Source: Acidobacteriaceae bacterium
Lineage (GTDB): Bacteria > Acidobacteriota > Terriglobia > Terriglobales > Acidobacteriaceae
Assembly (NCBI GenBank): GCA_903642265.1
Contig: CAHJWN010000012.1
Coordinates: 1 to 64,000 of the forward strand
Direction of reading: 5' to 3'
Length of the DNA stretch: 64,000 bases
Shown here in pieces: positions 1 through 64,000 of this stretch (the stretch's first letter is position 1; each line of letters begins with the position of its first letter). A program made the position numbers and the translations under genes. A model generated the notes under the pieces. That model was not told where the DNA came from. It made no database searches and was given only the letters and a program-made list of their open reading frames with translations.

Positions 1-935
1 TCGTGCCTCTCCGACGGGCACAACTGCGGCACCTGTCTTCTAACTGCCGGAGATCACGTCACCAGATGAAACTGGAACAGCAACGGACCGTCTCTGGGCT
101 GAAATCAACTGCGATCCAGACTTCCCAACTAGCCAGCAATATCTCGACCGACCCGACCCACCTGTTTTACGGCTTCCAACGAGTTTTCACGTGGAACACA
201 TTTGTTCTTTAGGCTTTTGAAGCTGCGGGAATGCGAAAACCCCAGATGGATTCCGGTTGGATCGACTAGTCAAGCTAAGCGGAATCCGAATACGTAGTTC
301 CTGACGTGTTCTAGCAAGATAATTCTAGCTACCATGCCATTTGCCTGCCTGCTTCGATTTGTGTCATCGGCTAACTGGATATTGCCCGCGAGTGCCGGCT
401 GCCGCGGCAGGTCGAACTGCTTGTCTTCAAGAGAAGGAAAAGCCTCGTCTAACGACTTCACGGCCCAATGCATCGGTAACGCTCAAGATTGCTGTTGAAG
501 ATCTGGGGTGTCTAAACCACCATATGAGACTGTTGTACATCATTCGTTTGATGAGGACGCACTTGGCAGCAAACTTAGTCTCGATGCGGATGAGGACGGG
601 TTCGGCGGGCTGAGATGGACACCTAGCGCAACATTAGAAAAGGCTAGAGCCGCAGACGGGTAAAGTAGTCAGTAATTGCGACCTCTCTCAAGTCTAAACA
701 ACTTTAGTTTTAAGCTCAGGGATTTATGCTTCGATCGTTTATACCGTCCGGCTTTAAGCAAATTGTGCGAAGCATGTTCCACCGCCCTCTAGGAGCGCAA
801 ATGGGCTCCGGATCCTATGTTCAGAGACCCCTGTAAGCGGGACTTAGCAGCGGGTCGCCTTAGGCTGCGTTCACCGTTACGCAGTCCAGAACCGTTCATC
901 TCATTCATCTGGTTGTTGCGCAGATCATCGTGGAC
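1..935. other. Region without a supported gene
   Basis: I see no coding region with recognisable protein features on either strand, no tRNA and no repeat. Short open frames exist, but they lack a convincing ribosome binding site and their translations are rich in Arg, Ser and Cys without domain-like patterns. It lies downstream of the GH30 gene, which is transcribed toward it, and no clear terminator hairpin was found near the GH30 stop codon. Confidence 0.5.
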
Positions 936-2372
936 TCACCAGACTACTGTTGTCACTGACTGCTTATCGATTCGCAGGGTCGTTTCCAAATTGGAATGAA
1001 TCAGTGATATGTTGCGTTCCTCTCCGGTGTTTGTGAGGACCAGGACATGAGAGCCATCCTTGTTTTCAAAGGCGACGTGTTTCAGCTCCGAAGCATCACT
1101 ATGGCTGCCGATGCGGACCGCTCCTCTACGCAAGTGTTGGGAAAAGTGGCGGAGAGTCCAGTATTGGCCGCTCATGACGAGCGACCCATCGTCCTTGAGG
1201 GTAACCAGGCCTCCACATTGAAAAGGACCAATGTTCGGCTTGCCTTGTGAGTCGAGCATAAGGTTCCAGGTGATGATGCAACGGCACCAGTTGCTTAGGG
1301 CTTCCGTGAAGATTGTTCCCCATCGTGTCCAATCGGAGGCGTATTTCGGATCGACAATGTCGGGGCCACCCTCGGTCCAATAAAACGGCATATCGGGCTG
1401 AGTATCGTGCAGGCGGCTCATCATATCTGGCGTGCCCACGTATCCATGCCAGGCGACGCCAGAGACGTACTTGCGAAGCTCAGGGTCCTGCAGCTGCCAG
1501 CGTACCCGCTTCCAGAGGTCATAGTTATGGTCGAGCAACCATATCTCGGTTGCATCGTGCTTCTCTTTGAGCATGGGACCGAGATGGTCGCGGATGAAGT
1601 CGCTCTCGATCTCCGGCGGCCAATACGTAGCGGGCATGCTTCCACCCTGGTCCGTTTCCAATTCATTTTGTGACGTGACAGCTTGAATCGGAACCCCGGC
1701 AGCTCGGTATGCGTCCAGAAAACGACTGAAGTAGAGGGCATAGGGAGCCAGGTACTTGTACGTCATCCAGCCCCCAAGCATGGAGCCGTACGTCTTCATC
1801 CATCCAGGCGGGCTCCACGGTGTCGCAAGGAGGAACAGATCTGGATTGATGCGGCGCATTTCGCGCAGAATGGGAAGAATATAAGCCTCATCGTGCTTGA
1901 TGGAGAAATGCTCCATCGTAAGGTCATTCTGGACGTCGTCATAGTTATAGACATCCCGCGAGTAGTCGCTGGCACCGATGGACGTGCGGCCGACACTCAG
2001 GTTCATGGCTGCGGGCGAGAAGGTGTCCCTCATAAACTTCTGCCGGGCTTCGGGCTTCATCGTGCTCAATAGATAGCAACTCGCATCTGTGTACGCGCAC
2101 CCAAAGCCAAGAATTGGCTGAAAGCGCTGAGCAGTATCAACCACGACTCTATCGCCATCGGTCTTCAAGTTCGCAGACGAGCGCATCGGAGCGGCTTCAA
2201 CGGCTTCGTGCTTCTTCGTGTCACTTGTCATGTAGACACGAACCGCGGTGGCAGCAGCGCTGTCCTGCACGACCTGTGCCAAGGCAAGTCTCGGTGCAGC
2301 GAGTGCGAGGGTAGAGAGTGCGCCAGCACCCTTGACGAAGTGCCGTCGCTTGAGCTCGAAGTTGTTCAGCAT
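936..2372 (-). CDS. Glycoside hydrolase family 30 protein (glucosylceramidase/endo-beta-glycanase type), Tat-exported
   Basis: A 478-residue exported glycosidase of family GH30, a retaining clan GH-A fold acting on beta-linked glucosides or xylans. The N-terminus has a Tat-like twin arginine (R9-R10, RRHFVKG) and a hydrophobic stretch ending near residue 32. The start of the catalytic domain (QPILGFGCAYTDAS, about residue 85) is typical of GH30. The predicted acid/base is E237 in SQNE and the predicted nucleophile is E334 in YWTEGG, both intact. A GAGG lies about 10 bases before the ATG. It is the last gene of a minus-strand series after an Oar-like receptor and a TPR protein (58-bp gap), which suggests hydrolysis of the glycan that the receptor imports. 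The exact substrate cannot be read from sequence; GH30 includes glucosylceramidases, beta-1,6-glucanases and xylanases. Confidence 0.88.
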   Translation of the reverse strand: MLNNFELKRRHFVKGAGALSTLALAAPRLALAQVVQDSAAATAVRVYMTSDTKKHEAVEAAPMRSSANLKTDGDRVVVDTAQRFQPILGFGCAYTDASCYLLSTMKPEARQKFMRDTFSPAAMNLSVGRTSIGASDYSRDVYNYDDVQNDLTMEHFSIKHDEAYILPILREMRRINPDLFLLATPWSPPGWMKTYGSMLGGWMTYKYLAPYALYFSRFLDAYRAAGVPIQAVTSQNELETDQGGSMPATYWPPEIESDFIRDHLGPMLKEKHDATEIWLLDHNYDLWKRVRWQLQDPELRKYVSGVAWHGYVGTPDMMSRLHDTQPDMPFYWTEGGPDIVDPKYASDWTRWGTIFTEALSNWCRCIITWNLMLDSQGKPNIGPFQCGGLVTLKDDGSLVMSGQYWTLRHFSQHLRRGAVRIGSHSDASELKHVAFENKDGSHVLVLTNTGEERNISLIHSNLETTLRIDKQSVTTVVW

Positions 2373-2430
2373 AATTTGTCTGCCTCACAGTGGAGATGTG
2401 GTGGTGATTTTCTAAGAGTCAGCCGGCAAG

Positions 2431-3690
2431 TCAGGGCTGTACAGGCGCGGAATTAAGATTGACGTCGAGCTGGGGTGCGGGAATGCTGGTATCGCGGTCT
2501 CCCCGAAGTCTGTGCTTGAGCAGCTTCTCCTGTATGGCATCTTTAGATTTCTGATCGAGAAGACGATATTTGGCTTGCGCCTGTTCCGATGCGCTCTGAT
2601 TGTGCAGCCGGCGGTAGGCTCGGGAGAGTTGAAAATAAGCCTGTTTGGTAGTGTCATCGTCAAGATTCTCACCGATCGTCAGCTCCAGGTCAGCAATCGC
2701 GGCTTTGTCGTTGCCCAGCTGGATCTCCGCCCGCCCAAGGTAGTAATTCGTCATTACAAGAGAGGTATCCCCTACAACGCGCTGGAGCAGCTCTTTGCCA
2801 CCAGCAGCATCTGAGCGGTCGATTCGAAGACAGCCAAGTTTGTATACCGCGACGGTGTCGTTTGGGTCTACGCTGATCGCCTTTTCGTAGGACTGCTGCG
2901 CTTCGGCGTACTTGCCAGAGCGCCAGTACGCGCTTCCCAGCCCCTCATACAGCCCACTTTGTGGAGGCGCCGAAGCGATCGCTGCCTGGAACTGCTCGAT
3001 CGCATCGGCATCGTTCCCCGATTCAACGGCAGCCTCGGCGAGAACCTGAGACACATGCCAGTTCTTCGAATCCAGCTTAAACATTGTCTCGTAACTCTGG
3101 CGAGAGAGTTCAAGAGCAGCATGCCCACGGTGGTAGAGTATGTCGACGTTGGTCGGATCGAGCGCAGCCGCGTGGTCTAAATCAGCGACAGACTCGGGAA
3201 GATGGCCAAGTGCCAGATCGATGATGCCTTGCCACATCCAAGCCTGAGAGGCTTTCGGATCCAAAGCAGTCTCCTTGCGGATTGCCATCGCTGCCTGGTC
3301 GAAGTGGCCAATCTTGTAATCCGCAATGGCCAGGAAAAGGTTTCCGCCGCGCATGGTCGGTTTCAGAGCGATGCCTTTTTCGAGACTCGATATTGCCTCC
3401 ATGCTCCGTGCTTCCTGGGAGTACGCCAAACCAAGATTGAGGTAGGCTTCGGCGAAGCGAGGCGAACTCTGCACCAGTTTCTCGAACAGTGCTATGGCCT
3501 CGTTGGGCTGGCCAGCCCTCATAGCAAGCACTCCGCGCTGCAACGTCTCAGCTGCTTCTGGCGATGGGACTTTATCTATTCGGGCGTTCTGACTGTACAG
3601 TCCGGGAGTAGATGCCACCAGGAGGAAGGCTGCCAGAACAAGACCGATCTTGGAGAGCGTTTCTGACTGTTTAGGAGCGACATTAAACAT
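2431..3690 (-). CDS. Exported tetratricopeptide repeat protein
   Basis: A 419-residue protein with an N-terminal hydrophobic segment (about residues 15-33) followed by tandem TPR units to about residue 390. Typical A/B helix patterns are visible, such as NEAIALFEKLVQSSP, AYLNLGLAYSQ and YAEAQQSYEKAISVDPND. TPRs are protein-protein interaction scaffolds; no catalytic domain is present. It sits between the Oar-like receptor (79-bp gap) and the GH30 hydrolase (58-bp gap) on the same strand. An envelope scaffold supporting receptor or enzyme assembly is my inference. The C-terminus is a short Pro/Asn-rich tail without repeats. One TPR near residue 185 appears shortened compared with the 34-residue norm. 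Confidence 0.85.
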   Translation of the reverse strand: MFNVAPKQSETLSKIGLVLAAFLLVASTPGLYSQNARIDKVPSPEAAETLQRGVLAMRAGQPNEAIALFEKLVQSSPRFAEAYLNLGLAYSQEARSMEAISSLEKGIALKPTMRGGNLFLAIADYKIGHFDQAAMAIRKETALDPKASQAWMWQGIIDLALGHLPESVADLDHAAALDPTNVDILYHRGHAALELSRQSYETMFKLDSKNWHVSQVLAEAAVESGNDADAIEQFQAAIASAPPQSGLYEGLGSAYWRSGKYAEAQQSYEKAISVDPNDTVAVYKLGCLRIDRSDAAGGKELLQRVVGDTSLVMTNYYLGRAEIQLGNDKAAIADLELTIGENLDDDTTKQAYFQLSRAYRRLHNQSASEQAQAKYRLLDQKSKDAIQEKLLKHRLRGDRDTSIPAPQLDVNLNSAPVQP

Positions 3691-3769
3691 GAGAAAAGTC
3701 TATGCCCTTCAAACAAGGGTAGCGGCGCTTCTGACTAGCGCCACCACGACCGGGGACTGGAAGGACAAC

Positions 3770-6700
3770 TTAGAAGGAGTATCGAAGGATGAGCTGCCGG
3801 ATGGTTGGGTTTCCGAAATCACCGTCATACGAGCCAAACTGACCTTGCGGCGAAGCTGCAGAGACTACAGCAGCAGGGTTGGTGTTCGGCGCGCTGAAGT
3901 GGACCCGGTTGAAAGCGTTGAAGATGTCCACGTGTAGCTGCAGATTGCCATGCCCGCCAAAGTTGGCTATATGCTTGGTGATGGAGAAATCTTCATTCTT
4001 ATACACCGGTGTTCGATAGGCACCCAGGACTCGGGGAGATGTCCCTAGAACGAGCGCGGCTGCGGAGCTGGGATCGGTGAATGCGCCGGGATTGAAGACG
4101 TGACGATAGGTTGGATCGCCGGAGTTTGCCGCCGGACTGTGATCGACGAAGTTTGGCGAGATGTTGTACCGCAAACAAGCGAGCGAAGCGCCGATTGATG
4201 TTGTTGTGCAGGAGAATGCCGTGGGCGTTCCGCTGAGATAACGATTGATCCCGCCAATCTGGAAGCCACCCAGGGCGGCGTTGGCGATCTTACTGTCTGC
4301 GAGGAACTTCTTGTTCTTGCCGACCGGAAGTTCGTACAGATAGCTGACGACCAGATTTTGCGGCACATCCTGGAAGCTGAGCGCCTTCTCACCCTTCAGG
4401 TTATAAGGATTTTGTACGCTGCCAGGGCCGCCGTTGAAGGCGGAGAAGGCGGGCATCTCGGAGTCGGCGTCGGTCAGAGACTTTGACCAGGTATAGGACG
4501 CCAGCAGATTGAGACCATTGTGAAAGCGGCGTTCAAGTTTTCCCGTAAGCGCCTGGTAGCTGGAGTGGCCTAAGTTCTCCGTTCCGCCGTCCGAGTAGAT
4601 ATCCTTGTATTGAGGGAATGGCCTGAGAGCCTGCGCGAGGTTGCCGCTGAAACCAACGTAGGGCGCCGCAATACCGGGAGTTGCCGCATAGTCGTTGCCG
4701 AGTGCCGCGCCGTAGCCAAAATACTTTGGGTTCAAATCATTAACCTGCAGCAAATTCGAGTGCAGGTACGTGCCTGTTGTCCCAATGTAGCCCAGCGTAA
4801 AAATGAGGTCGGTGGCAAGCTGTTGCTGGACTTGAGCACCCCAGTTATAGATGGCTGCGGGGCGACCCATGTAGGAAGCTTGATACTCGGAATCCAGTTG
4901 ACCGCCGAGACCCTGCCCGTTGGCCTGCGCGGGATCCAGGTTAGGTGGAGCGGCAAAGGCCGGGAATGCCTGATCTAAACCCGCTACGTTGGTGCATGGA
5001 TTAGCGGCGGAAGTGACCATCCCGTTGCAATATGCCTGTGAGAAAGAATTGGGTGAGCTGTAATTCGGGCTGGCTGTGAATCCTATTTGATTCGCGCCGC
5101 CGAAGTCAGCATAGTCGAGAGGTCCATAGTAGATACCAAAACCGCCACGGACGGAAGTCTTGCCATTGGAGTTGTCGGGTGAGTAAGCAAAGCCGAAGCG
5201 GGGTGCGAAGTCCTTGCGGTAGATGTCCGAGAACATGCCCGAGCCACCAATACGGCCGGCGCCGGTGCCTGCGAAGTAGAGTGCTCCTGGCAGATTTCCC
5301 GCTCCTGGATTGGGGAGCGTGGGGCTGAAATTCGAGAAGTTGCCGTGGGCTTCGTTGCGTGGCTGATCGATGTCGTAGCGGAGTCCGAAGTTAAGCAACA
5401 GGTTGTGCGTAGCTTTGAAGTCGTCCTGAACAAAGGCAGCGTAGTAGGCCTGTCCAATGCGCGGCACTCTGCTCTGAACGGAGGCAGCTGAGTTGGAGAT
5501 CTGACCGAGTAGAAAGCTCGCAAAGGAGTCACCGGTCTGGGTATCGTTTGCAGTGACAGCAGTTTGAAATTGAGAGAAGTTGAAGGAGCCGGATTGCGAT
5601 CCGTTGCTTTGGTTTGTGAACTGGTCTTTACGGAAATCGAGACCGAAGCTGATGGTGTGGCGTCCTTTAGAGATTGTGTAGGTGTCGGCAATCTCAAGAT
5701 CATTCACTGGTTGTAGCGCGTTGTTTGCATATCCAATGCCGTTGTAACTGATACCAGCGGAGTTGGTCGAGAAGGCGAATGGCGGAATGTTTGGGCCGGA
5801 GAGACCCTGGATGCCAAGTGCCGCATCCCAGTCGGGAACAACGCCAACGGAGTTGCTGGTGTTCTCCTGATACAGGCGTGTGAGTCCGGCGACCAGGTGG
5901 TTGAACTGGTTAGTCGATACCGTGTAGTCGCTGCCGACACGCAAGTATTTGGCGAACGCATGTTGAATCTGCACGCCGCCGCCGGGACCAGGGTACGGCG
6001 GATGGCCGTTGACGATATCGTTGTCGCGATCTGTATAGGTCACAAAAAGCTTTGACTTGTCAGAGAGGTTGTGGTCGATGCGAATGGTATAGACGGTGTT
6101 GAGCAGGGGATAGCTGGTGGAGTAGGTGTAATTATTTGTAAGCTGCGCGGGGCCGCCCAGGTTAGGCAAAGGATAGTACGCCAAGGCTTTCTGCGCGACC
6201 GCGCTGAAGCGAGCCATGGGCACAATGTTACCTGGAAATGGATTTCTGCAAGGAACGGTGGCCGGTTTGCCCATGCCGCCGCCATTCGGATTGAGCACCG
6301 TTGCCGATGTCGCGGGATCGAAGATCTCGCCCAGGTAGGCCTGCTTGCCGGTGCAATCGATGTTGGTGCCATCCGGGGTCGTCGTCAACCCTGCGGAAAA
6401 ATCTCCTCCATGTACGGCTGCCGTTGGGATGGTGGAGGTAGAGACGCCGCTCTCGCTCTGACGAAACTGTTCGAAGTTAAAGAAGCCAAAGGTGCGATTA
6501 TGGCCGTTATAAACGTGAGGAATATCGATTGGTCCGCCCACCGATCCACCATAATCATTTTTTTTATCAAGTGCTCTTTGGTTCGCTGCGGCTACGTCGG
6601 CATTGCCGGGATTCTCTGCTATGCGAAGCTTGTTGAAGTAGTCGTTCGCATTGAGGTCTTCATTCTGGAAGATATCGAAGACGGTGCCGTGGTATTGATT

Positions 6701-7471
6701 GGTGCCGCTTTTGGTAGTGAAGTTTTCGACTCCTCCAGTAGTTCGACCTTCGGTCGCAGGGATGATGGAGGTCGTTACCTTGAGCTCTGTCAGCGCCTCA
6801 ACGCCGGGAGCATGTTCGTCGAATGCCGAGTCGCTATCTTCGCGGCGAACATTGATCCCGTCGAGTAGCTCCTCGGTGCCGAAGTTCTGGCCGCCAGCGG
6901 TCTTGGACTGGAACGCGCCGGATGTCGATGTAGTCGAAGCCGTTCCTGGACCAACTGTACCCGGGGCCAGGAAGATAAAGCTCTCAACCGAGCGCATGGC
7001 GCTTTGGCCGGTCAGGTTGAGGGGCAAATCCACTACCTGCCGATTCGAAATAGTGTTGGAAACCTCGGAATTTTCCGTCTCAACCACCGGTGCATCTTCG
7101 TTTACAGTAACGGTGGCGCTGGTTTCACCGGTGCTCAAGCGCACCTCGGCCGGGGACACATTCCCGGTGGTGACCAGGATGCCGGTTAAGACCTGTTTAC
7201 TGAATCCCGCAGCTGACACCGATACGTTATAGCGGCCTAGCTGCATTTGCGGGAAATGAAAGGTTCCAGCTGATGTCGAGATCGTCTTATAGACGGTACC
7301 GGTGTCCGCTCCCGTTGCAACGACATTGGCGTTAGGAATCAGCGCTCCAGACGCATCAAGAACAGTTCCGGCGATCGTTCCGCCACTGGTCTGTGCTGAA
7401 GCAGGAGCGAGACATAGCAGGCAAAGTGCGGCCAGGGTAAGAAGCTGAGCCCATGTGCGATTCACTGACAT
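3770..7471 (-). CDS. Oar-like TonB-dependent receptor with carboxypeptidase-regulatory domain
   Basis: A 1233-residue outer-membrane receptor. Signal peptide about residues 1-26 (hydrophobic, ending PASAQ), then a CarboxypepD_reg/SdrD-B-like domain (GTIAGTVLDASGALIPNANV, about 30-115), a plug-like region (about 125-300) and a long beta-barrel ending in the aromatic outer-membrane signature LILRYSF. The size and layout match the Oar-like receptors expanded in Acidobacteria, thought to import oligosaccharides or other large ligands. Start choice: a GGAG sits only one base before the ATG at 7471; an in-frame GTG at 7465 (third codon) has better spacing (7 bases) and may be the real start. It heads a putative operon with the TPR and GH30 genes, so a plant or fungal glycan is the likely ligand (inference). 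Confidence 0.92.
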   Translation of the reverse strand: MSVNRTWAQLLTLAALCLLCLAPASAQTSGGTIAGTVLDASGALIPNANVVATGADTGTVYKTISTSAGTFHFPQMQLGRYNVSVSAAGFSKQVLTGILVTTGNVSPAEVRLSTGETSATVTVNEDAPVVETENSEVSNTISNRQVVDLPLNLTGQSAMRSVESFIFLAPGTVGPGTASTTSTSGAFQSKTAGGQNFGTEELLDGINVRREDSDSAFDEHAPGVEALTELKVTTSIIPATEGRTTGGVENFTTKSGTNQYHGTVFDIFQNEDLNANDYFNKLRIAENPGNADVAAANQRALDKKNDYGGSVGGPIDIPHVYNGHNRTFGFFNFEQFRQSESGVSTSTIPTAAVHGGDFSAGLTTTPDGTNIDCTGKQAYLGEIFDPATSATVLNPNGGGMGKPATVPCRNPFPGNIVPMARFSAVAQKALAYYPLPNLGGPAQLTNNYTYSTSYPLLNTVYTIRIDHNLSDKSKLFVTYTDRDNDIVNGHPPYPGPGGGVQIQHAFAKYLRVGSDYTVSTNQFNHLVAGLTRLYQENTSNSVGVVPDWDAALGIQGLSGPNIPPFAFSTNSAGISYNGIGYANNALQPVNDLEIADTYTISKGRHTISFGLDFRKDQFTNQSNGSQSGSFNFSQFQTAVTANDTQTGDSFASFLLGQISNSAASVQSRVPRIGQAYYAAFVQDDFKATHNLLLNFGLRYDIDQPRNEAHGNFSNFSPTLPNPGAGNLPGALYFAGTGAGRIGGSGMFSDIYRKDFAPRFGFAYSPDNSNGKTSVRGGFGIYYGPLDYADFGGANQIGFTASPNYSSPNSFSQAYCNGMVTSAANPCTNVAGLDQAFPAFAAPPNLDPAQANGQGLGGQLDSEYQASYMGRPAAIYNWGAQVQQQLATDLIFTLGYIGTTGTYLHSNLLQVNDLNPKYFGYGAALGNDYAATPGIAAPYVGFSGNLAQALRPFPQYKDIYSDGGTENLGHSSYQALTGKLERRFHNGLNLLASYTWSKSLTDADSEMPAFSAFNGGPGSVQNPYNLKGEKALSFQDVPQNLVVSYLYELPVGKNKKFLADSKIANAALGGFQIGGINRYLSGTPTAFSCTTTSIGASLACLRYNISPNFVDHSPAANSGDPTYRHVFNPGAFTDPSSAAALVLGTSPRVLGAYRTPVYKNEDFSITKHIANFGGHGNLQLHVDIFNAFNRVHFSAPNTNPAAVVSAASPQGQFGSYDGDFGNPTIRQLILRYSF

Positions 7472-8295
7472 TCTCCAAATTACTGCTAAAGGTTCTTATC
7501 GGTCTTCACTCTCCACCTAATGGTTGAGCGGACTCTAGATCGACTGGTGGAGCTAGACGTTATAAACACGAAAGGTCCAACACATGTCAAGCTTTATAGA
7601 GGCCGTCTGTATGCGGTACACAAACCACCGTTCGGAATCGACGCACCAAGATCGTTCGTCGTGGTTCTAGCCTGAGCGGTGTCAGGTAAGACTCGTGATG
7701 TTGGTCTTTGGCGTGCTCGCCTGGTCGGTGGCGCCGACGGTGATTGTCGACATGCCTGGACGATCTGCTGGGAGTGTTCAGGAGAGAACGCCCGCGCTAC
7801 TTATTGCAAGTCAGGCCCGTCTGCACGGGGGTAATTGGAGTCTCATGCTGTAAATGCCTGCATGCCGTTGGCGACTAGCGTCCTGCGGTGAGTCACTCGT
7901 ACGCAGAGATCTTCGGCGCAGCCAGAGTGGCGGAACCACCGCAGCCAGCCAGATTAGCAACGCAGACAAGGAACTCACATAAGGCCGAATGACAAATGTT
8001 GTTAGCCGGTCGAGAGAACACGCTGGGACAAGCGGGTAGGTTCCGAACCGCTGTCGGCAAGAACGATCCAAGAACTATCTCCCAGTGAAGTAAGGAGCGG
8101 AGCTGGGTTTGTCGTCGCGTGGGTTTGCAGCTAAGAGGAGGAGAGCGATTGTTATCCGAGGAATTTCAGCGACCTACGGCTTACGAAGAAGTAACTTTAC
8201 GAACGAGCAGCACGTCGGATGATGGTGAAGGTTCGCACATGCTCGTTGACTGAGACGAGTAAAGCTAGAGGATCCTCGATGATCTTCCTTCACGG
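7472..8295. other. Intergenic region between two Oar-like receptor genes
   Basis: About 820 bases without a supported gene. It should carry the promoter for the receptor-TPR-GH30 series. The only notable short structure is a perfect 10-bp palindrome, gaggatcctc, near 8269, which lacks a loop and a T-run and is not a convincing terminator. A short minus-strand open frame at 7811-8071 has one hydrophobic stretch but no ribosome binding site and no recognisable family. Confidence 0.45.
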
Positions 8296-11200
8296 TTAGA
8301 ACTTGACCTTAAGAGAGACCTGGAACTGTCGCGCTGCACCGGCGAAGGTTGGGGAACCGAAGGTCGGATTGACAGGGCTGGTTACGCCATCGCCGTAATG
8401 CTTTGGAACGGCACCGCTGAATTCTCCAGCACCGTAGACCTGGTCTACATCCTGCACGTTGACGCGGTTCAAGACGTTCAACGCTTCGGCGCTGGCGTTC
8501 AGCTTGTAACGTTCGCTGAATGAGAAGAGGCGCTGCAGCCGGAGATCGCTGTTGTAGTACGGAGCACCCTGATAGGTGTTACGCCCGATGCTGCCAACGC
8601 GATCGTTGAAGGGGAAGCCGTCCCCGTTTATATCTGAGCCGGCAAGGATGCTGTAGGCCTGCGCGCTTTGAAAAGTATTAAGCATGGAGAACTGGAGACT
8701 GCGCAGAGGCTTTATCCAGGTTGCGGGTGACTCTGCGAGAGCCGTTAAGACGAGGCGATGGCGCACGTCGTTATCGCTAACTGATCGATCAAGCTGGGGC
8801 TGGAGGTAATCCTGGGGTTCATCCTGCAGTTGATTCTCCGTGGCTAGATCGATTGATTTTCCGTAGACATAGTTGGTCAGCAGGCTGAAGCGCTGACTGA
8901 ACTCCTTGCGGAGGGTGACAGAGCCGCCATGGTAGATGGACCACCCGGACGGCGTATCAAAGAGGACAAAGCCGAAGGCCGGATCAGCGGGGGTGAACTT
9001 CTGACGTCCGTCAGAGAGGAAGCCCGCTGGAAGTCCATTGATGGTGTTCGAGTTGTTGAGATGAAGAGCATGAACATAGTGATAGCCAAGAGTGAGAAAC
9101 CACTTCTTACCTAGCTCGTTTTCTATCTCCAGGTTTGCCTGTTCTGCGTAGCTGGAAGGAAATTTCCGTGAAGTGAAGCCCAAGGGGAACTGCTTCAGAA
9201 TGCCGGGCGCTGGATAGATGCCGTTGTGGGTGAAATTAGAGAATGCCGCACCGGCGAGGACAGGACCAGCGGTTCCAACCATACCTGCAGGACCGAAACC
9301 GACGAGGTCCCGAGACGGATTCGCGAACTGAGGTAACAGGGGTTGATTCATCGCGGTGAAGGGCGATGCTCCGTGCCAACCGTTGACCAGGCTGCTGTAT
9401 TCGAGCGAGCCGGTATAAAGGCCGAAGCTGGAGCGCAGAGCGCCCTTACCGTTGCGGAAGCCGTAGGCAAGACCAACACGCGGTTGAATGTTGCCGTAGT
9501 TCGTCGGATTTATGCGGCCAACGATCTTGAGATCGCTTGCCGAGGGAAGAAAGTCGACGTCGTAGCGCAAACCGGCGGAGAGAACGAGATTTCGTTTGAC
9601 CTTCCACTGATCCTGAACGTAGAGACCTGCGAGCTTGTGCCAGAAAGCGACCTGATCTGCTGCCTGGTGGGCGGGTCCATCCGGACCGTCGTAGAAACCG
9701 TCTTCGAAGGGTAGATTGCGTTGTGGGACTTGTTGTCCGAAGTCAGCCTTGGTCTGTTGAAAGAGGAACTCGACGGCGGTGCCCGGACCGAAAGTAGTGA
9801 AAGGTCCGGCACCGAAGAAGCTTTGCGGGCTGAAGATGCCAACACCAGGCGTGAAGTAGGGCGTTTGCGCGCTAAACCAGCCGGGTTCCAACTCTGCGCC
9901 AAACTTTAGGCTGTGGTTGCCCCGCGTGTAGGCTAGGGCCTCTTTGGCCTGAAAGTGATGCTCGCTGTAGTAATCGACTCCGCCTAAGAACCCGCCGCTG
10001 TAGAGGGTGTCGGCGACGTTGATAGCAGGCTCGAAGCCAGCACCAACGGGGTTCATGTAGAAGATGCGGCGACCGAAGTTCACTGAGCTTTCAGACGTCC
10101 AATGATCACTGAATATCTGAAAGAAATTTGCATAGGCAGTCTGATCGTGAACCCGGTTGTCGCGATAGCTAGAGGGTAGGCCTTGTCCGGGTGACGCGGC
10201 AGGCGTGTTGCCATTATGGACATTGGCAAAGAGGTAGCCGACAGATAACGTGCTGCGTTCATTCATAACCTCCGTGACCTTGCCGAAGGCGTTGTTGTAG
10301 TCATTGATTTGAAGGATAGAGCCGAGGTTCTCCGTCGAAAGGCCGAGACCCGTTTTGATTTGATTGATGCTTGGAGTGCCGGGCCCGAGGCAGCCTGCGG
10401 CGTCGATGCACTTTAGTATGAAGCGGGAATAAATCGGGGATTGGGCACGACGCTGGCCTTCGTAACCCAGGAAGAAAAAAGCTTTGTCCTTCCGCAGCGG
10501 CCCGCCGATGGTGGCGCCGAACTGGTTGAAGCGGAGCGTGTCGAAGCCAGGGGCCGAGAGGAGATTGGTGGCGTCTGCGGCGTTGTTACGGATGTATTCG
10601 TAAACCGAACCGTGCAGATCGTTTGTTCCGGATTTGGTTATGGTGTTGACGGCTGCACCCAGGCTGAGACCGGCGCCGGCCGCATCCGGACCGTCGACAA
10701 CACGAAACTCCTGAACCCAGTCGAGCGACGGGCTGACGCGTTGAACGCCGGAGACCATGGTGGTGTAATCCACTCCATCAAGGCCATAGAAGACGCTGTG
10801 CGTCTCACGCAGACCAGCAAAACTGACTTCGAGGACTGTCTCTTGAAAAGCCGATTGAGCGCCTGAACTCGAGTTGCGACCGACGGTTGCGGTTGGGGTA
10901 AGAAGAACGAAGTCGATGAAGTCGCGATCGGATATAGGAAGGTCCGAGATTTGTTTAGGCTCGATGACCTGGCTACCCTCGATTCGCTCTTTATCGACAC
11001 CCTGCACGATGTCGGAGACTTCAACCTGCTCGGTGTTGGTGCGGATGCGGAGAGATACCTGAAGGTCAGCAATTTGACCAAGGGTCAAGACCAGCGGGGC
11101 CTGGTACGAGGCAAATAATTCCGCGTCGACAGTGATGATGTACTGGCCAGCGGAGAGGCCGGGCATGGAGACCACTCCGTGCTGGTCTGAAGTTTCGTTG

Positions 11201-11442
11201 CGGATCACTCCGGTGTCGACGTTGCGGGTGGCGACCTTCGCCGAAGACACGACGCTTCCTTGTGGGTCAGCGACGGTGACCCTCAGGGTTGCGAACTGCT
11301 GTGCAGGAGCCGCTGCCAGGAAGACAAGCAAGGCAGCGCAGACTGAGAGAACCTTATGCGTAAATTCGCTGAGAAGGTGAGCACTTAGGAGCTTTGCAGA
11401 GCGGAGACGAAAGGCAGAGATGAAAGCAGACGGCAAGGTCAT
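8296..11442 (-). CDS. Oar-like TonB-dependent receptor
   Basis: A 1048-residue outer-membrane receptor. I chose the ATG at 11442 because AAAGGA lies about 7 bases upstream; an in-frame ATG at 11511 would add 23 residues that do not resemble a signal. The N-terminus has a long basic region before a hydrophobic signal segment ending AAAPAQQ, then a CarboxypepD_reg-like domain (TLRVTVADPQGSVVSSAKV), a plug-like region (SQVIEPKQISDLPISDRDF) and a barrel ending FQVSLKVKF with terminal Phe. It is transcribed in the same direction as the downstream receptor operon but separated by about 820 bp, so it is probably an independent unit. The ligand is unknown. No enzyme gene is directly linked. Confidence 0.9.
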   Translation of the reverse strand: MTLPSAFISAFRLRSAKLLSAHLLSEFTHKVLSVCAALLVFLAAAPAQQFATLRVTVADPQGSVVSSAKVATRNVDTGVIRNETSDQHGVVSMPGLSAGQYIITVDAELFASYQAPLVLTLGQIADLQVSLRIRTNTEQVEVSDIVQGVDKERIEGSQVIEPKQISDLPISDRDFIDFVLLTPTATVGRNSSSGAQSAFQETVLEVSFAGLRETHSVFYGLDGVDYTTMVSGVQRVSPSLDWVQEFRVVDGPDAAGAGLSLGAAVNTITKSGTNDLHGSVYEYIRNNAADATNLLSAPGFDTLRFNQFGATIGGPLRKDKAFFFLGYEGQRRAQSPIYSRFILKCIDAAGCLGPGTPSINQIKTGLGLSTENLGSILQINDYNNAFGKVTEVMNERSTLSVGYLFANVHNGNTPAASPGQGLPSSYRDNRVHDQTAYANFFQIFSDHWTSESSVNFGRRIFYMNPVGAGFEPAINVADTLYSGGFLGGVDYYSEHHFQAKEALAYTRGNHSLKFGAELEPGWFSAQTPYFTPGVGIFSPQSFFGAGPFTTFGPGTAVEFLFQQTKADFGQQVPQRNLPFEDGFYDGPDGPAHQAADQVAFWHKLAGLYVQDQWKVKRNLVLSAGLRYDVDFLPSASDLKIVGRINPTNYGNIQPRVGLAYGFRNGKGALRSSFGLYTGSLEYSSLVNGWHGASPFTAMNQPLLPQFANPSRDLVGFGPAGMVGTAGPVLAGAAFSNFTHNGIYPAPGILKQFPLGFTSRKFPSSYAEQANLEIENELGKKWFLTLGYHYVHALHLNNSNTINGLPAGFLSDGRQKFTPADPAFGFVLFDTPSGWSIYHGGSVTLRKEFSQRFSLLTNYVYGKSIDLATENQLQDEPQDYLQPQLDRSVSDNDVRHRLVLTALAESPATWIKPLRSLQFSMLNTFQSAQAYSILAGSDINGDGFPFNDRVGSIGRNTYQGAPYYNSDLRLQRLFSFSERYKLNASAEALNVLNRVNVQDVDQVYGAGEFSGAVPKHYGDGVTSPVNPTFGSPTFAGAARQFQVSLKVKF

Positions 11443-11769
11443 ACACGTTCCTTTGAATACTTGGATAAAGAAATTAGAGGTTACTTCGCAGGCCTGAAGT
11501 ATGCGGAACACCTACGTAAAGCGCCTCAGCCGATGGGATGATGTGAACTCCATCTGTCGATGGATACTTTAGGTTTGTAACGAACAGATTGTTCTCTAGC
11601 GCTATGAAGTGCTGTTGCACTAAATAACTGCGGCCGCTTCCACTAAGTTGTGGAAACGGCAAGATTAATAGTTAATTACCGGTCTATTCCTTTCGCGCTG
11701 AGAAGGAGATGTATCAGTGCTTAATAGATACGGCCGCAGAAAAGATGTGCTGTTTTCCGCAGCCTTTTG

Positions 11770-12324
11770 CTAACTCGCTGCAGACTCGCGATAGCCCTGC
11801 TTCGCGAGGTGTTTGCCCATCGCTTGATACATCTCTGGCTCACGAGGCTGGAAAGTGGCGAGACCATCAACGTAGCGGTTGTACATGCAGAAGGCAGCGG
11901 CAATCAGGACGGTGTCGTGGATCTCAAGCTCAGTTGCACCCTCGGTCCGGGCCGCTGCAATCTGGGCAGAACTGACGGACTTGGGATCACCCTGCACGTG
12001 TGCAGCGATGGCCAATAACGCTTTCAGCTTTTCCGAGATGTCGGCAGTCGCGGGGTTGGAGCAGACTGAGGCTACCAACTCCGGACTCCCACCGCTGTGA
12101 CTGGCGGCTGCGGCTCCGTGGCTGGTTTTGCAGAAGAAGCAATTGTTGCGCGTGGAGACGTAGCTTGCAATCAGTTCGCGATCGCGTGAGCTTAGACTCG
12201 CATCCGGGCCTGGTTCGAAGAGCAGGATATGAGCGAGGTCGCGCATAGGCTTTGCAGTCTCTGGGCGGAAAGCAAATGCTGACGCGATGCCGGGAAGGTG
12301 GTTTGGAAGATCGATGTGCGGCAT
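11770..12324 (-). CDS. AhpD-like carboxymuconolactone decarboxylase/peroxidase-related protein (copy 1)
   Basis: A 184-residue cytoplasmic protein of the AhpD/CMD superfamily, usually thiol-dependent peroxidases. The AhpD-type active-site pattern is intact: C62-x2-C65 with H69 four residues on and E50 twelve residues before the first Cys, the spacing seen in AhpD. The all-helical flanks (DRELIASYVSTRNNCFFC) fit. It is a paralogue of the gene immediately upstream: both begin MPHIDLPN and share the sequence ATDLEIHDTVLIAAAFCMYNRYVDGLATFQP with minor changes. The upstream stop and this start form TAACATG, a one-base gap, so translational coupling is likely. Context with an MFS transporter suggests detoxification. 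The physiological substrate is not visible. Confidence 0.85.
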   Translation of the reverse strand: MPHIDLPNHLPGIASAFAFRPETAKPMRDLAHILLFEPGPDASLSSRDRELIASYVSTRNNCFFCKTSHGAAAASHSGGSPELVASVCSNPATADISEKLKALLAIAAHVQGDPKSVSSAQIAAARTEGATELEIHDTVLIAAAFCMYNRYVDGLATFQPREPEMYQAMGKHLAKQGYRESAAS

Positions 12325-12325
12325 G

Positions 12326-12907
12326 TTATCGGCTCACCAGTTCCGCGGGTTGAGGTGCAGCGAAATTGGTTAGATTGGCTGCTACATAACCGTCTCGCGC
12401 GACCATTCTGCCGCGTTCGCGATAGAGCGCCGGATCCTGCGGTTGGAAGGTGGCGAGGCCATCGACGTAGCGGTTGTACATGCAGAATGCTGCCGCAATG
12501 AGGACGGTGTCATGAATCTCAAGGTCCGTTGCGCCTTGAGTGCGCGCGGCCTGAACATCTTCAGTAGTGACGTTCTTGCCGTCTTGCTGCACCTTGCCGG
12601 CGATGTTAAGAAGCGTCTTCATCTTGGGCGAGACAGATGCGGAGTGGAAGTCCTGCTTCACGTCGCTCACCAGATCTTCGTTGCCATCGAGATGGGCGGC
12701 TGCGATCGCGCCGTGTATAGATTGACAGTAGTGGCAGTCATTCTGTGATGAGACGTAGGTCGCGATGAGTTCGCGCTCGCCCTGAGTGAGTGAATTTGGG
12801 TGGCGTAATAACACTTCCACGAGTTCGTTCAGTGGCTTCGATGTCTCTGGACGGAATGCCATGGGGCCACGGATTCCGGGCAGGTTGGGCAGATCGATGT
12901 GGGGCAT
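12326..12907 (-). CDS. AhpD-like carboxymuconolactone decarboxylase/peroxidase-related protein (copy 2)
   Basis: A 193-residue AhpD/CMD-fold protein with the pattern E46...C58-x2-C61-x3-H65, the catalytic arrangement of AhpD-like peroxidases. A strong AAAGGAG ribosome binding site lies 5 bases before the ATG. It follows the MFS transporter gene by 35 bp and precedes its paralogue by one base, so the three form an operon. The two copies differ mainly around residues 30-45 and in the C-terminal tail, where this copy is longer. They may form a hetero-oligomer (AhpD proteins are trimers; the hetero-oligomer is inference). The start of this unit is divergent from a reductive-dehalogenase-like gene. 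Confidence 0.85.
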   Translation of the reverse strand: MPHIDLPNLPGIRGPMAFRPETSKPLNELVEVLLRHPNSLTQGERELIATYVSSQNDCHYCQSIHGAIAAAHLDGNEDLVSDVKQDFHSASVSPKMKTLLNIAGKVQQDGKNVTTEDVQAARTQGATDLEIHDTVLIAAAFCMYNRYVDGLATFQPQDPALYRERGRMVARDGYVAANLTNFAAPQPAELVSR

Positions 12908-12942
12908 GATGTCTCCTTTGGGTGGATGGATCGGAAGAGCTT

Positions 12943-14199
12943 CTAAAGGGATGCTGCTGCATTAAGCAGAATCGTGTCGGGTGCTGGTGAAGTTGTTGGA
13001 TAGCGCGGTAGTAGAAATTGAAGTAATGCCGCGGCAAAGAGAGGCACCGAGAGCAGAAGGACGGTGGAGGCGAGATACGCTCCAGTGTGGTCAAATGCGC
13101 GTCCCATAAGCACCGGACCAGCGGCAGCTCCTACTGCGTAGGCGGTCCAACTAAGACCGTACAGTGTTGAAAATCGAGTTTTGCCAAAGTACTTTGCGAT
13201 GAGGTAAGGCACGACGTCCGCTTCGCTTCCAGCGCCGAAGCCGATGAGAGATGCGGCCAGGATTCCCATCGCAGCTGACGTTGCATAGGCCAGGGTGACA
13301 ATGCCCATGCCCGCGATCAGAAGGACGGCTAGCGAGACTAAGGGTGCAAAGATGCGGTCTAGGAGATGGCCAGTGATGAGCCGACCGACGATGCCCGATA
13401 AGCCGAGCATGGACAGAGCGAGCGCGGCAGTGGCTGGCGTCACAGAACGTCCAACGAGAAGGGCCGCAAGATGCGCAATGGCACCATTGAGGCCAAACGC
13501 GGACAGTAGCACGGGCATCGCAATCAACCAGAAAGCACTTGTCTTCAGTACCCCGACAACGCCGATTTGTTCTTGGGTGACAGGGGGCAGGATTTCAGCG
13601 ATGGGATTGTTGCGAACCAAGAGAGCCGTAAGGGGGAGACCGAGTAAAGCGATCGCTCCGAGAACCACATATGCGCTACGCCAGCCTTGTGTGGCGATGA
13701 CATGCTGGGCTAGCAATGGCAGGAGGATAGAGCCGGTTCCACTGCCTGCAAGTACCAGGGCAAGAGCCAGGCCGCGACGCCGGTCGAACCATGTAAGGAC
13801 GGCGCGCGAGTAGGCCAGCTGGGCTGTCCCGTTTCCAACGATGCCGAGCAACATATAGGTGGCATAGAAGTGAATGATGTTTCCCTTGAGGAAGGCGAGA
13901 GACGCGACGGCGAAGGCAAAGATAACGATGCACGGCAGGATGATCCGGCGTGGCGGCAGGCGATCCAGGAGTGTGCCGAGAAACGGAGAGCACGCCGCAA
14001 CCGTGAGCGCGGCGATGGCAAAGCCACGGGAGATTGCTTCGCGTTTCCATCCGAAAGCAAGTTGTAATGGAGAGAGAAAAAGGCTGAAGGTGTACGGCAC
14101 AATGGCTGCAAAGCTGACCATGACACCAACGAACGCGGCTGCGGTGACATGCCAGCCGGTGTAACTTGAAGAGCTCTCGTTCGGTTTGTCGATGGGCAT
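12943..14199 (-). CDS. Major facilitator superfamily transporter
   Basis: A 418-residue inner-membrane protein with about 12 predicted hydrophobic helices in two halves. It has an MFS loop 2-3 motif (GTLLDRLPPRR, about 75-86), a half-repeat equivalent (GHLLDRIFAP) and the helix 4-5 segment LALALVLAGSGTGSILLP, as seen in monocarboxylate/oxalate-formate-type exchangers. It is the first gene of a minus-strand unit with two AhpD-like proteins. The substrate cannot be predicted; the neighbourhood (thiol peroxidases, and a divergent iron-sulfur cobalamin-type reductase) suggests an organic acid or aromatic compound. There is no strong Shine-Dalgarno before the chosen ATG, so the start is moderately uncertain. 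Confidence 0.85.
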   Translation of the reverse strand: MPIDKPNESSSSYTGWHVTAAAFVGVMVSFAAIVPYTFSLFLSPLQLAFGWKREAISRGFAIAALTVAACSPFLGTLLDRLPPRRIILPCIVIFAFAVASLAFLKGNIIHFYATYMLLGIVGNGTAQLAYSRAVLTWFDRRRGLALALVLAGSGTGSILLPLLAQHVIATQGWRSAYVVLGAIALLGLPLTALLVRNNPIAEILPPVTQEQIGVVGVLKTSAFWLIAMPVLLSAFGLNGAIAHLAALLVGRSVTPATAALALSMLGLSGIVGRLITGHLLDRIFAPLVSLAVLLIAGMGIVTLAYATSAAMGILAASLIGFGAGSEADVVPYLIAKYFGKTRFSTLYGLSWTAYAVGAAAGPVLMGRAFDHTGAYLASTVLLLSVPLFAAALLQFLLPRYPTTSPAPDTILLNAAASL

Positions 14200-14538
14200 G
14201 TGTATTGATCACAGAGGGAAAGCGTGCAGGACAGAAGTGTCTATCACTCGATCGTCAAAACGGGGAAAACCTGCTGTTAGTGACAGGGCGATCGTACGTG
14301 GTGCATCGAGGATTGCACTCGGAACAAGTGTTGGTTTTGATCTCATGCTTTTGATGGAGCTGTGGCTTACACCCCGCTATTGATATTCGGTTTTGTTGAA
14401 TAAAACATTGGGAGCACACCTCTCGAGCACGATACGAGATAGTAGACGGACACCTATCCACCTTTAGGACGATGCGGGCCCCGTAGCTCCCGCTTAAGAT
14501 GAGGCTCACTTCTTCAATCCCCATTTGAGGTCTCGTCC
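14200..14538. other. Divergent promoter region between the MFS unit and the reductive-dehalogenase-like gene
   Basis: About 340 bases separate two divergent start codons, so both promoters must lie here. The only structured element I see is the short inverted repeat at 14421-14439, described separately. No small gene or RNA is supported. Confidence 0.5.
14421..14439. promoter_or_regulatory. Candidate operator, inverted repeat TCTCG-N9-CGAGA
   Basis: Two perfect 5-bp arms separated by 9 bp, about 100 bp upstream of the iron-sulfur protein gene and within the divergent promoter region. The size would suit a dimeric repressor. No regulator gene is adjacent, and arms this short can occur by chance. 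Confidence 0.25.
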
Positions 14539-15585
14539 ATGCCAGATCTAATCAATCCACGCCGCCCAAAACGAGGCACCTACATTCCCAAGCCTGAAAC
14601 CCTGGCACTCCTGCGGGTTTCTGGCAATTTGATCAACGGGCTCGGCGAGCAGCAGCCCCGCAGGCCATCGCCCTTCTTCTGGCACTCGCCGGACCTTCAT
14701 CCATACGGCGATTTACAGATGGTTGCGCGCCAGAGTTCACGTGCTTGTCCTGAATCTGAGCCAGCCTTCATGGCCGCTTACAGTTACCCGGAACTTGTTC
14801 CCGTTGCCGACACTCGCATAGCCGCTTCTGCCGAGTCATTTTCAGCTGAGATGACCACCTTCGCGATGGCTCATGAAGCAGATGCGGTTGGCATCACAGC
14901 AATGGATCCCCTGTATGTCTTTGAAGGCCACTTGATCGATGAGCCCTGGGTAATCGTCCTTGCGCTTGCGCACAACTATGAGCGTTTGAAGGAGGTCCCA
15001 TCCGACGAGACGAACGGGATCGGAGTGGTGGACATTGGCGACCAGTATGCGAAGGGCACGCGATCTTCTTACGCAATTTCCAACTGGATACGCTCGCAGG
15101 GATACACCGCAAACCCCTACCCAGGGCCATCGGCAAGCGCGCTGGTCCTTATACCGCCGGCGATTGCTGCCGGACTCGGGGAACTCGGCAAGCACGGCTC
15201 CATGATCAGTCCGCAGTTTGGATCAGGTGTGCGCCTGGCGGGTGTGACCACGAACATGCCGCTGGTTGCGACGAATCCAGTTCGCTTCGGCGCGGATGAT
15301 TTTTGTTCTACCTGCCAGGTGTGTACCCGTGCATGCCCGCCCGAGGCGATCACCGAGAAGAAGCAAATAGTGCGCGGTGTCGAGCGGTGGTATGTTGACT
15401 TCGACAAATGCATTCCTTACTTTGCGGAGACTGCTTCCTGCGGGATCTGCATTGCGGAATGTCCATGGACACGTCCGGATGTGCGGCCCAAATTGCTTGC
15501 GACTATGGCTCGCAGAATGAACGAAGAAGCCAAACGAAATGATGTTTCTACATCTGAAGGCCGACTCCGGCTCAGTCCAGTTTAG
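14539..15585 (+). CDS. Reductive-dehalogenase-like (RdhA/QueG-related) 4Fe-4S protein, no Tat signal
   Basis: A 348-residue protein related to the cobalamin-dependent reductases RdhA and QueG. Two C-terminal [4Fe-4S] sites are visible: C256-x2-C259-x2-C262-x3-C266-P, and C291...C301-x2-C304-x3-C308-P. Just upstream is the family's conserved AAGLGELGKHGSMISPQFGSGVRL segment (about 210-233), cobalamin-proximal in known structures. There is no Tat leader, so it should be cytoplasmic, as in catabolic rather than respiratory dehalogenases; no RdhB-type anchor gene is present. At 348 residues it is shorter than most RdhA (about 450-500, or about 700 when fused to a reductase). A GAGG lies 8 bases before the ATG. 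The next gene encodes a flavin/[2Fe-2S] reductase that could supply electrons. Dehalogenation is inferred, not shown; another cobalamin-dependent reduction is possible. Confidence 0.72.
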   Translation: MPDLINPRRPKRGTYIPKPETLALLRVSGNLINGLGEQQPRRPSPFFWHSPDLHPYGDLQMVARQSSRACPESEPAFMAAYSYPELVPVADTRIAASAESFSAEMTTFAMAHEADAVGITAMDPLYVFEGHLIDEPWVIVLALAHNYERLKEVPSDETNGIGVVDIGDQYAKGTRSSYAISNWIRSQGYTANPYPGPSASALVLIPPAIAAGLGELGKHGSMISPQFGSGVRLAGVTTNMPLVATNPVRFGADDFCSTCQVCTRACPPEAITEKKQIVRGVERWYVDFDKCIPYFAETASCGICIAECPWTRPDVRPKLLATMARRMNEEAKRNDVSTSEGRLRLSPV

Positions 15586-15805
15586 AGGGCGGTTGGGCGA
15601 TGGAGCGTAGCTCAGTCTGCGCCCGCCGCCAGGTCTTGAGATTTTCAGAGCGCGCGGACAAAGCGTCCTTAGTTGCCGCTTTGAGAGAACCGTTATTTCA
15701 TTCAGCACAGGGGCTATGTACTTACACGATGCGGGATACTCATGGAAATACATAGCTGCCAACCTGGTGGGTGCAGCGTATGTTTGAGAGCTAGAGGTTC
15801 TCAGG

Positions 15806-17557
15806 ATGGGATCGCTCGTCTCAGTAAACGTGGGGCTTCCACGCGATATAACGTGGGAAGGCAAAGTTGTCCGAACGGCCGTCTGGAAGCGATCCGTCAT
15901 GGGTCGCGTCACTGCTCGACGGGTGAACCTGGATGGAGACGGGCAAGGAGACCTCGCTGGTCATGGGGGTGAGCACCGCGCTGTGATGGTCTACCAAGTT
16001 GACTCCTACCGATACTGGGAAGAGTACCTGCAGCGGACCGACTTCGAACATGGACAGTTCGGCGAGAATTTCACTGTTGATGGTTTGGCTGATGTTGAAG
16101 TCTGCATCGGAGATCGCTACCGCATTGGAACAGCCCTGTTTGAAGTGACGCAGCCACGGGTAACTTGCTATCGGGTAGGGATCAGGATGAATAATCCGCA
16201 GATGCCTGCCTTGCTCGTCTCGCACCAGAGACCGGGTTTTTACTTCCGTGTCCTTGAGGAAGGAGAGGTCGGCGCAGGAGACGAGATTGTCAAGGTTGCC
16301 GATGGACCGGAGCGGGTCACAATAGCCAAGATCGATGCTCTGCTCTACCTTCCTGGTCATCCCCGAGACCAGTTGGAGGCTGCAGTGCGAATCCCAGCTT
16401 TGAGCGAGGGGTGGAAGGGATCGTTGAGAGCTTTGCTGGCAGCCGGAGGTGAGCAGGGGAACGCTGGTCTTGCGAGCAGAACCCAAGCTACAGCCTGGAA
16501 CGGCTTCCGGCCGCTATGTATTGCAGAGGTGCAGCGAGAGAGTGATCATGTGCTCTCGTTTGTATTGGAAGCAGAAGATCACAGCCCATTACCGGTTCCG
16601 CTTGCCGGCCAGTTCCTTGTCTTCAACATTCGGGTTGGGGGAGATGCTGTTCCGATCGTGAGGAGCTACTCAATGTCCGGCCCCCCAGAAGCTGGTACCT
16701 ACCGTGTCAGCGTGAAACGGGAGGGTGGGCCGGGGAGTCAATACTTTCATGACAGGCTTCGGGTTGGTGACTCGCTGCAGGTAAGCGCTCCGCGTGGGAG
16801 TTTCACACTTGAGGCGAGCGAACTGCCAGTCGTTTTGCTCAGCGCAGGAATCGGAGTTACACCGGTGCTCGCCATGCTGCATAAGCTGACTGATGCTGCC
16901 GATGGCTCAGCACCGGAGATTTGGTGGTGCCATGGTGCTCACAATGGCAGGGAGCACGCTTTCGCTCGAGAAGTCCAGGAGTTGCTCAAGAGGGCCAGCC
17001 ACGGCCACTCATTTGTTGTATACAGTGAGCCTGAAGACAGTGACCGTGCGGGTGTCGATTACGATGCAGTCGGTCATCTGACGCTCTCGCATCTGCAGGC
17101 GCTCGGCGTGCCTCGAAGAGCACACTTCTATCTTTGTGGACCAGCCGCATTCCTTGCTGATCTTTCTGCGGCTCTGAAGGAATGGAATGTCCCGGACTCT
17201 TACATTCACTCCGAGACCTTCGGTTCAGCCCCCTCGATAACGCCGGGCATTCGTGAAGTTACATCGAGATCCCCCCACGCGCCTTCGGCCGAAGCCGGCG
17301 CAGGTCCAGCGGTGACCTTCGCACGCAGCGGATTGACTGCTCCCTGGAACTCCCGCTACGGGAGCTTGCTGGCATTTGCAGAAGCATGCGATGTTCCAGT
17401 CAGATGGTCCTGCCGGGTTGGTGTCTGTCATACCTGCGAAACTGGAGTGATCGGTGGCGAGGCAAAGTATCAACCGCAGCCCCTCGAGCGGCCAGTAAGC
17501 GGAAGGGTTTTACTTTGCTGTGCAATCCCGATGTCGGCGATGCAGCTGGACCTCTGA
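15806..17557 (+). CDS. MOSC domain - ferredoxin reductase - [2Fe-2S] ferredoxin fusion protein
   Basis: A 583-residue cytoplasmic three-part protein. Residues about 1-165 form a YiiM-like MOSC domain with the conserved Cys C121 (RVTCYRVG). About 170-225 is the short helical extension that follows MOSC in YiiM. About 245-480 is an FNR-type flavin/NAD(P)H domain (RSYSMSG flavin motif; LLSAGIGVTPVLAML nucleotide motif; YLCGPAAFL). About 505-583 is a plant-type ferredoxin with C536-x4-C541-x2-C544 and C572. The reductase half resembles phthalate dioxygenase reductase. MOSC proteins are linked to molybdenum-cofactor sulfur chemistry and reduction of N-hydroxylated compounds. It lies 220 bp after the RdhA-like gene, same strand, and could be its electron donor (inference). 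Start supported by GAGG 8 bases upstream. Confidence 0.88.
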   Translation: MGSLVSVNVGLPRDITWEGKVVRTAVWKRSVMGRVTARRVNLDGDGQGDLAGHGGEHRAVMVYQVDSYRYWEEYLQRTDFEHGQFGENFTVDGLADVEVCIGDRYRIGTALFEVTQPRVTCYRVGIRMNNPQMPALLVSHQRPGFYFRVLEEGEVGAGDEIVKVADGPERVTIAKIDALLYLPGHPRDQLEAAVRIPALSEGWKGSLRALLAAGGEQGNAGLASRTQATAWNGFRPLCIAEVQRESDHVLSFVLEAEDHSPLPVPLAGQFLVFNIRVGGDAVPIVRSYSMSGPPEAGTYRVSVKREGGPGSQYFHDRLRVGDSLQVSAPRGSFTLEASELPVVLLSAGIGVTPVLAMLHKLTDAADGSAPEIWWCHGAHNGREHAFAREVQELLKRASHGHSFVVYSEPEDSDRAGVDYDAVGHLTLSHLQALGVPRRAHFYLCGPAAFLADLSAALKEWNVPDSYIHSETFGSAPSITPGIREVTSRSPHAPSAEAGAGPAVTFARSGLTAPWNSRYGSLLAFAEACDVPVRWSCRVGVCHTCETGVIGGEAKYQPQPLERPVSGRVLLCCAIPMSAMQLDL

Positions 17558-17576
17558 CACCGGGCAACGCGACGGC

Positions 17577-18062
17577 TCAGAGTCCGAGAGCGCTTAGTCC
17601 CGGATGATCATCGGGTCGTCTGCCCAGGGGCCAGTGGAACTTTCGCTCGGCTTCCGTGATGGCCAATTCATTGATGCTGGCGTGGCGTGTCGACATTAAG
17701 CCCTGTTCGTTAAACTCCCAGTTCTCGTTCCCGTAAGCCCGAAACCAGTTGCCTGAATCGTCGCGATACTCGTAGGCAAAGCGCACGGCGATCCGGTTTT
17801 CACGAAAGCACCAGAGCTCCTTGATCAGACGATATTCCATCTCCCGCTTCCACTTTCGAGAAAGCAGCGCAACGATCTGGTCTGTTCCGACGGCGAACTC
17901 GGCACGATTTCGCCAGCGCGACTCCGCCGAGTAGGCCAGCGAGATGCGCGCCGGGTCACGTGTGTTCCAGCCATCTTCCGCCATACGAACCTTCTGTATC
18001 GCGGTCTCTTCTGTGAATGGTGGAAAGGGTGGTCGAGGTGTCATGGGTAATTGAAATGTCAT
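17577..18062 (-). CDS. DUF1348/NTF2-like family protein
   Basis: A 161-residue cytoplasmic protein of the NTF2-like fold, DUF1348 type, recognisable from [20 protein letters not shown], the central SRWRNR segment and the C-terminal [10 protein letters not shown]. The function of the family is not known; the SnoaL/NTF2 fold is used by isomerases and hydrolases and as a small-molecule binding cone. I chose the ATG at 18062 because AAAGGA precedes it by 6 bases; an in-frame ATG at 18134 would add 24 unrelated residues. It converges on the MOSC-reductase gene with only 19 bp between stop codons. Confidence 0.85.
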
Positions 18063-18296
18063 CGGTGGTCCTTTCTTGTACGAGCTGGCCTTATCGATGC
18101 TCCTGTGTGCAACGTCTGTCAGTGAGGGCTCCATGCTGACCGTCGTGTGCTGCCGCCGGAGATGGTGCCACCGCTATACTCAGCGGCGATACCTATCAGG
18201 CTCCATGGCTCTGAGTCAGGACATAAGGTTCACAGGATTGTTGTTTGGCCTGCAGGGGATTGTAGGCTGGAAGTGAGAGCTTAGAATCTGATTCCC

Positions 18297-19307
18297 TCAG
18301 GGCTTAGGCTTTATGACGAAAGAATCTTTTTTCTCCCATACCAATGGGTTAGCTTTCGGGTCTGCAAGCCGATACATCACGGCATTTAGCTGCTTTCCGT
18401 CAAAGTAGAAGCGAACGTAATGATAGTTGGGGAAGTCTTTGTCTTTGAAGAAGTCAGCCGAGGTGCGTGCAATAGGGTGTGGTTTTGCGCCGCCCCCACC
18501 GGAGACCAGGTAGGTCACGCCGTTCTGGAAGAAGCGTTGATAGTTGTGGATGTGACCTGCGACCACAATTATTTGTGCCTTTGAGTCATTCGCCTGCGCC
18601 TCAAGCATTACCGCCAGGGCGCGCTCATTCGGGCGCACGTCATGCGACGAGTTGCCCTCGATTGAATCAGCTACAGGCGGGTGATGCAGCGAGATTAGAA
18701 CAAAGCGCGTCTGCGCGGGCAGATGCTGAAACTGGTCTAGAAGCCAAGCCTTCTGTCGGCTGCCATCCATCAGTGAGAGGTCGCTATCAAGCGCTATCAG
18801 ATAGCTGTTCGCGAACTCGACGGAGTACCAGCGCCTGCCCTTCAACTCCGGGAAGGTGTTCCACCAGTTTTTTGGCTCACGTACTTCGTCCTTGTGAAGT
18901 TCATGGTTGCCAAGCGCCGGGTACACCCGCAGGTGTTCGTCACGCCACGCCGTTGTCTCACTATGAAAGACGGCGTAGTCGTCCGCATTCGAGCCGTCGT
19001 AGGGGACGTCGCCGGAGAGCATTAGAGCATCGGGATGCTCGCTGGCGATTTTAGCTACAAGCGCGCGACGAGCAAATGGATTGGTCACGCTCTCATTGCT
19101 GGGGTCGGTGAAGCGCATATCGCCATAGGCGATCAAAGACCAGTGAGCGGGAATATCTGTTTGAGAAATTGTAAAGGTGGGCCCAGGAGCAGAAAGAAGA
19201 CTTTTTGTAAGTGAGTCATCGCCGGCCAAGCTCTCCTGAGCCTGCAGATTCATTTGAATGATGCCGAGGACTATCAGTGTGGCGTAAACGAATTGTTTCC
19301 TGAACAT
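18297..19307 (-). CDS. Exported calcineurin-like metallophosphoesterase
   Basis: A 336-residue phosphatase with an N-terminal signal segment (about 1-24). The metallophosphoesterase motifs appear in order: GD at 62-63, GD at 99-100, GNHE at 133-136, H208-H209 (ISLHHPP) and GHIHNYQR at 251-258, so both metal sites look intact. The substrate is probably a phosphomonoester or diester in the periplasm. It follows the YncE-like propeller gene by 28 bp and the TonB receptor gene upstream of that, forming a three-gene series that fits organophosphate scavenging. Divergent genes encode a two-component system. No lipobox is seen. Confidence 0.9.
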   Translation of the reverse strand: MFRKQFVYATLIVLGIIQMNLQAQESLAGDDSLTKSLLSAPGPTFTISQTDIPAHWSLIAYGDMRFTDPSNESVTNPFARRALVAKIASEHPDALMLSGDVPYDGSNADDYAVFHSETTAWRDEHLRVYPALGNHELHKDEVREPKNWWNTFPELKGRRWYSVEFANSYLIALDSDLSLMDGSRQKAWLLDQFQHLPAQTRFVLISLHHPPVADSIEGNSSHDVRPNERALAVMLEAQANDSKAQIIVVAGHIHNYQRFFQNGVTYLVSGGGGAKPHPIARTSADFFKDKDFPNYHYVRFYFDGKQLNAVMYRLADPKANPLVWEKKDSFVIKPKP

Positions 19308-19335
19308 GCTGTCTCCGGTAGATCTGAAGCCTGCT

Positions 19336-20400
19336 CTACTTTACCGTGGAGTAAACGAGGATTGCGGCGGACTGGTCCCCGGACTGGGCCCCGGACTGGG
19401 CCCCGGACTGGGCCCCGGACTGTGGGACACCGACAAAAAGCGTGGCGATGCCGGGAACATAGAGTCCCGTCTTTGCGCCTGGCGCAGTCTTTATCGAGCC
19501 GGTGTCTGCCGGGCCTTGATTCGGCGTGATAGTGAAGGTATCCACGCTACCGCTCCCCGCGATGAGGTAGGCAGAGTTCGTTGCGGGGTTGAAGAAGAGG
19601 TCGTCTGCGCCTGCGCTGGAAAGTACGTCTGCCACCTCTTTGCCCGTCTTCGCATCGAGGACGACCAACTTTGCCGGACTGCGGCAGCCAATGAGCAGCA
19701 GACCGGACTTCTCATCGTAGGCAAGGGGCACATTATGTCCAGCCCGCTTCAAAGGCCAGTGTCCGGTAACGGTGTGGGTGCGAGCGTCAATCACTGTGAC
19801 CTCGTTGCTATCAGCGACATTCACAAAGATGCGGTGTCCCTTTGCATCCATCTCAAGGGCTTCGGGATGGGTTGCCATCGGAAGGTTCGCAAGCACTTCG
19901 AGGTTTACCGCGTCGATGACAGCGACGCTTGCCGGAGCCGATACGTCACTGCCTCCGTGCCCCACGTAGAGCGTCTTCTCTGCCGGGTCATACATCATGT
20001 CGTCGGCGTCGTCTGAGAGATTCAGCGTTTTGACGAGTTTGAAGGGCGAACCCTCGTAGACGTCAAGCGCGGCAAGGCTGCCATCGGCAACGAAGAGACG
20101 CCCGGACTCCGGCACCCATGCAAGCCCGTGCGGCTTCCCTAGGTTGGGGATGGTCTCGAGCAGCTTGCCGGAGTCTTCGTCGACAACGAAGACCTTGTGC
20201 GCGCTTGACCCGGCAATAAAGAGACGCCCCGCTTTGCCATCGTAGGCGAAATGATCGAACTTGCCTGATCCGGCAGGCAGGGCGATGGTCTTCCTAAGGG
20301 TCAAGCCAGTTGTCGATTGGGGTAGGGAACGGGTCTGGGCATTACTGGTGGATGCTCCGAGACAAAGCAGTGTAAGGACGAAAAAGCCACGTATCATCAT
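19336..20400 (-). CDS. Exported YncE-like beta-propeller protein
   Basis: A 354-residue secreted protein with a signal peptide ending near TSNAQT (about 1-22), followed by beta-propeller repeats of the YncE/cytochrome-cd1-like type (LFIAGSSAHKVFVVDEDSGKLLETIPN; IFVNVADSNEVTVIDARTHTV; LLLIGCRSPAKLVVLDAKTGKEV). Such propellers bind ligands or partners, and some relatives act as phytase-like or gluconolactonase-like enzymes; I see no diagnostic catalytic residues. The gene sits between a TonB receptor (38-bp gap) and a phosphatase. Near the C-terminus it contains a run of QSGA repeats encoded by a 12-bp DNA repeat, an apparent hot spot for length variation. Confidence 0.85.
   Translation of the reverse strand: MMIRGFFVLTLLCLGASTSNAQTRSLPQSTTGLTLRKTIALPAGSGKFDHFAYDGKAGRLFIAGSSAHKVFVVDEDSGKLLETIPNLGKPHGLAWVPESGRLFVADGSLAALDVYEGSPFKLVKTLNLSDDADDMMYDPAEKTLYVGHGGSDVSAPASVAVIDAVNLEVLANLPMATHPEALEMDAKGHRIFVNVADSNEVTVIDARTHTVTGHWPLKRAGHNVPLAYDEKSGLLLIGCRSPAKLVVLDAKTGKEVADVLSSAGADDLFFNPATNSAYLIAGSGSVDTFTITPNQGPADTGSIKTAPGAKTGLYVPGIATLFVGVPQSGAQSGAQSGAQSGDQSAAILVYSTVK
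19371..19418 (-). repeat. Four tandem 12-bp units within the YncE-like gene
   Basis: The unit ACTGGGCCCCGG (plus strand) occurs four times in a row; the copy starting at 19371 has one changed base. The period is a multiple of three, so copy number changes keep the frame and only lengthen or shorten a QSGA peptide near the C-terminus. Confidence 0.9.
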
Positions 20401-20438
20401 CGATGTTTCCTTCTGCGCTTTATGAGCCTGACCATGAG

Positions 20439-23279
20439 CTACCGACCTGCATTCAGGTTCCAGCGGATTCCACCTGAGTAGGTGGGTTTGTAGTATTCCC
20501 GCTGGGTCAGGTACTGGGGGCTGCCGTTATAGAAGCCGAAGGCCTCATTGTTCATGTTCTGGCCGGACGCGAGGGCGGTGAATCCTTTGCCGACGTAGTA
20601 GGTCGCCTGCGCATCGATCTGGGTGTGGGAGTAGAAATAGTTGTCTCCGAAAGGACCCTTCACTCCAAACGGCACAGGATTGATCCCGCTGTCCTGATAT
20701 TGGTAGGCGTAGATGTTGGCGCTGTTGTGCGAGATACCGACAGAGATCAAGGCGCGCTTGGTGGCATATGCCGGGGTTATGTTCCATGAGAATGGCGCCT
20801 GGCCAATTTAGGCGGGTGTGTCCGACCTATTGGTCAGGTTGTAGTTCTTCGAAGAGGTGTAGGCGAAGTTTGCATCGATCCGGGTATTGCCCAGGTAACC
20901 GGGGAGGAACTTCAGGTGTTGCTGGTACGCCATCTCGATGCCTTGAACAAAGGCGTGATCCCCGTTTACCTCCTGCTGAATATCGTCGCCGGCATAGGTC
21001 GTTGATAAAGGCGAGCCTGTCGCAGGTACGATCGATTGCTGAATGAAAATCGGCTTTGTTATTTGTTTGTAGAAATATCCCGCCTCGAGCATGCCTGCCG
21101 AAGGCAGGTAGCGTTCGTACAGCACGTCAAAGTCGTTTGCATGTTCCGCGACAAGCGCTGTGTTTCCTACGGTCACCTGGTCGTTGCCAGAGGTACCGCC
21201 ACCTACCGTTAGAACGGTATACGGAACCAACTGGTAAGGGTCCGGACGGGAGATGCCGCGCCCATAAACAGCACGGACGTCTGAAGCGTTGTCGATCGTA
21301 TAGCGTAGTTGCACACTGGGCAGAGGATTGATGTATGACCCGCTGCCGTGTTGTGCGACAGGCGTTGGTGACGTACCGTCTGCTGCCGTCACTACCAGGT
21401 AACCCGTATTCTGCGTCTGCGTCGCTTCAACCCGGAGGCCGGTCTGAAGATGAAACCGGCTGGTAAACTGTACCGTGTTCATGATGTAGCCTGCCGTCAC
21501 GCGCTCCTGCAGGTTGTAGTTTGCGGCGTCCGAGTTCTGGATGGTGGCGTTGGGGTCGAGCGCGAAATTGCCAGGATTCGCATTCAAGTCCGCCGTGATG
21601 GACTCGAAGCTCGTGACCTGTTGTAGGGGATAGCTGCCGCCGTAGAATTTGGGGTTAGTAAACGTTCCGAGATAGGCGGTTGCTGGCGTATTATTCAGCG
21701 AATCGTACTCTGGCGAGTACGCGTTCTGGCCTTTGTGCTCACTGCGGAACTGCGCGCCAACTTCCAGCGTAGACGCATGCGCACCGAGGTTGTAGTTCAG
21801 ACCGTACGAGCCGCTGGCTTGAAGATTCAACTGCGTCGCTTGGCCTTGCGTCAGGTCGATGGTCTTCAATTTGTAGTTCGCCAGATTGACTGCGGGGTCG
21901 CCAGCCACGGTGCAGGTAAACTGAGGCCGGTAGACGCTTGCACTTGGCGCGGGATTACAGTCGCCAGTCGCGTCCGATCCCTTGAAGGACGCGCCTGGAT
22001 TTCCTGCCGCTCCGCCGAAGCGAGAGTGCGATATAGCCACCTGGTACCTCAGGTACGACCGGGAAACAACGTGGTTGCCGCCAAGTGCCAGCTCTTCAAT
22101 CTGCAGGTTCGGCCGTCGCACGCTCGTCGTATATTTCGAATTGTCACCGGATACGAGTTGATATGCGTACTTCTGGCCATAGTCGCGGAAATTCGAGACT
22201 AAGCCATGGGCGTAAAGGCTGGAGTCTGGGGAGACATCATAATCAAGCGCTCCCGCAAATCCATAGCGGGTCCGATCGTAGAGGTACTGCTGCACATTGA
22301 TCTGATCGATCGACCGCGAGCCATCCGCGTTGAGGTCCGGAGTAGGTTCTACATCGTCGATCCCACGCTCGTTCTCGTCATAGCTATAGCCCATCTCCAA
22401 GCCAATCTTGTGACCACCGGAATCGTTTGTTGGTCCGAAACGGAAGCCGCCCAGTGCGCCAAGGGTGAACGACTGCCGCTGGTTGTCGATCGGCGTGTTT
22501 CCTGCTGTGCCTGTGACGGAAAACGTCGGCCGGTCCGAGGTCGCCTGCTTGATGCGGACGTCTACTGATCCACCGATCGCATCGCCATCCTGGTTCGCAG
22601 ACAGTGTCTTATTGATGGCCACAGAACCCACGATGCCGGCCGGAATGGTATCGAGATCGACCTGGCGGACTTGAGGGTCTGGCCCCGGGATGACGACGCC
22701 ATCAATGGTGGTGTTGCTGAGGCGCGGCTCAGTGCCTCGAATCTGCACGTACTGGCCTTCGCCTTCGTTACGCTGGAGCGTTACGCCCGGCAGGCGACCA
22801 AGAGCATCGGCCACATTGGCATTTGGCAGGCTCTGGATCTCGGCGTCGGTCTCCACGTTGAGAATATTCTCGGAAGTCCGCTGCTCGTTGATCGCTTCTG
22901 CATCGCCGGTGAGGTTCGCGCTCACTTCCACTTGCTGCTGACTTGAAGCGGCAGAGAGTATGGGACTGAGGGTTGCGGTCTGGCCGGCGACCACGTTGAC
23001 GGTTGAAGCGAAGTCCGCAAAGCCGACGTAGGTCACCTTCACGGTGTAGTTGCCGGGAGCTATGTTTGAGATGAGGAAGTCGCCCTGGCGACTTGTTACA
23101 ACAGACTTGGAGCCGGGCTGGAGAGTGATCCCAGCACCCGGCAAAACGGCGCCTGTGGCGTCCTTGACGGTACCGGTGACGGACCCGCTTCCAGTACCTT
23201 TGGGCGACTGGCTGGACGCAGAGATGGTGAAGGTTCCGCAAATCAGAAAAACGATGAGACCGATTCTGTTGAAGAGCAT
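20439..23279 (-). pseudogene. TonB-dependent receptor interrupted by one in-frame TAA
   Basis: The intact reading frame would give 946 residues plus one stop. It has a signal peptide (about 1-24), a CarboxypepD_reg-like domain (SVTGTVKDATGAVLPGAG), a plug of the Xanthomonas/Caulobacter receptor type (SLPNANVADALGRLPGVTLQR) and a barrel. Codon 824, at 20808-20810, is TAA; translation then continues in the same frame with normal receptor sequence (IGQAPFSWNITPAYATKRAL) through the last 122 residues. Without readthrough the final strands of the barrel are lost. A single base change or a sequencing error explains it; there is no frameshift. An AAGGAG site precedes the start. Downstream genes encode a propeller and a phosphatase. 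The C-terminus ends NLNAGR, without the usual terminal aromatic residue. Confidence 0.85.
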
Positions 23280-23460
23280 GAATCTCCTTGGGAGGGCAGA
23301 TGGCCACCGGCCGGCAAGTTGCAGATTGCCAGTGATGCTTTGAAAGTAGGCGCGGACTTTGACAACACGTTAACGGTCGCGTGAAACGATTTTGAGGTTG
23401 GCGTCGCACGATGCAGGGAGCGTTACTCTTACCGTTGTGGACCCAACTGCCGAGGTCGCC

Positions 23461-24171
23461 ATGCACATCCTGATCGTTGAAGATGAACCCGAAATGCTGA
23501 CTATGCTCTGCGGCGGCTTGGAGGAGCAGGGGCATACGGTGACACCTGCCTGCGACGGCAACACGGGACTTTCACTTGCAACCAGCAGATCTTTCGACGT
23601 GATCGTTCTGGACGTATTGCTGCCCGGATGCAACGGCTTCGAGGTTGCACGAACGTTGCGGGCATCGAAAGATGCGGAAAGCTGCCACACCCCAATCCTG
23701 ATGCTGACCGCCTGTGACGCTGAAGACCAGGTCATCGAGGGACTTGATCTGGGTGCGGACTACTACATGACCAAGCCGTTTTCATTTCGTGAGCTACTGG
23801 CGCGTCTTATGTCGCTTCAGCGGCAAAGCGTGATGGCGCGGAGTTGTCTGCGCGTCGACGACCTGGTCTTCGACCCTGAAAAGCAAAGCGTGAAGCGCGC
23901 CGGAACATCAATAGACCTCACGCGGACCGAACGCACCCTGCTGGCGTGCCTGCTTCGGTCGGTTGGTACGACGGTCTCGCGGCAGAGTCTAATGTCCCAA
24001 GTCTGGGGAGAAGGGAGTCGGGTGGGCAACAGCACACTCGATGCTTTCATGAATCTGCTTCGCAGCAAGGTCGACGCGCCTTACAAAAGGAAGTTGATCC
24101 AGACGACCCGCGGAGTCGGATATCGCATTCGTCCAGTGGCCGCATCGGAAGGGTGGCCGTTAAGACGATGA
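23461..24171 (+). CDS. OmpR-family response regulator
   Basis: A 236-residue DNA-binding response regulator. Receiver domain about 1-118 with acidic pocket E7-D8, phosphoacceptor D51 (VIVLDVLLPG), T83 and K105 (TKPFSF); winged-helix effector domain about 135-230 (LTRTERTLLACLL; RGVGYRIRP). I chose the ATG at 23461 because GAGG lies 5 bases upstream and the protein then begins MHILIVEDE, as expected. It overlaps its kinase gene by 4 bp (ATGA) and is divergent from the TonB receptor gene, with a 181-bp shared promoter region, so it may control that receptor-phosphatase unit (inference). Confidence 0.95.
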   Translation: MHILIVEDEPEMLTMLCGGLEEQGHTVTPACDGNTGLSLATSRSFDVIVLDVLLPGCNGFEVARTLRASKDAESCHTPILMLTACDAEDQVIEGLDLGADYYMTKPFSFRELLARLMSLQRQSVMARSCLRVDDLVFDPEKQSVKRAGTSIDLTRTERTLLACLLRSVGTTVSRQSLMSQVWGEGSRVGNSTLDAFMNLLRSKVDAPYKRKLIQTTRGVGYRIRPVAASEGWPLRR

Positions 24172-25628
24172 GACCGCTTCCCATTCGCGTCAGGTTAACT
24201 TTGCTGTACTTTATCTTCTTCGCGACGGCGGGTCTTCTGCTGAGTGCGGCTTCGTGGCTCGTTCTGCAACACAGCCTGGAATCGACTGCACAGCATGAGT
24301 TGGAAGAGCGGGCGGATGATGTCCAGGCCTTCTGCAATCGACAGTCGCCAGACCTATCGACGCAGGCACTGCGCGAGGCTCTAATGCGAGAGTACAGCAG
24401 CCAGGATGAAGGAAAGTATTTGCAGGTGATGGATGACCAGGGTACCTTCCTCTATTTCTCCGAGCGAAGATCGCTTGCCCAAGAGCTCAATCCTTTGCCA
24501 AAGTCGACGCGAGCCCCTTTACCGTTCCACGACCGTACCGGTGGGCTGCAAGTCTTTCTTCGGGCTATGCCTGTACACGGCAAGGTCTACCGGGTTGCGA
24601 ACGCGATGTCGATGAAGAGGTCGAATGCATTGCTGCGCTCATTTCTTATCGGCCTTCTCGTTCTCACGCCGGGCCTCCTTCTATTGGCCGCCGTCGCTGG
24701 TCACATGATCAGCCGGAAGGCGCTTGCTCCCGTTGCCGCGATCACAGCAGCAGCAAGAGAGATCAATGACATCAATCTCTCACGTAGGCTACCTGTAGCA
24801 GACACGAACGACGAGTTGAGCGATCTTTCAGCGACACTGAACCTGATGCTTGGGAGGATTGACAACGCGTTCAGCAGCGTTCGCGCATTCACCGCCAATG
24901 CTTCGCACGAGATGCGAACGCCACTTGCGCTGATCCGTACCCGCGTTGAGATTGCGCTCTGTTTTCCACGTACTGCAGAGCAATACCGAACCAGTTTGCT
25001 CGAGGTACAGGCATCGGCCGAGCACATGACTGCAACGCTCGACAGCCTGCTGCGCCTGGCCCGTGCAGATGCTGGAGTGGAGATTGTGCAGCTAAAGCCA
25101 GTAGACCTGACCGGCGTACTCTACCAGGTAAGCAACGAGTGGCAGGATACAGCGCAGCGGCTTAGATTGAGTTTCACCACGCATTTCTGCGACGCGCCCG
25201 TGTGGGCTGCGGGAGAGATAACCGCACTTAGCCGACTGCTTCATATCCTGATCGACAATGCATTTCGCTATACACCCGCACACGGAGCGGTTGACCTCAG
25301 GCTGACATCGTCTGAGGACACCGCGATTCTCTCTGTAGCAGATACTGGATCGGGCATCTCGCCAAAGGACCTGCCGCATATATTCGAGCGTTTCTATCGC
25401 TCTGAACAGACTGGCGCCGTGTCCAAAGCTTCGGAACGAAAGACGGGCGCGGGTCTCGGGCTCTCTTTGGCCCAGTGGATCGCGGAACAGCATAACGCGA
25501 GGTTGATTGTTGAAAGTCAGCCTGAACGAGGCTCTACCTTCTCGTTTGTGATTCGAAAGATGCAATGCGTTCGTTCCAATGATGAACTCTCCGCGACCAT
25601 GCCGATTGCCGCGTCTTTCGGGGATTGA
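24168..25628 (+). CDS. Membrane sensor histidine kinase
   Basis: A 486-residue partner kinase of the preceding regulator. TM1 about residues 10-33, periplasmic sensor about 34-155, TM2 about 156-180, HAMP linker about 180-232, HisKA with phosphoacceptor H247 (ASHEMRTPL), then HATPase with N box (LIDNAFRYTP), G1 (VADTGSGIS), F box (IFERFYR) and G2 (GAGLGLSLA), all intact. The start ATG at 24168 overlaps the regulator stop codon. The layout resembles CusS/QseC-type sensors rather than PhoR, as there is no PAS domain. The periplasmic part is about 120 residues without an obvious ligand motif, so the signal is unknown; the setting suggests phosphate or phospho-compounds. Confidence 0.95.
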   Translation: MRPLPIRVRLTLLYFIFFATAGLLLSAASWLVLQHSLESTAQHELEERADDVQAFCNRQSPDLSTQALREALMREYSSQDEGKYLQVMDDQGTFLYFSERRSLAQELNPLPKSTRAPLPFHDRTGGLQVFLRAMPVHGKVYRVANAMSMKRSNALLRSFLIGLLVLTPGLLLLAAVAGHMISRKALAPVAAITAAAREINDINLSRRLPVADTNDELSDLSATLNLMLGRIDNAFSSVRAFTANASHEMRTPLALIRTRVEIALCFPRTAEQYRTSLLEVQASAEHMTATLDSLLRLARADAGVEIVQLKPVDLTGVLYQVSNEWQDTAQRLRLSFTTHFCDAPVWAAGEITALSRLLHILIDNAFRYTPAHGAVDLRLTSSEDTAILSVADTGSGISPKDLPHIFERFYRSEQTGAVSKASERKTGAGLGLSLAQWIAEQHNARLIVESQPERGSTFSFVIRKMQCVRSNDELSATMPIAASFGD

Positions 25629-25727
25629 TTTTGCCTTGAGATCCCGATCGGAACACCTTACCGGGCGCAATCCTTATTATTGGCAAGCGCTGTCTCTGCG
25701 GGGGCTGTTGCAGCCACGAGAGTATAA

Positions 25728-25750
25728 GCCGCCGAGGGGGTATAGGCGGC
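25728..25750 (+). terminator. Weak GC-rich hairpin after the kinase gene
   Basis: A GCCGCC...GGCGGC stem with an 11-base loop about 100 bp past the kinase stop. There is no T-run after it, so intrinsic termination is doubtful. Confidence 0.3.
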
Positions 25751-25925
25751 GCGGCGACAATCCATGAGATCGTGGCGAATTACGGTGACTCTTGAGCATG
25801 CCGCCCGGAACGCGCACCGACTTTGAAGTCTAATCTGTATCTCAAAATTCCTTAACACTCTTTTCTCTATCCGCTAATGCCAGTATCCCCACCCAGGGAT
25901 GTACACACATGGTGGAGGTAATACC

Positions 25926-27656
25926 TTGAAAACTGTGTTGTACAACTCTCTTGCACTCGCAATGGCAGCTGTCTCTCTTACTGGAATCACGGCCCTTGCC
26001 GAAGAAGGCGACCGTCACGAAGCAAAGGTCAAGCACGTTCTTCTTCTCAGCGTCGATGGCATGCACGCTGTCGACTTCAAGAACTGCGCCGAAGGCCTCG
26101 CAAGCGTGAACGGTGGCGACCCCTACTGCCCCAACATCGCCGCCCTCAGCCAGACCGGCACCAACTACGTCGCCGCCAGTACTTCCAAGCCTTCTGACTC
26201 ATTTCCCGGCCTGATGTCTATCGTGTCCGGAGCAAGTCCGCGCACCATGGGCGTCTACTACGATGTCGCCTACGACCGTTCGCTCTCTGCCCCTGCGCTC
26301 ACAACTGGAAACGGTGTCGCCGCAGGTCCCTGCAGCCCGTACGGCACTCCGACCGGCACCACAACCGAGTACGAAGAAGGCATTGACATAGATCAGACCA
26401 AGCTCAACGGCGGAGCTCCTGGTGCGAGCCTTACCGATGGCGGCTTCAGGTCGATCGAATCCAAGCGTCTTCCCCGGGACCCTGCCGATGGCTGCGCACC
26501 CGTCTACCCCTGGAACTTCGTCCGGACCAACACCGTCTTCGCTGTTATCCACGACGCTGGCGGATACACAGCCTGGTCTGATAAGCACCCCGCCTACAGT
26601 TCCGTCCAAGGTCCGGGCGGCACGCTCGATGATTTCTACTCGCCTGAGATCAATTCCACAGTCATTCCACTGCCAGGCTATAAGACACCATTTGGCGAGA
26701 ACTGCGCCACTGTCCTCGATCCCGGATCCGACACTTCTTCCTGGACCAACAGCTTTCAGAACATCCGCTGCTACGACGAGATCAAGGTCCGCGCCATCCT
26801 CCACGAGATCAACGGTAAGGATCACCTTGGCCAGCGCAAGACCAAAGTTCCCACCATCTTCGGTATGAACTTTCAGGCGGTCAGTGTAGCGCAGAAGCTC
26901 ATCGAGAAGTCGAACGGCGTCACCGGCGGCTACCTTGATGCGGAGGGCACCCCAACCCCGGCACTCCTCAAGGAGATCCAGTTCATCGATGCCTCCATCG
27001 GCGAAATGGTAGCGGAGTTGAAGGAGAAAGGTCTCTACGAGAAGACGCTGGTGGTCGTGACAGCCAAGCACGGTCAATCGCCTATCGATCCCAAGCGCTA
27101 CGTCGCAGAACTCAAGACAGGTACCTCACCGGCAACGCTTCTCAGCTCTGCCGGATTGATCCCTTTCTCTGAATCCACCCTCAACCCCACCGGCATCGGT
27201 CCAACTGAAGATGACATCTCGCAGATCTGGCTCAACAACACGGGCGAGACGGCGCAGGCGGTGACCATACTTGAGGACAACCTTAACCAGGCTGGCATTT
27301 CGCAGATCTTTTACGGCAATGCGCTGTCTATCAACTACAACACGCCCGGTCTTGGCGACGGTCTCGACCCTCGTACACCGGACATCATCGTGCAGCCTAA
27401 TGTCGGCGTAACTTACAGCGGCAGTTCGAAGAAGCAGGCTGAGCACGGCGGCTTCTCTCATGATGACACCAACGTGATCCTTCTGGTCTCGAACCCGAGG
27501 ATCGCAAAGAAGACCGTTCATGCCGCTGTAGAGACCATGCAGGTGGCACCGACCATCCTCAAAGAACTTGGCCTTGATCCGGCGACTCTTGATGGTGTCC
27601 GCAAGGAGGGTACCGCTGTGCTGCCAGATATCACCTTTAAGAACTACGACTACTAA
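25926..27656 (+). CDS. Exported alkaline-phosphatase-superfamily phosphodiesterase/pyrophosphatase
   Basis: A 576-residue enzyme of the type I phosphodiesterase/nucleotide pyrophosphatase family. I chose the TTG at 25926 because GGAGG lies 7 bases upstream and it gives a clean signal peptide (KTVLYNSLALAMAAVSLTGITALA); the in-frame ATG at 25899 is less well supported. Motifs: LLLSVDGMH with metal ligand D44, a nucleophile region KPSDSFPG (probable nucleophile S92, where many relatives use Thr), VVTAKHGQSPID and AEHGGFSHDD metal-binding segments. It would release phosphate from diesters or nucleotides in the periplasm. It follows the two-component genes on the same strand after 297 bp and ends in a good terminator, so it is probably its own unit. 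Confidence 0.88.
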   Translation: MKTVLYNSLALAMAAVSLTGITALAEEGDRHEAKVKHVLLLSVDGMHAVDFKNCAEGLASVNGGDPYCPNIAALSQTGTNYVAASTSKPSDSFPGLMSIVSGASPRTMGVYYDVAYDRSLSAPALTTGNGVAAGPCSPYGTPTGTTTEYEEGIDIDQTKLNGGAPGASLTDGGFRSIESKRLPRDPADGCAPVYPWNFVRTNTVFAVIHDAGGYTAWSDKHPAYSSVQGPGGTLDDFYSPEINSTVIPLPGYKTPFGENCATVLDPGSDTSSWTNSFQNIRCYDEIKVRAILHEINGKDHLGQRKTKVPTIFGMNFQAVSVAQKLIEKSNGVTGGYLDAEGTPTPALLKEIQFIDASIGEMVAELKEKGLYEKTLVVVTAKHGQSPIDPKRYVAELKTGTSPATLLSSAGLIPFSESTLNPTGIGPTEDDISQIWLNNTGETAQAVTILEDNLNQAGISQIFYGNALSINYNTPGLGDGLDPRTPDIIVQPNVGVTYSGSSKKQAEHGGFSHDDTNVILLVSNPRIAKKTVHAAVETMQVAPTILKELGLDPATLDGVRKEGTAVLPDITFKNYDY

Positions 27657-27681
27657 TCCGAATTCGAACCTGCTTGATCTC

Positions 27682-27711
27682 AAGAGCGGACGCTTACCGG
27701 CTTCCGCTCTT
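27682..27711 (+). terminator. Intrinsic terminator after the phosphodiesterase gene
   Basis: A perfect 9-bp stem (AAGAGCGGA / TCCGCTCTT) with a 12-base loop begins 25 bp after the stop codon and is followed by TTGCTTCTC, a moderate T-run. Confidence 0.75.
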
Positions 27712-28103
27712 TTGCTTCTCACATATGAGACCTACCCACTCAGATCGACTGCGCTTGGCTAAGAGCATTGAACGCTCGCCATTCGTTGTAGATGTTTTAC
27801 GCTTGCTTGCGGGGCTCGAACCAGATGTGCGGAAACAAATACTTCTTATAAAAGCTGGCGGGCTATAGAGCGCGGTGTTCTCACTAAGGAACTCTTGCTT
27901 CGTCAGTGATTTGGGATCGTGCAGAGCGCCAGTTCAAAGGCGATGCTTCATAGAGTCAGCCGAGTATTTGGACGGTTAGCGTGACGTCGTTCGGGCTTAT
28001 ATCGCGATGGAAATTTGGCGCGATGCTGGCATGCAATCCATCGGGTGGAGTACGCAGGCGACGCGACACCTGGACCTCGATATGGAAGAAGCGACCTGGT
28101 TGC
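27712..28103. other. Intergenic region between convergent genes
   Basis: About 390 bases between the phosphodiesterase terminator and the end of the alpha/beta-hydrolase gene. No gene, RNA or repeat is supported. Confidence 0.5.
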
Positions 28104-29039
28104 TCAAAATAGAGACATCGGAGTTTGGGAAGCTGAAAGTTTCGTTTGAATCCAATCCAGGATTGCTCCGTCCTTCATCGCATCATTACGATAAGCAGCC
28201 TCGCTTGGGTAAAAGAGGTAGAGCGCGGTTGAGGGAAGTGCGCTCTTCATCTTTTGAGCAGCTTGAGGAGGTGTGGAGGGGTTGATGCTCGTCTGCTGCA
28301 AGCGAAGGGTACGCCCGTACAGCTTCGGCAGAATTACTGCGGTGTCTAAGGGTGCGATGGCATTTATAAACTTCGGCATGAGCAGGTCCGAACGCTTTGC
28401 TTCATCGACGATAGGAGATGACGCGAACCAGACTGGCCAGTCCCCCCATGGGTCAATGACGTCTACCGCGAGAAGGCGAGGATCTACACTGGCGGCCAGC
28501 AGGGCTATTGTTCCACCCGAGCCTTGACCAAAGATGCCGGTGCGCGTGGCGTCGAGATCCTGACGCGTACCGAGGTAATCGAGCATGAGCTGAATATCGT
28601 GAACAGTCTCGCTGAGGGCCTCCGGAAGTTCCGTAAGGAACGTCTCCTTCCAAGGCCGATCATGGTAACGGTCGCCGGTGAGTGCCGATGTGAAGCCTAC
28701 TGCGGCGAATCCATGCTGCGTGATGGTTCGGCACCAGGCATCGCTCTTGAAGCGGTTGGTGTCATCTGGCCAGCTGTAGAGGAAAAGAACGACTGGCGGC
28801 TTCTTTACATTCTCAGGTCGGACGATATAAACATCGATCGGATCGCCGGGGCGCCATGAGACTTGAAGCAACTCACGCGTAAATCCAACCTGCGATTGAA
28901 TGCCGCCTTCTGCGGGCTGGGCAGGCGCGAATTGTCGACGGTCAACGGTCAGCTTGTTCCACTCTTCTTTTGCGGGAACGAGCTGAGAATGAACAAAGGT
29001 CGTGGAGATAAAGAGAAGAATTAGAAGAAGATTTTTCAT
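28104..29039 (-). CDS. Exported alpha/beta-hydrolase-like protein with incomplete catalytic triad
   Basis: A 311-residue secreted protein. The start at 29039 gives a clear signal peptide (MKNLLLILLFISTTFVHSQ); an in-frame ATG at 29171 would overlap the upstream gene and is rejected. The alpha/beta-hydrolase core is visible: beta strand VVLFLYSW, helix region, and a nucleophile elbow FGQGSGGTIALLAAS with S174. Two things are odd. The residue two before the Ser is Gln rather than the usual Gly of GxSxG, and no His occurs anywhere after S174, where the catalytic His should lie. It may use another residue, be a binding protein, or be inactive. It follows the PstS-like gene by 67 bp and is probably co-transcribed with it. 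Confidence 0.75.
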   Translation of the reverse strand: MKNLLLILLFISTTFVHSQLVPAKEEWNKLTVDRRQFAPAQPAEGGIQSQVGFTRELLQVSWRPGDPIDVYIVRPENVKKPPVVLFLYSWPDDTNRFKSDAWCRTITQHGFAAVGFTSALTGDRYHDRPWKETFLTELPEALSETVHDIQLMLDYLGTRQDLDATRTGIFGQGSGGTIALLAASVDPRLLAVDVIDPWGDWPVWFASSPIVDEAKRSDLLMPKFINAIAPLDTAVILPKLYGRTLRLQQTSINPSTPPQAAQKMKSALPSTALYLFYPSEAAYRNDAMKDGAILDWIQTKLSASQTPMSLF

Positions 29040-29106
29040 AGCTATAGAAACAAGTGCGGACAGTCCAATGATGGACTGTCCGCATGATTGTTTGATGAAA
29101 GCGAGT

Positions 29107-30927
29107 TTAGTAGTGGACTGGTGAAGTCTCGATTGTGTTGACCGGTGTCGCCCCTGGAGCGGTGTAGACAATTGTGCCGCCTACGTCGCCGCCACGTTCG
29201 TTTAGTCCGCCGATGGTGCGGCCGACAAGGCTGCGGCTGCCGCAGGTGACCTTGCCCGGGATGGTTCCGTTGTTTGCGCCACTGGCGACGATACCGTAGC
29301 TTGGGGCAGCGGTGGAGGTGCTCGTGATGGTGAAGTGCTCACGATAGACAGAAAGACCCGGCTCGTCTTTGCTGGCAGTTACACCGCAGGAAGCGAGATA
29401 GGGAACAAAGTCGGGCAGGGTGTGGTCTGCAACGTAGCCTGCCTTGGTGACAAGTGCCTGCGCGTTGGTAGGGTTGGTGCCTGTGGTGTCGGTGATCACA
29501 CGGTATTCGGACCATGCTTTGTATGTGCCTTGACGAAGGTTGTAGAACGTGGTGCCAGGAGCGACAGGAGCGCAGGAGAAGGATGGGCTGGTCGCGGATC
29601 CGCAAAGCGGAAGAACGCCGGTGTAATTGATAGTGGACGAGTTCTGAAGCGGATCAACGCCATCGAGCTCGAGATACTTGACCTGCACGGCATTGCTGGT
29701 GCTGTTGACAATGTTCCCGCCGTCAGCAGCGTTCTTCGCATTGAGAGCTTCGAAGGAGAAGAAGACATAGCCGATACCGTCTTCCTGATTGTTCACACCT
29801 TTGACTACATCGCCGGTACCAATGGCGCGCTGGCGCTTGCCACCGCCGGTTTTGCAGTTCAGGTTGAGAGGGTTGTAGGTCTGGTTAGCCGGGGGCGTCT
29901 GGCCGTTGAGTACGCCCTCTTCCTGCGAAGTGCTCCAGGGAGATGTTGTGCGGAAGACGCTGAACTCCGTTGTGTTCATGGTGCCGGAGAGCGCTTCGCG
30001 AAGGAAGGGATAAGCGGGTATCGAAGACGAACCGCTTACAAGACTGGCATCGCATTCGTTGCCGCTGAAGAGCTTCAAGGCATTTGGAGTTGAGATGGTG
30101 GTGGCCTTGCTCAAACCGCTCGCATCGGTGCTGTTCGCGATGAAGACAATAGGAGCAGCGCCGACGGGAATCGTGAGAAACGCAGGAACGGCCGAGCCGG
30201 AGAATGGGTCTTTTCCGGCAAAAGAATCCGTGCTGAAGGAAAGGTCAAAGTTGACGGGAGTCGCCTTCGAACCAAGCGTGACCTGACCCATGATGGGTGT
30301 GGTTGCAACTAAGCCGGTGGGCCCACTGCCGTAGCCGAGGCCTGTGTAGTTCGTTGAATCCAGAGCGGCAAGCGACCGGCGAGTCGCGAACAGAGCGTCT
30401 TCGGGACGGATGTCGGTATTGGCAGCGGTAAAGGCTTTGGTCGCGATTGCGTTGTAAACACCCGTTTCCAGGGCAGTGTCGTTTGATCCGTCGTCCCAGA
30501 CGAACAGGTTTGTCGTGGCGCTTACAGGAAGGGTGTTGAGAGCATTGAGACCAAGCTTTGCGCGTGGAACTGCGCTGAAGGCCCGGACACCTACGGTCGA
30601 GTCAACCGTCAGGAAGGCCCAGACGTCCCCGGTGATATCGCTCCAGACCACCCAGAGGTTGCCATACTCGTTAGCAACAGTCGTGGTTCCCTTGGTTCGG
30701 CTGTCGCTGACCCAGGCATTGTTACCGCCCTTGAGGGTGAAGTGCTTGGCTGTACCTTCTGCCTTTGCGAGCTGATAAGCGGCTTCAGCAAAAACGCCGT
30801 ACTGAGCGGAAGATCCTACGGTGAGGACCTTGATCTGGTAGGAAGAGGGAGCCGCATGGGCGACACCTGTGAAAAGGGCCGAGCCAGCGAGCAAGCACGG
30901 AAGGGCAAGCAGCTTTGAAAGCTTCAT
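29107..30927 (-). CDS. Exported PstS-like (type II periplasmic binding) protein
   Basis: A 606-residue secreted protein with signal peptide about 1-25 (ending GVAHA). The middle shows elements in the order found in PstS phosphate-binding proteins: a strand IPVGAAPIVFIANSTD, then LKLFSGNECDASLV (compare the IFSGK segment), then a REALSGTMNTTEFSVFR segment (compare the RxxxSGTxxxF phosphate loop) and DGIGYVFFSFE. It is almost twice as long as classical PstS (about 320-350 residues), with extra N-terminal and C-terminal parts that I do not recognise. No PstCAB genes follow; the next gene encodes the alpha/beta-hydrolase-like protein. I infer a phosphate or phospho-ligand binder rather than a conventional transporter subunit. 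A non-binding structural role is possible. Confidence 0.6.
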   Translation of the reverse strand: MKLSKLLALPCLLAGSALFTGVAHAAPSSYQIKVLTVGSSAQYGVFAEAAYQLAKAEGTAKHFTLKGGNNAWVSDSRTKGTTTVANEYGNLWVVWSDITGDVWAFLTVDSTVGVRAFSAVPRAKLGLNALNTLPVSATTNLFVWDDGSNDTALETGVYNAIATKAFTAANTDIRPEDALFATRRSLAALDSTNYTGLGYGSGPTGLVATTPIMGQVTLGSKATPVNFDLSFSTDSFAGKDPFSGSAVPAFLTIPVGAAPIVFIANSTDASGLSKATTISTPNALKLFSGNECDASLVSGSSSIPAYPFLREALSGTMNTTEFSVFRTTSPWSTSQEEGVLNGQTPPANQTYNPLNLNCKTGGGKRQRAIGTGDVVKGVNNQEDGIGYVFFSFEALNAKNAADGGNIVNSTSNAVQVKYLELDGVDPLQNSSTINYTGVLPLCGSATSPSFSCAPVAPGTTFYNLRQGTYKAWSEYRVITDTTGTNPTNAQALVTKAGYVADHTLPDFVPYLASCGVTASKDEPGLSVYREHFTITSTSTAAPSYGIVASGANNGTIPGKVTCGSRSLVGRTIGGLNERGGDVGGTIVYTAPGATPVNTIETSPVHY

Positions 30928-31399
30928 ATTACGGACTCCTGGTAGATCCGGGTTAGGTCTTGCAAGATCGAATCGGTAATTGGCTCGCCTCTAAGAAGCG
31001 ATCCGCAGGGTGATAGCGAAGGAGCACTCAAACCTAGTCTCAGAGGAATCCGATGACAGCAGCCCAGGTTGTAAACCCAGCTGTCCGGCCCGGCAACTCA
31101 TGTCCTGAGCCTATGCAGAGGAGCAATCCACTAACGTCGCGATCATGCGTCAAGCTAAAGATGCTTCGAATGAATGTTCAATGAAAGTAGGATCAATTCG
31201 GTATTAGCTAAGTATTAGTAACTTTATCTAAGCCGTGAGCAAGGTGTAGCTATTTGTATTGGGCAATAAATCAAAGCTGTTATTCGCGAGTAATTGGGTG
31301 GAGTTTAAAGTGGCTGGACCGCGCATCTCCACAGCAAGCTACGAATGCGCCGAGTTACCGCGTAGTCACCTTACTCAGACCTCTTGCTGATTTACTGAT
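30928..31399. other. Intergenic region upstream of the PstS-like gene
   Basis: About 470 bases that should hold the promoter of the minus-strand PstS-like gene. It contains the direct repeat at 31201-31218. No gene or RNA is supported. Confidence 0.45.
31201..31218. promoter_or_regulatory. Direct repeat GTATTAG-N4-GTATTAG, 11-bp period
   Basis: Two identical 7-bp units with 4 bp between them, the spacing used by PhoB/OmpR-type tandem sites. The sequence itself does not match the E. coli Pho box, and it lies about 270 bp upstream of the PstS-like start, which is far for activation. It is recorded as a candidate site only. Confidence 0.2.
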
Positions 31400-31696
31400 A
31401 TGAGGCCTTCAGCCGAAGGGCGAAGCGAAATTGTAATGCCTCTGTTATCAAAGGACGCATTAGCGCTTGATACGTTTGCGTTCGAACACCACATAAGTGC
31501 CGTTGCAAAAAGCGAGATCCATGGGTTGCCCTTGGTGGCCCGATGCCGCAGCAATGATGCAGCAATCTATCTTAGACGGATTGCGCTTCAGATAAGGCAG
31601 ATGGATCCGGAAGACAAAATACTGGGATGCGTATTGCACGACCTGGCGCTCTCAGTTGCTGTCTCGAAACAAGCGTTTAGTGCTGAGGTGCAGTAG
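31400..31696 (+). CDS. Small hypothetical protein, doubtful
   Basis: A possible 98-residue protein just upstream of the large receptor gene. I do not recognise it. The middle (about residues 50-75) is a plausible amphipathic helix with normal composition (LRRIALQIRQMDPEDKILG), which is why I list it, but no ribosome binding site precedes the ATG. It may be a chance open frame. Confidence 0.25.
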   Translation: MRPSAEGRSEIVMPLLSKDALALDTFAFEHHISAVAKSEIHGLPLVARCRSNDAAIYLRRIALQIRQMDPEDKILGCVLHDLALSVAVSKQAFSAEVQ

Positions 31697-31786
31697 AACA
31701 CTGATCACCGTAGAACTAGGTTCTATCGAGCAAGCCAGGGTCGCGCAAATCGGCGCAGGCAGACAACAGGACTAGAAGACACCAGG

Positions 31787-34700
31787 ATGAAGGCAACGAT
31801 GTTGAAGCTAGTACAGACTTGGGTGATTGTATTGCTGCTGGGGAGCGCGGCGGTGCTGCATGGGCAGACCGCCCGCTTCAGCGGTAAAGTGACTGACGCA
31901 CAGGATGCGACGATTGCTGGCGCGTCGGTGCAGGTAGTCAATCTCGACACTGAAAGCAAGCTGACCGCACAGACCGGTGAAAGTGGCCAGTACACCGTGC
32001 CTTATCTGACGGCTGGTCATTACAGGATCGATGTAAGCGCAACGGGTTTTAGTAGCGTTACCAGCGCAACAATCGCCATTGGCGTGGGTCAGGCGTATGT
32101 GTACGACGTAAAGCTGGGCTTGACGCAGGTAGACACTTCGATCGAAGTCGCGACGAGCAGCGTGGCGTCTGTCGAACTGCAGAACGCGGAGGTAAGCGGA
32201 ACTATCACGGGCAAGGAAGTCACTGCGATTGGCTTAAATGGCCGTAACTTTGTTCAGTTTATCGATCTTGTTCCTGGCGTAAGCAATCAGACGCAACAGG
32301 ATGAAGCGAAGGTAGGCCAGGCGGGAAGCGTTGCCTATAGCGTGAACGGTGGTCGTACCGAATACAACAGCTTCTCGGTCGATGGTTCAGAGACGCTAAA
32401 CACCGGCGTCAATAAGGACCACAGCACATTGATTGTCACACCGAGCATTGACGCGATCCAAGAGATCAAGGTGCTCACGTCGAATTACGGCGCGGAGTAT
32501 CCAAGCAACGGCAATGGAACGACGATCGTGACCACAAAATCAGGGACGGATCAGTATCACGGAATCGTTTACGAGTTTTTGCGCAACGAGGCACTCAATG
32601 CGAAGGGCTACTTCGATGTGACAAAGTCGGCTCCACTCTATCGGCGAAATGATTTCGGCGGAACGATTGGCGGCCCTCTTTCCATTCCGAAGCTCTACAA
32701 CGCAAAAGGTAAGACATTCTTTTTCTTTTCAGAGGAGGCACGGCTTGAGAAGACTCCTACGGCATACCGTCAGGCAGTGCCTTCGCTCGCGGAGCGAAAC
32801 GACGACTTCAGCGATGTGTGCCCGCCGGGTAATTACTCACAGTTTGGGCAGCCGGTCTTTAATCTTAATCGCAGTCAATATCCGGACTGTCCAATTCGCA
32901 ACGGCGGAACAGCGTTTCTGGCGGGTAGATCGATCAACCGCAACGCCCAGGCTATTCTCGATACGGGTGTGATCCCATACCCAAATTCAAACACCGGCTG
33001 CAACTCCACGATTGGTTCCTGCTATAACGTGGATGTCTCTCTGCCCACGTATTGGCGCGAAGAGCTATTTCGTATCGATCACACCATAACCCCGCGATTG
33101 CAGGGCAGCTTCCGCTACATTCATGACGAGTGGGACGAGACGTCGCCTATTCCACCATACGGCTTTGTAGAGAACAGTTTTCCGACGATCCAGTCGCGTT
33201 ACTATGCACCAGGAACCGGCCTCGTTGCTCGACTGACCGCGACACTTACGCCGAATCTTCTGAACGAGTTTGTGGCAAGTTACACCCAATCGAAGATCAC
33301 GCTGATGAATGTTTCCGGTCAAGGAGTAGATCTGCAAAGACCAGCGGCGCTTGATGCGCCATGCGAAGCAGATCCTTATACGACAGGAACGCAATGCCCA
33401 CTGACGACCATTTTCAACAATGGCGGGGCGGGGCTTAACGGAGTAGCAAAGATCCCGGCCGTTGTAATTGCGGGCAATAATGCGGAGTTTGGTGGCGTGG
33501 GATTTGGCGTTGATCCAGGCTACATTCCGTGGATGCACAGCAACCCGGTATACAGCATTTCCGACAACGTGACGAAGATTGCTGGCCGGCACAGCATCCA
33601 GTTCGGCGCACTCTGGTCGATCTACCAACGTAATCAGGACAATACGCCTATTGGCGCAGCTACCGGCGATACACAGGGCATTGTCACCTTCAACAATGTG
33701 AAGAACGGATTTACGGGAAACTCCTTTGCTGATTTTGTTTATTGGAATGACGGCAATGTGGGAACTGGACAGGCTGTGAACCCGGCGCTTATCGGCGGCG
33801 GTGTGTTCAGTTTCCAGCAGGACAGCGGGCAAGCGCGCTACCGGCAGCGGTTTCAGAATGTCGAGCCCTACATTCAAGACGACTTCAAGGTGTCATCGCG
33901 ACTTACAGTGAACGCGGGGATGCGGCTTAGCCTCTTCGGCACTTACCACACGGTTGGCAACAATGTTTACAACTGGAACGCAAAGTACTTCAACTCTGCT
34001 ACCGCTGCGAGCCTTACTGTCGATCCGAACACCGGCGTGCTCGTGGATAAGAACAGTGGGAGTCCACTGGCTCTGAACCCAAACGACCCTCTGAACGGTC
34101 TTGATCCACGCGTTTTCAACGGGCTTAAGCAGTGTGGTTCCGGTGGTACGCCGGGTAGCTGCATGAGCGGACACCTGTTCAACGTTGCGCCACGCATCGG
34201 CACAGCGTGGGATGTCTTCGGCAATGGCAAGACTGCGCTTCGGGGTGGCTATGGCGTGTTCTTCGAGCACGGGACCTCAGACGAAGCGAACACCGGGTCG
34301 CTTGAAGGCAGCTCGCCGGTAGTGCTGGATATGACGGCGCTGAATCCGCTGAGCTGGAGCGCTATTGGACGCAACCAGGCCTACCCATTGAATGTAACGG
34401 CAATCCCGCTCAAGGCGATTTGGCCGTACGTCCAGCAATGGAGCGGCAGCGTGCAGCAGGCGCTGCCAGGCAACACATTGATGAGCGTCGCTTATGTGGG
34501 CAGCAAGGGCACCCACCTGACTGCGGAACGCCAATTGAACCAACTGCAGCCACTCTCTGCAGCGCAGAACCCGTTTGGTGCAGGAAGGCCACTGATCCGC
34601 AGTGGGTATAGTCCCACTGCAAGCAACCAACCATTCCAGGCAGGAGATTGCAGCAATGACGGCACAAACTTTCTGCTGCTGGATGGGCAACAGATTGGCC

Positions 34701-35776
34701 CGACTTCACCTGCCTTCGTCAACCTGGAGGCGGCTTGCTTTGGGACGACGACGAGCAACAGCAACAGTCCGAATGCCGTCGGCTTGTCGCCAGACCCCAA
34801 TGCTTTGCGGCAATTTGCGCCTGGTCTGGGCGAGATCTATTCTCTCGAAAATGTTGCTAATTCTGCCTATAACGCTTTGCAGACCTCGATCCGCCACATC
34901 TCCGGAGCATCCTCGATCGGCGTGGCATATACGTATAGCCACTCATTCGACAACGCGTCTGACCGGTCCGATGCCACGTTTGTGAACTCTTACAATTTGA
35001 AGGCAAATCGAGCAAGTTCAAATTTCGACCAGCGACACCTGCTGCACGTCAGTTACACCTACCAGTTGCCGCTGGTGCAGTTCTTTGATCATGTGCTGCA
35101 CTTCGCTTCGGAGGACACGGACAGGGATTCAACCGATGCCGGACATCCATTTAGGCCTACGGAGTGGTCCAGCTCGAAGATAGTCAAGAACATTCTCGGA
35201 GGATGGGAACTATCCGGTATTACAGCCTTCGAGACGGGTATCCCCTTCAGCGTAGTCAACAATGGCAGTCCGAGCGGGATCTCCACGCTTGATAACGCCG
35301 GTGTTGCGAATGGCCAGGGGATCGGGTCCTATCCGGACCGCGTCGGGAGTGCTCACACGTACATTCCGTACCACGGACCCAATGGTAAGAGCGTTGGTCC
35401 GCTGTTGCTCAATCCTGCCGCTTTTGCCGCACCGCGTGGGCTTAGCTTTGGTACCGCCGGACGCAATGCCTTGAACAATCCACGACGCACGAACTGGGAT
35501 GCGGCCCTGCTCAAGAACATGCCGATATCGGAGAACGTACAGGTGCAATTTCGCGCCGAGGCGTTCAACGTTTTCAATCAAACTCAATTTCGGATCTACG
35601 ATCCGCTACTTGGCAACCAGGCGCAGAACACGGTGAGTTGCTATGGCGGCGCGGCTTCCGGTTACTCGGCTGGCGGCGGCGATGGTGCTGATTGCCTCAC
35701 CGGCAGTTCCTTTCTGCATCCGGTCGATGCGCATCGTCCACGAACCATTCAGTTTGGTCTAAAGCTCGCTTTCTAG
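31787..35776 (+). CDS. Oar-like TonB-dependent receptor (1329 residues)
   Basis: The largest receptor in the window. Signal peptide about 1-27 (ending VLHGQ), CarboxypepD_reg-like domain about 28-110 (ARFSGKVTDAQDATIAGASV), plug region about 125-260 (TGKEVTAIGLNGRNFVQFIDLVPGV), and a barrel ending IQFGLKLAF with terminal Phe. The ribosome binding site is weak (CCAGG) but the signal peptide fixes the start. Two bases after its stop codon begins a lipoprotein gene, followed closely by an NHL/MBG-repeat protein and a YncE-like propeller, so it heads a four-gene series. The linked genes are surface or periplasmic rather than enzymatic, so the ligand is not evident. Confidence 0.93.
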   Translation: MKATMLKLVQTWVIVLLLGSAAVLHGQTARFSGKVTDAQDATIAGASVQVVNLDTESKLTAQTGESGQYTVPYLTAGHYRIDVSATGFSSVTSATIAIGVGQAYVYDVKLGLTQVDTSIEVATSSVASVELQNAEVSGTITGKEVTAIGLNGRNFVQFIDLVPGVSNQTQQDEAKVGQAGSVAYSVNGGRTEYNSFSVDGSETLNTGVNKDHSTLIVTPSIDAIQEIKVLTSNYGAEYPSNGNGTTIVTTKSGTDQYHGIVYEFLRNEALNAKGYFDVTKSAPLYRRNDFGGTIGGPLSIPKLYNAKGKTFFFFSEEARLEKTPTAYRQAVPSLAERNDDFSDVCPPGNYSQFGQPVFNLNRSQYPDCPIRNGGTAFLAGRSINRNAQAILDTGVIPYPNSNTGCNSTIGSCYNVDVSLPTYWREELFRIDHTITPRLQGSFRYIHDEWDETSPIPPYGFVENSFPTIQSRYYAPGTGLVARLTATLTPNLLNEFVASYTQSKITLMNVSGQGVDLQRPAALDAPCEADPYTTGTQCPLTTIFNNGGAGLNGVAKIPAVVIAGNNAEFGGVGFGVDPGYIPWMHSNPVYSISDNVTKIAGRHSIQFGALWSIYQRNQDNTPIGAATGDTQGIVTFNNVKNGFTGNSFADFVYWNDGNVGTGQAVNPALIGGGVFSFQQDSGQARYRQRFQNVEPYIQDDFKVSSRLTVNAGMRLSLFGTYHTVGNNVYNWNAKYFNSATAASLTVDPNTGVLVDKNSGSPLALNPNDPLNGLDPRVFNGLKQCGSGGTPGSCMSGHLFNVAPRIGTAWDVFGNGKTALRGGYGVFFEHGTSDEANTGSLEGSSPVVLDMTALNPLSWSAIGRNQAYPLNVTAIPLKAIWPYVQQWSGSVQQALPGNTLMSVAYVGSKGTHLTAERQLNQLQPLSAAQNPFGAGRPLIRSGYSPTASNQPFQAGDCSNDGTNFLLLDGQQIGPTSPAFVNLEAACFGTTTSNSNSPNAVGLSPDPNALRQFAPGLGEIYSLENVANSAYNALQTSIRHISGASSIGVAYTYSHSFDNASDRSDATFVNSYNLKANRASSNFDQRHLLHVSYTYQLPLVQFFDHVLHFASEDTDRDSTDAGHPFRPTEWSSSKIVKNILGGWELSGITAFETGIPFSVVNNGSPSGISTLDNAGVANGQGIGSYPDRVGSAHTYIPYHGPNGKSVGPLLLNPAAFAAPRGLSFGTAGRNALNNPRRTNWDAALLKNMPISENVQVQFRAEAFNVFNQTQFRIYDPLLGNQAQNTVSCYGGAASGYSAGGGDGADCLTGSSFLHPVDAHRPRTIQFGLKLAF

Positions 35777-35778
35777 AG

Positions 35779-37062
35779 ATGATGATGATCCTCAAACGCG
35801 TACGGAACAACTCAAGAGCGCTATCCCTTGTCGCTGCATTAACGGCGCCTGGCTTACTGATAAGCTGTAGTTCAGGAACTCAGCAGCCAGGAGCGCCTTT
35901 ACCTTCCGCACCCGTACCTTCGAACGCAACGGCGTATATCGGATCCCAGGCGCCAGGTAACTGGGCCTTGACCGTCGATGACACTCAAAATGTCTTCAGC
36001 TACCAGAATCTGGCTGGGAGTGCGACGGCAAGTGGTGGCATGCTGAACACCAACGGCGTGCTCGATTTCGGAAATAAGGATGGCGTGGCGCTAGGCAAGG
36101 CCGTCGAACAGCCCGGGGTCGGAGCGCTGCTGCGACCGGGTGGAGCAGCAACGTTTCCGGTGGCGATGGTGCGACAGTCCGATTGCGTGCCGATCACCGG
36201 AAAGCTTCGCTACATCTATGCCGCGCTGCCGGGGCCGGTACCACAGAACGGAAACAGCGGAGCGACGAGTACGGGGTTCGGGACCTTCGTGCTGAGCAGC
36301 AGCACCGACGGCAAAAGCCTGAGCTTTACTGACGTACACAGCTACGTGGTGACAAGTCTGCAGGGTGGTGCTGTAAGCGCCGATACCGAAGATGGTCGTG
36401 ATCCGGTGCTTTTCTCGGCGACCTGCGCGAGCACCAACGGGGTTGGCAGTGTGACCGCAGATCCAACAGCCGCATTCGCGGCAGGAACCTCGGGTTCGGT
36501 TGCCTCGCCAACATTCCACTTCAACGCGGCGGGAGCAGTCTCTGAAGATCGCGCTACTAATCTCGACGGAGGTTGGATCGGCTTTGCGATGCCGACAACT
36601 GCAATCAAGCCGAGCGGAGTTGCGACAGGCACCTACCGCGGCTTCTTCTCCGAAAGCACAGACAAGATCACCGTCGAGACTGAGCCTGTTGCATTCGCCC
36701 GGGCAACGGACGGATCAACCAATCTGCTTGGCGGGGCGTTCCCGACGGACGATCTTACCCAGACGCCTGGCAGTGAGTACACCATTTCGCTTGGCTCCCC
36801 GGATGCGACCTACGGCGGAATCTTTCCGAATGCACGCTTTATCGCGGCGGACACAAACGGCCTCTGCGCGAGCGTAGCGGTGAACGATCCTACCGTGCAA
36901 TCCAGCTTTGATGAGAACGGCGGAATCATCTGCACCGCCGCTGGAGTTGCCGTCGTTTCCCAGGTAAACGGCAAGTACGTCATCTATTTCACCTCGCATG
37001 ACGGCACGATGTCGACCAGCAATCAGTCGTTTCTAATCCAGTTCTACCTCTACCAGCAATAA
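35779..37062 (+). CDS. Predicted lipoprotein of unknown function
   Basis: A 427-residue protein with a lipoprotein signal: basic n-region (KRVRNNSR), hydrophobic core, and lipobox LLIS-C30. The start is ATG at 35779, the first of three consecutive ATG codons, two bases after the receptor stop codon, which suggests translational coupling. After a Pro/Ser-rich linker (about 32-52) it consists of beta-rich sequence with many Gly, Ser and Thr and paired aromatic residues; no catalytic motif is visible and I do not recognise the family. Its position suggests an outer-membrane surface lipoprotein acting with the receptor, similar in role but not in sequence to SusD (inference). Confidence 0.85.
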   Translation: MMMILKRVRNNSRALSLVAALTAPGLLISCSSGTQQPGAPLPSAPVPSNATAYIGSQAPGNWALTVDDTQNVFSYQNLAGSATASGGMLNTNGVLDFGNKDGVALGKAVEQPGVGALLRPGGAATFPVAMVRQSDCVPITGKLRYIYAALPGPVPQNGNSGATSTGFGTFVLSSSTDGKSLSFTDVHSYVVTSLQGGAVSADTEDGRDPVLFSATCASTNGVGSVTADPTAAFAAGTSGSVASPTFHFNAAGAVSEDRATNLDGGWIGFAMPTTAIKPSGVATGTYRGFFSESTDKITVETEPVAFARATDGSTNLLGGAFPTDDLTQTPGSEYTISLGSPDATYGGIFPNARFIAADTNGLCASVAVNDPTVQSSFDENGGIICTAAGVAVVSQVNGKYVIYFTSHDGTMSTSNQSFLIQFYLYQQ

Positions 37063-37071
37063 GGAGCTGTT

Positions 37072-40000
37072 ATGCATTGCCGGGTCAATCTACCCTCACG
37101 AATCTTGAGTTGTCTTCCAACGCGGCTGCAAACGCTGAGGCGGTCAGTGGTCGCCTCCCTGGTCTGCAGCGGTCTGGTGGCGTTCCAGGTCATTGCAGCG
37201 CAGGCTCAGGACCTGACGAAATATGCTGGCAGCCCCATCAGCGTGTTCGCCAGTTCAACAACAGCGGGCAGCGACGGCAGCGATGGTATCCCGGCAACCT
37301 CCGCCGCATTTGCAGCACTGACAACAGCGACTGACGCCGCTGGCAACGTGTACTTTGCGGATGGCAGTTCCCGTGTTCGCATGGTTTATGTCGCGGCGCC
37401 GATACCTCCCCTGTTGAAGTTCGCGCTGGCCGTCAATGCCACTCTGAGCGGGCAGTATCCCACCACCGCTACTGTCGGTAACGTGTATACGATCGCAAAT
37501 GTACAGAGCGCGACATGCTCCGGGGGGGACTGCGGCGACTCGGGCCAAGCGGCAGGTGCAGCTCTTGGGGTCGCGTTCGGACTTGCGTTCGACAGCGCCG
37601 GCAACCTCTACATCAGCGATGTCGGCACATCGAGCGTTCGCAAGGTCAGTGTCGCAGATGGAACGATCAGCACCGTGGCCGGCGACCCACTGCACACTTC
37701 GTCTGGGTACAACGGCGACGGCATTCCGGGCGCCGGAGCTTTTCTCAGTGCGCCAGAGTTTCTTGCGGTCGATACCGCAGGCGACGTCTTCATCGCAGAC
37801 ATCGGCAATAACCTCATCCGGCGCGTCGATGCCAAGACGCAAGTCATCACGACCGTTGCGGGGAACAACACGATGCCGGGCGTATATTGCTCCGACAACG
37901 TCTGCGGAGAGGGAGGCCCTGCTACTGCGGCCATTCTGGGCGCCGCAAATGGCGTGGCAGTAAACGCCGCGGGGGACATCTTCACAGCAGAATCGAACAT
38001 AAATGTGATTCGCAGGGTGGACCATGCGAGCGGCAACATCTCCACGATAGCCGGCCAACTCGGGGTCGCGTGCGCGGATGCAAGCTGCGGCGGAGAGGGT
38101 GTGGCAGCGACCTCTGCAACGCTCAACTATCCGTTCTCTGTGCATCTCGACGCAAGTGGCGCGCCGATTATCACCGATCAATTAGACAACGCGATCCGCG
38201 GGGTACTGGCAGACGGTACGATCCGAACGCTGGCCGGGACGCTCTCGCAGAATGGTGGTCTGGGTCCACTCACCGGGTTGGCTTCGGCAGCAATGTTCAA
38301 CTTTCCTGAAGACGCAACGGTAGATGTTTTGGGGAACCTTTACATTGCAGATGTTAACAACAACCTGCTTTGGAAGGTGAACGCACCGAGGTCTCTAACC
38401 GCACAAACGATTACCTTCAACCAGATTCCAGGCGCTACCTATGGGGCTCTGCCGTTCGACCTGACCCAGTACGCAAGTGCTAGTTCTGGACTGGCGGTCA
38501 CCTTCACCTGCGCTGGACCGGCAACGTGCTCAGGTACCGATGGAGCTACGTTGACGATCACTGGAGCGGGCAGCGTTACTGTTACCGCAAGCCAGGCTGG
38601 AGATGCGACTCATTCGCCTGCCAGGCCAGTCACAAGTGCTTTTTCGATCGCGACGGCTGCACTCACCGTCAAGGCTGACAACATCTCCTTTGCATACAAG
38701 AGCGCGGCACATCTGCCGACGCTGACCTACACCTACGCCGGCCTGGTGAATGGCGACGCAGCCTCTGTCATAACAGGAGCACCGCTGCTTTCCACCACAG
38801 CCACGGCAACATCCATGGTGGGTGAATACCCCATCACAACAGGTCTGGGAACGCTCGCAGCGACCAACTATCGCTTCACGCCACAGAACGGGATTCTGAC
38901 CATATCCGGAGGTGTCGCGCAGACTATCACCTTCAACGCGCTGCCGAATGTGACTTACGGAGCGGCAACCTTCAACTTATCCGCGGCCTCGACGTCGGGT
39001 GAAGCTGTTACCTATACGGCGATTGGCCCCGCTCAGTTGTTAGGTTCCGCGCTGACGGTCACTGGTGCCGGCACCGTGACCGTCACAGCGAACCAGGCCG
39101 GAGATGCTGACTATGGTCCGGCGCCCGCAGTGACGCAGTCGTTCCAGGTTGCTCCGGCGATGCTGACGATTGTGGCGCAGCCAGCGACTCGCGGCTACAA
39201 CGCCGCTAACCCCGCATTTATGTATTTGGCGACTGGGTTTGTTAGCGCGGATTCGGCTGCGGTGCTCTCGGGCGCACCGGCCTACACAAGTACTGCAACG
39301 GCTACTTCGGCGCCTGGCACTTATCCTCTTACTATTTCAAAGGGGACGCTGTTCGCGTCTAACTACACATTTACTTTCGTCAACTCCACGTTGACGGTGG
39401 TGAAGGCAAAGCAAACGATCACCTTTCCTGCGATAACAAGCCTGACCTTCGGTAATTCCGTTACGTTGACAGCCAGCGCGGACTCCGGATTAGCCGTAAC
39501 GTACTCCGCAACCGCGCCAGGCGTAGTGGCTGGCAATGTGCTCGTTGTGCCTGCACCGGGATCCATCATGGTGACGGCCACACAGGCAGGAAACAATCTT
39601 TATGAGGCAGCTACGCCGGTTGTTCAAACCTATGTCAGCTTGAAAGCAAGCGTCTCGGTCAACGCCATGAACTTCACCATTCCATTCGGTGGCACGTTAC
39701 CGGTATTCACGTATCAGATCGGCGTACCCGGCTTTGTCTTACCGACAAGCGAATACTCCGGTATGCCCAGCCTGACAACAGAAGCCGCAGCAGGTTCTGC
39801 CCCTGGACAGTACGCGATCGTGATTACCCAAGGGACGCTGGTGTCGAGCTTCTACGACTTCACATTCGTAAACGGCACACTGACTATCCTGCAACCTTCC
39901 AGCTTTATTCTCACGGCGACGCCACCGTCGGTCGTCATTCCTGCAGGACAAGCGAGGCAGGTGACAATCCTGCTTACGCCTGTCAACAACTTTATTGGCT

Positions 40001-40446
40001 CGGTCGTTATTGGGTGCAGCGGTCTACCTGTTGGGGTGACGTGCACCTCGAGTCCGAACACGCTGACGACTGTCCAGGGTGTAAGTGGTGTGGAGGCAGT
40101 ATCCGGCACCTTGACTATCTCCGCAGGCGCTCCGATTGCCTCGGCCAGCAGTCGCAACGCTCCGAGCACCATTCAAGTTGCTGGATGGCTTTGGTTTCCC
40201 AGTCTTCTGTTGGGTGGCATGCTCACCTGGCAGAGAAAGCGGTTCTTGTCGAATCGACAAGCGCAACGGCTTCTCCTAACTGTCTGCCTTCTGCTCGGCG
40301 CGTCGAGTCTGGTCGCCTGCGGGACATCATCAGGCGGTTCCCAATCCGTTAAACCCGGTACCACCACCATACAAATTACAGGTGCTGGTACTTCAACCAG
40401 CGGTCCCGCATCGGCCACGCTGTCTCTTAGCATGACTATTCAGTAG
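37072..40446 (+). CDS. Secreted NHL-propeller / MBG-repeat protein with internal lipobox
   Basis: A 1124-residue exported protein. A strong AAGGAG ribosome binding site lies 5 bases before the ATG, 9 bp after the lipoprotein gene. Signal segment about 20-47; NHL-type propeller about 50-440 (FIADIGNNLIRRVD; LYIADVNNNLLWKVN); then four or so MBG-type Ig-like repeats about 445-960 (ITFNQIPGATYGA..., each with TVTASQAGDA-like ends); then an Ig-like module. The end has a hydrophobic segment (WLWFPSLLLGGMLTW), a basic patch (QRKRF), a second hydrophobic segment and a lipobox-like SLVAC with C1083, followed by 41 more residues. The role is probably surface adhesion or glycan contact. The C-terminal part looks like a membrane-anchoring signal. 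Confidence 0.85.
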   Translation: MHCRVNLPSRILSCLPTRLQTLRRSVVASLVCSGLVAFQVIAAQAQDLTKYAGSPISVFASSTTAGSDGSDGIPATSAAFAALTTATDAAGNVYFADGSSRVRMVYVAAPIPPLLKFALAVNATLSGQYPTTATVGNVYTIANVQSATCSGGDCGDSGQAAGAALGVAFGLAFDSAGNLYISDVGTSSVRKVSVADGTISTVAGDPLHTSSGYNGDGIPGAGAFLSAPEFLAVDTAGDVFIADIGNNLIRRVDAKTQVITTVAGNNTMPGVYCSDNVCGEGGPATAAILGAANGVAVNAAGDIFTAESNINVIRRVDHASGNISTIAGQLGVACADASCGGEGVAATSATLNYPFSVHLDASGAPIITDQLDNAIRGVLADGTIRTLAGTLSQNGGLGPLTGLASAAMFNFPEDATVDVLGNLYIADVNNNLLWKVNAPRSLTAQTITFNQIPGATYGALPFDLTQYASASSGLAVTFTCAGPATCSGTDGATLTITGAGSVTVTASQAGDATHSPARPVTSAFSIATAALTVKADNISFAYKSAAHLPTLTYTYAGLVNGDAASVITGAPLLSTTATATSMVGEYPITTGLGTLAATNYRFTPQNGILTISGGVAQTITFNALPNVTYGAATFNLSAASTSGEAVTYTAIGPAQLLGSALTVTGAGTVTVTANQAGDADYGPAPAVTQSFQVAPAMLTIVAQPATRGYNAANPAFMYLATGFVSADSAAVLSGAPAYTSTATATSAPGTYPLTISKGTLFASNYTFTFVNSTLTVVKAKQTITFPAITSLTFGNSVTLTASADSGLAVTYSATAPGVVAGNVLVVPAPGSIMVTATQAGNNLYEAATPVVQTYVSLKASVSVNAMNFTIPFGGTLPVFTYQIGVPGFVLPTSEYSGMPSLTTEAAAGSAPGQYAIVITQGTLVSSFYDFTFVNGTLTILQPSSFILTATPPSVVIPAGQARQVTILLTPVNNFIGSVVIGCSGLPVGVTCTSSPNTLTTVQGVSGVEAVSGTLTISAGAPIASASSRNAPSTIQVAGWLWFPSLLLGGMLTWQRKRFLSNRQAQRLLLTVCLLLGASSLVACGTSSGGSQSVKPGTTTIQITGAGTSTSGPASATLSLSMTIQ

Positions 40447-40540
40447 CAGCCACCCGCCCTGTCACCAAGATTTCGACGTCTTCGGCTTCAAGTTTCAGGC
40501 CGCATGTGCAACTCACCCTAAACTCCCGAAAGAAGGTTCT

Positions 40541-41521
40541 ATGTTCAGGCATTCCGGTAAGACTCTCGCTCTCAGTGTCCTTCTTTCCGCCGCTTCCGTT
40601 CCTGCGCAGACGGTGACCAAGCAGCTCAACTTTGCACAACCGACCGTAGGTATTGCTGCAAATTTCTTCACCGACCACATCTATGTCGCAGCACCGTCTT
40701 ACGGCGGCGCACATGATTACGTGACTGTGATCAACGGCAAGACGGACGCAATCACCGATACCATTACCGTGCCTCGTGGTGCGCAGCTTCCTGTTGTCGA
40801 CTTGATCCGCAACTTTGTTTACATTGCTGGATGCGACACGTACGGTACCAGCTTTAAGTGCATCGTTACAAAGATCAATGGCAGAGACAATAAAGTTGTT
40901 AAGACTGCCACGGTGACTACGACTGAAGGCGATGGGATCATCGGGATAGCTTTCGATCCAATCTTCAACAAGCTTTACCTCGCGAACGGCAGCAACTATC
41001 GCATCGACGTTGTAGATGCAAACACGTTACATGTTTGCGATGGTATCTCCACCAACGGCCAGGAACCTTTCGGTATCAGCCTCAATCCGCTAAACCACCG
41101 CTTATACGTTCCGTATTACACCAACCAGGTCCAGATCTTCGATACAAACACCAAGGCTCTGATCGACACTGCCACATACGGCAGCTCAGATGTAGCGACG
41201 GCGGTGAACTGGTTTACGGGCAACTTCTATGTTTCAGATAATGTCTTTGGCCCCTCGACCACCGGAGCGTTAGACAAAAACGGCGCCATTCTTGCCTCGA
41301 TACCAGTCAGCGATACGCCCTATAACCTCGATGTCGATCTAATTACGAATAAGGTCTTTGTGGTCAGCACGGGGATTTCGGCACTTACCGAGATTGACGG
41401 AGCCAGCAACACGGTCACCGGTGTGAACCAGAGCGTCAACGGGAACTACGTTGCCGTAAATTCTGCAACTCATAAGGTGTACGTATCCGGCAACCTGGGT
41501 GTAACGGTCCTCTCGGAGTAA
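40541..41521 (+). CDS. Exported YncE-like beta-propeller protein
   Basis: A 326-residue secreted protein with signal peptide about 1-23 (ending SVPAQT) and propeller blades (HIYVAAPSYGGAHDYVTVINGKTDAITDTI; LYLANGSNYRIDVVDANTLHVCDGI; HRLYVPYYTNQVQIFDTNTKALID). A GAAGG lies 4 bases before the ATG. It ends the series that starts with the 1329-residue receptor, 94 bp after the NHL/MBG gene. A second receptor locus (20439-23279) also carries a YncE-like gene, so the pairing may be functional. No enzymatic residues can be assigned. Confidence 0.85.
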   Translation: MFRHSGKTLALSVLLSAASVPAQTVTKQLNFAQPTVGIAANFFTDHIYVAAPSYGGAHDYVTVINGKTDAITDTITVPRGAQLPVVDLIRNFVYIAGCDTYGTSFKCIVTKINGRDNKVVKTATVTTTEGDGIIGIAFDPIFNKLYLANGSNYRIDVVDANTLHVCDGISTNGQEPFGISLNPLNHRLYVPYYTNQVQIFDTNTKALIDTATYGSSDVATAVNWFTGNFYVSDNVFGPSTTGALDKNGAILASIPVSDTPYNLDVDLITNKVFVVSTGISALTEIDGASNTVTGVNQSVNGNYVAVNSATHKVYVSGNLGVTVLSE

Positions 41522-41541
41522 CCCGTTCAAAGTTCGCATAC

Positions 41542-41576
41542 GGGCGAGGGAGTTACTCACACGTGCTTCCTCGCCC
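41542..41576 (+). terminator. Hairpin after the propeller gene
   Basis: An 8-bp perfect stem (GGGCGAGG / CCTCGCCC) with a 19-base loop starts about 20 bp past the stop codon. No clear T-run follows, so intrinsic termination is plausible but unproven. Confidence 0.45.
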
Positions 41577-42310
41577 ATTACCGGTAGCAAGTTCAGGCAA
41601 TCTCACCCTGTGGGAAAGCAGCTAATAAGTACAGTCTGACCCAACCGCCTAGATGTCCATTGGTCTTGCAACGACTCTGCAGTGCGACCTTCGATGGCTT
41701 CTTGCGGATGGTTGAAGCGCCTTCAAGGTTAGCTTTATGGCTGTTAGTTGAGATCTCTGATGATTTGGCCGGTCGACCTCAAGTCCGGTATATATGCGCT
41801 TACGCCTTTAGACCTGCTCGCCGCATCGGGACCCGATCGGAACCTGGAAACCATCTTTCCTGACCGGTATCGCTACCTTGCGGAGCGAGCACTGGTTTAA
41901 ACCAGCGTCGGTGTAGACTTTGCGATCGTCGTCGCGAATGTCCCGGTTTCTCCTGCGTATGCCTGTGTTGCGCAGGAGTGTGCCTGCGACGGGCCATGTA
42001 CAGATGCCCTTGGCTGCAATGCTGGTATATCCGGAAGGCCTGTCCTGTTGTTTGCAGTCTGACGTGGATGGGATAAGGACGACTCTCGTCGCGCAGCAAG
42101 CTCCAACCTTACGCTTGGCAATGGCATCCTATGTCGCATAGAAGGCAAAGGCTTTTGCCTGTTCCAGTGGCAGCTAATCCTCTTACGTACCGTGTCTTTA
42201 GACAAAAAGTACCGCTCTACAAGCATTGTTCTTTGGACTATTAGGGATTTCACCTCGTTGCGCGCAAGCGGAGGGCCAATACCCGCTCGTGGAAGGTCAG
42301 CCTTATTAGG
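41577..42310. other. Region without a supported gene
   Basis: About 730 bases with no open frame that has both a ribosome binding site and protein-like sequence. No RNA gene is recognised. It precedes the tandem repeats and the GGDEF-EAL gene. Confidence 0.45.
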
Positions 42311-42386
42311 ATTGCGTTTTCACGCTCTAATTGCGTTTTCACGCTCTAATTGCGTTTTCACGCTCTAATTGCGTTTTCACGCTCTA
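42311..42386. repeat. Four perfect tandem copies of a 19-bp unit
   Basis: The unit ATTGCGTTTTCACGCTCTA is repeated four times without change (starts at 42311, 42330, 42349 and 42368), ending 12 bp before the start codon of the GGDEF-EAL gene. The last copy runs up to the GAGG ribosome binding site. The period is not a multiple of three. Such perfect repeats can change copy number by slippage and would alter promoter or leader spacing. Confidence 0.95.
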
Positions 42387-42398
42387 AATGAGGCACTC

Positions 42399-44216
42399 AT
42401 GCCCACAATCTCAGCTCCCCTCAAGTCTGACGACTCCGAGATCCTTACTCGTCTACGGTTGCTTGAATCGGTTGTAGTAAACGCCCACGATGCAGTGCTC
42501 ATTACAACTGCCGAGTCAATCGACGTCCCAGGCGCTGTGATCCAATATGTGAATCCCGCCTTCACGCGCATGACGGGGTACTCGCCCGACGAGGTGATCG
42601 GGAAGAGTCCGCGATTGCTTCAAGGACCGCTCAGCGACCCTGAAACGACGGGGAAGATCAGGGATTCGCTCAAGAAATGGCAGTCGCTCGAGATTGAAGT
42701 GCTGAACTATCGCAAAGATGGAACTACGTTTTGGGTAGAACTGAGTGTCTCTCCAGTTGCCGACAGCACAGGTTGGTTCACTCACTGGATCTCCATTCAG
42801 CGGGACGTTACCGAGCGGAAAGCCGCTGCCGAGCGCTTGGCCCTGCTTGAGCAAACCAATTATCAGAACAAGAGATTGACTCAGCAAATTGAGGAACGGA
42901 AGCTTGTTGAGGCGAGCCTGAGCCATGCCGCTTTCCATGATGGTCTGACCGGCCTTCGAAACAGGGCTTACTTTCTAGAAGTGCTCGAGATAGCGTTGAA
43001 GCGGGTACAAGGCAGCAGGAATTACAGTGCTGCGGTGCTGTTCCTGGATCTTGACGGGTTCAAAGCCATCAATGACACGCACGGTCATCAAGTTGGAGAT
43101 CTCGTCCTGTCGGAACTTGGTGCGCGGATCAATGGATGCGCCCGCGTGCAGGACACAGTCGCGCGGCTTGGGGGTGATGAATTCACGCTGCTCCTCGACG
43201 ACCTGCACAGCATGAAAGACGCTTTGCAGGTGGTAGAACGCATCATCAAGGTGGTGGCCCAGCCCATTACCGTCTCTGGTACCCATCTTCGGCTCACCGT
43301 GAGCCTTGGTCTCTGCGAGGTAAACAAGACTTACCAGGGTGCCGAACAGATCCTGCGGGATGCAGACGCTGGAATGTATCAGGCAAAGCGGCGGGGCGGC
43401 GCACAATGGGTCGTTTTTGCTGAGTCCATGCGGGACAGTGCTCTCAAAGCGCTACGTGCTGCGTCCGAGATAAGGAGAGCACTGATCAACGACGAGTTCT
43501 ACCTGCACTACCAGCCTCTCATTCGTACTCGGGACGCTTCGATATATGGTGTGGAGGCCCTCGTCCGCTGGAACCACCCGGAGCGTGGGCAGGTTGGACC
43601 GGGAGACTTTATACCATTCGCCGAAGAAACGGGACTTATCAATGACTTAGGAAGTTGGGTCCTGCGGCAGGCAATTTCCGATGTACAGGAAGCGAAACGA
43701 GCGGACGCCGCGAACCTGCTTTTGAGCGTCAATGTTTCGAGCAAACAACTCGAAACAGATGGATTTCTCGCGGATCTTCGTGAGCTACTGAGCGAATCTG
43801 ATTTCGATCCCACCTTACTCCAGCTGGAAATCACAGAGAGCATCTTTCTTAAAGATGGCAATAGAATGGGCTGCCTCCTGAAATCCATCAGAGAGCTGGG
43901 AGTAAAGATTGCCTTCGACGACTTCGGTACGGGCTACTCCTCGATAAGTTACTTGGAGCGGTATCCGGTCGACATGCTCAAGATTGATCAGTGGTTCATT
44001 CGGAATATGAGCGTCGGAGTTGCAAACACCGAGGTGATTCGGATTATGGTGCAGCTCGCCAAAGTCTTTGGAATGGACGTTGCGGCTGAAGGGGTGGAAA
44101 CGGAGGAAGAAGCGGCTGCCCTGATCCGTTTAGGATGCGCATTTGCTCAAGGATATCTTTACGGCCGCCCGGCCGTGATCGAGAGCATTCCTACTTCCTC
44201 CTCACTCTCTGCATGA
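42399..44216 (+). CDS. PAS-GGDEF-EAL cyclic-di-GMP turnover protein
   Basis: A 605-residue cytoplasmic signalling protein. PAS domain about 20-140 with LOV-like features (PRLLQG at 71-76, NYRKDG at 103-108, FW at 111-112); short coiled linker about 140-175; GGDEF domain about 178-340 with an intact GGDEF active site (258-262) and intact RxxD inhibitory site (R249-D252); EAL domain about 355-600 with EAL, DDFGTGYSS and QGYLYGRP, all consistent with phosphodiesterase activity. Both activities look possible; PAS input would set the balance. The ATG at 42399 has GAGG 5 bases upstream; an in-frame TTG at 42369 lies inside the tandem repeats and is rejected. The Cys that forms the flavin adduct in LOV domains is replaced (GKSPR instead of GxNCR). 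Confidence 0.93.
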   Translation: MPTISAPLKSDDSEILTRLRLLESVVVNAHDAVLITTAESIDVPGAVIQYVNPAFTRMTGYSPDEVIGKSPRLLQGPLSDPETTGKIRDSLKKWQSLEIEVLNYRKDGTTFWVELSVSPVADSTGWFTHWISIQRDVTERKAAAERLALLEQTNYQNKRLTQQIEERKLVEASLSHAAFHDGLTGLRNRAYFLEVLEIALKRVQGSRNYSAAVLFLDLDGFKAINDTHGHQVGDLVLSELGARINGCARVQDTVARLGGDEFTLLLDDLHSMKDALQVVERIIKVVAQPITVSGTHLRLTVSLGLCEVNKTYQGAEQILRDADAGMYQAKRRGGAQWVVFAESMRDSALKALRAASEIRRALINDEFYLHYQPLIRTRDASIYGVEALVRWNHPERGQVGPGDFIPFAEETGLINDLGSWVLRQAISDVQEAKRADAANLLLSVNVSSKQLETDGFLADLRELLSESDFDPTLLQLEITESIFLKDGNRMGCLLKSIRELGVKIAFDDFGTGYSSISYLERYPVDMLKIDQWFIRNMSVGVANTEVIRIMVQLAKVFGMDVAAEGVETEEEAAALIRLGCAFAQGYLYGRPAVIESIPTSSSLSA

Positions 44217-44771
44217 AACATAGTTCCTGTTGATTCTTGTGCACTGCAAGCAATGTGTTTGGCCGTCCGGGTGCGATTGGCGATTTCATTTAACTCCGCG
44301 TGAAGTGCTAGCTTGCGTCCGTTGTTCACTGACTACCTGGCCCTGAGCCGTCGGTGATGACCTCCGCTGCAATGATTAATGAACCAGGCCGCCATGACGG
44401 TGGTTATTCCGACCGATACGAGGTTCTGCCTGGTCCCGAAGCCGTTGCATTCTGCTGTCCATTGCACTAAAAATAGGAACAGATCTGATCCTGTCGAATA
44501 GTCGACTATGTTCTTCCCGGACGAAGAACGTGGATCGTTCCAATAATTTCTAAGTCATCTTTGCCGTCAACAACAGAGTGACCTTCCAAGACGAAGAGCA
44601 TTTCTAAATTGCGTCTGCGCTTTGCGCCAGTCGTACTTGCTCTGCTTTTTATCGTCCGTTGGAGGATGACGATGCTACTGCCGTGCCGTACTTCCATCCA
44701 CAAATCCTTTTGTCTGCCCGCGTCGATCTCACCGATGCCGACGACCCCTCTGCAACTGACTCGATAAATCT
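44217..44771. other. Region upstream of the nitrate reductase gene without a supported gene
   Basis: About 555 bases that should carry the nitrate reductase promoter or leader. I see no regulator gene, no clear attenuator hairpin and no riboswitch that I recognise. Confidence 0.45.
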
Positions 44772-47700
44772 ATGCAGACCATCGATCCCACGAAGCCGGT
44801 AAGGAGCGTCTGCCCGTATTGCGGGGTAGGCTGCGGCATGGTGCTCCATGTGGCAGACGGCAAAGTAGTGAAGATTGCAGGAGACACTTCGCATCCGGCC
44901 AACTTTGGTCGACTATGCACCAAAGGCCTGACGGCTGGAGGGGCGCTGCGCGATTCCGGGCGGATGGAGTCAGCTTATATTCGCTCCGCGCGAAAGCATG
45001 AGCCAGCGCGGGTCGGTATCGATGTGGCAATACGGGAGACAGCAACCCGGTTGCGCACCATTCTCGATGAACATGGTCCTGATGCGGTGTCGTTTTATGT
45101 CTCTGGGCAGATGTCGATGGAGGCGCAGTACCTGGCCAATAAGCTTGCCAAGGGCTTCGTGGGGACAAACAATATCGAATCCAATTCCCGGCTATGCATG
45201 GCAAGCGCCAGCAGTGGCTACAAGTTGTCGTTTGGTGCCGATGGGCCGACTGGTTCCTATGACGATCTGGATCGTGCCGATTTGTTCTTTGTCACAGGCG
45301 CCAACATGGCGGACTGCCACCCCATCCTGTTCCTGCGGATGATGGACCGAGTCAAGGCCGGGGCTAAACTCATCGTTGTCGATCCCCGCAGAACCGCGAC
45401 TGCGGATAAAGCAGATTTGTTTCTGCAAATTAGACCAGGCACGGACATTGCGCTCCTTAACGGACTTCTCCATCTGCTTGTAAAGAATGGTCATGCTGAT
45501 CTCGAATTCATCCGTGGATTTACCGAAGGCTTCGATGCGATGTATGCATTCCTTGGAGACTATCCTCCTGGGCGAGTGGCTGAAATCACCGGAATTGTCG
45601 AGGAGGACCTAAGGAAGGCAGCACAGTGGATCGGCGAGGCTCCTGAGTGGATGAGCTGCTGGACGATGGGGCTTAATCAGAGTACGCACGGTACCTGGAA
45701 CACCAACAGCATATGCAACCTGCATCTTGCTACAGGAAAGATCTGCCAGCCTGGCAGCGGCCCGTTTTCACTTACCGGGCAGCCAAACGCCATGGGGGGC
45801 CGAGAGATGGGCTACATGGGGGCGGGTCTCCCCGGCCAGCGATCTGTGTCGGTCGAAGCGGACCGGAGATTTATCGAAGCCATGTGGAAGGTGCCTTCCG
45901 GCACCCTGAAAGCCGACACCGGCAGTGGGACCGTGGACCTGTTCTCGCGCATGGCGGAAGGCAAGATCAAAGCTTGCTGGATCATTTGCACTAACCCGGT
46001 CGCGACCGTGCCCAATCGTAAGACCGTGATCGCTGGACTGGAAGCGGCTGAACTGGTCATTACGCAGGACGCCTTCTTCGAGACAGAGACAAACCTGTAC
46101 GCAGACATTCTGCTGCCCGGTGCGCTGTGGGCCGAGGCTGAAGGCGTGATGGTCAATTCAGAACGAACGATGACCCTTATGCAGAGGGCAGTTGAAGCGC
46201 CCGGATCTGCTCTTCCGGATTGGGAGATTGTTGCCCGGGTTGCGTGCGCGATGGGATACGCCGATGCGTTTACCTATGCCTCTGCATCGGAGGTGTTCGA
46301 TGAGATCAGAGGAGCTCATAATCCGCAGACCGGGTACGATCTGCGAGGCGCAAGCTACGCCCTGCTCAGGGAGACGCCTCTTCAATGGCCATGCCCGCCG
46401 GAAGGCATGGATGCACGCAATCCGATCCGCTACCTCAACGATGGCGTGAGCCAGACGCTCAAAGTGACGCCTGAAGGCACACATCCCCGTCTTGTATTCC
46501 CGACGGAAAACGGGAAGGCAGTCTTCTTGCCGCGTCCGTATTTGCCCGCCGAGGAGATGCCGGGTACAGATTTCCCGATGGTCCTCAACACGGGGCGACT
46601 TCAGCATCAATGGCACACATTGACGAAGACGGGCAAGATCGCGAGGTTGAATAAACTCAATCCCGGACCGTTGGTCGAGATCCATCCCGAAGACGCGGCC
46701 CGGCTGAGGATCCAGGACAAGGATGACGTAGAGATTCGTTCGCGGCGCGGAAGAGCGATCCTGCCGGCCGTAGTAACCGACCGCGTGCTTGCTGGGAATT
46801 GCTTTGTCCCCTTTCACTGGAACGACCTGTTTGGTGAAGACTTGAGCATCAACGCTGTGACGAACGATGCGGTCGATCCAATCTCCTTTCAGCCCGGATT
46901 CAAATTCTGTGCGGTCGCGTTGACGCCCATTGCGGTGTATCGGCAACAGCGCGCCATTGCCGACGCAATCGACACGCTTGGGGCGTCTGCAATTCTGAGC
47001 CAGACAGAGGCGGAAGAGCAGGTATTGGATGTAAGAGCACCCGACGCTAACCGCGTCGACATGCTTGCAAACTTGCTAGGAGTTGAACCGATCCCTCCTG
47101 CTCCTTTCGAGCCTCATGAGAAAGATTACCTTTCGGGCTACCTCGCCGGTCTACGAGCAGATGTATCCCGCCGCTCGGACGATATACCTGTGCTTCCACA
47201 GAACGCCCCTCTTGAGGAGAAGAAGCGGCGGTGGATCGACGGAATCCTTGCGGGAATGTTCTCTTGGACCTACGCGCCGCGGGTTGCGGTCGAATGCACA
47301 CCTGAGGTCAACGAACTAACGGACTTTTTACCGCCAAATCGCTTGGTAATGCTTTGGGCCTCGCAGACAGGCAATGCCGAAGACTATGCCAGATTCTGCG
47401 CAGATCACCTGCTTCATGCAGGCTACACCGTGGAACTTGCCGCGATGGACGAATATAACGTGGCCAAACTGCCCTCTGTATCTCATCTGCTTGTACTCAG
47501 CAGCACCTTTGGAGACGGCGACGCCCCCGACAATGGTGCTACGTTCTGGTCTGCCCTGAGTGACAGCAAGGCGCCTCGTCTGGCCGGAACCAGATTCAGT
47601 GTTCTGGCATTTGGTGATTCGAACTACGACGGATTCTGCAGCCACGGCCGCAAGCTCGATGCGCGGCTGGAAGCATTGGGTGGTCGACGCATGACCGCGC

Positions 47701-49049
47701 GCGCAGACTGCGAGCCGGATTACCAGGAGAGGGCAGCGTCATGGCTGCATGAGGTCAAGTCTGCGCTCGCAGAGGGAGCATACGCGCTGCCGCGTGGAGC
47801 TGATTCCAAAGAGGAATTGTTACCGAGTCGAGGCGGAATAGGCCTTGGTGGCATCCAAGCGACGGTCGCCTACGAGCCCGCTTATGCTGCTGCAATAACA
47901 GAACGAGAGGCGCCGTCCCGTGAGGAGGCAAGGTTCGGGAAGAACAACCCTCTCGTAACCCGGCTGAAAAGTGCGGGGTTGTTGAGCCTTTCTGGATCCG
48001 CCAAAGAGACCCGGCAATGCGTCATCCACCTGCCGGACTTAAGCCTGACCTATGAACCCGGCGACGCGCTTGGTGTATGGCCAATGAATTGTCCAGACCT
48101 GGTGAATGAACTGCTTTCGATCACTGGTTTGTCCTACGAAAGTGCAGCCACCATTGAAGGGCATGGAGACATGCCGCTGGGTAGGGCGCTTGAGCGGCAC
48201 CTCGAAATTGCGAAGCTTACGCCGGATTTCCTGCGCTTCATCGGTACTCGTTCCAGAAACCAGAGTCTGCAGCGACTTCTACGGAGCGAGAACGACCTGG
48301 AAAGAAAAGAATGGCTCTGGGGACATCAGATGCTTGATGCTTTGCGAGCATTCCCAATTGCTGTCGATGCAGAAGAGTTGCTGCGGCACCTTAAGCGCCT
48401 TCAGCCGCGGCTCTACTCCATCTCTTCCAGTCAGAAGGTCAGGCAGGACGAAGTGCACCTTACCGTATCGACCGTGAGGTTTAAGGTAGAGGGCCTTCAG
48501 CGTAAGGGGGTCTGTTCGACCTTTCTTGCCGACCGTGCAAAGGACACGCCGCTACAGATTTTTGTGCAGTCGTCAAAGACCTTCCGTCTGCCACAAGCGT
48601 CCGAGACGCCGGTCATCATGGTTGGACCTGGAACGGGCATTGCACCCTTCCGCGCATTCCTGCAGGATCGCCAGGTACGTGGCGATGTTGGCAAAAACTG
48701 GCTCTTCTTTGGCGAACAGCAGCGCGCCACGGATTTCTACTACCGCGACGAGATTGAGCGCTGGCACAGGGACAATTTACTGGATAGTCTGGACGTCGCC
48801 TTCTCACGCGATCAAGCGCAAAAGATTTACGTTCAGGACCGGATGCGAGATCAGGGCGCAAAGCTCTGGTCCTGGTTGGCAGGGGGCGCACACTTCTATG
48901 TTTGCGGAGACGCCACGCGCATGGCGAAGGACGTAGACCGTGCCCTCTGCGAGATTGTGCACCTGCATGGTGGACTGACAGAAGAGGACAGTAAGGCGTT
49001 TGTCCAAAAGCTTGCCGCAGAGAAACGGTATGTCCGGGATGTGTATTGA
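44772..49049 (+). CDS. Assimilatory nitrate reductase fused to a CysJ-like diflavin reductase
   Basis: A 1425-residue cytoplasmic fusion. Residues about 1-715 are a molybdopterin-guanine-dinucleotide nitrate reductase: [4Fe-4S] ligands C14, C17, C21, C49, and the predicted molybdenum-ligating Cys C142 in NSRLCMASA, as in NasA/NapA. Linker about 740-850. Flavodoxin/FMN domain about 855-1000 ([12 protein letters not shown]), FAD domain about 1070-1280 ([20 protein letters not shown]), NADPH domain to the end ([29 protein letters not shown]-terminal RDVY). The enzyme can thus take electrons from NADPH to nitrate without a separate reductase. It converges on the NarK gene across a shared terminator. 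The usual NasA C-terminal [2Fe-2S] module appears replaced by the flavin module. Confidence 0.95.
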
Positions 49050-49146
49050 TCCTCCGCTGCCTTGCTTTCAGGCAAACCGGAGTGCTTCAGATGGCGACAG
49101 GTCGAGTGTCGATCAACCGCGTCCATCAATCCCGTCACAACAAAAG

Positions 49147-49175
49147 AGAGGGCACCGAAGATTCCGGAGCCCTCT
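49147..49175. terminator. Bidirectional terminator between nitrate reductase and transporter genes
   Basis: A 7-bp perfect stem (AGAGGGC / GCCCTCT) with a 15-base loop. T-rich tracts lie on both outer sides (TTGTTCTG on plus, CTTTTGTTG on minus), fitting the convergent genes ending at 49049 and 49201. Confidence 0.75.
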
Positions 49176-49200
49176 TTGTTCTGCTTGCTGTGCAGGGAAC

Positions 49201-50466
49201 CTATGATGCAACGCGCAATCCCTCGCCGGTAACTACAGTGGCCCTTGGATCGATAGCCGTGGAGGCAAGAGCGCGGCCACCGGGACCGACCCAGGTCTTT
49301 GTCCATGAACGAGCGACGATCCGCATGACGAAGAGTACGACTACGGCCAGCGCGGCATAGGCGATCCACCCTGAACTGAAGCTACCGGTGTGCTGCTTGG
49401 AGTAACCCAGCACGTTGGGCAGGACGGACCCGCCGAGCGCGCCGATCTCGCCAATCATGCCGCCTGCGACTGCAGTTGTGAGCGGCCAGCGCAAAGGTAC
49501 AAGCTGGAACGTCGCTCCATTACCAGCGCCCAGTGCTGCAAAGCACAGCATGAACAGCAACGTCGTGACCAGCAGCGATGGTGCACTCATCAGGCCAAAC
49601 AGGCCGGCGATTGCAACGAGAAAAACGACGGAAAGGGTCGTTATGCCGCCGATGCGATCTGCAAAGTAGCCACCGACAACGCGCGTTGCAGAGCCGGTAA
49701 AGGTTGCGAGCACGGTATAAGTTCCCGCCTGGACCTTGGTCATGTGGAACTGTGCATAGTAGAAGGACGGAAGGAAGGTTGCGAGACCGATGAAGCCACC
49801 GAATGTGATGATGTAGATGAGATTGAAGTACCATCCATCCGCTTCGAACAGGCAGGAGAGATGTTCTTTCAAGGTGAGGTGTTCATGGTCGGGTGGCTCT
49901 TTGGCGAAGAAGATCATGACGACGAGTGGCAGGCACATCATCGCGGCAGCAAACCCGTAGACATGCGACCAGCCGAAGTGCATCGCGAGGCGCGGCGCAA
50001 AGAGCGAAGCGAGGGCAGTGCCAGAGTTTCCGGCACCTGCAATGCCCATGGCAAGTCCCTTGTACTGCTGGGGGAACCAGCCTGAACCAAGCGAGAGGGC
50101 GACGCCAAAGCTGGCACCCGCTATGCCGAGCAGCACGCCCATAGCCAGCACGTTGTTGAAGGTCTTGACGAAGAAGAACCCGTACATCAGGGCGACGATG
50201 ATCGCCGACATTTCGACGATGGCTGCGTTCTTCCGGCCTATGTACTGCGAGATCACTCCCAACGGAAACCGCATGAACGCTCCCGCGAGAGTCGGGACGG
50301 AAACCATCAAGCCGATCTGCTGCGGGCTTAGGTGGAACTGCTCCGATATAAACGGCCCCATGGCTCCGTTGAGGACCCAGATGGCGAAGGAAAAATCGAA
50401 GTAGAGGAAAGCGGCGAGAAGTGTCGGCGGATGCCCGGACTTCATAAATAGTTTGGCGCTAGCCAT
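49201..50466 (-). CDS. narK: NarK-type nitrate/nitrite MFS transporter
   Basis: A 421-residue inner-membrane transporter with about 12 helices and both nitrate-signature segments of the nitrate/nitrite porter family: GIAGAGNSGT following WFPQQYKGLAM, and GNGATFQLVP...GEIGALGGSVLP. It would import nitrate for the assimilatory enzymes around it. I chose the ATG at 50466 because AAGGAGG lies 8 bases upstream; an in-frame ATG at 50517 would add 17 residues. It lies 236 bp after the flavoprotein gene on the same strand and converges on the nitrate reductase fusion. The symbol could equally be nasA or nrtP, depending on naming. Confidence 0.92.
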   Translation of the reverse strand: MASAKLFMKSGHPPTLLAAFLYFDFSFAIWVLNGAMGPFISEQFHLSPQQIGLMVSVPTLAGAFMRFPLGVISQYIGRKNAAIVEMSAIIVALMYGFFFVKTFNNVLAMGVLLGIAGASFGVALSLGSGWFPQQYKGLAMGIAGAGNSGTALASLFAPRLAMHFGWSHVYGFAAAMMCLPLVVMIFFAKEPPDHEHLTLKEHLSCLFEADGWYFNLIYIITFGGFIGLATFLPSFYYAQFHMTKVQAGTYTVLATFTGSATRVVGGYFADRIGGITTLSVVFLVAIAGLFGLMSAPSLLVTTLLFMLCFAALGAGNGATFQLVPLRWPLTTAVAGGMIGEIGALGGSVLPNVLGYSKQHTGSFSSGWIAYAALAVVVLFVMRIVARSWTKTWVGPGGRALASTAIDPRATVVTGEGLRVAS

Positions 50467-50702
50467 AGCGATGGCCTCCTTAAAGGGAATGGGTGTTTTG
50501 AGAAACAGGAGGTGCAAAAGCGAGCGGACATCGAGGTGCGCTGTACTGTGGGAACTTCCATGCGGCAGACAGGGCCGGAGGATTACTGATCAGGCCTGTG
50601 AGGCAATTGACCCACACTGCCGGGCTGCTCAAACGCTATTGCGGGAGATTGGTTCGCATCTCCCAATGTGTCTCAACTGTGAACAATCCTCACTTTGTCG
50701 GA

Positions 50703-52463
50703 CTAGTAAACATCCCGGTGGTAGCGGCGATCGTCATGTAATTGCGCGACGAATTCTTTGGCTGCATCGGCACTCATACCGCCGTGGCTTTCAACGATTG
50801 CATGAAGCGCTGCATCCACATCCTTTGCCATGCGCGATGCGTCTCCGCAGATGAAAAACTGCGCACCATCCTGGAGCCAGCGCCATAGTTCCGCACCATG
50901 TTCAACCATGCGATCCTGCACATAGATCTTCTGCTCCTGATCACGGGAGAAGGCTGTATCGAGTCGGGTCAGATGTTCGCCAATTACCATCATCTCCAAC
51001 TCCTTCTTGTAGAGAAAATCGGTCTCGGCACTGCGCTCGCCAAATAGCAGCCAGTTGCGTCCTTTGTGGCCGAGAGCCTGTCGTTCATGCAGGAAAGCTC
51101 GGAACGGAGCAATTCCCGTGCCTGGGCCAACCATAATCATTGGGGTATCGCCAGCAGGCAGCCGGAAACGCTTATTTGGTTGAATGTAGATGGGTACGCG
51201 GGCACCGATGGCGACACGGTCTGCAAGCATGGTCGAGCAGATGCCGCCGCGCTCGCGATTGTGCGATCTGTAACGAACGACGGCTATAGTGCAGTGGACT
51301 TCGCGCCGATGTGCGGCAGGACTCGAAGAAATGGAGTACAACCTTGGCGCAAGGCGCGGCAGAAGCTCCACCAGTTCTGCTGCATTCTCGATAACGCCCG
51401 GATACTCCTTCAGCAGATCGATCAGATCGCGATCATAAACAAAAGTATCGAGGTGAGCCCCCTGTTCCGCCGGCAGCAAGGCCTGCAGCGTACGCGCGCC
51501 GCTTTTCTCTGCGAAGTGTTTGACCATCTTGCGCGTAAGCCGGGTGGGTTGCAGGTGATGCAACAAGGCTTGTTCGAGCGATACGGTTCCAACCCTGGCA
51601 ATCTCTACTGACGCTTCACCGTCAGACGGAAGGAGTGAGAGGACCTCAGCGACGAGTGCAGGATCGTTTTGCGCAAGCACGCCACAGGCATCGCCTGCCT
51701 CGTAGTGGATCTCCGAGTTCTCCAAGCCAAAGCTGAGGTGCATGGTCAGCTTGCTGGATATGTCGGATGTCAGTGCTCGCCGTTCGCGTAATTCGGCTTC
51801 AAAGGGATAGTCGCGGGTGTGGATGTGCTCCGTCTTAGGGATGACGGGCTCTATCATCGGCTGCACGGCGACCGCGGTTTCCACCTGCGTCGCAAGCCGT
51901 GCCAGGAGACTCGCTTTCCATTGCTCGAAAGGTACCTCGACATCCACGTCGCTTTCGATCCTCGGAATCATCCGTTCTGCACCGAGAACCTTAAGCCGTT
52001 CATCGAGCTCAATCCCAAACTGGCAAAAGCTTTCGTAATGCTTGTCACCCAGAGCGAAGACGGAGTAACGCAGGCCGCTCAGCGCAGGTGCCATGTCAGA
52101 GAACAGCGCATCGCGAAAGCCGGCGGCACTCTCCGGCGGATCCCCTTCACCATACGTGCTGGCGAAGATCAAGGCGTGCTCGCGCTCCGCTAGTTGAGAC
52201 AAGGTGATCTTTTCGAGCGAGGAGATCTCGACGGCATGCCCCTTCGCCTTGAGTTCTTTCGCCATCTTCTTTGCAAGCCGCTCCGCCGTCCCAGTCTGCG
52301 AGGCAAAGTAGAGACCGAACTGCAGGCTGACCGGCTGTGCGGGTGTCTGTGCAACTGACGATGGCGCAGAGGAATAAAGGCCTGCAAGGAATCCGTTCAG
52401 CCACGCTCGCTGCTCGCTGCTGAAAGGCGCGTTATCAGGGATGAATGGCACGATTGAACTCAC
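50703..52463 (-). CDS. CysJ-like diflavin reductase, probable electron donor to the nitrite reductase
   Basis: A 586-residue flavoprotein. An N-terminal segment (FSSEQRAWLNGFLAGLYS, about 15-32) is shared with neighbouring enzymes. Flavodoxin domain about 48-195 (YFASQTGTAERLA), FAD domain about 225-430 ([22 protein letters not shown]) and NADPH domain to the end ([32 protein letters not shown]). It closely parallels the C-terminal half of the nitrate reductase fusion, so one probably arose by duplication. Its start overlaps the NirA stop codon by 4 bp (ATGA), which ties it to the siroheme reductase as its NADPH-dependent donor. A sulfite reductase role is possible, but the nitrate genes on both sides favour nitrite. 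Confidence 0.92.
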   Translation of the reverse strand: MSSIVPFIPDNAPFSSEQRAWLNGFLAGLYSSAPSSVAQTPAQPVSLQFGLYFASQTGTAERLAKKMAKELKAKGHAVEISSLEKITLSQLAEREHALIFASTYGEGDPPESAAGFRDALFSDMAPALSGLRYSVFALGDKHYESFCQFGIELDERLKVLGAERMIPRIESDVDVEVPFEQWKASLLARLATQVETAVAVQPMIEPVIPKTEHIHTRDYPFEAELRERRALTSDISSKLTMHLSFGLENSEIHYEAGDACGVLAQNDPALVAEVLSLLPSDGEASVEIARVGTVSLEQALLHHLQPTRLTRKMVKHFAEKSGARTLQALLPAEQGAHLDTFVYDRDLIDLLKEYPGVIENAAELVELLPRLAPRLYSISSSPAAHRREVHCTIAVVRYRSHNRERGGICSTMLADRVAIGARVPIYIQPNKRFRLPAGDTPMIMVGPGTGIAPFRAFLHERQALGHKGRNWLLFGERSAETDFLYKKELEMMVIGEHLTRLDTAFSRDQEQKIYVQDRMVEHGAELWRWLQDGAQFFICGDASRMAKDVDAALHAIVESHGGMSADAAKEFVAQLHDDRRYHRDVY

Positions 52464-54265
52464 GACGCGACCACCTGCGGACTTACTTTGGACATGACGC
52501 GCAGCTCTTCGATTGAATGACGACGCGTAAATGACAAGAAGCTTTCGCCCGGCAGACTCCGCGCCGTGAATGCTGCGAAGATTCTGTGCAGGTGGGAGCC
52601 AACTTCGCTGTACAGCATGGCGGGAAAGAGTTCTCGCGCTATCCCTTGATCCGCATCGGCTCCGCCGCCCAGGTTGACCTGATATCCCTCTTCACCACCA
52701 ACTTTGACTCCCATCAGCCCAATATCGCCGATGTAGTGCTGCGCGCAGGAGTTGTTGCATCCAGTGACATGAAGATTGACAGGGGTCGAGAGCGCGAATG
52801 CGCCATCCAGCGAGCGCGCGAGTTCGAGGGCGTGGGCCTTGGTGTCTGTGGCTGCAAAGCGACAGCCGCGGCTCCCCGTGCAGGCTACCGTTCCGCTCAT
52901 CACCCGACCCGCAGTTGTATCCAGCCCGGAAGCGTGCAGTGCGGCGGTTGCCTCTGCAAGTTGCGGCTCCGCTATGTTGGGGATGAGGAGGTTTTGCCAG
53001 ACGGTGAGGCGAACTTCTCCGGTCCCGAACTGAGCCGCGATGTCGGCCACGGCGCGTGCCTTCGCGGCGGGCAATTGCCCCACCGGCACGATCACTCCAA
53101 GATAGTGCAGCCCGTCCTGCGACTGCGCATGGGCTCCAATGTGTCCGGCGCGGTCGACAGGCAATCGTGGCTCGCATTCTTCAATCGCAAGCCGAATCAC
53201 GGGAAAGGCCAGTTTCTTCTCCGTCTCGGCTAGGAATCGTTCGACACCCCACCGGTCCACGAGATACTTGAGCCTTGCCTTTTTCCGATCTGTTCGATCG
53301 CCGTTTTCGGTGAAGACACGCACCATCGCCGCAGCCACCGCGACCATCTGCTCAGGTCGAAGAAGCAAACCGCAATCGGTCGCAAACTGTTTATGGCCCG
53401 TGATGCCGCATAGCAAAACGCGGAAATAAACTCCTGATGGAACCTGTCTACCTTCCCCAACGCGCACCGCAGCGAACCCAATGTCGTTCGTGTCGGCAAG
53501 CGCACTGATGCTGCCGCCATTGTCGAAAGCAATGTTGAACTTGCGAGGCAGGGCAAACATCGCACGGGTGTTCGAGATGTAGTGCTGCATGGCCTCTGCA
53601 AAGGGCATGACGTCAATCAATTCTGTCGGATCAAGGCCGCTGACCGGAGAGGCTGTTACATTGCGGATGTTGTCCGCTCCCGAACCGTGCGAACGCAATC
53701 CAAGCTGCTGCACAGCGTTCAGCACGTTCACAATGTTGCGCGGGGCAAATTCGCGAATCTGGGCGTTGGCGCGGGTCGTCAGATCCAACCGTCCTGCGCC
53801 CCATCTTTCCGACATCGAGGCAAGCCCTCGTAGCTGGTTCGACGTCAGCAACCCACCCGGTATTTTGAGGCGTAGCATAAAGGAGTCCTGTGCAGGGGCG
53901 ACGTAGAACAAGCCGAAATACTTGAAACGAAATCGATGCTCGGGATCGGGAGCGCGGTCTTCTGCAGCATGCGCGAGCAGGGAATCCCAGCAGTCAAGCG
54001 GATTGCGCTCAAACTTCCAAACCTCCTCGGCGTTGAGATCCTCGACCGGCGTGCCCCAGAAGAGCTGTTCATGAGCTTCGCTGACGGGCGCAGCCGCGTT
54101 GGGCAGCCCCAGCAAAGCGTTCTCGGTAAGCCGCCCGTCTGGAAGATGTCCAACAAACGGCAACCGCTGCGTCGCACCCGCAAAGAATCCCTGCAGATAC
54201 TGCTTCTGTTCTGCGGAGAAACCTCCTGCTTCGGCAGACAAGAGCGGATTGATCGATGTAGCCAT
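52460..54265 (-). CDS. nirA: NirA-type siroheme/[4Fe-4S] nitrite reductase
   Basis: A 601-residue cytoplasmic hemoprotein of the nitrite/sulfite reductase family, reducing nitrite to ammonia with six electrons. The cluster/siroheme Cys ligands are C462-x5-C468 (CTGSRGC) and C503-x3-C507 (CNNSC). The TDTK following the first pair resembles the ETK seen in nitrite reductases more than sulfite reductase sequences. Two ferredoxin-like half domains are visible (LRLKIPGGLLTSNQLRGLA; LGVIVPVGQL). Residues 16-30 (FSAEQKQYLQGFFAG) match the N-terminus of the flavoprotein encoded next. The family often uses ferredoxin; here an overlapping diflavin gene suggests NADPH as source. Confidence 0.9.
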   Translation of the reverse strand: MATSINPLLSAEAGGFSAEQKQYLQGFFAGATQRLPFVGHLPDGRLTENALLGLPNAAAPVSEAHEQLFWGTPVEDLNAEEVWKFERNPLDCWDSLLAHAAEDRAPDPEHRFRFKYFGLFYVAPAQDSFMLRLKIPGGLLTSNQLRGLASMSERWGAGRLDLTTRANAQIREFAPRNIVNVLNAVQQLGLRSHGSGADNIRNVTASPVSGLDPTELIDVMPFAEAMQHYISNTRAMFALPRKFNIAFDNGGSISALADTNDIGFAAVRVGEGRQVPSGVYFRVLLCGITGHKQFATDCGLLLRPEQMVAVAAAMVRVFTENGDRTDRKKARLKYLVDRWGVERFLAETEKKLAFPVIRLAIEECEPRLPVDRAGHIGAHAQSQDGLHYLGVIVPVGQLPAAKARAVADIAAQFGTGEVRLTVWQNLLIPNIAEPQLAEATAALHASGLDTTAGRVMSGTVACTGSRGCRFAATDTKAHALELARSLDGAFALSTPVNLHVTGCNNSCAQHYIGDIGLMGVKVGGEEGYQVNLGGGADADQGIARELFPAMLYSEVGSHLHRIFAAFTARSLPGESFLSFTRRHSIEELRVMSKVSPQVVAS

Positions 54266-54747
54266 GGAACTCCTCGGCGGCGGGAACGAAAGATAACTGG
54301 ATGATGAGAGCGATCGTGCGCATTCGCATAAAAGCGGGAAGCCCGCAGATCCGCGAGTGCTCAGTTTCGATTGGGAGCTGAAACGTCTTGGTCAATAGCA
54401 CGTAGCTCCGGCGCATCCAGGGGCCGGAAGAGGGAAGATGAGTCGGCAGCGGCGTGGCATGCCGATTTGTCGCGGTATTCGCAATATAGCTTCTTCCTTT
54501 CACCTGCGCAACTGTCTCCTCGCATTTGATCCGCGGGACAGTTAGGCTCCGGAAGCTCGCTTTCGGCGATTGCTCTTGAGAGGAAATTCAGAAAGGAGGA
54601 GTGTGTGGCGGATCATCTAGAGGTCATGGCAATACCACTCAGACGCTTGTAGCCGGCAAGTACACGGCAAGGGTCACTACGCGGTTCCAGTGTCAAACTC
54701 ATACGTGCGCTTCAAAACTTGGGAGCGCAGGAATATCCATCTGTGAA
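54266..54747. other. Promoter region of the nitrite reductase operon
   Basis: About 480 bases upstream of nirA and downstream of the His/Ala-rich protein gene. No supported gene. I see no operator that I can name. Confidence 0.45.
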
Positions 54748-54784
54748 GTCGAGTACAGGACTCTTGACGAGTCCTGCACTCGAC
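54748..54784. terminator. Long 16-bp hairpin after the small His-rich protein gene
   Basis: Two 16-base arms with a single A-C mismatch and a 5-base loop, only 6 bp after the minus-strand stop codon. It is stronger than most terminators but lacks a T-run, so it may stabilise the mRNA end or act in both directions. Confidence 0.6.
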
Positions 54785-54790
54785 GGTTAA

Positions 54791-54985
54791 TTACTTCTTT
54801 GCAGCAGATTTGGTGTGTGCGTCGCTCGAATGCTTATGAGCTTCCGTGGAGTGCTCATGTGCTTTCTTCGAATGCTCTTCAGCAGCTGCATGATCACCCT
54901 TCTCGTGGTGTTCAGATGCGGCCTTGTGGGACTTCGCGGCGTTCTCGTGGTGCTCTGCAGCTTTCTTATGTGCTTCGTGTGCCAT
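54791..54985 (-). CDS. Small His/Ala-rich helical protein
   Basis: A 64-residue protein made almost only of Ala, His, Lys, Glu and Ser in a roughly heptad-like pattern (AAEHHENAAKSHKAASEHHEKG), predicted as a long amphipathic helix. About 14 residues are His, so metal binding is possible. Similar small proteins are known from Burkholderia and other soil bacteria without assigned function. I chose the ATG at 54985, since the sequence upstream is of a different character; a GGAG lies about 11 bases before it, longer than usual. A strong hairpin follows the stop. Its neighbours give no functional hint. Confidence 0.7.
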   Translation of the reverse strand: MAHEAHKKAAEHHENAAKSHKAASEHHEKGDHAAAEEHSKKAHEHSTEAHKHSSDAHTKSAAKK

Positions 54986-55253
54986 GGTGTTCTTTTCTCC
55001 ATACTTCATATGAGCGAAGTTTCGCCCGGCTGAGAGTACAACAACCATGATGAATTTGTCGCCTCGACGCGACAACAATTCTGAGAGAAGAATGCGTTGA
55101 CGTTTTACCCGTCGACTTGCCCTTTGTTTGACGATTTGACCTGGAACATGACGTAGGCGAGTGTCATTCAATGGGAACTGTTCCGCTCACAGTCTTTGCA
55201 AACGAAACCTCAGCCGCCCACACGCATGTCGAAGCTAAGGCTATGCAAAGCAG

Positions 55254-56186
55254 CTACTTAGTAGGACTCGGAAGAAGGAAGGGTGAGCAGCAGGGCTTCT
55301 CTGCTGGCTGAAACTCCATCAATTCCGCACGCGTTCCATCAGGGTCGTAGAGATTCAATTGCCACTTGCCGTCCCGACCAAGCTGTGCGGGGCTGTGTTT
55401 GCCGTTCAGCCCGTCTCGCTCGAAGAGAACATCGTAGCTGTGTTCGATGTTCGCTACGCCAAGTGCGAAGTGATCCAGCACACCCGCGTTGTCCTGCGAC
55501 ATGGTAGCCGGAATGCCTGTCTTCTCTGGACCCTTCACTGTCATGTACTCCACCCAATCCTGGCCGTCGGGCATCTGCATCGAAATCCAGTCTGCCGAAT
55601 CGTCTTTCATCCCACCGTGCCAATAGGGCCGAAAGCCGAGCAGGTTGATGTAGAAGGCATTCTCTGTGGGCACGTCGTGCACAATGAAGCCGACATGAAT
55701 CATGTGGTCGCTTACGGTGTCCGCAGGGACAGCTGGTGGATGGAGCGGAGGCTGAACAAACTCTATCCGATTACCTTCCGGATCCTTCACCGCGAAGTAT
55801 GTGCTCCCATCGCTTCCCTTGGTGACGCCACTCGGAACTTCAACATTGTGCGCGCCAAGGTACAGCCTCATTGCGTCGGCACTCGACGTGTTATAGCCAA
55901 CTCCATGGAACCTGTTTTTGGGATCCTGACCCGGCGGGAGAGGAAGAACCTCTACAAACTGAACCGCGTTGAAGTAATAGCGCACACCAGCGGGATCCTG
56001 CGGGTCCGTTCCTTTGGTCGCGCCAAGGTCATGCACGTAGAAGCGCTCTGTCTTTTCTGGATCGGTGGTGTAGACGCTCAGGTGGGAGACAGTGCTCATC
56101 TTGGGGCGTTGCACGTTATCCTGGCTCTGCGCGGTCGTGCCGCTCAACACCAGTGCACCGCAGGCGATTGCTAATAGGCTTTTCAT
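55254..56186 (-). CDS. Exported VOC-family (glyoxalase/dioxygenase-like) protein
   Basis: A 310-residue protein with a signal peptide (about 1-22, ending TTAQSQD) and two vicinal-oxygen-chelate modules. The first, about 33-145, begins VSHLSVYTTDPEKTERFYVHDLGA and ends DPEGNRIEFVQ. The second, about 160-295, begins HVGFIVHDVPTENAFYINLLGF and ends DPDGTRAELMEF. His and Glu residues at the start and end of each module are candidate metal ligands. VOC enzymes are usually cytoplasmic; export is unusual and suggests an extracytoplasmic substrate. There is no clear operon partner. Confidence 0.85.
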   Translation of the reverse strand: MKSLLAIACGALVLSGTTAQSQDNVQRPKMSTVSHLSVYTTDPEKTERFYVHDLGATKGTDPQDPAGVRYYFNAVQFVEVLPLPPGQDPKNRFHGVGYNTSSADAMRLYLGAHNVEVPSGVTKGSDGSTYFAVKDPEGNRIEFVQPPLHPPAVPADTVSDHMIHVGFIVHDVPTENAFYINLLGFRPYWHGGMKDDSADWISMQMPDGQDWVEYMTVKGPEKTGIPATMSQDNAGVLDHFALGVANIEHSYDVLFERDGLNGKHSPAQLGRDGKWQLNLYDPDGTRAELMEFQPAEKPCCSPFLLPSPTK

Positions 56187-56329
56187 AGATCTTTAATTCC
56201 TCTCAACCCGTTAGGTCGGTCATTCATAGCTTAACAATGGGGCTAAAGTTCAATGAGATGCGAGTCGCGATGTAAGTTGGCAATCTATGCGAAACAAGGT
56301 GCGCTGCCGACTTAGATCGCTTTTTCCAT

Positions 56330-57118
56330 CTAGCGGACTTTACCTGAAGCATTCTCTAGAACGACGTTTGATAAGACCGCCGTGTCGGTCTTATCTGGCA
56401 AATGGGGACAGAACCCGATACCCACATAGAAGGGGCCGTCGAGATGCAATTGGATAGGTGGTCCGAACTGGTGCATGGGCTCGCCATCCACGCTGACAAA
56501 AAGCGTAAAGGAGTCTCCCTTCTTCTCGATCCCTATGCGCTTCGCGATGATCGGAACCAGGCTGTCTGGCGACTCACCTTCGGGAAGGCCGCGGCCGCCG
56601 ATGCGGTACTCGGTGTCCCTCACGCGAACATCCTTCTTCGGCCGCTGCGCAAGGTGGATCATGCCGCCCCCATGCAGGGCAACCAGCGCCTCCTTAGAGT
56701 CGTCGTCGAGATCCTGGCGAATGATCAGCACTGCTTTGCGATCCTCATAGCCCTTTGGGTTGGGGTACGTGACGTCCGCGGCCAGAGAGACGTCGCCTGA
56801 CATCTTCTGCCAGAGGTAATGAAATTCGTCCCGTGTGTACCAGACGTTATATCCGGCCGAAGTGATCGTGTACTGCCCGGTGCCCGGATCATAGCTCGCG
56901 CTGCCCGCAATGAGCGCACCTCCAACGTCCGACTGCCCCTGGAATATTCCGATCGGGGTGTCCGATGTTCTCGTGGCCCGATGGAACTCAGGTGGTGGCG
57001 CGACCTGCGTGTGCGTTGCTGAACCCGGCTGTGCCCAGACCGGTGCAGACGGTTTTGATGCCGCTGGCGTACTTGTCGCCTGGGCACGAAGTAGATGCGA
57101 TGCGCTGCAGAGCAGCAC
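56330..57118 (-). CDS. Secreted LamG/DUF1349-like protein, start uncertain
   Basis: A 262-residue product from a GTG codon at 57118, with a concanavalin-like jelly-roll domain (about 60-255: ITSAGYNVWYTRDEFHYLWQKMSGDVSLAADVTY; VLIIRQDLDDDSKEALVALHG) as in DUF1349-type proteins that bind carbohydrates. The start is a problem. No ribosome binding site precedes the GTG, and the open frame upstream encodes the missing half of a signal peptide (SLSATLLV before LLCSASHLLRAQA) but contains no ATG, GTG or TTG before the next stop near 57247. Either a rare start codon is used or the 5' end has been damaged. It lies downstream of the Gfo/Idh gene on the same strand. Confidence 0.6.
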   Translation of the reverse strand: MLLCSASHLLRAQATSTPAASKPSAPVWAQPGSATHTQVAPPPEFHRATRTSDTPIGIFQGQSDVGGALIAGSASYDPGTGQYTITSAGYNVWYTRDEFHYLWQKMSGDVSLAADVTYPNPKGYEDRKAVLIIRQDLDDDSKEALVALHGGGMIHLAQRPKKDVRVRDTEYRIGGRGLPEGESPDSLVPIIAKRIGIEKKGDSFTLFVSVDGEPMHQFGPPIQLHLDGPFYVGIGFCPHLPDKTDTAVLSNVVLENASGKVR

Positions 57119-57192
57119 AAGCAGAGTGGCCGAAAGAGAGGAATGGTGAAAGAAGTCGATGCGTGGCCGCGAGATAAGTTCCCCCGAAAAAT

Positions 57193-57465
57193 CTAACGTG
57201 AGTAGGCGCCTGGTGACTGAGCCTGTGATGTCGACAGTTCTGCTCTACGATCGGCGGAACAAGAAGGTTTCCGTTTCGCTGAGAATTCTAGCCTGATCCG
57301 GTTGCTCCGGTCGAGATGCCGATCAGGCCTATTGAACGTGGGTCCAGGTGTCGTGTCTAACGGTGATTTTTCGGCTCCAAGAGCGTTGATGTTACTAGCT
57401 CTGATCTCCTGTGCCTTATTGTCCTGTGCCTTATTGTCCTGTGCCTTACCGTCCTGAGCATTCAC
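57193..57465 (-). CDS. Possible small protein with KAQDN repeats, doubtful
   Basis: A 90-residue open frame whose GTG start overlaps the oxidoreductase stop codon by 4 bp (GTGA), as in coupled genes. Its N-terminus repeats KAQDN, encoded by the 15-bp DNA repeat described separately; the rest is Arg/Ser/Pro-rich without a recognisable domain. I regard it as more likely non-coding, but the overlap and the frame-preserving repeat period are worth noting. Confidence 0.2.
   Translation of the reverse strand: MNAQDGKAQDNKAQDNKAQEIRASNINALGAEKSPLDTTPGPTFNRPDRHLDRSNRIRLEFSAKRKPSCSADRRAELSTSQAQSPGAYSR
57408..57452 (-). repeat. Three tandem 15-bp units
   Basis: The unit CCTGTGCCTTATTGT (plus strand) occurs at 57408, 57423 and 57438, the last with two changed bases. 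It lies directly after the end of the Gfo/Idh oxidoreductase gene. Confidence 0.85.
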
Positions 57466-58610
57466 GTTTTGGGTATTGATGTCCAGGCTGATCCATTTCG
57501 GGCCGAGTCCAGCACTGCAGTGATGAAGTGGAGTCCATCTACCCCATCTTCCACGCCGGGTACCAGCAGCGCTCGTTTATCCGGAGCTCGTCCATCAAGT
57601 CGGGCTGTGATCTGCTCCGCGAGGTCAGAATAGAGCTGGGTGAAAGCTTCGAAGTAGCCTTCCGGGTGCCCCGCGGGGAGCTTCGTCGCCCATTTTGAGG
57701 CCGTTCCAACTTCCGGGCCGCCCCGTGTGATCAGCCGAGGTTGCTCTCCCAGAGGAGAATGACGCAGGTAATTTGGGTTCTCCTGGTCCCAAACAAGGCT
57801 GCCTTTTTCGCCATAGATTCGCAATTCCAGGTGATTTTCATGGCCAACGGCTATCTGCGAGGCCCACAAACTCCCCTTGGCCCCGCCTTCAAAGCGCAGC
57901 ATCGATTGCACGTTGTCATCGAGTCGTCTCCCAGGGACGAATGTCGTGAGGTCCGCCGCAAGTTCCGAGCAGCGTAACCCTGTGGTGAAACAAGCCAGAT
58001 GGTACGCATGCGTTCCGATATCCCCCAGGCACCCTGCCGGTCCACTCCGCTCGGGATCGGTGCGCCAATCGGCCTGCTTCGAACCCGTCGCCTCGAGCGG
58101 CGTAGAGAGCCAGTCCTGCGCATACTCCACCTGAATCATCCGGATCGCACCCAACTCGCCAGCAAGCACCATCTCCCGCGCTTGCCGGACTAGCGGGTAG
58201 CCCGTGTACGTATAGGTCAATCCAAAGATCAAGCCGGTCCGTGTCACAGTTTTCGATAGGTCGAGCGCATCTTGAAGGGTCGTGGTCAGAGGCTTGTCGC
58301 AGATCACGTGGATGCCCGCATCGAGAAAGGCTTTCGCTACGGCATAGTGCATATGGTTCGGGGTCACAATCGCGACCGCATCAATCCGGTCGTCACGCTG
58401 GGCCTCTTGGTCAGCCATCTCGGTGAAGCTGGCATAAGCACGCGGGATATGCAGTTCCTCCGCTGCAGACAGCGATCGTTGCGGGTCGGAGGAAAGCGCC
58501 GCCGCCACCAACTCAAACTGATCGCTTAGCCTTGCCGCCGCTCGATGTACCGCACCGATGAACGCTCCTGGGCCGCCGCCGACCATGCCCAACCTGATCC
58601 GTCGTTTCAA
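57462..58610 (-). CDS. Gfo/Idh/MocA-family oxidoreductase
   Basis: A 382-residue NAD(P)-dependent sugar or cyclitol oxidoreductase. The N-terminal Rossmann fold begins LGMVGGGPGAFIGAVHRAA, with the family's strand AIVTPNHMHYAVAKAFLDAG and the conserved EKP equivalent CDKPLTT (about 100-106, Lys catalytic); the C-terminal alpha/beta domain includes GDIGTHAYHLACF. I chose the TTG at 58610 because GGGGGAG lies 5 bases upstream; an in-frame GTG at 58643 would add 11 residues. It is the third gene of a unit after ThuA and a sugar isomerase (39-bp gap), a set linked in other bacteria to oxidation at C3 of glycosides and disaccharides. The substrate is not known. Confidence 0.9.
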   Translation of the reverse strand: MKRRIRLGMVGGGPGAFIGAVHRAAARLSDQFELVAAALSSDPQRSLSAAEELHIPRAYASFTEMADQEAQRDDRIDAVAIVTPNHMHYAVAKAFLDAGIHVICDKPLTTTLQDALDLSKTVTRTGLIFGLTYTYTGYPLVRQAREMVLAGELGAIRMIQVEYAQDWLSTPLEATGSKQADWRTDPERSGPAGCLGDIGTHAYHLACFTTGLRCSELAADLTTFVPGRRLDDNVQSMLRFEGGAKGSLWASQIAVGHENHLELRIYGEKGSLVWDQENPNYLRHSPLGEQPRLITRGGPEVGTASKWATKLPAGHPEGYFEAFTQLYSDLAEQITARLDGRAPDKRALLVPGVEDGVDGLHFITAVLDSARNGSAWTSIPKT

Positions 58611-58682
58611 AGTCGCTCCCCCACCAATGTAGCGGTTTCGCACTGGCCTTCAGCCCAGGGCAGAATCCCTCGTTGCGAATTC

Positions 58683-59741
58683 CTAACCGTTGATGCCAAG
58701 CAAGTTCCGGATCGCCACTGTATCGACACCGGAATCCGCGAAGTCGTCGAAAGATCTTTCCGCCGCCTGGATAATATGCCGTGCGATGAACGGCGCGCCT
58801 TCGTTTGCTCCCTGCTCCGAGCTCTTGATGCAGCACTCCCACTCCATTACCGCCCAGCCATCAAAGCCATACTCCGTCAGCTTGGAGAAAATCGCATTGA
58901 AGTCAACCTGTCCATCGCCGAGCGACCGAAACCGTCCTGCCCGCTTCACCCATGGCTGAAAGCCGCCGTAAACGCCCTGTCGCCCGGTCGGATTGAACTC
59001 CGCGTCCTTTACATGGAACATCTTGATGCGCGTGTGATAAAGATCGAGGTACTCGAGGTAGTCAAGTTGCTGCAGGACAAAGTGGCTGGGGTCATAGAGC
59101 AGGTTGCAACGCGGATGCTCGCCGACCAAATCAAGGAACATCTCGAACGAGACGCCGTCGTGCAGATCTTCACCTGGATGTACTTCGTAGCACAGGTCAA
59201 CATCATGCTGGTCGAATAGATCGAGAATAGGCCTCCAGCGCTTCGCCAGTTCAGCAAATGCGGTTTCTACCAAGCCAGCGGGTCGCTGTGGCCAGGGGTA
59301 GAGGTACGGCCACGCCAGGGCACCTGAAAAGGTTGCATGGGCCTTAAGGCCGAGATTGCTGGAAGCCCGGGCTGCAAAGCCGAGCTGCTCCACCGCCCAC
59401 GCCTGCCGCGCTTTGGGATCGCCGTGCACTGCTTCGGGAGCGAAGCTGTCGAACATCAAGTCATAAGCCGGATGCACTGCTACCAACTGTCCTTGCAGGT
59501 GCGTTGAAAGCTCTGTCAGTGCGAGTCCCTCGTTAGCCAGTACGCCGAGCACCTCGTTGCAGTATGTTTGACTCTCTGCAGCCTGCTTCAGATCGAACAG
59601 CCGCTTATCCCATGTAGGAATCTGCACACCCTTGTAGCCCAGCCCAGCCGCCCACTTTGAGATGGAGGCCAAGTCGCTATATGGAGCAGCATCGCCAGCG
59701 AATTGTGCCAGAAAGACGGCTGGTCCTTTGATCGTATTCAT
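58683..59741 (-). CDS. Xylose-isomerase-like TIM-barrel sugar phosphate isomerase/epimerase
   Basis: A 352-residue cytoplasmic protein of the AP endonuclease 2/xylose-isomerase-like family. TIM-barrel strands and metal-ligand regions are visible: LCYEVHPGEDLHDG (Glu and His), CNLLYDPSHFVLQQLDY (Asp, His), MFHVKDAEFNP (His, Asp) and GWAVMEWECCIKS (Glu). It begins 25 bp after the ThuA gene and is 39 bp before the Gfo/Idh gene, so all three are co-transcribed. It probably isomerises or epimerises a keto-sugar made or used by the oxidoreductase (inference). Confidence 0.9.
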   Translation of the reverse strand: MNTIKGPAVFLAQFAGDAAPYSDLASISKWAAGLGYKGVQIPTWDKRLFDLKQAAESQTYCNEVLGVLANEGLALTELSTHLQGQLVAVHPAYDLMFDSFAPEAVHGDPKARQAWAVEQLGFAARASSNLGLKAHATFSGALAWPYLYPWPQRPAGLVETAFAELAKRWRPILDLFDQHDVDLCYEVHPGEDLHDGVSFEMFLDLVGEHPRCNLLYDPSHFVLQQLDYLEYLDLYHTRIKMFHVKDAEFNPTGRQGVYGGFQPWVKRAGRFRSLGDGQVDFNAIFSKLTEYGFDGWAVMEWECCIKSSEQGANEGAPFIARHIIQAAERSFDDFADSGVDTVAIRNLLGING

Positions 59742-59766
59742 CGGGCATTTCCTCGATATATATTAT

Positions 59767-60750
59767 TTATTTGGTGGGCGCGGGGCTCGCTGGACGTGGC
59801 GGAGTAGGGGCATCCAACGGGTTTAAACCCTTGGGGTAGTTCGGATCCAGCGCGGCCAGATCGGCCCGATAGCAGACAGTGTTCGCGTCCGGAAAGATAG
59901 CCGGAACTCTTTGCGTCACCTTGCCAGTGGCTGCCCATTCCACGCCTCGCTGCAGCGTTACGACCGCGTCTACTGAACTCATCGCCAGCGCATCATGGCC
60001 TACGGCAGTGTGAAAGATCCGGCCCTTGCCGAACTTTGAGACCATTAGCAAGGGTTCATCGAGCCCAGTGCCACTGTTCGCCGGATCGGAGTATGCCGTC
60101 GCCAGGACCGTCATATTCGTGCCGGGTCCACGCAGACTGTCATAGAGTTCGTCACCCTGGTGCATCCACTCTTTGGGAAGGCCCTTCATGATCGGATGGT
60201 TCAGGTCCTGAGCGGTCATCTTGAAGGGGCGTCTCAGGCCATGATGTCCGGCCTTTCCCGGCTTGTCATCTGATATGAGCTTGCCGTTGCTGTAGTACCA
60301 GTGAGGACCAGCCTTCTCGTCCCTGCCCCGCCAGCCGCCTACCCCGATCATCTCGTTATAAGCCTGCCAGCCACTGAAGGCATTATCCGCCGCATGCACC
60401 GAAACCATGCCGCCGCCATTCTTCATGTAGCTCTCGAAAGACGTTTTCAGCTCTGCCGGCCATCGCTCGCGTGGGGCATCGTAGTTAAAGACGATGACGC
60501 CGTATTTATTCCAGTCAGGCCTGAAGTTGGTGAAATCTCCGTCAGCCGGCGGTGCCGTGACAACATCCACAGTGAACAGTCCAACCTCGGCCAATTCCTT
60601 CTGGAGTACCTGAGTCGTTACACGCCAGTTATGGTAAGTCCCGCCGCTCTCCCCATCCAGAATCATGACCCGCACCCTTGGCGCTGCACAGACTGGCAGG
60701 GTCAACAGGCAAACGGCAAGCAGCACTACACCCAGTACAACCTTCTTCAT
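59767..60750 (-). CDS. Exported ThuA-domain protein
   Basis: A 327-residue protein with signal peptide about 1-23 (MKKVVLGVVLLAVCLLTLPVCAA) and a ThuA/glutamine-amidotransferase-like domain (VMILDGESGGTYHNW; GGGMVSVHAADNAF; HPIMKGLP; GKGRIFHTAVGHDA). ThuA is linked to trehalose use in rhizobia; exported relatives in Acidobacteria and Planctomycetes accompany keto-glycoside metabolism. I chose the ATG at 60750 because GGGGAG lies about 7 bases upstream and it starts the signal peptide. It is the first gene of the unit and is divergent from the GH9 gene. Confidence 0.9.
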   Translation of the reverse strand: MKKVVLGVVLLAVCLLTLPVCAAPRVRVMILDGESGGTYHNWRVTTQVLQKELAEVGLFTVDVVTAPPADGDFTNFRPDWNKYGVIVFNYDAPRERWPAELKTSFESYMKNGGGMVSVHAADNAFSGWQAYNEMIGVGGWRGRDEKAGPHWYYSNGKLISDDKPGKAGHHGLRRPFKMTAQDLNHPIMKGLPKEWMHQGDELYDSLRGPGTNMTVLATAYSDPANSGTGLDEPLLMVSKFGKGRIFHTAVGHDALAMSSVDAVVTLQRGVEWAATGKVTQRVPAIFPDANTVCYRADLAALDPNYPKGLNPLDAPTPPRPASPAPTK

Positions 60751-60987
60751 CAGACGACTCCCCTGAAACCAAATCGGACAGTAAGACAAGCATTGTTCTG
60801 TCGACGACGTTGCGCATTTCTGTTTGGACCGACAAACGATGGGCCGAGGAAAGTTTACGTTATCTGGGGATGGTGAAGGGTCTTCCTGAGTTCATTGGAT
60901 TTCACAGCAGCGAAGCGATGTAACGTCGCGACGACCTGGCCGCGATTGTCATGTTAGGTTGAATGCAAGGAGCAGATAACCCTTCCT

Positions 60988-63663
60988 ATGTTCACCCGTA
61001 TCGCGGTCTGTATCTTCCTGGCCCTTGTCGCAGGGCCCCGTTTAGTCAGTGCTCAAGTTGCTATGAAGGTGAACGATAAGGGTTACCTTGACACCCAGGG
61101 CTTCAGTGTATTTCTCTATGACAGCACGTATCATCCAGTCTTCGTAGACCAAAAAAACACGGCCATGGAGATGATTCTTCAGGGACAGCGTATCGCGACC
61201 AATGGCGATGTGCGCCTCATCCCGACTCCCGAGCAGTGGGACCTGGTCGCAACGCTCAAAGGGCGCAACGCTGATAAGGCGGACAATCGGCTTTCGGCGA
61301 ACCTCGCGTTCCCCACCTTTGATCTGAGCTATACCCTTAATGTCGAAGCGGAGCCCGGTGGCGTAAAGGTCAGCATTAATCTTGACAAGCCTCTTCCAGA
61401 GAAACTGGCCGGGCGAGCGGGTTTCAACCTGGAATTTTTGCCGTCAATCTATATGGGGAAGGCGTACCTGGTAGACGGCACCAAAGCCGGTATCTTCCCG
61501 CGAACACCGGATGATGCAATGGTCAAGGTGCTGCCACTCCCCGACGAACCGAAGAAAGCCTACTACCTGGAGGATTGGGACAAGGCGAAGGGTTATACGG
61601 AGCCGCTTCCGTTCGCCGAGGGCAAGAGCATCACTCTGGGCGTTGATGATGCGCTTGCCCGGATTAACGTGAAGTCAGATACATCGAACCTCATGCTGTT
61701 CGACGGACGCGACCGAGCGCAAAATGGCTGGTTCGTCTTGCGTTCGCTGATCCCTGCGGGAAAGACTACTGGTGCCATCGTGTGGCACATCAAGCCAGAC
61801 GTGATTCCGAACTGGACGCGTCCGCCAATGATTGCGCATAGCCAGGTCGGGTATGCGCCCGATTTTTCCAAGGTTGCGGTGCTCGAGCTCGACCCAAAAT
61901 ATGACGGGCCGAAGACAGCAAGAGTGCTGCGTCTCAAGGAAGATGGATCGTACCAACAAGCGTTTGAAGGCCCGATCACGCCTTCGACCCCCTGGTTGCG
62001 TTACGTCTACTCTAAATTCGACTTCACGCCGGTTAAGGATCCCGGCCTTTACGTCATCGAGTATGCCGGGCAGCGTACGGCACCATTTCCCATTTCGAAG
62101 GACGCCTACGCGAATGTATGGCAGGACAGCCTCGACCACCACCTCGCTGAGCAGATGGACCACGTTTCAGTGCGCGAAGCCTATCGCGTCTGGCACGGCG
62201 CTTCGCACCTGGACGATGGCCGCCTGGCGCCTGTTGTAGGAGAGCAATTTGATGGCTGGAACCAAGCCACGGCAAGTGATGGCAAATATAAGGGCGGGGA
62301 TCACATTCCGGGTATGAATGTGGGCGGCTGGTACGACGCCGGCGATTACGATCTCGAGGAGCCCGCGCAGTTGAGCGTAATCCAGAGCCTTGCTCTCGCT
62401 TACCGCTCCTTCGATCTTAAGTACGACGAACTTACCGTGAATGAGACCGCGCGCTCGGTCGAGATGCATCGTCCAGACGGTGTGCCGGATACCGTAGAGC
62501 AGGTGAAACATGGGGCGCTGTACATCCTCGCGCAGTACCACAACATAGGTCACTCAATTCGTGGAACGCATGAGCCAGACCTTCGCCAGTACACGCATCT
62601 TGGTGACGCAGCGTCGAAGACCGACGGCCGCATCTACGACCCGAAACTCGGTCCGAACGAAGTGAAGGGCGACTACTCCGGAAGGCCAGACGATCGCTGG
62701 ATTTTCTCGAATACCAACCCCTATCTCCAGTGGAACGCAGTCGCAGCCCTGGCTGCAGCGGCAGATGTGCTGAAGGGCTATGACGACGCACTCGCAAAAG
62801 ATTGCCTGGAAACAGCAATCAAGGCATGGAACGACGAGAAGGCCCACCCGACGCCCAATTCGAGCGGCGGTGGATTTGGCGGGGCGGCTCCTGCAGGCGC
62901 TCCCGGCGGTGGCGTTCTCGCTGCGTCGCAGGGTGCAGGATCTGGGATTCAATCACCACCCGCCCCAGCGCCTGCCGCCGCTCCTGCGACTTCGGTCGAA
63001 TCAGGCCGCAGGGGCTTCGGCGTGGGACTGGACTGGGCCGCGGCCCTTGAATTAACCATCGCTACAAAAGGTGCGGAGCCTTATACGTCGCGTTTGAAAG
63101 AGCTATTTCCCCAGGTAATTACACCGCAGCAGATGGGTTTCCGAGGCTGGACAGCGGTCCGGGCGTTGCCATACCTTGGCCCGGGAGCGAAAGACCAAAT
63201 GCGCCAGGCGGTAAGGGTTTACATGGAGGAACAGGATAAGCAGCTTAGTGCCACTCCGTTTGGTGTACCACCAAGCCTCGGTACCTGGGGAGGATCAGGG
63301 GCTGTTGTCGACATGGCTATCCAGATGTATTTCCTGCACGAGGCCTTCCCAGACCTCGTAGGTCCGGAGTACACACTGCGCGCCGTCAATTACATTCTCG
63401 GCACGCACCCGGTCTCCAGCACCTCCTATGTAGCTGGAGTCGGGACAGTCTCGAAGACGAAAACCTATAGCAACAACCGTGGTGACAACTCCTATATACC
63501 GGGTGCTGTCATTCCTGGATACGTCATCATCAAGCCGGATTTTCCAGAGTGCATCGATGACTTTGGATTTCTGTGGTTTGAGGATGAAGCCGTCGTCGCC
63601 GGGTCAGCAAACTGGGTTGTGGCCGGCAACGCTGCGAACGCTATTTCGAAAGAGATAAAGTAA
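60988..63663 (+). CDS. Exported glycoside hydrolase family 9 enzyme
   Basis: An 891-residue secreted inverting beta-glucanase. Signal peptide about 1-22. An extra beta-rich N-terminal module (about 25-270) precedes the Ig-like cellulase N-domain (about 275-370, MIAHSQVGYAPDFSKVAVLE). The GH9 catalytic (alpha/alpha)6 domain spans about 380-890, with GGWYDAGDYDLEE holding catalytic Asp candidates D450 and D453, and the C-terminal acid region FEDEAVVAGSANWV (candidate E867). A low-complexity Gly/Ala/Pro segment (about residues 628-670) lies inside the catalytic domain, presumably as a surface loop. The Shine-Dalgarno (AAGGAG) is about 15 bases from the ATG, wider than usual. It is divergent from the ThuA unit, whose products could handle released sugars. 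Confidence 0.88.
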   Translation: MFTRIAVCIFLALVAGPRLVSAQVAMKVNDKGYLDTQGFSVFLYDSTYHPVFVDQKNTAMEMILQGQRIATNGDVRLIPTPEQWDLVATLKGRNADKADNRLSANLAFPTFDLSYTLNVEAEPGGVKVSINLDKPLPEKLAGRAGFNLEFLPSIYMGKAYLVDGTKAGIFPRTPDDAMVKVLPLPDEPKKAYYLEDWDKAKGYTEPLPFAEGKSITLGVDDALARINVKSDTSNLMLFDGRDRAQNGWFVLRSLIPAGKTTGAIVWHIKPDVIPNWTRPPMIAHSQVGYAPDFSKVAVLELDPKYDGPKTARVLRLKEDGSYQQAFEGPITPSTPWLRYVYSKFDFTPVKDPGLYVIEYAGQRTAPFPISKDAYANVWQDSLDHHLAEQMDHVSVREAYRVWHGASHLDDGRLAPVVGEQFDGWNQATASDGKYKGGDHIPGMNVGGWYDAGDYDLEEPAQLSVIQSLALAYRSFDLKYDELTVNETARSVEMHRPDGVPDTVEQVKHGALYILAQYHNIGHSIRGTHEPDLRQYTHLGDAASKTDGRIYDPKLGPNEVKGDYSGRPDDRWIFSNTNPYLQWNAVAALAAAADVLKGYDDALAKDCLETAIKAWNDEKAHPTPNSSGGGFGGAAPAGAPGGGVLAASQGAGSGIQSPPAPAPAAAPATSVESGRRGFGVGLDWAAALELTIATKGAEPYTSRLKELFPQVITPQQMGFRGWTAVRALPYLGPGAKDQMRQAVRVYMEEQDKQLSATPFGVPPSLGTWGGSGAVVDMAIQMYFLHEAFPDLVGPEYTLRAVNYILGTHPVSSTSYVAGVGTVSKTKTYSNNRGDNSYIPGAVIPGYVIIKPDFPECIDDFGFLWFEDEAVVAGSANWVVAGNAANAISKEIK

Positions 63664-63851
63664 GTCAGCAAAAAGCGTGCGCACAAGTGGCATTTGCCGG
63701 ATGATCCGAAATGGTGTTCGTCCGGCAGACGCTCAGCTGCAAGTTCGATGAAGGTGCTCTCAGGAGGCATCTCTCCATCCAATGGTTGGGTTGGGCGGCC
63801 ATGCGACGGTGTATCGTTATGGCCGGAGACTATAGGCAGTTGAAGGCACAC

Positions 63852-64000
63852 ATGCGCAAATTTCTATTTGCAGGGCTAGGTTTTGCGGTGATCTGCGCTG
63901 GAGCCTTGGCGCAGTCGAACACATCAACGCAGGACGCTGAAAAGCCAGGTGAAGCAGCGCATACCGCGTCGACTGGCGGGGCGCACGCCGCAGTACTCGA
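63852..64000 (+). CDS. Exported protein, N-terminal fragment cut by the window end
   Basis: At least 49 residues with a clear signal peptide (MRKFLFAGLGFAVICAGALAQ) followed by a Thr/Ala/Glu-rich start of the mature protein. GAAGG lies 5 bases before the ATG. The gene runs off the window, so the family cannot be named. It lies 188 bp after the GH9 gene on the same strand. Confidence 0.75.
   Translation, partial: MRKFLFAGLGFAVICAGALAQSNTSTQDAEKPGEAAHTASTGGAHAAVL

Follow-up and report, generated by a model that had tools for sequence, protein, structure and literature searches.

A minimal RdhA-like protein without a Tat signal and its linked genes in Acidobacteria

INTRODUCTION

What does a protein of 348 residues, related to RdhA dehalogenases but lacking a Tat signal, do in what is probably a soil acidobacterium, and which of its neighbouring genes serve it? 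A published scheme recognizes four RdhA architectures: respiratory, transmembrane, and large cytosolic proteins with a duplicated domain, either with or without a reductase (PMC10463259). The original prediction for this locus turned to the next gene on the same strand. It proposed that the parts found in NpRdhA are here encoded separately, by two genes, and joined by an additional MOSC domain; this could be an oxygen-tolerant, cobalamin-dependent system for reducing halogenated or N-oxygenated compounds.

The locus lies in the window, the whole stretch of 64,000 nucleotides analysed. All five open reading frames of the original prediction are present where it placed them, in two divergent units:

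8296..11511, minus strand: outer-membrane beta-barrel protein with an N-terminal CarboxypepD_reg domain, 1071 aa (PF25183, 295.8 bits; PF13620)
11770..12324, minus strand: AhpD-like/CMD peroxidase-related protein 1, 184 aa, motif CFFCKTSH (PF02627 and TIGR01926 above cut-off)
12326..12907, minus strand: AhpD-like/CMD peroxidase-related protein 2, 193 aa, motif CHYCQSIH (PF02627 and TIGR01926 above cut-off)
12943..14199, minus strand: MFS transporter, 418 aa (PF07690, MFS_1)
14200..14538, no strand: divergent intergenic region, presumed regulatory (pairwise alignment with locus L004)
14539..15585, plus strand: minimal RdhA-like protein, by family a class III cobalamin/2x[4Fe-4S] enzyme, 348 aa (TIGR02486, AF2 and Foldseek, tree, alignment A1)
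15806..17557, plus strand: MOSC/YiiM-flavin reductase-[2Fe-2S] fusion, 583 aa, outside the module (Pfam/NCBIfam)
17577..18134, minus strand: DUF1348 (SnoaL-like) gene, outside the module (PF07080)

The family matches bear out the transporter and the two AhpD proteins, each with one CxxCxxxH motif, and resolve the fusion into MOSC, YiiM 3-alpha, FAD_6, NAD_1 and Fer2 domains. The outer-membrane barrel gene had been overlooked. Within the intergenic region, GGTTTTGATCTCATGCTTT.GATGGAGCT is common to this locus and L004 in a pairwise alignment of these two sequences.

Here we report that the module is made up of the outer-membrane barrel, the AhpD-like proteins, the MFS transporter and the RdhA-like enzyme. 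The MOSC-flavin-ferredoxin gene looks like a chance neighbour.

RESULTS

Family and conserved residues of the RdhA-like protein

The 348-aa protein matches the RDH model TIGR02486 with 112.2 bits (4.5e-32) and the QueG model TIGR00276 with 43.9 bits; neither curated cut-off is reached (160.35 and 200, respectively). All 34 sampled family members match TIGR02486 at 1e-5. Since their best E-value is 4e-35, compared with 4.5e-32 for 112 bits, they too should fall under the cut-off. PF13486 is matched by one of the 34. In single-sequence comparison the protein is closer to PceA (3.4e-27) and NpRdhA (1.2e-26) than to QueG (1e-5), and the profile of alignment A1 ranks the solved structures of NpRdhA (2.9e-45), PceA (1.4e-40) and QueG (2.3e-10) in that order. 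The protein is a member of a subfamily of class III B12/2x[4Fe-4S] enzymes that the curated models leave unnamed. We found no characterised member, nor any description of the subfamily in titles and abstracts among the literature matches listed. By record titles, which may err (as for L037 and L043), it occurs in Acidobacteria, Sphingomonads, Betaproteobacteria, marine Rhodobacteraceae and Acidimicrobiales.

Two [4Fe-4S] motifs lie at residues 256–267 and 301–309, the two-cluster cysteine pattern also seen in respiratory RdhAs. Seven of the cysteines (C256, C259, C266, C291, C301, C304 and C308) are kept in 34/34 rows of A1 and C262 in 33/34. Tyr170, present in every row, aligns with PceA Tyr246 and NpRdhA Tyr426, and Arg232 (33/34) with PceA Arg305 and NpRdhA Lys488, so that a basic residue is kept; PceA and NpRdhA numbers were counted from pairwise alignments. 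According to excerpts of one report, the Tyr246–Arg305 pair of PceA is implicated in proton transfer and QueG lacks the arginine (PMC4646009). Two other positions differ from the known enzymes. Where PceA has Asn272 and QueG Asp130, 25 of 34 rows show Gly and 7 a gap, with Ser and Asn in one each; the QueG-type Asp is found in none. At the position of NpRdhA Arg552 the family has Phe295 (33/34). These changes suggest that the substrate or the chemistry may differ.

The original description of the protein as Tat-less, RdhA/QueG-like and carrying two 4Fe-4S sites holds. The frame leaves 12 codons upstream of the start (a 360-aa open frame). An Arg-Arg pair occurs at residues 8–9, but no hydrophobic stretch follows it in the first 60 residues, where the best 17-residue Kyte–Doolittle mean is 0.69. 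The protein is therefore predicted to be cytosolic, like the catabolic RdhAs, and respiratory RdhAs differ in this respect. It shares with NpRdhA, BhbA and JtRdhA (from Nitratireductor, Comamonas and Jhaorihella) the absence of a Tat signal, the class III fold and the tyrosine, but those proteins, of about 700–1100 aa, carry a vestigial duplicate cobalamin-binding domain and a fused PDR reductase. The 314-position family profile finds two matches in NpRdhA; the 348-aa protein has space for one unit and contains neither a duplicate domain nor a fused reductase.

Predicted fold and phylogeny

The AF2 model of the protein (pLDDT 91.0, pTM 0.89) retrieves PceA with Foldseek at 8.7e-17 and NpRdhA with TMq up to 0.69, as against 3.4e-7 and TMq up to 0.41 for QueG. 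The superposition rmsd is 9.5–14.9 Å for RdhAs and 6.6–8.3 Å for QueG; the large values for RdhAs mean that the match covers parts of the structure rather than giving a tight overall fit. With that qualification, the predicted model has an RdhA fold.

In a tree of 56 rows, 34 family rows (a different set from the 34 rows of A1) lie on one side of a single branch (95/93), separate from the QueG, BhbA-type and respiratory rows. The three BhbA-type rows group at 100/100, with the family outside their clade. Of 24 other acidobacterial RdhA loci, 14 were included, trimmed to the matching part.

Could the protein be a second QueG-like tRNA epoxyqueuosine reductase? It has the class III fold, redox chain and single conserved tyrosine in common with QueG, and a weak match to TIGR00276. 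That match is far under the cut-off, however, and the source genome already encodes a separate true QueG (300 bits against the cut-off of 200). The family also lacks the Asp, retains the RdhA-type Arg, and is patchy in distribution: in the phylum, family-level matches at E<=1e-100 occur in 5/297 genomes, the source genome included. Tree, fold and active-site residues agree on an RdhA-like protein, the QueG placement that would have undone the original prediction did not occur, and we reject QueG identity as hardly tenable.

A more serious alternative is an RdhA-branch class III B12 enzyme that does not dehalogenate and instead reductively cleaves an epoxide, aryl ether or activated C-O bond of an imported natural product. 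The changes at the Asn272 and Arg552 positions and the separate clade favour it, and excerpts of one report note that the class shares only its redox chain and one Tyr and that more uncharacterised families may exist (PMC4646009). On the other side, the Tyr/Arg pair of RdhAs is retained, and the characterised RdhA-side enzymes in excerpts of two papers are dehalogenases (PMC10463259, PMC13101508). We consider this alternative unlikely, though it is the strongest rival to dehalogenation.

The MOSC fusion gene

Is the neighbouring plus-strand gene the missing reductase? The original prediction amounts to a self-sufficient catabolic RdhA divided between two genes, which in the source genome alone lie on the same strand, 220 bp apart. 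The flavin-NAD-Fer2 part of the fusion does match phthalate dioxygenase reductase (2pia, 6.3e-17), the kind of module fused in BhbA-type RdhAs, but it is nearer to flavohaemoprotein reductase (4.2e-40) and is already fused to a MOSC domain of its own. A MOSC/FLDR homologue lies near the RdhA-like gene in 0/80 loci (the best 80 of 85). In the two other genomes found to have both genes (G163 and G103) they are on separate contigs. Syntenic blocks break between the RdhA-like gene and the MOSC gene, the latter being syntenic with contig C2 of G163. Conversely, RdhA, AhpD, MFS or OMP homologues are found in 0/11 control loci, which were MOSC loci rather than random ones; in one of these 11 (L139, in G163) a DUF1348 homologue again adjoins the MOSC gene.

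The fusion is moreover a widespread type. Most plasmid records among the matches listed call it 'MOSC and FAD-binding oxidoreductase domain-containing protein', and the matches include full-length relatives of about 59% identity in Rhizobium plasmids. We therefore reject it as the RdhA reductase, and a split RdhA is very improbable. With its gene unlinked, on another contig in G163 and G103, and of a widespread named type, the idea of N-oxygenated substrates drops out for the RdhA module. What stands of the original prediction is the Tat-less RdhA-like protein beside transport and AhpD genes.

What, then, is the fusion? Its MOSC (115.0 bits) and YiiM 3-alpha (46.3 bits) domains, both above cut-off, are those of E. 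coli YiiM, which is reported to reduce N-hydroxylated bases with Moco (PMC3831636). Solved YiiM chains have 221–246 aa, whereas this product adds its own flavin-[2Fe-2S] reductase and so is probably self-sufficient. From these domains, 15806–17557 probably encodes a self-sufficient Moco-dependent N-hydroxyl reductase.

A conserved neighbourhood in acidobacterial relatives

The expected linkage in related genomes is found with other genes. Among 41 acid-type loci, chosen by us (L003–L037, L040, L041, L044, L050, L057 and L058), the RdhA-like gene has an OMP homologue no more than 5 kb away in 29, an AhpD homologue in 27 and an MFS homologue in 25; at that distance any given one of the three is missing from 12–16 of the 41. 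Among the 39 non-acid-type loci, homologues of the window AhpD, MFS or OMP proteins occur within 8 kb in none. The 80 loci are the best of 85 from one pattern-seeded scan and so are no random sample; several pairs share a genome (L005/L006, L016/L023, L017/L032, L022/L058 and L039/L042).

Among the 39 loci where the RdhA-like gene was called, it overlaps an AhpD gene by 4 bp in 6 and an MFS gene by 4 bp in 7, counts that depend on the longest-ORF heuristic used for gene calling. This heuristic overlooked the RdhA-like gene in L036, L039, L048 and L052, which are absent from gene-order listings and present in tblastn counts.

The MFS homologue (E<=1e-40) occurs once in each of five genomes with the RdhA-like gene, always on the same contig and within about 4.8 kb. 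The best NCBIfam models for 12943–14199 are lactate and oxalate/formate MFS transporters (NF049980, 170 bits against a cut-off of 320). The barrel gene has 78.6% nucleotide identity to that of Granulicella aggregans L004 and is a probable outer-membrane uptake component; its linkage may partly be chance, because OMP homologues are common (3 further matches in the window). AhpD pairs also occur away from the RdhA-like gene, as on contig C5 of G139.

Might the AhpD-like proteins themselves be the dehalogenases, leaving the RdhA-like protein a different step? In excerpts of two papers, Bmp8, a carboxymuconolactone-decarboxylase homologue, carries out reductive debromination for which cysteine oxidation is proposed (PMC7918430, PMC5577590). 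The likeness here is at the level of the CMD family, PF02627, and the overlapping AhpD and RdhA-like genes fit such an arrangement. AhpD/CMD proteins are common, however, and the closest solved relatives of these two are putative antioxidant or peroxidase-related proteins. We regard a thiol mechanism of this kind as improbable here.

G+C content is 0.56–0.58 in the genes of 8296–18134 and 0.56 in the 20–60 kb region, so composition shows no sign of foreign DNA. We also reject a boundary formed by an RNA element or a tRNA: scanning the window with Rfam at gathering thresholds yielded 0 matches, and ARAGORN predicted 0 genes.

Other lineages and cofactor context

Outside Acidobacteria, annotation of a chosen part of the neighbours revealed no single common catabolic theme. 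The transport genes that accompany it there are different ones. In Sphingomonas L047 the gene lies with a TonB receptor and an MFS protein whose top model is MhpT (303 bits, under the cut-off), and in L070 DUF1302/DUF1329 proteins lie between two RdhA-like copies. Some proteobacterial copies adjoin housekeeping genes: aspartokinase in L045, LpxK in L061. No ferredoxin or reductase gene recurs among the neighbours examined.

The WxWxIP motif marks halogenases. A flavin-halogenase-like gene with this motif occurs in 7/80 loci (best 80 of 85), in 5 of them together with an alpha/beta hydrolase. The three members scanned score above cut-off for PF04820; the best NCBIfam model, QhpG, is below cut-off. 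Because of this, and because the gene is absent from the source genome and 4/5 other genomes, we do not use it as evidence. The source genome has a B12 riboswitch; CobS was not found in the source draft genome or in G171.

DISCUSSION

With moderate confidence we favour the reading that 14539–15585 encodes a minimal cytosolic single-unit enzyme of the RdhA type, which would use cobalamin to reduce an imported, probably halogenated aromatic compound. The substrate would enter from outside through the outer-membrane barrel and then the MFS transporter. The RdhA-like fold would hold base-off cobalamin beside a pair of C-terminal [4Fe-4S] clusters. Electrons would come from a low-potential donor outside the enzyme (ferredoxin or flavodoxin), reaching the clusters first and then the cobalt, which would pass from Co(II) to Co(I). 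In that state the cobalamin could strip the leaving group from the substrate, in the likeliest case an aromatic halogen, with a proton from Tyr170 and the assistance of Arg232. The AhpD-family CxxC protein may act in the same or the next step, as a thiol reductant or in peroxide or radical removal.

A precedent comes from excerpts of one paper (PMC13101508): Ros_A3X954, a Tat-less RDase of a marine Roseobacter, debrominates 2,6-dibromophenol, and its Pararhodobacter relative A0A2T7UTL8 is active on triiodophenol. The published positions of the [4Fe-4S] motifs of Ros_A3X954 (283–294 and 337–345) are close to those of the 348-aa protein, so that it is probably also a short single-unit enzyme. 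Unlike 33 of the 34 family members here, it matches PF13486, and a search of 91 family proteins recovers neither of the two motif strings quoted for it. Given this published short Tat-less debrominase, small size is not unique to the subfamily. What is new is the clade itself, its association with AhpD, MFS and outer-membrane genes, and its acidobacterial context.

We consider a broader proposal unlikely: that the subfamily acts in the cytosol as a dehalogenase of natural organohalides, its hosts being presumably aerobic, with the coupled AhpD-family thiol protein as obligate partner, either an electron relay or a second-step dehalogenase. If true, it would mean that cobalamin-based and thiol-based dehalogenation are joined in one operon.

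On these findings, the MOSC gene should no longer be taken to encode the reductase of the RdhA-like protein. They also point to a group of proteins that falls under the TIGR02486 cut-off and mostly escapes PF13486. At 320–360 aa the subfamily would offer a small soluble target, and such compact Tat-less enzymes, in soil and marine bacteria, would widen where cobalamin-dependent dehalogenation may occur.

Results

The original prediction named five open reading frames in this region, and their coordinates proved exact. Pfam and NCBIfam recognise the products listed below. The block starts earlier than first described, with the next minus-strand gene, which encodes an outer-membrane barrel.

8296-11511, minus strand: outer-membrane barrel (OMP; PF25183, 295.8 bits)
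11770-12324, minus strand: AhpD/CMD peroxidase-related protein
12326-12907, minus strand: second AhpD/CMD peroxidase-related protein
12943-14199, minus strand: MFS transporter
14539-15585, plus strand: RdhA-like protein
15806-17557, plus strand: MOSC-YiiM-flavin-NAD-[2Fe-2S] fusion

Between the MFS and RdhA-like genes (14200-14538), two TTTTGAT words lie 14 bp apart inside a stretch conserved in Granulicella aggregans (locus L004), where the second reads TTTCGAT. On this comparison of two sequences, the pair is a possible operator.

Is the RdhA-like protein a QueG? Placement with QueG, the outcome that would speak against the prediction, was not seen. The protein's score is 112 bits against TIGR02486, whose cut-off is 160, and 44 bits against the QueG model (cut-off 200). 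Against solved structures, the single sequence matches PceA at 3.4e-27 and NpRdhA at 1.2e-26, but QueG only at 1e-5; a profile from A1, an alignment of 34 sequences including this one, gives 1.4e-40, 2.9e-45 and 2.3e-10, respectively. An AlphaFold2 model built with A1 (pLDDT 91.0, pTM 0.89) has PceA (8.7e-17) and NpRdhA (TM by query length at most 0.69) as its top Foldseek matches in the PDB, with QueG behind (3.4e-7, TM up to 0.41); the superpositions on RdhAs have large rmsd values of 9.5-14.9 Å. In a 56-row tree, 34 family rows (a different set from A1) form one side of a branch with support 95/93, separate from all other rows: 3 QueG, 3 BhbA-type, 2 respiratory and 14 other acidobacterial RdhA-like sequences. 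The order of branching among RdhA groups is not firm because the tree contains long branches (QueG_own, resp_Dehalococcoides and rdh_L106). A separate QueG, scoring 300 bits, is encoded elsewhere in the same genome.

Short RdhA-like open frames of 331-337 aa occur in genomes G041, G253 and G277 (loci L091, L092 and L094); L091 and L094 form a clade of their own, and G041 and G253 hold seven RdhA-like matches each.

What reaction might such a protein catalyse? All 34 rows of A1 have Tyr170 and 33 have Arg232, the exception (L059) lying in a stretch with an insertion. By residue numbers counted by hand from the alignments, these residues align to Tyr246/Arg305 of PceA and Tyr426/Lys488 of NpRdhA. 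The Tyr246-Arg305 motif has been implicated in proton transfer, and Arg305 is described as having no equivalent in QueG (PMC4646009). Seven cluster cysteines are found in every row and the eighth in 33. The position of PceA Asn272 and QueG Asp130 has Gly in 25 rows, is gapped in 7, and has Ser and Asn in one each. Phe295, present in 33 of the 34 rows, faces NpRdhA Arg552, which is listed as a key residue (PMC10463259). Judged from sequence, the enzyme retains the dehalogenase proton-transfer pair, but its substrate may differ from that of NpRdhA.

Four RdhA subfamilies have been defined by domain organisation; the cytosolic 'catabolic' RdhAs are described as having a second, vestigial copy of the cobalamin domain and may or may not be fused to a reductase (PMC10463259). 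Because our protein is 348 aa long, lacks a Tat signal and is neither duplicated nor fused, and because PF13486 matches just 1 of 34 family members, it is a minimal variant that we keep outside the catabolic group. In shape, by description and motif positions, the nearest published precedent is Ros_A3X954, a Tat-less Roseobacter RDase that debrominates 2,6-dibromophenol (PMC13101508). Its cluster motifs lie at 283-294 and 337-345, those of our protein at 256-267 and 301-309; neither of the two motif strings quoted for it was found in 91 family proteins. Two points make dehalogenation the likeliest reaction: the enzyme retains the Tyr/basic pair of RdhAs, and debromination is already known for a short RDase without a Tat signal. 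The main rival is that the enzyme reductively cleaves another bond instead.

The prediction also expected conserved linkage. Linkage is indeed conserved, but it is not the RdhA-MOSC linkage claimed. One pattern-seeded scan gave 85 loci, of which the best 80 were studied. Among the 41 'acid-type' loci that we chose from these, the RdhA-like gene has a homologue of the OMP within 5 kb in 29, of AhpD in 27 and of the MFS transporter in 25; when only the 31 loci with 11 kb of DNA or more are counted, the figures are 23, 22 and 21. The other 39 loci of the 80 have no OMP, AhpD or MFS homologue within 8 kb. The MFS evidence is the strongest: five genomes chosen for having the RdhA-like gene have one MFS homologue each (E<=1e-40), on the same contig and within ~4.8 kb. 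In the 39 loci where a gene was called, AhpD overlaps the RdhA-like gene by 4 bp in 6, and the RdhA-like gene overlaps MFS by 4 bp in 7. The OMP count may be partly chance because OMP homologues are frequent, with three further matches in the window, and AhpD pairs also occur apart from the RdhA-like gene (for example, genome G139, contig C5).

Elsewhere the genes differ while the outer-membrane or transport theme is similar. In Sphingomonas (L047) a TonB receptor precedes the RdhA-like gene and an MFS gene with MhpT as best match follows it; L070 has two RdhA-like copies with DUF1302/DUF1329 proteins in between. Housekeeping genes adjoin the RdhA-like gene in L045 and L061, which counts against this theme.

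Seven loci (L003, L005, L008, L014, L022, L025 and L058) encode a flavin-halogenase-like protein with a WxWxIP motif within ~8 kb of the RdhA-like gene, above the PF04820 cut-off in the first three and accompanied by an alpha/beta hydrolase in five; it is absent from the window's own genome. Six Acidimicrobiales loci (L073, L075, L077, L079, L080 and L081) have a sulfatase-family gene (representative L080:8948-10519; PF00884, 161 bits).

The proposal that the RdhA-like and MOSC genes are a split NpRdhA with an added MOSC domain was not borne out. In the best 80 of 85 loci, the DNA around the RdhA-like gene contains no MOSC or reductase homologue, and none of 11 MOSC loci has RdhA, AhpD, MFS or OMP homologues at 1e-10. 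The fusion occurs at E<=1e-60 in 17 of 151 genomes of the class. In three genomes (G094, G139 and G171) the RdhA-like gene occurs but the fusion does not; others, such as G233, have the fusion with only a weak RdhA-like or a QueG-level match; G163 and G103 carry the two on separate contigs, the RdhA copy of G103 being in pieces. At the nucleotide level, similarity to G. aggregans extends over 8300-15519, in three main pieces, and ends with the RdhA-like gene; similarity to G163 contig C2 extends over 15819-18045, spanning the fusion and a DUF1348 gene. Plasmids supply 68 records with at least 80% of the fusion (~59% identity in the Rhizobium matches listed), usually annotated 'MOSC and FAD-binding oxidoreductase domain-containing protein'. 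The fusion is a neighbour of the RdhA-like gene, not a partner, and we infer that it probably works as a self-sufficient, YiiM-type N-hydroxyl reductase.

By record title, the matches listed for the RdhA-like protein include Acidobacteria, Betaproteobacteria, Sphingomonadales, Defluviicoccus, Rhodobacteraceae, Gammaproteobacteria and Acidimicrobiales. The gene has a patchy distribution across the phylum: 5 of 297 genomes, its own counted, have a match at E<=1e-100. Copies that look broken or truncated (L057/L086 on G163 contig C1, L089 on G103 contig C37, and L058) suggest repeated loss in Acidobacteriaceae. A Kordiimonas MAG (L071, 2717-9008) has five tandem copies, and on a Jannaschia plasmid (L114, 2768-8618) a long RdhA gene of 3210 bp has glutathione S-transferase and pyridoxamine-phosphate-oxidase-family genes nearby.

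That the organism uses B12 is probable, because a cobalamin riboswitch on contig C42 of its genome (L156) lies upstream of a frame that, identified by eye, resembles class I ribonucleotide reductase. Against this, neither its draft genome nor G171 yielded a CobS.

Discussion

How might the gene set work? An external substrate would cross the outer-membrane barrel and then the MFS transporter. A ferredoxin or flavodoxin, the putative donor, would feed the two clusters, and reduced cobalamin would remove the leaving group, with Tyr170/Arg232 as the proton source. AhpD may provide or handle thiol redox chemistry. Two things suggest this role: the gene overlap, and the example of Bmp8, a homologue of carboxymuconolactone decarboxylase for which debromination via cysteine oxidation has been proposed. 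The picture that remains is of a minimal RdhA-like subfamily that, in Acidobacteria, comes with a conserved set of uptake and thiol genes.
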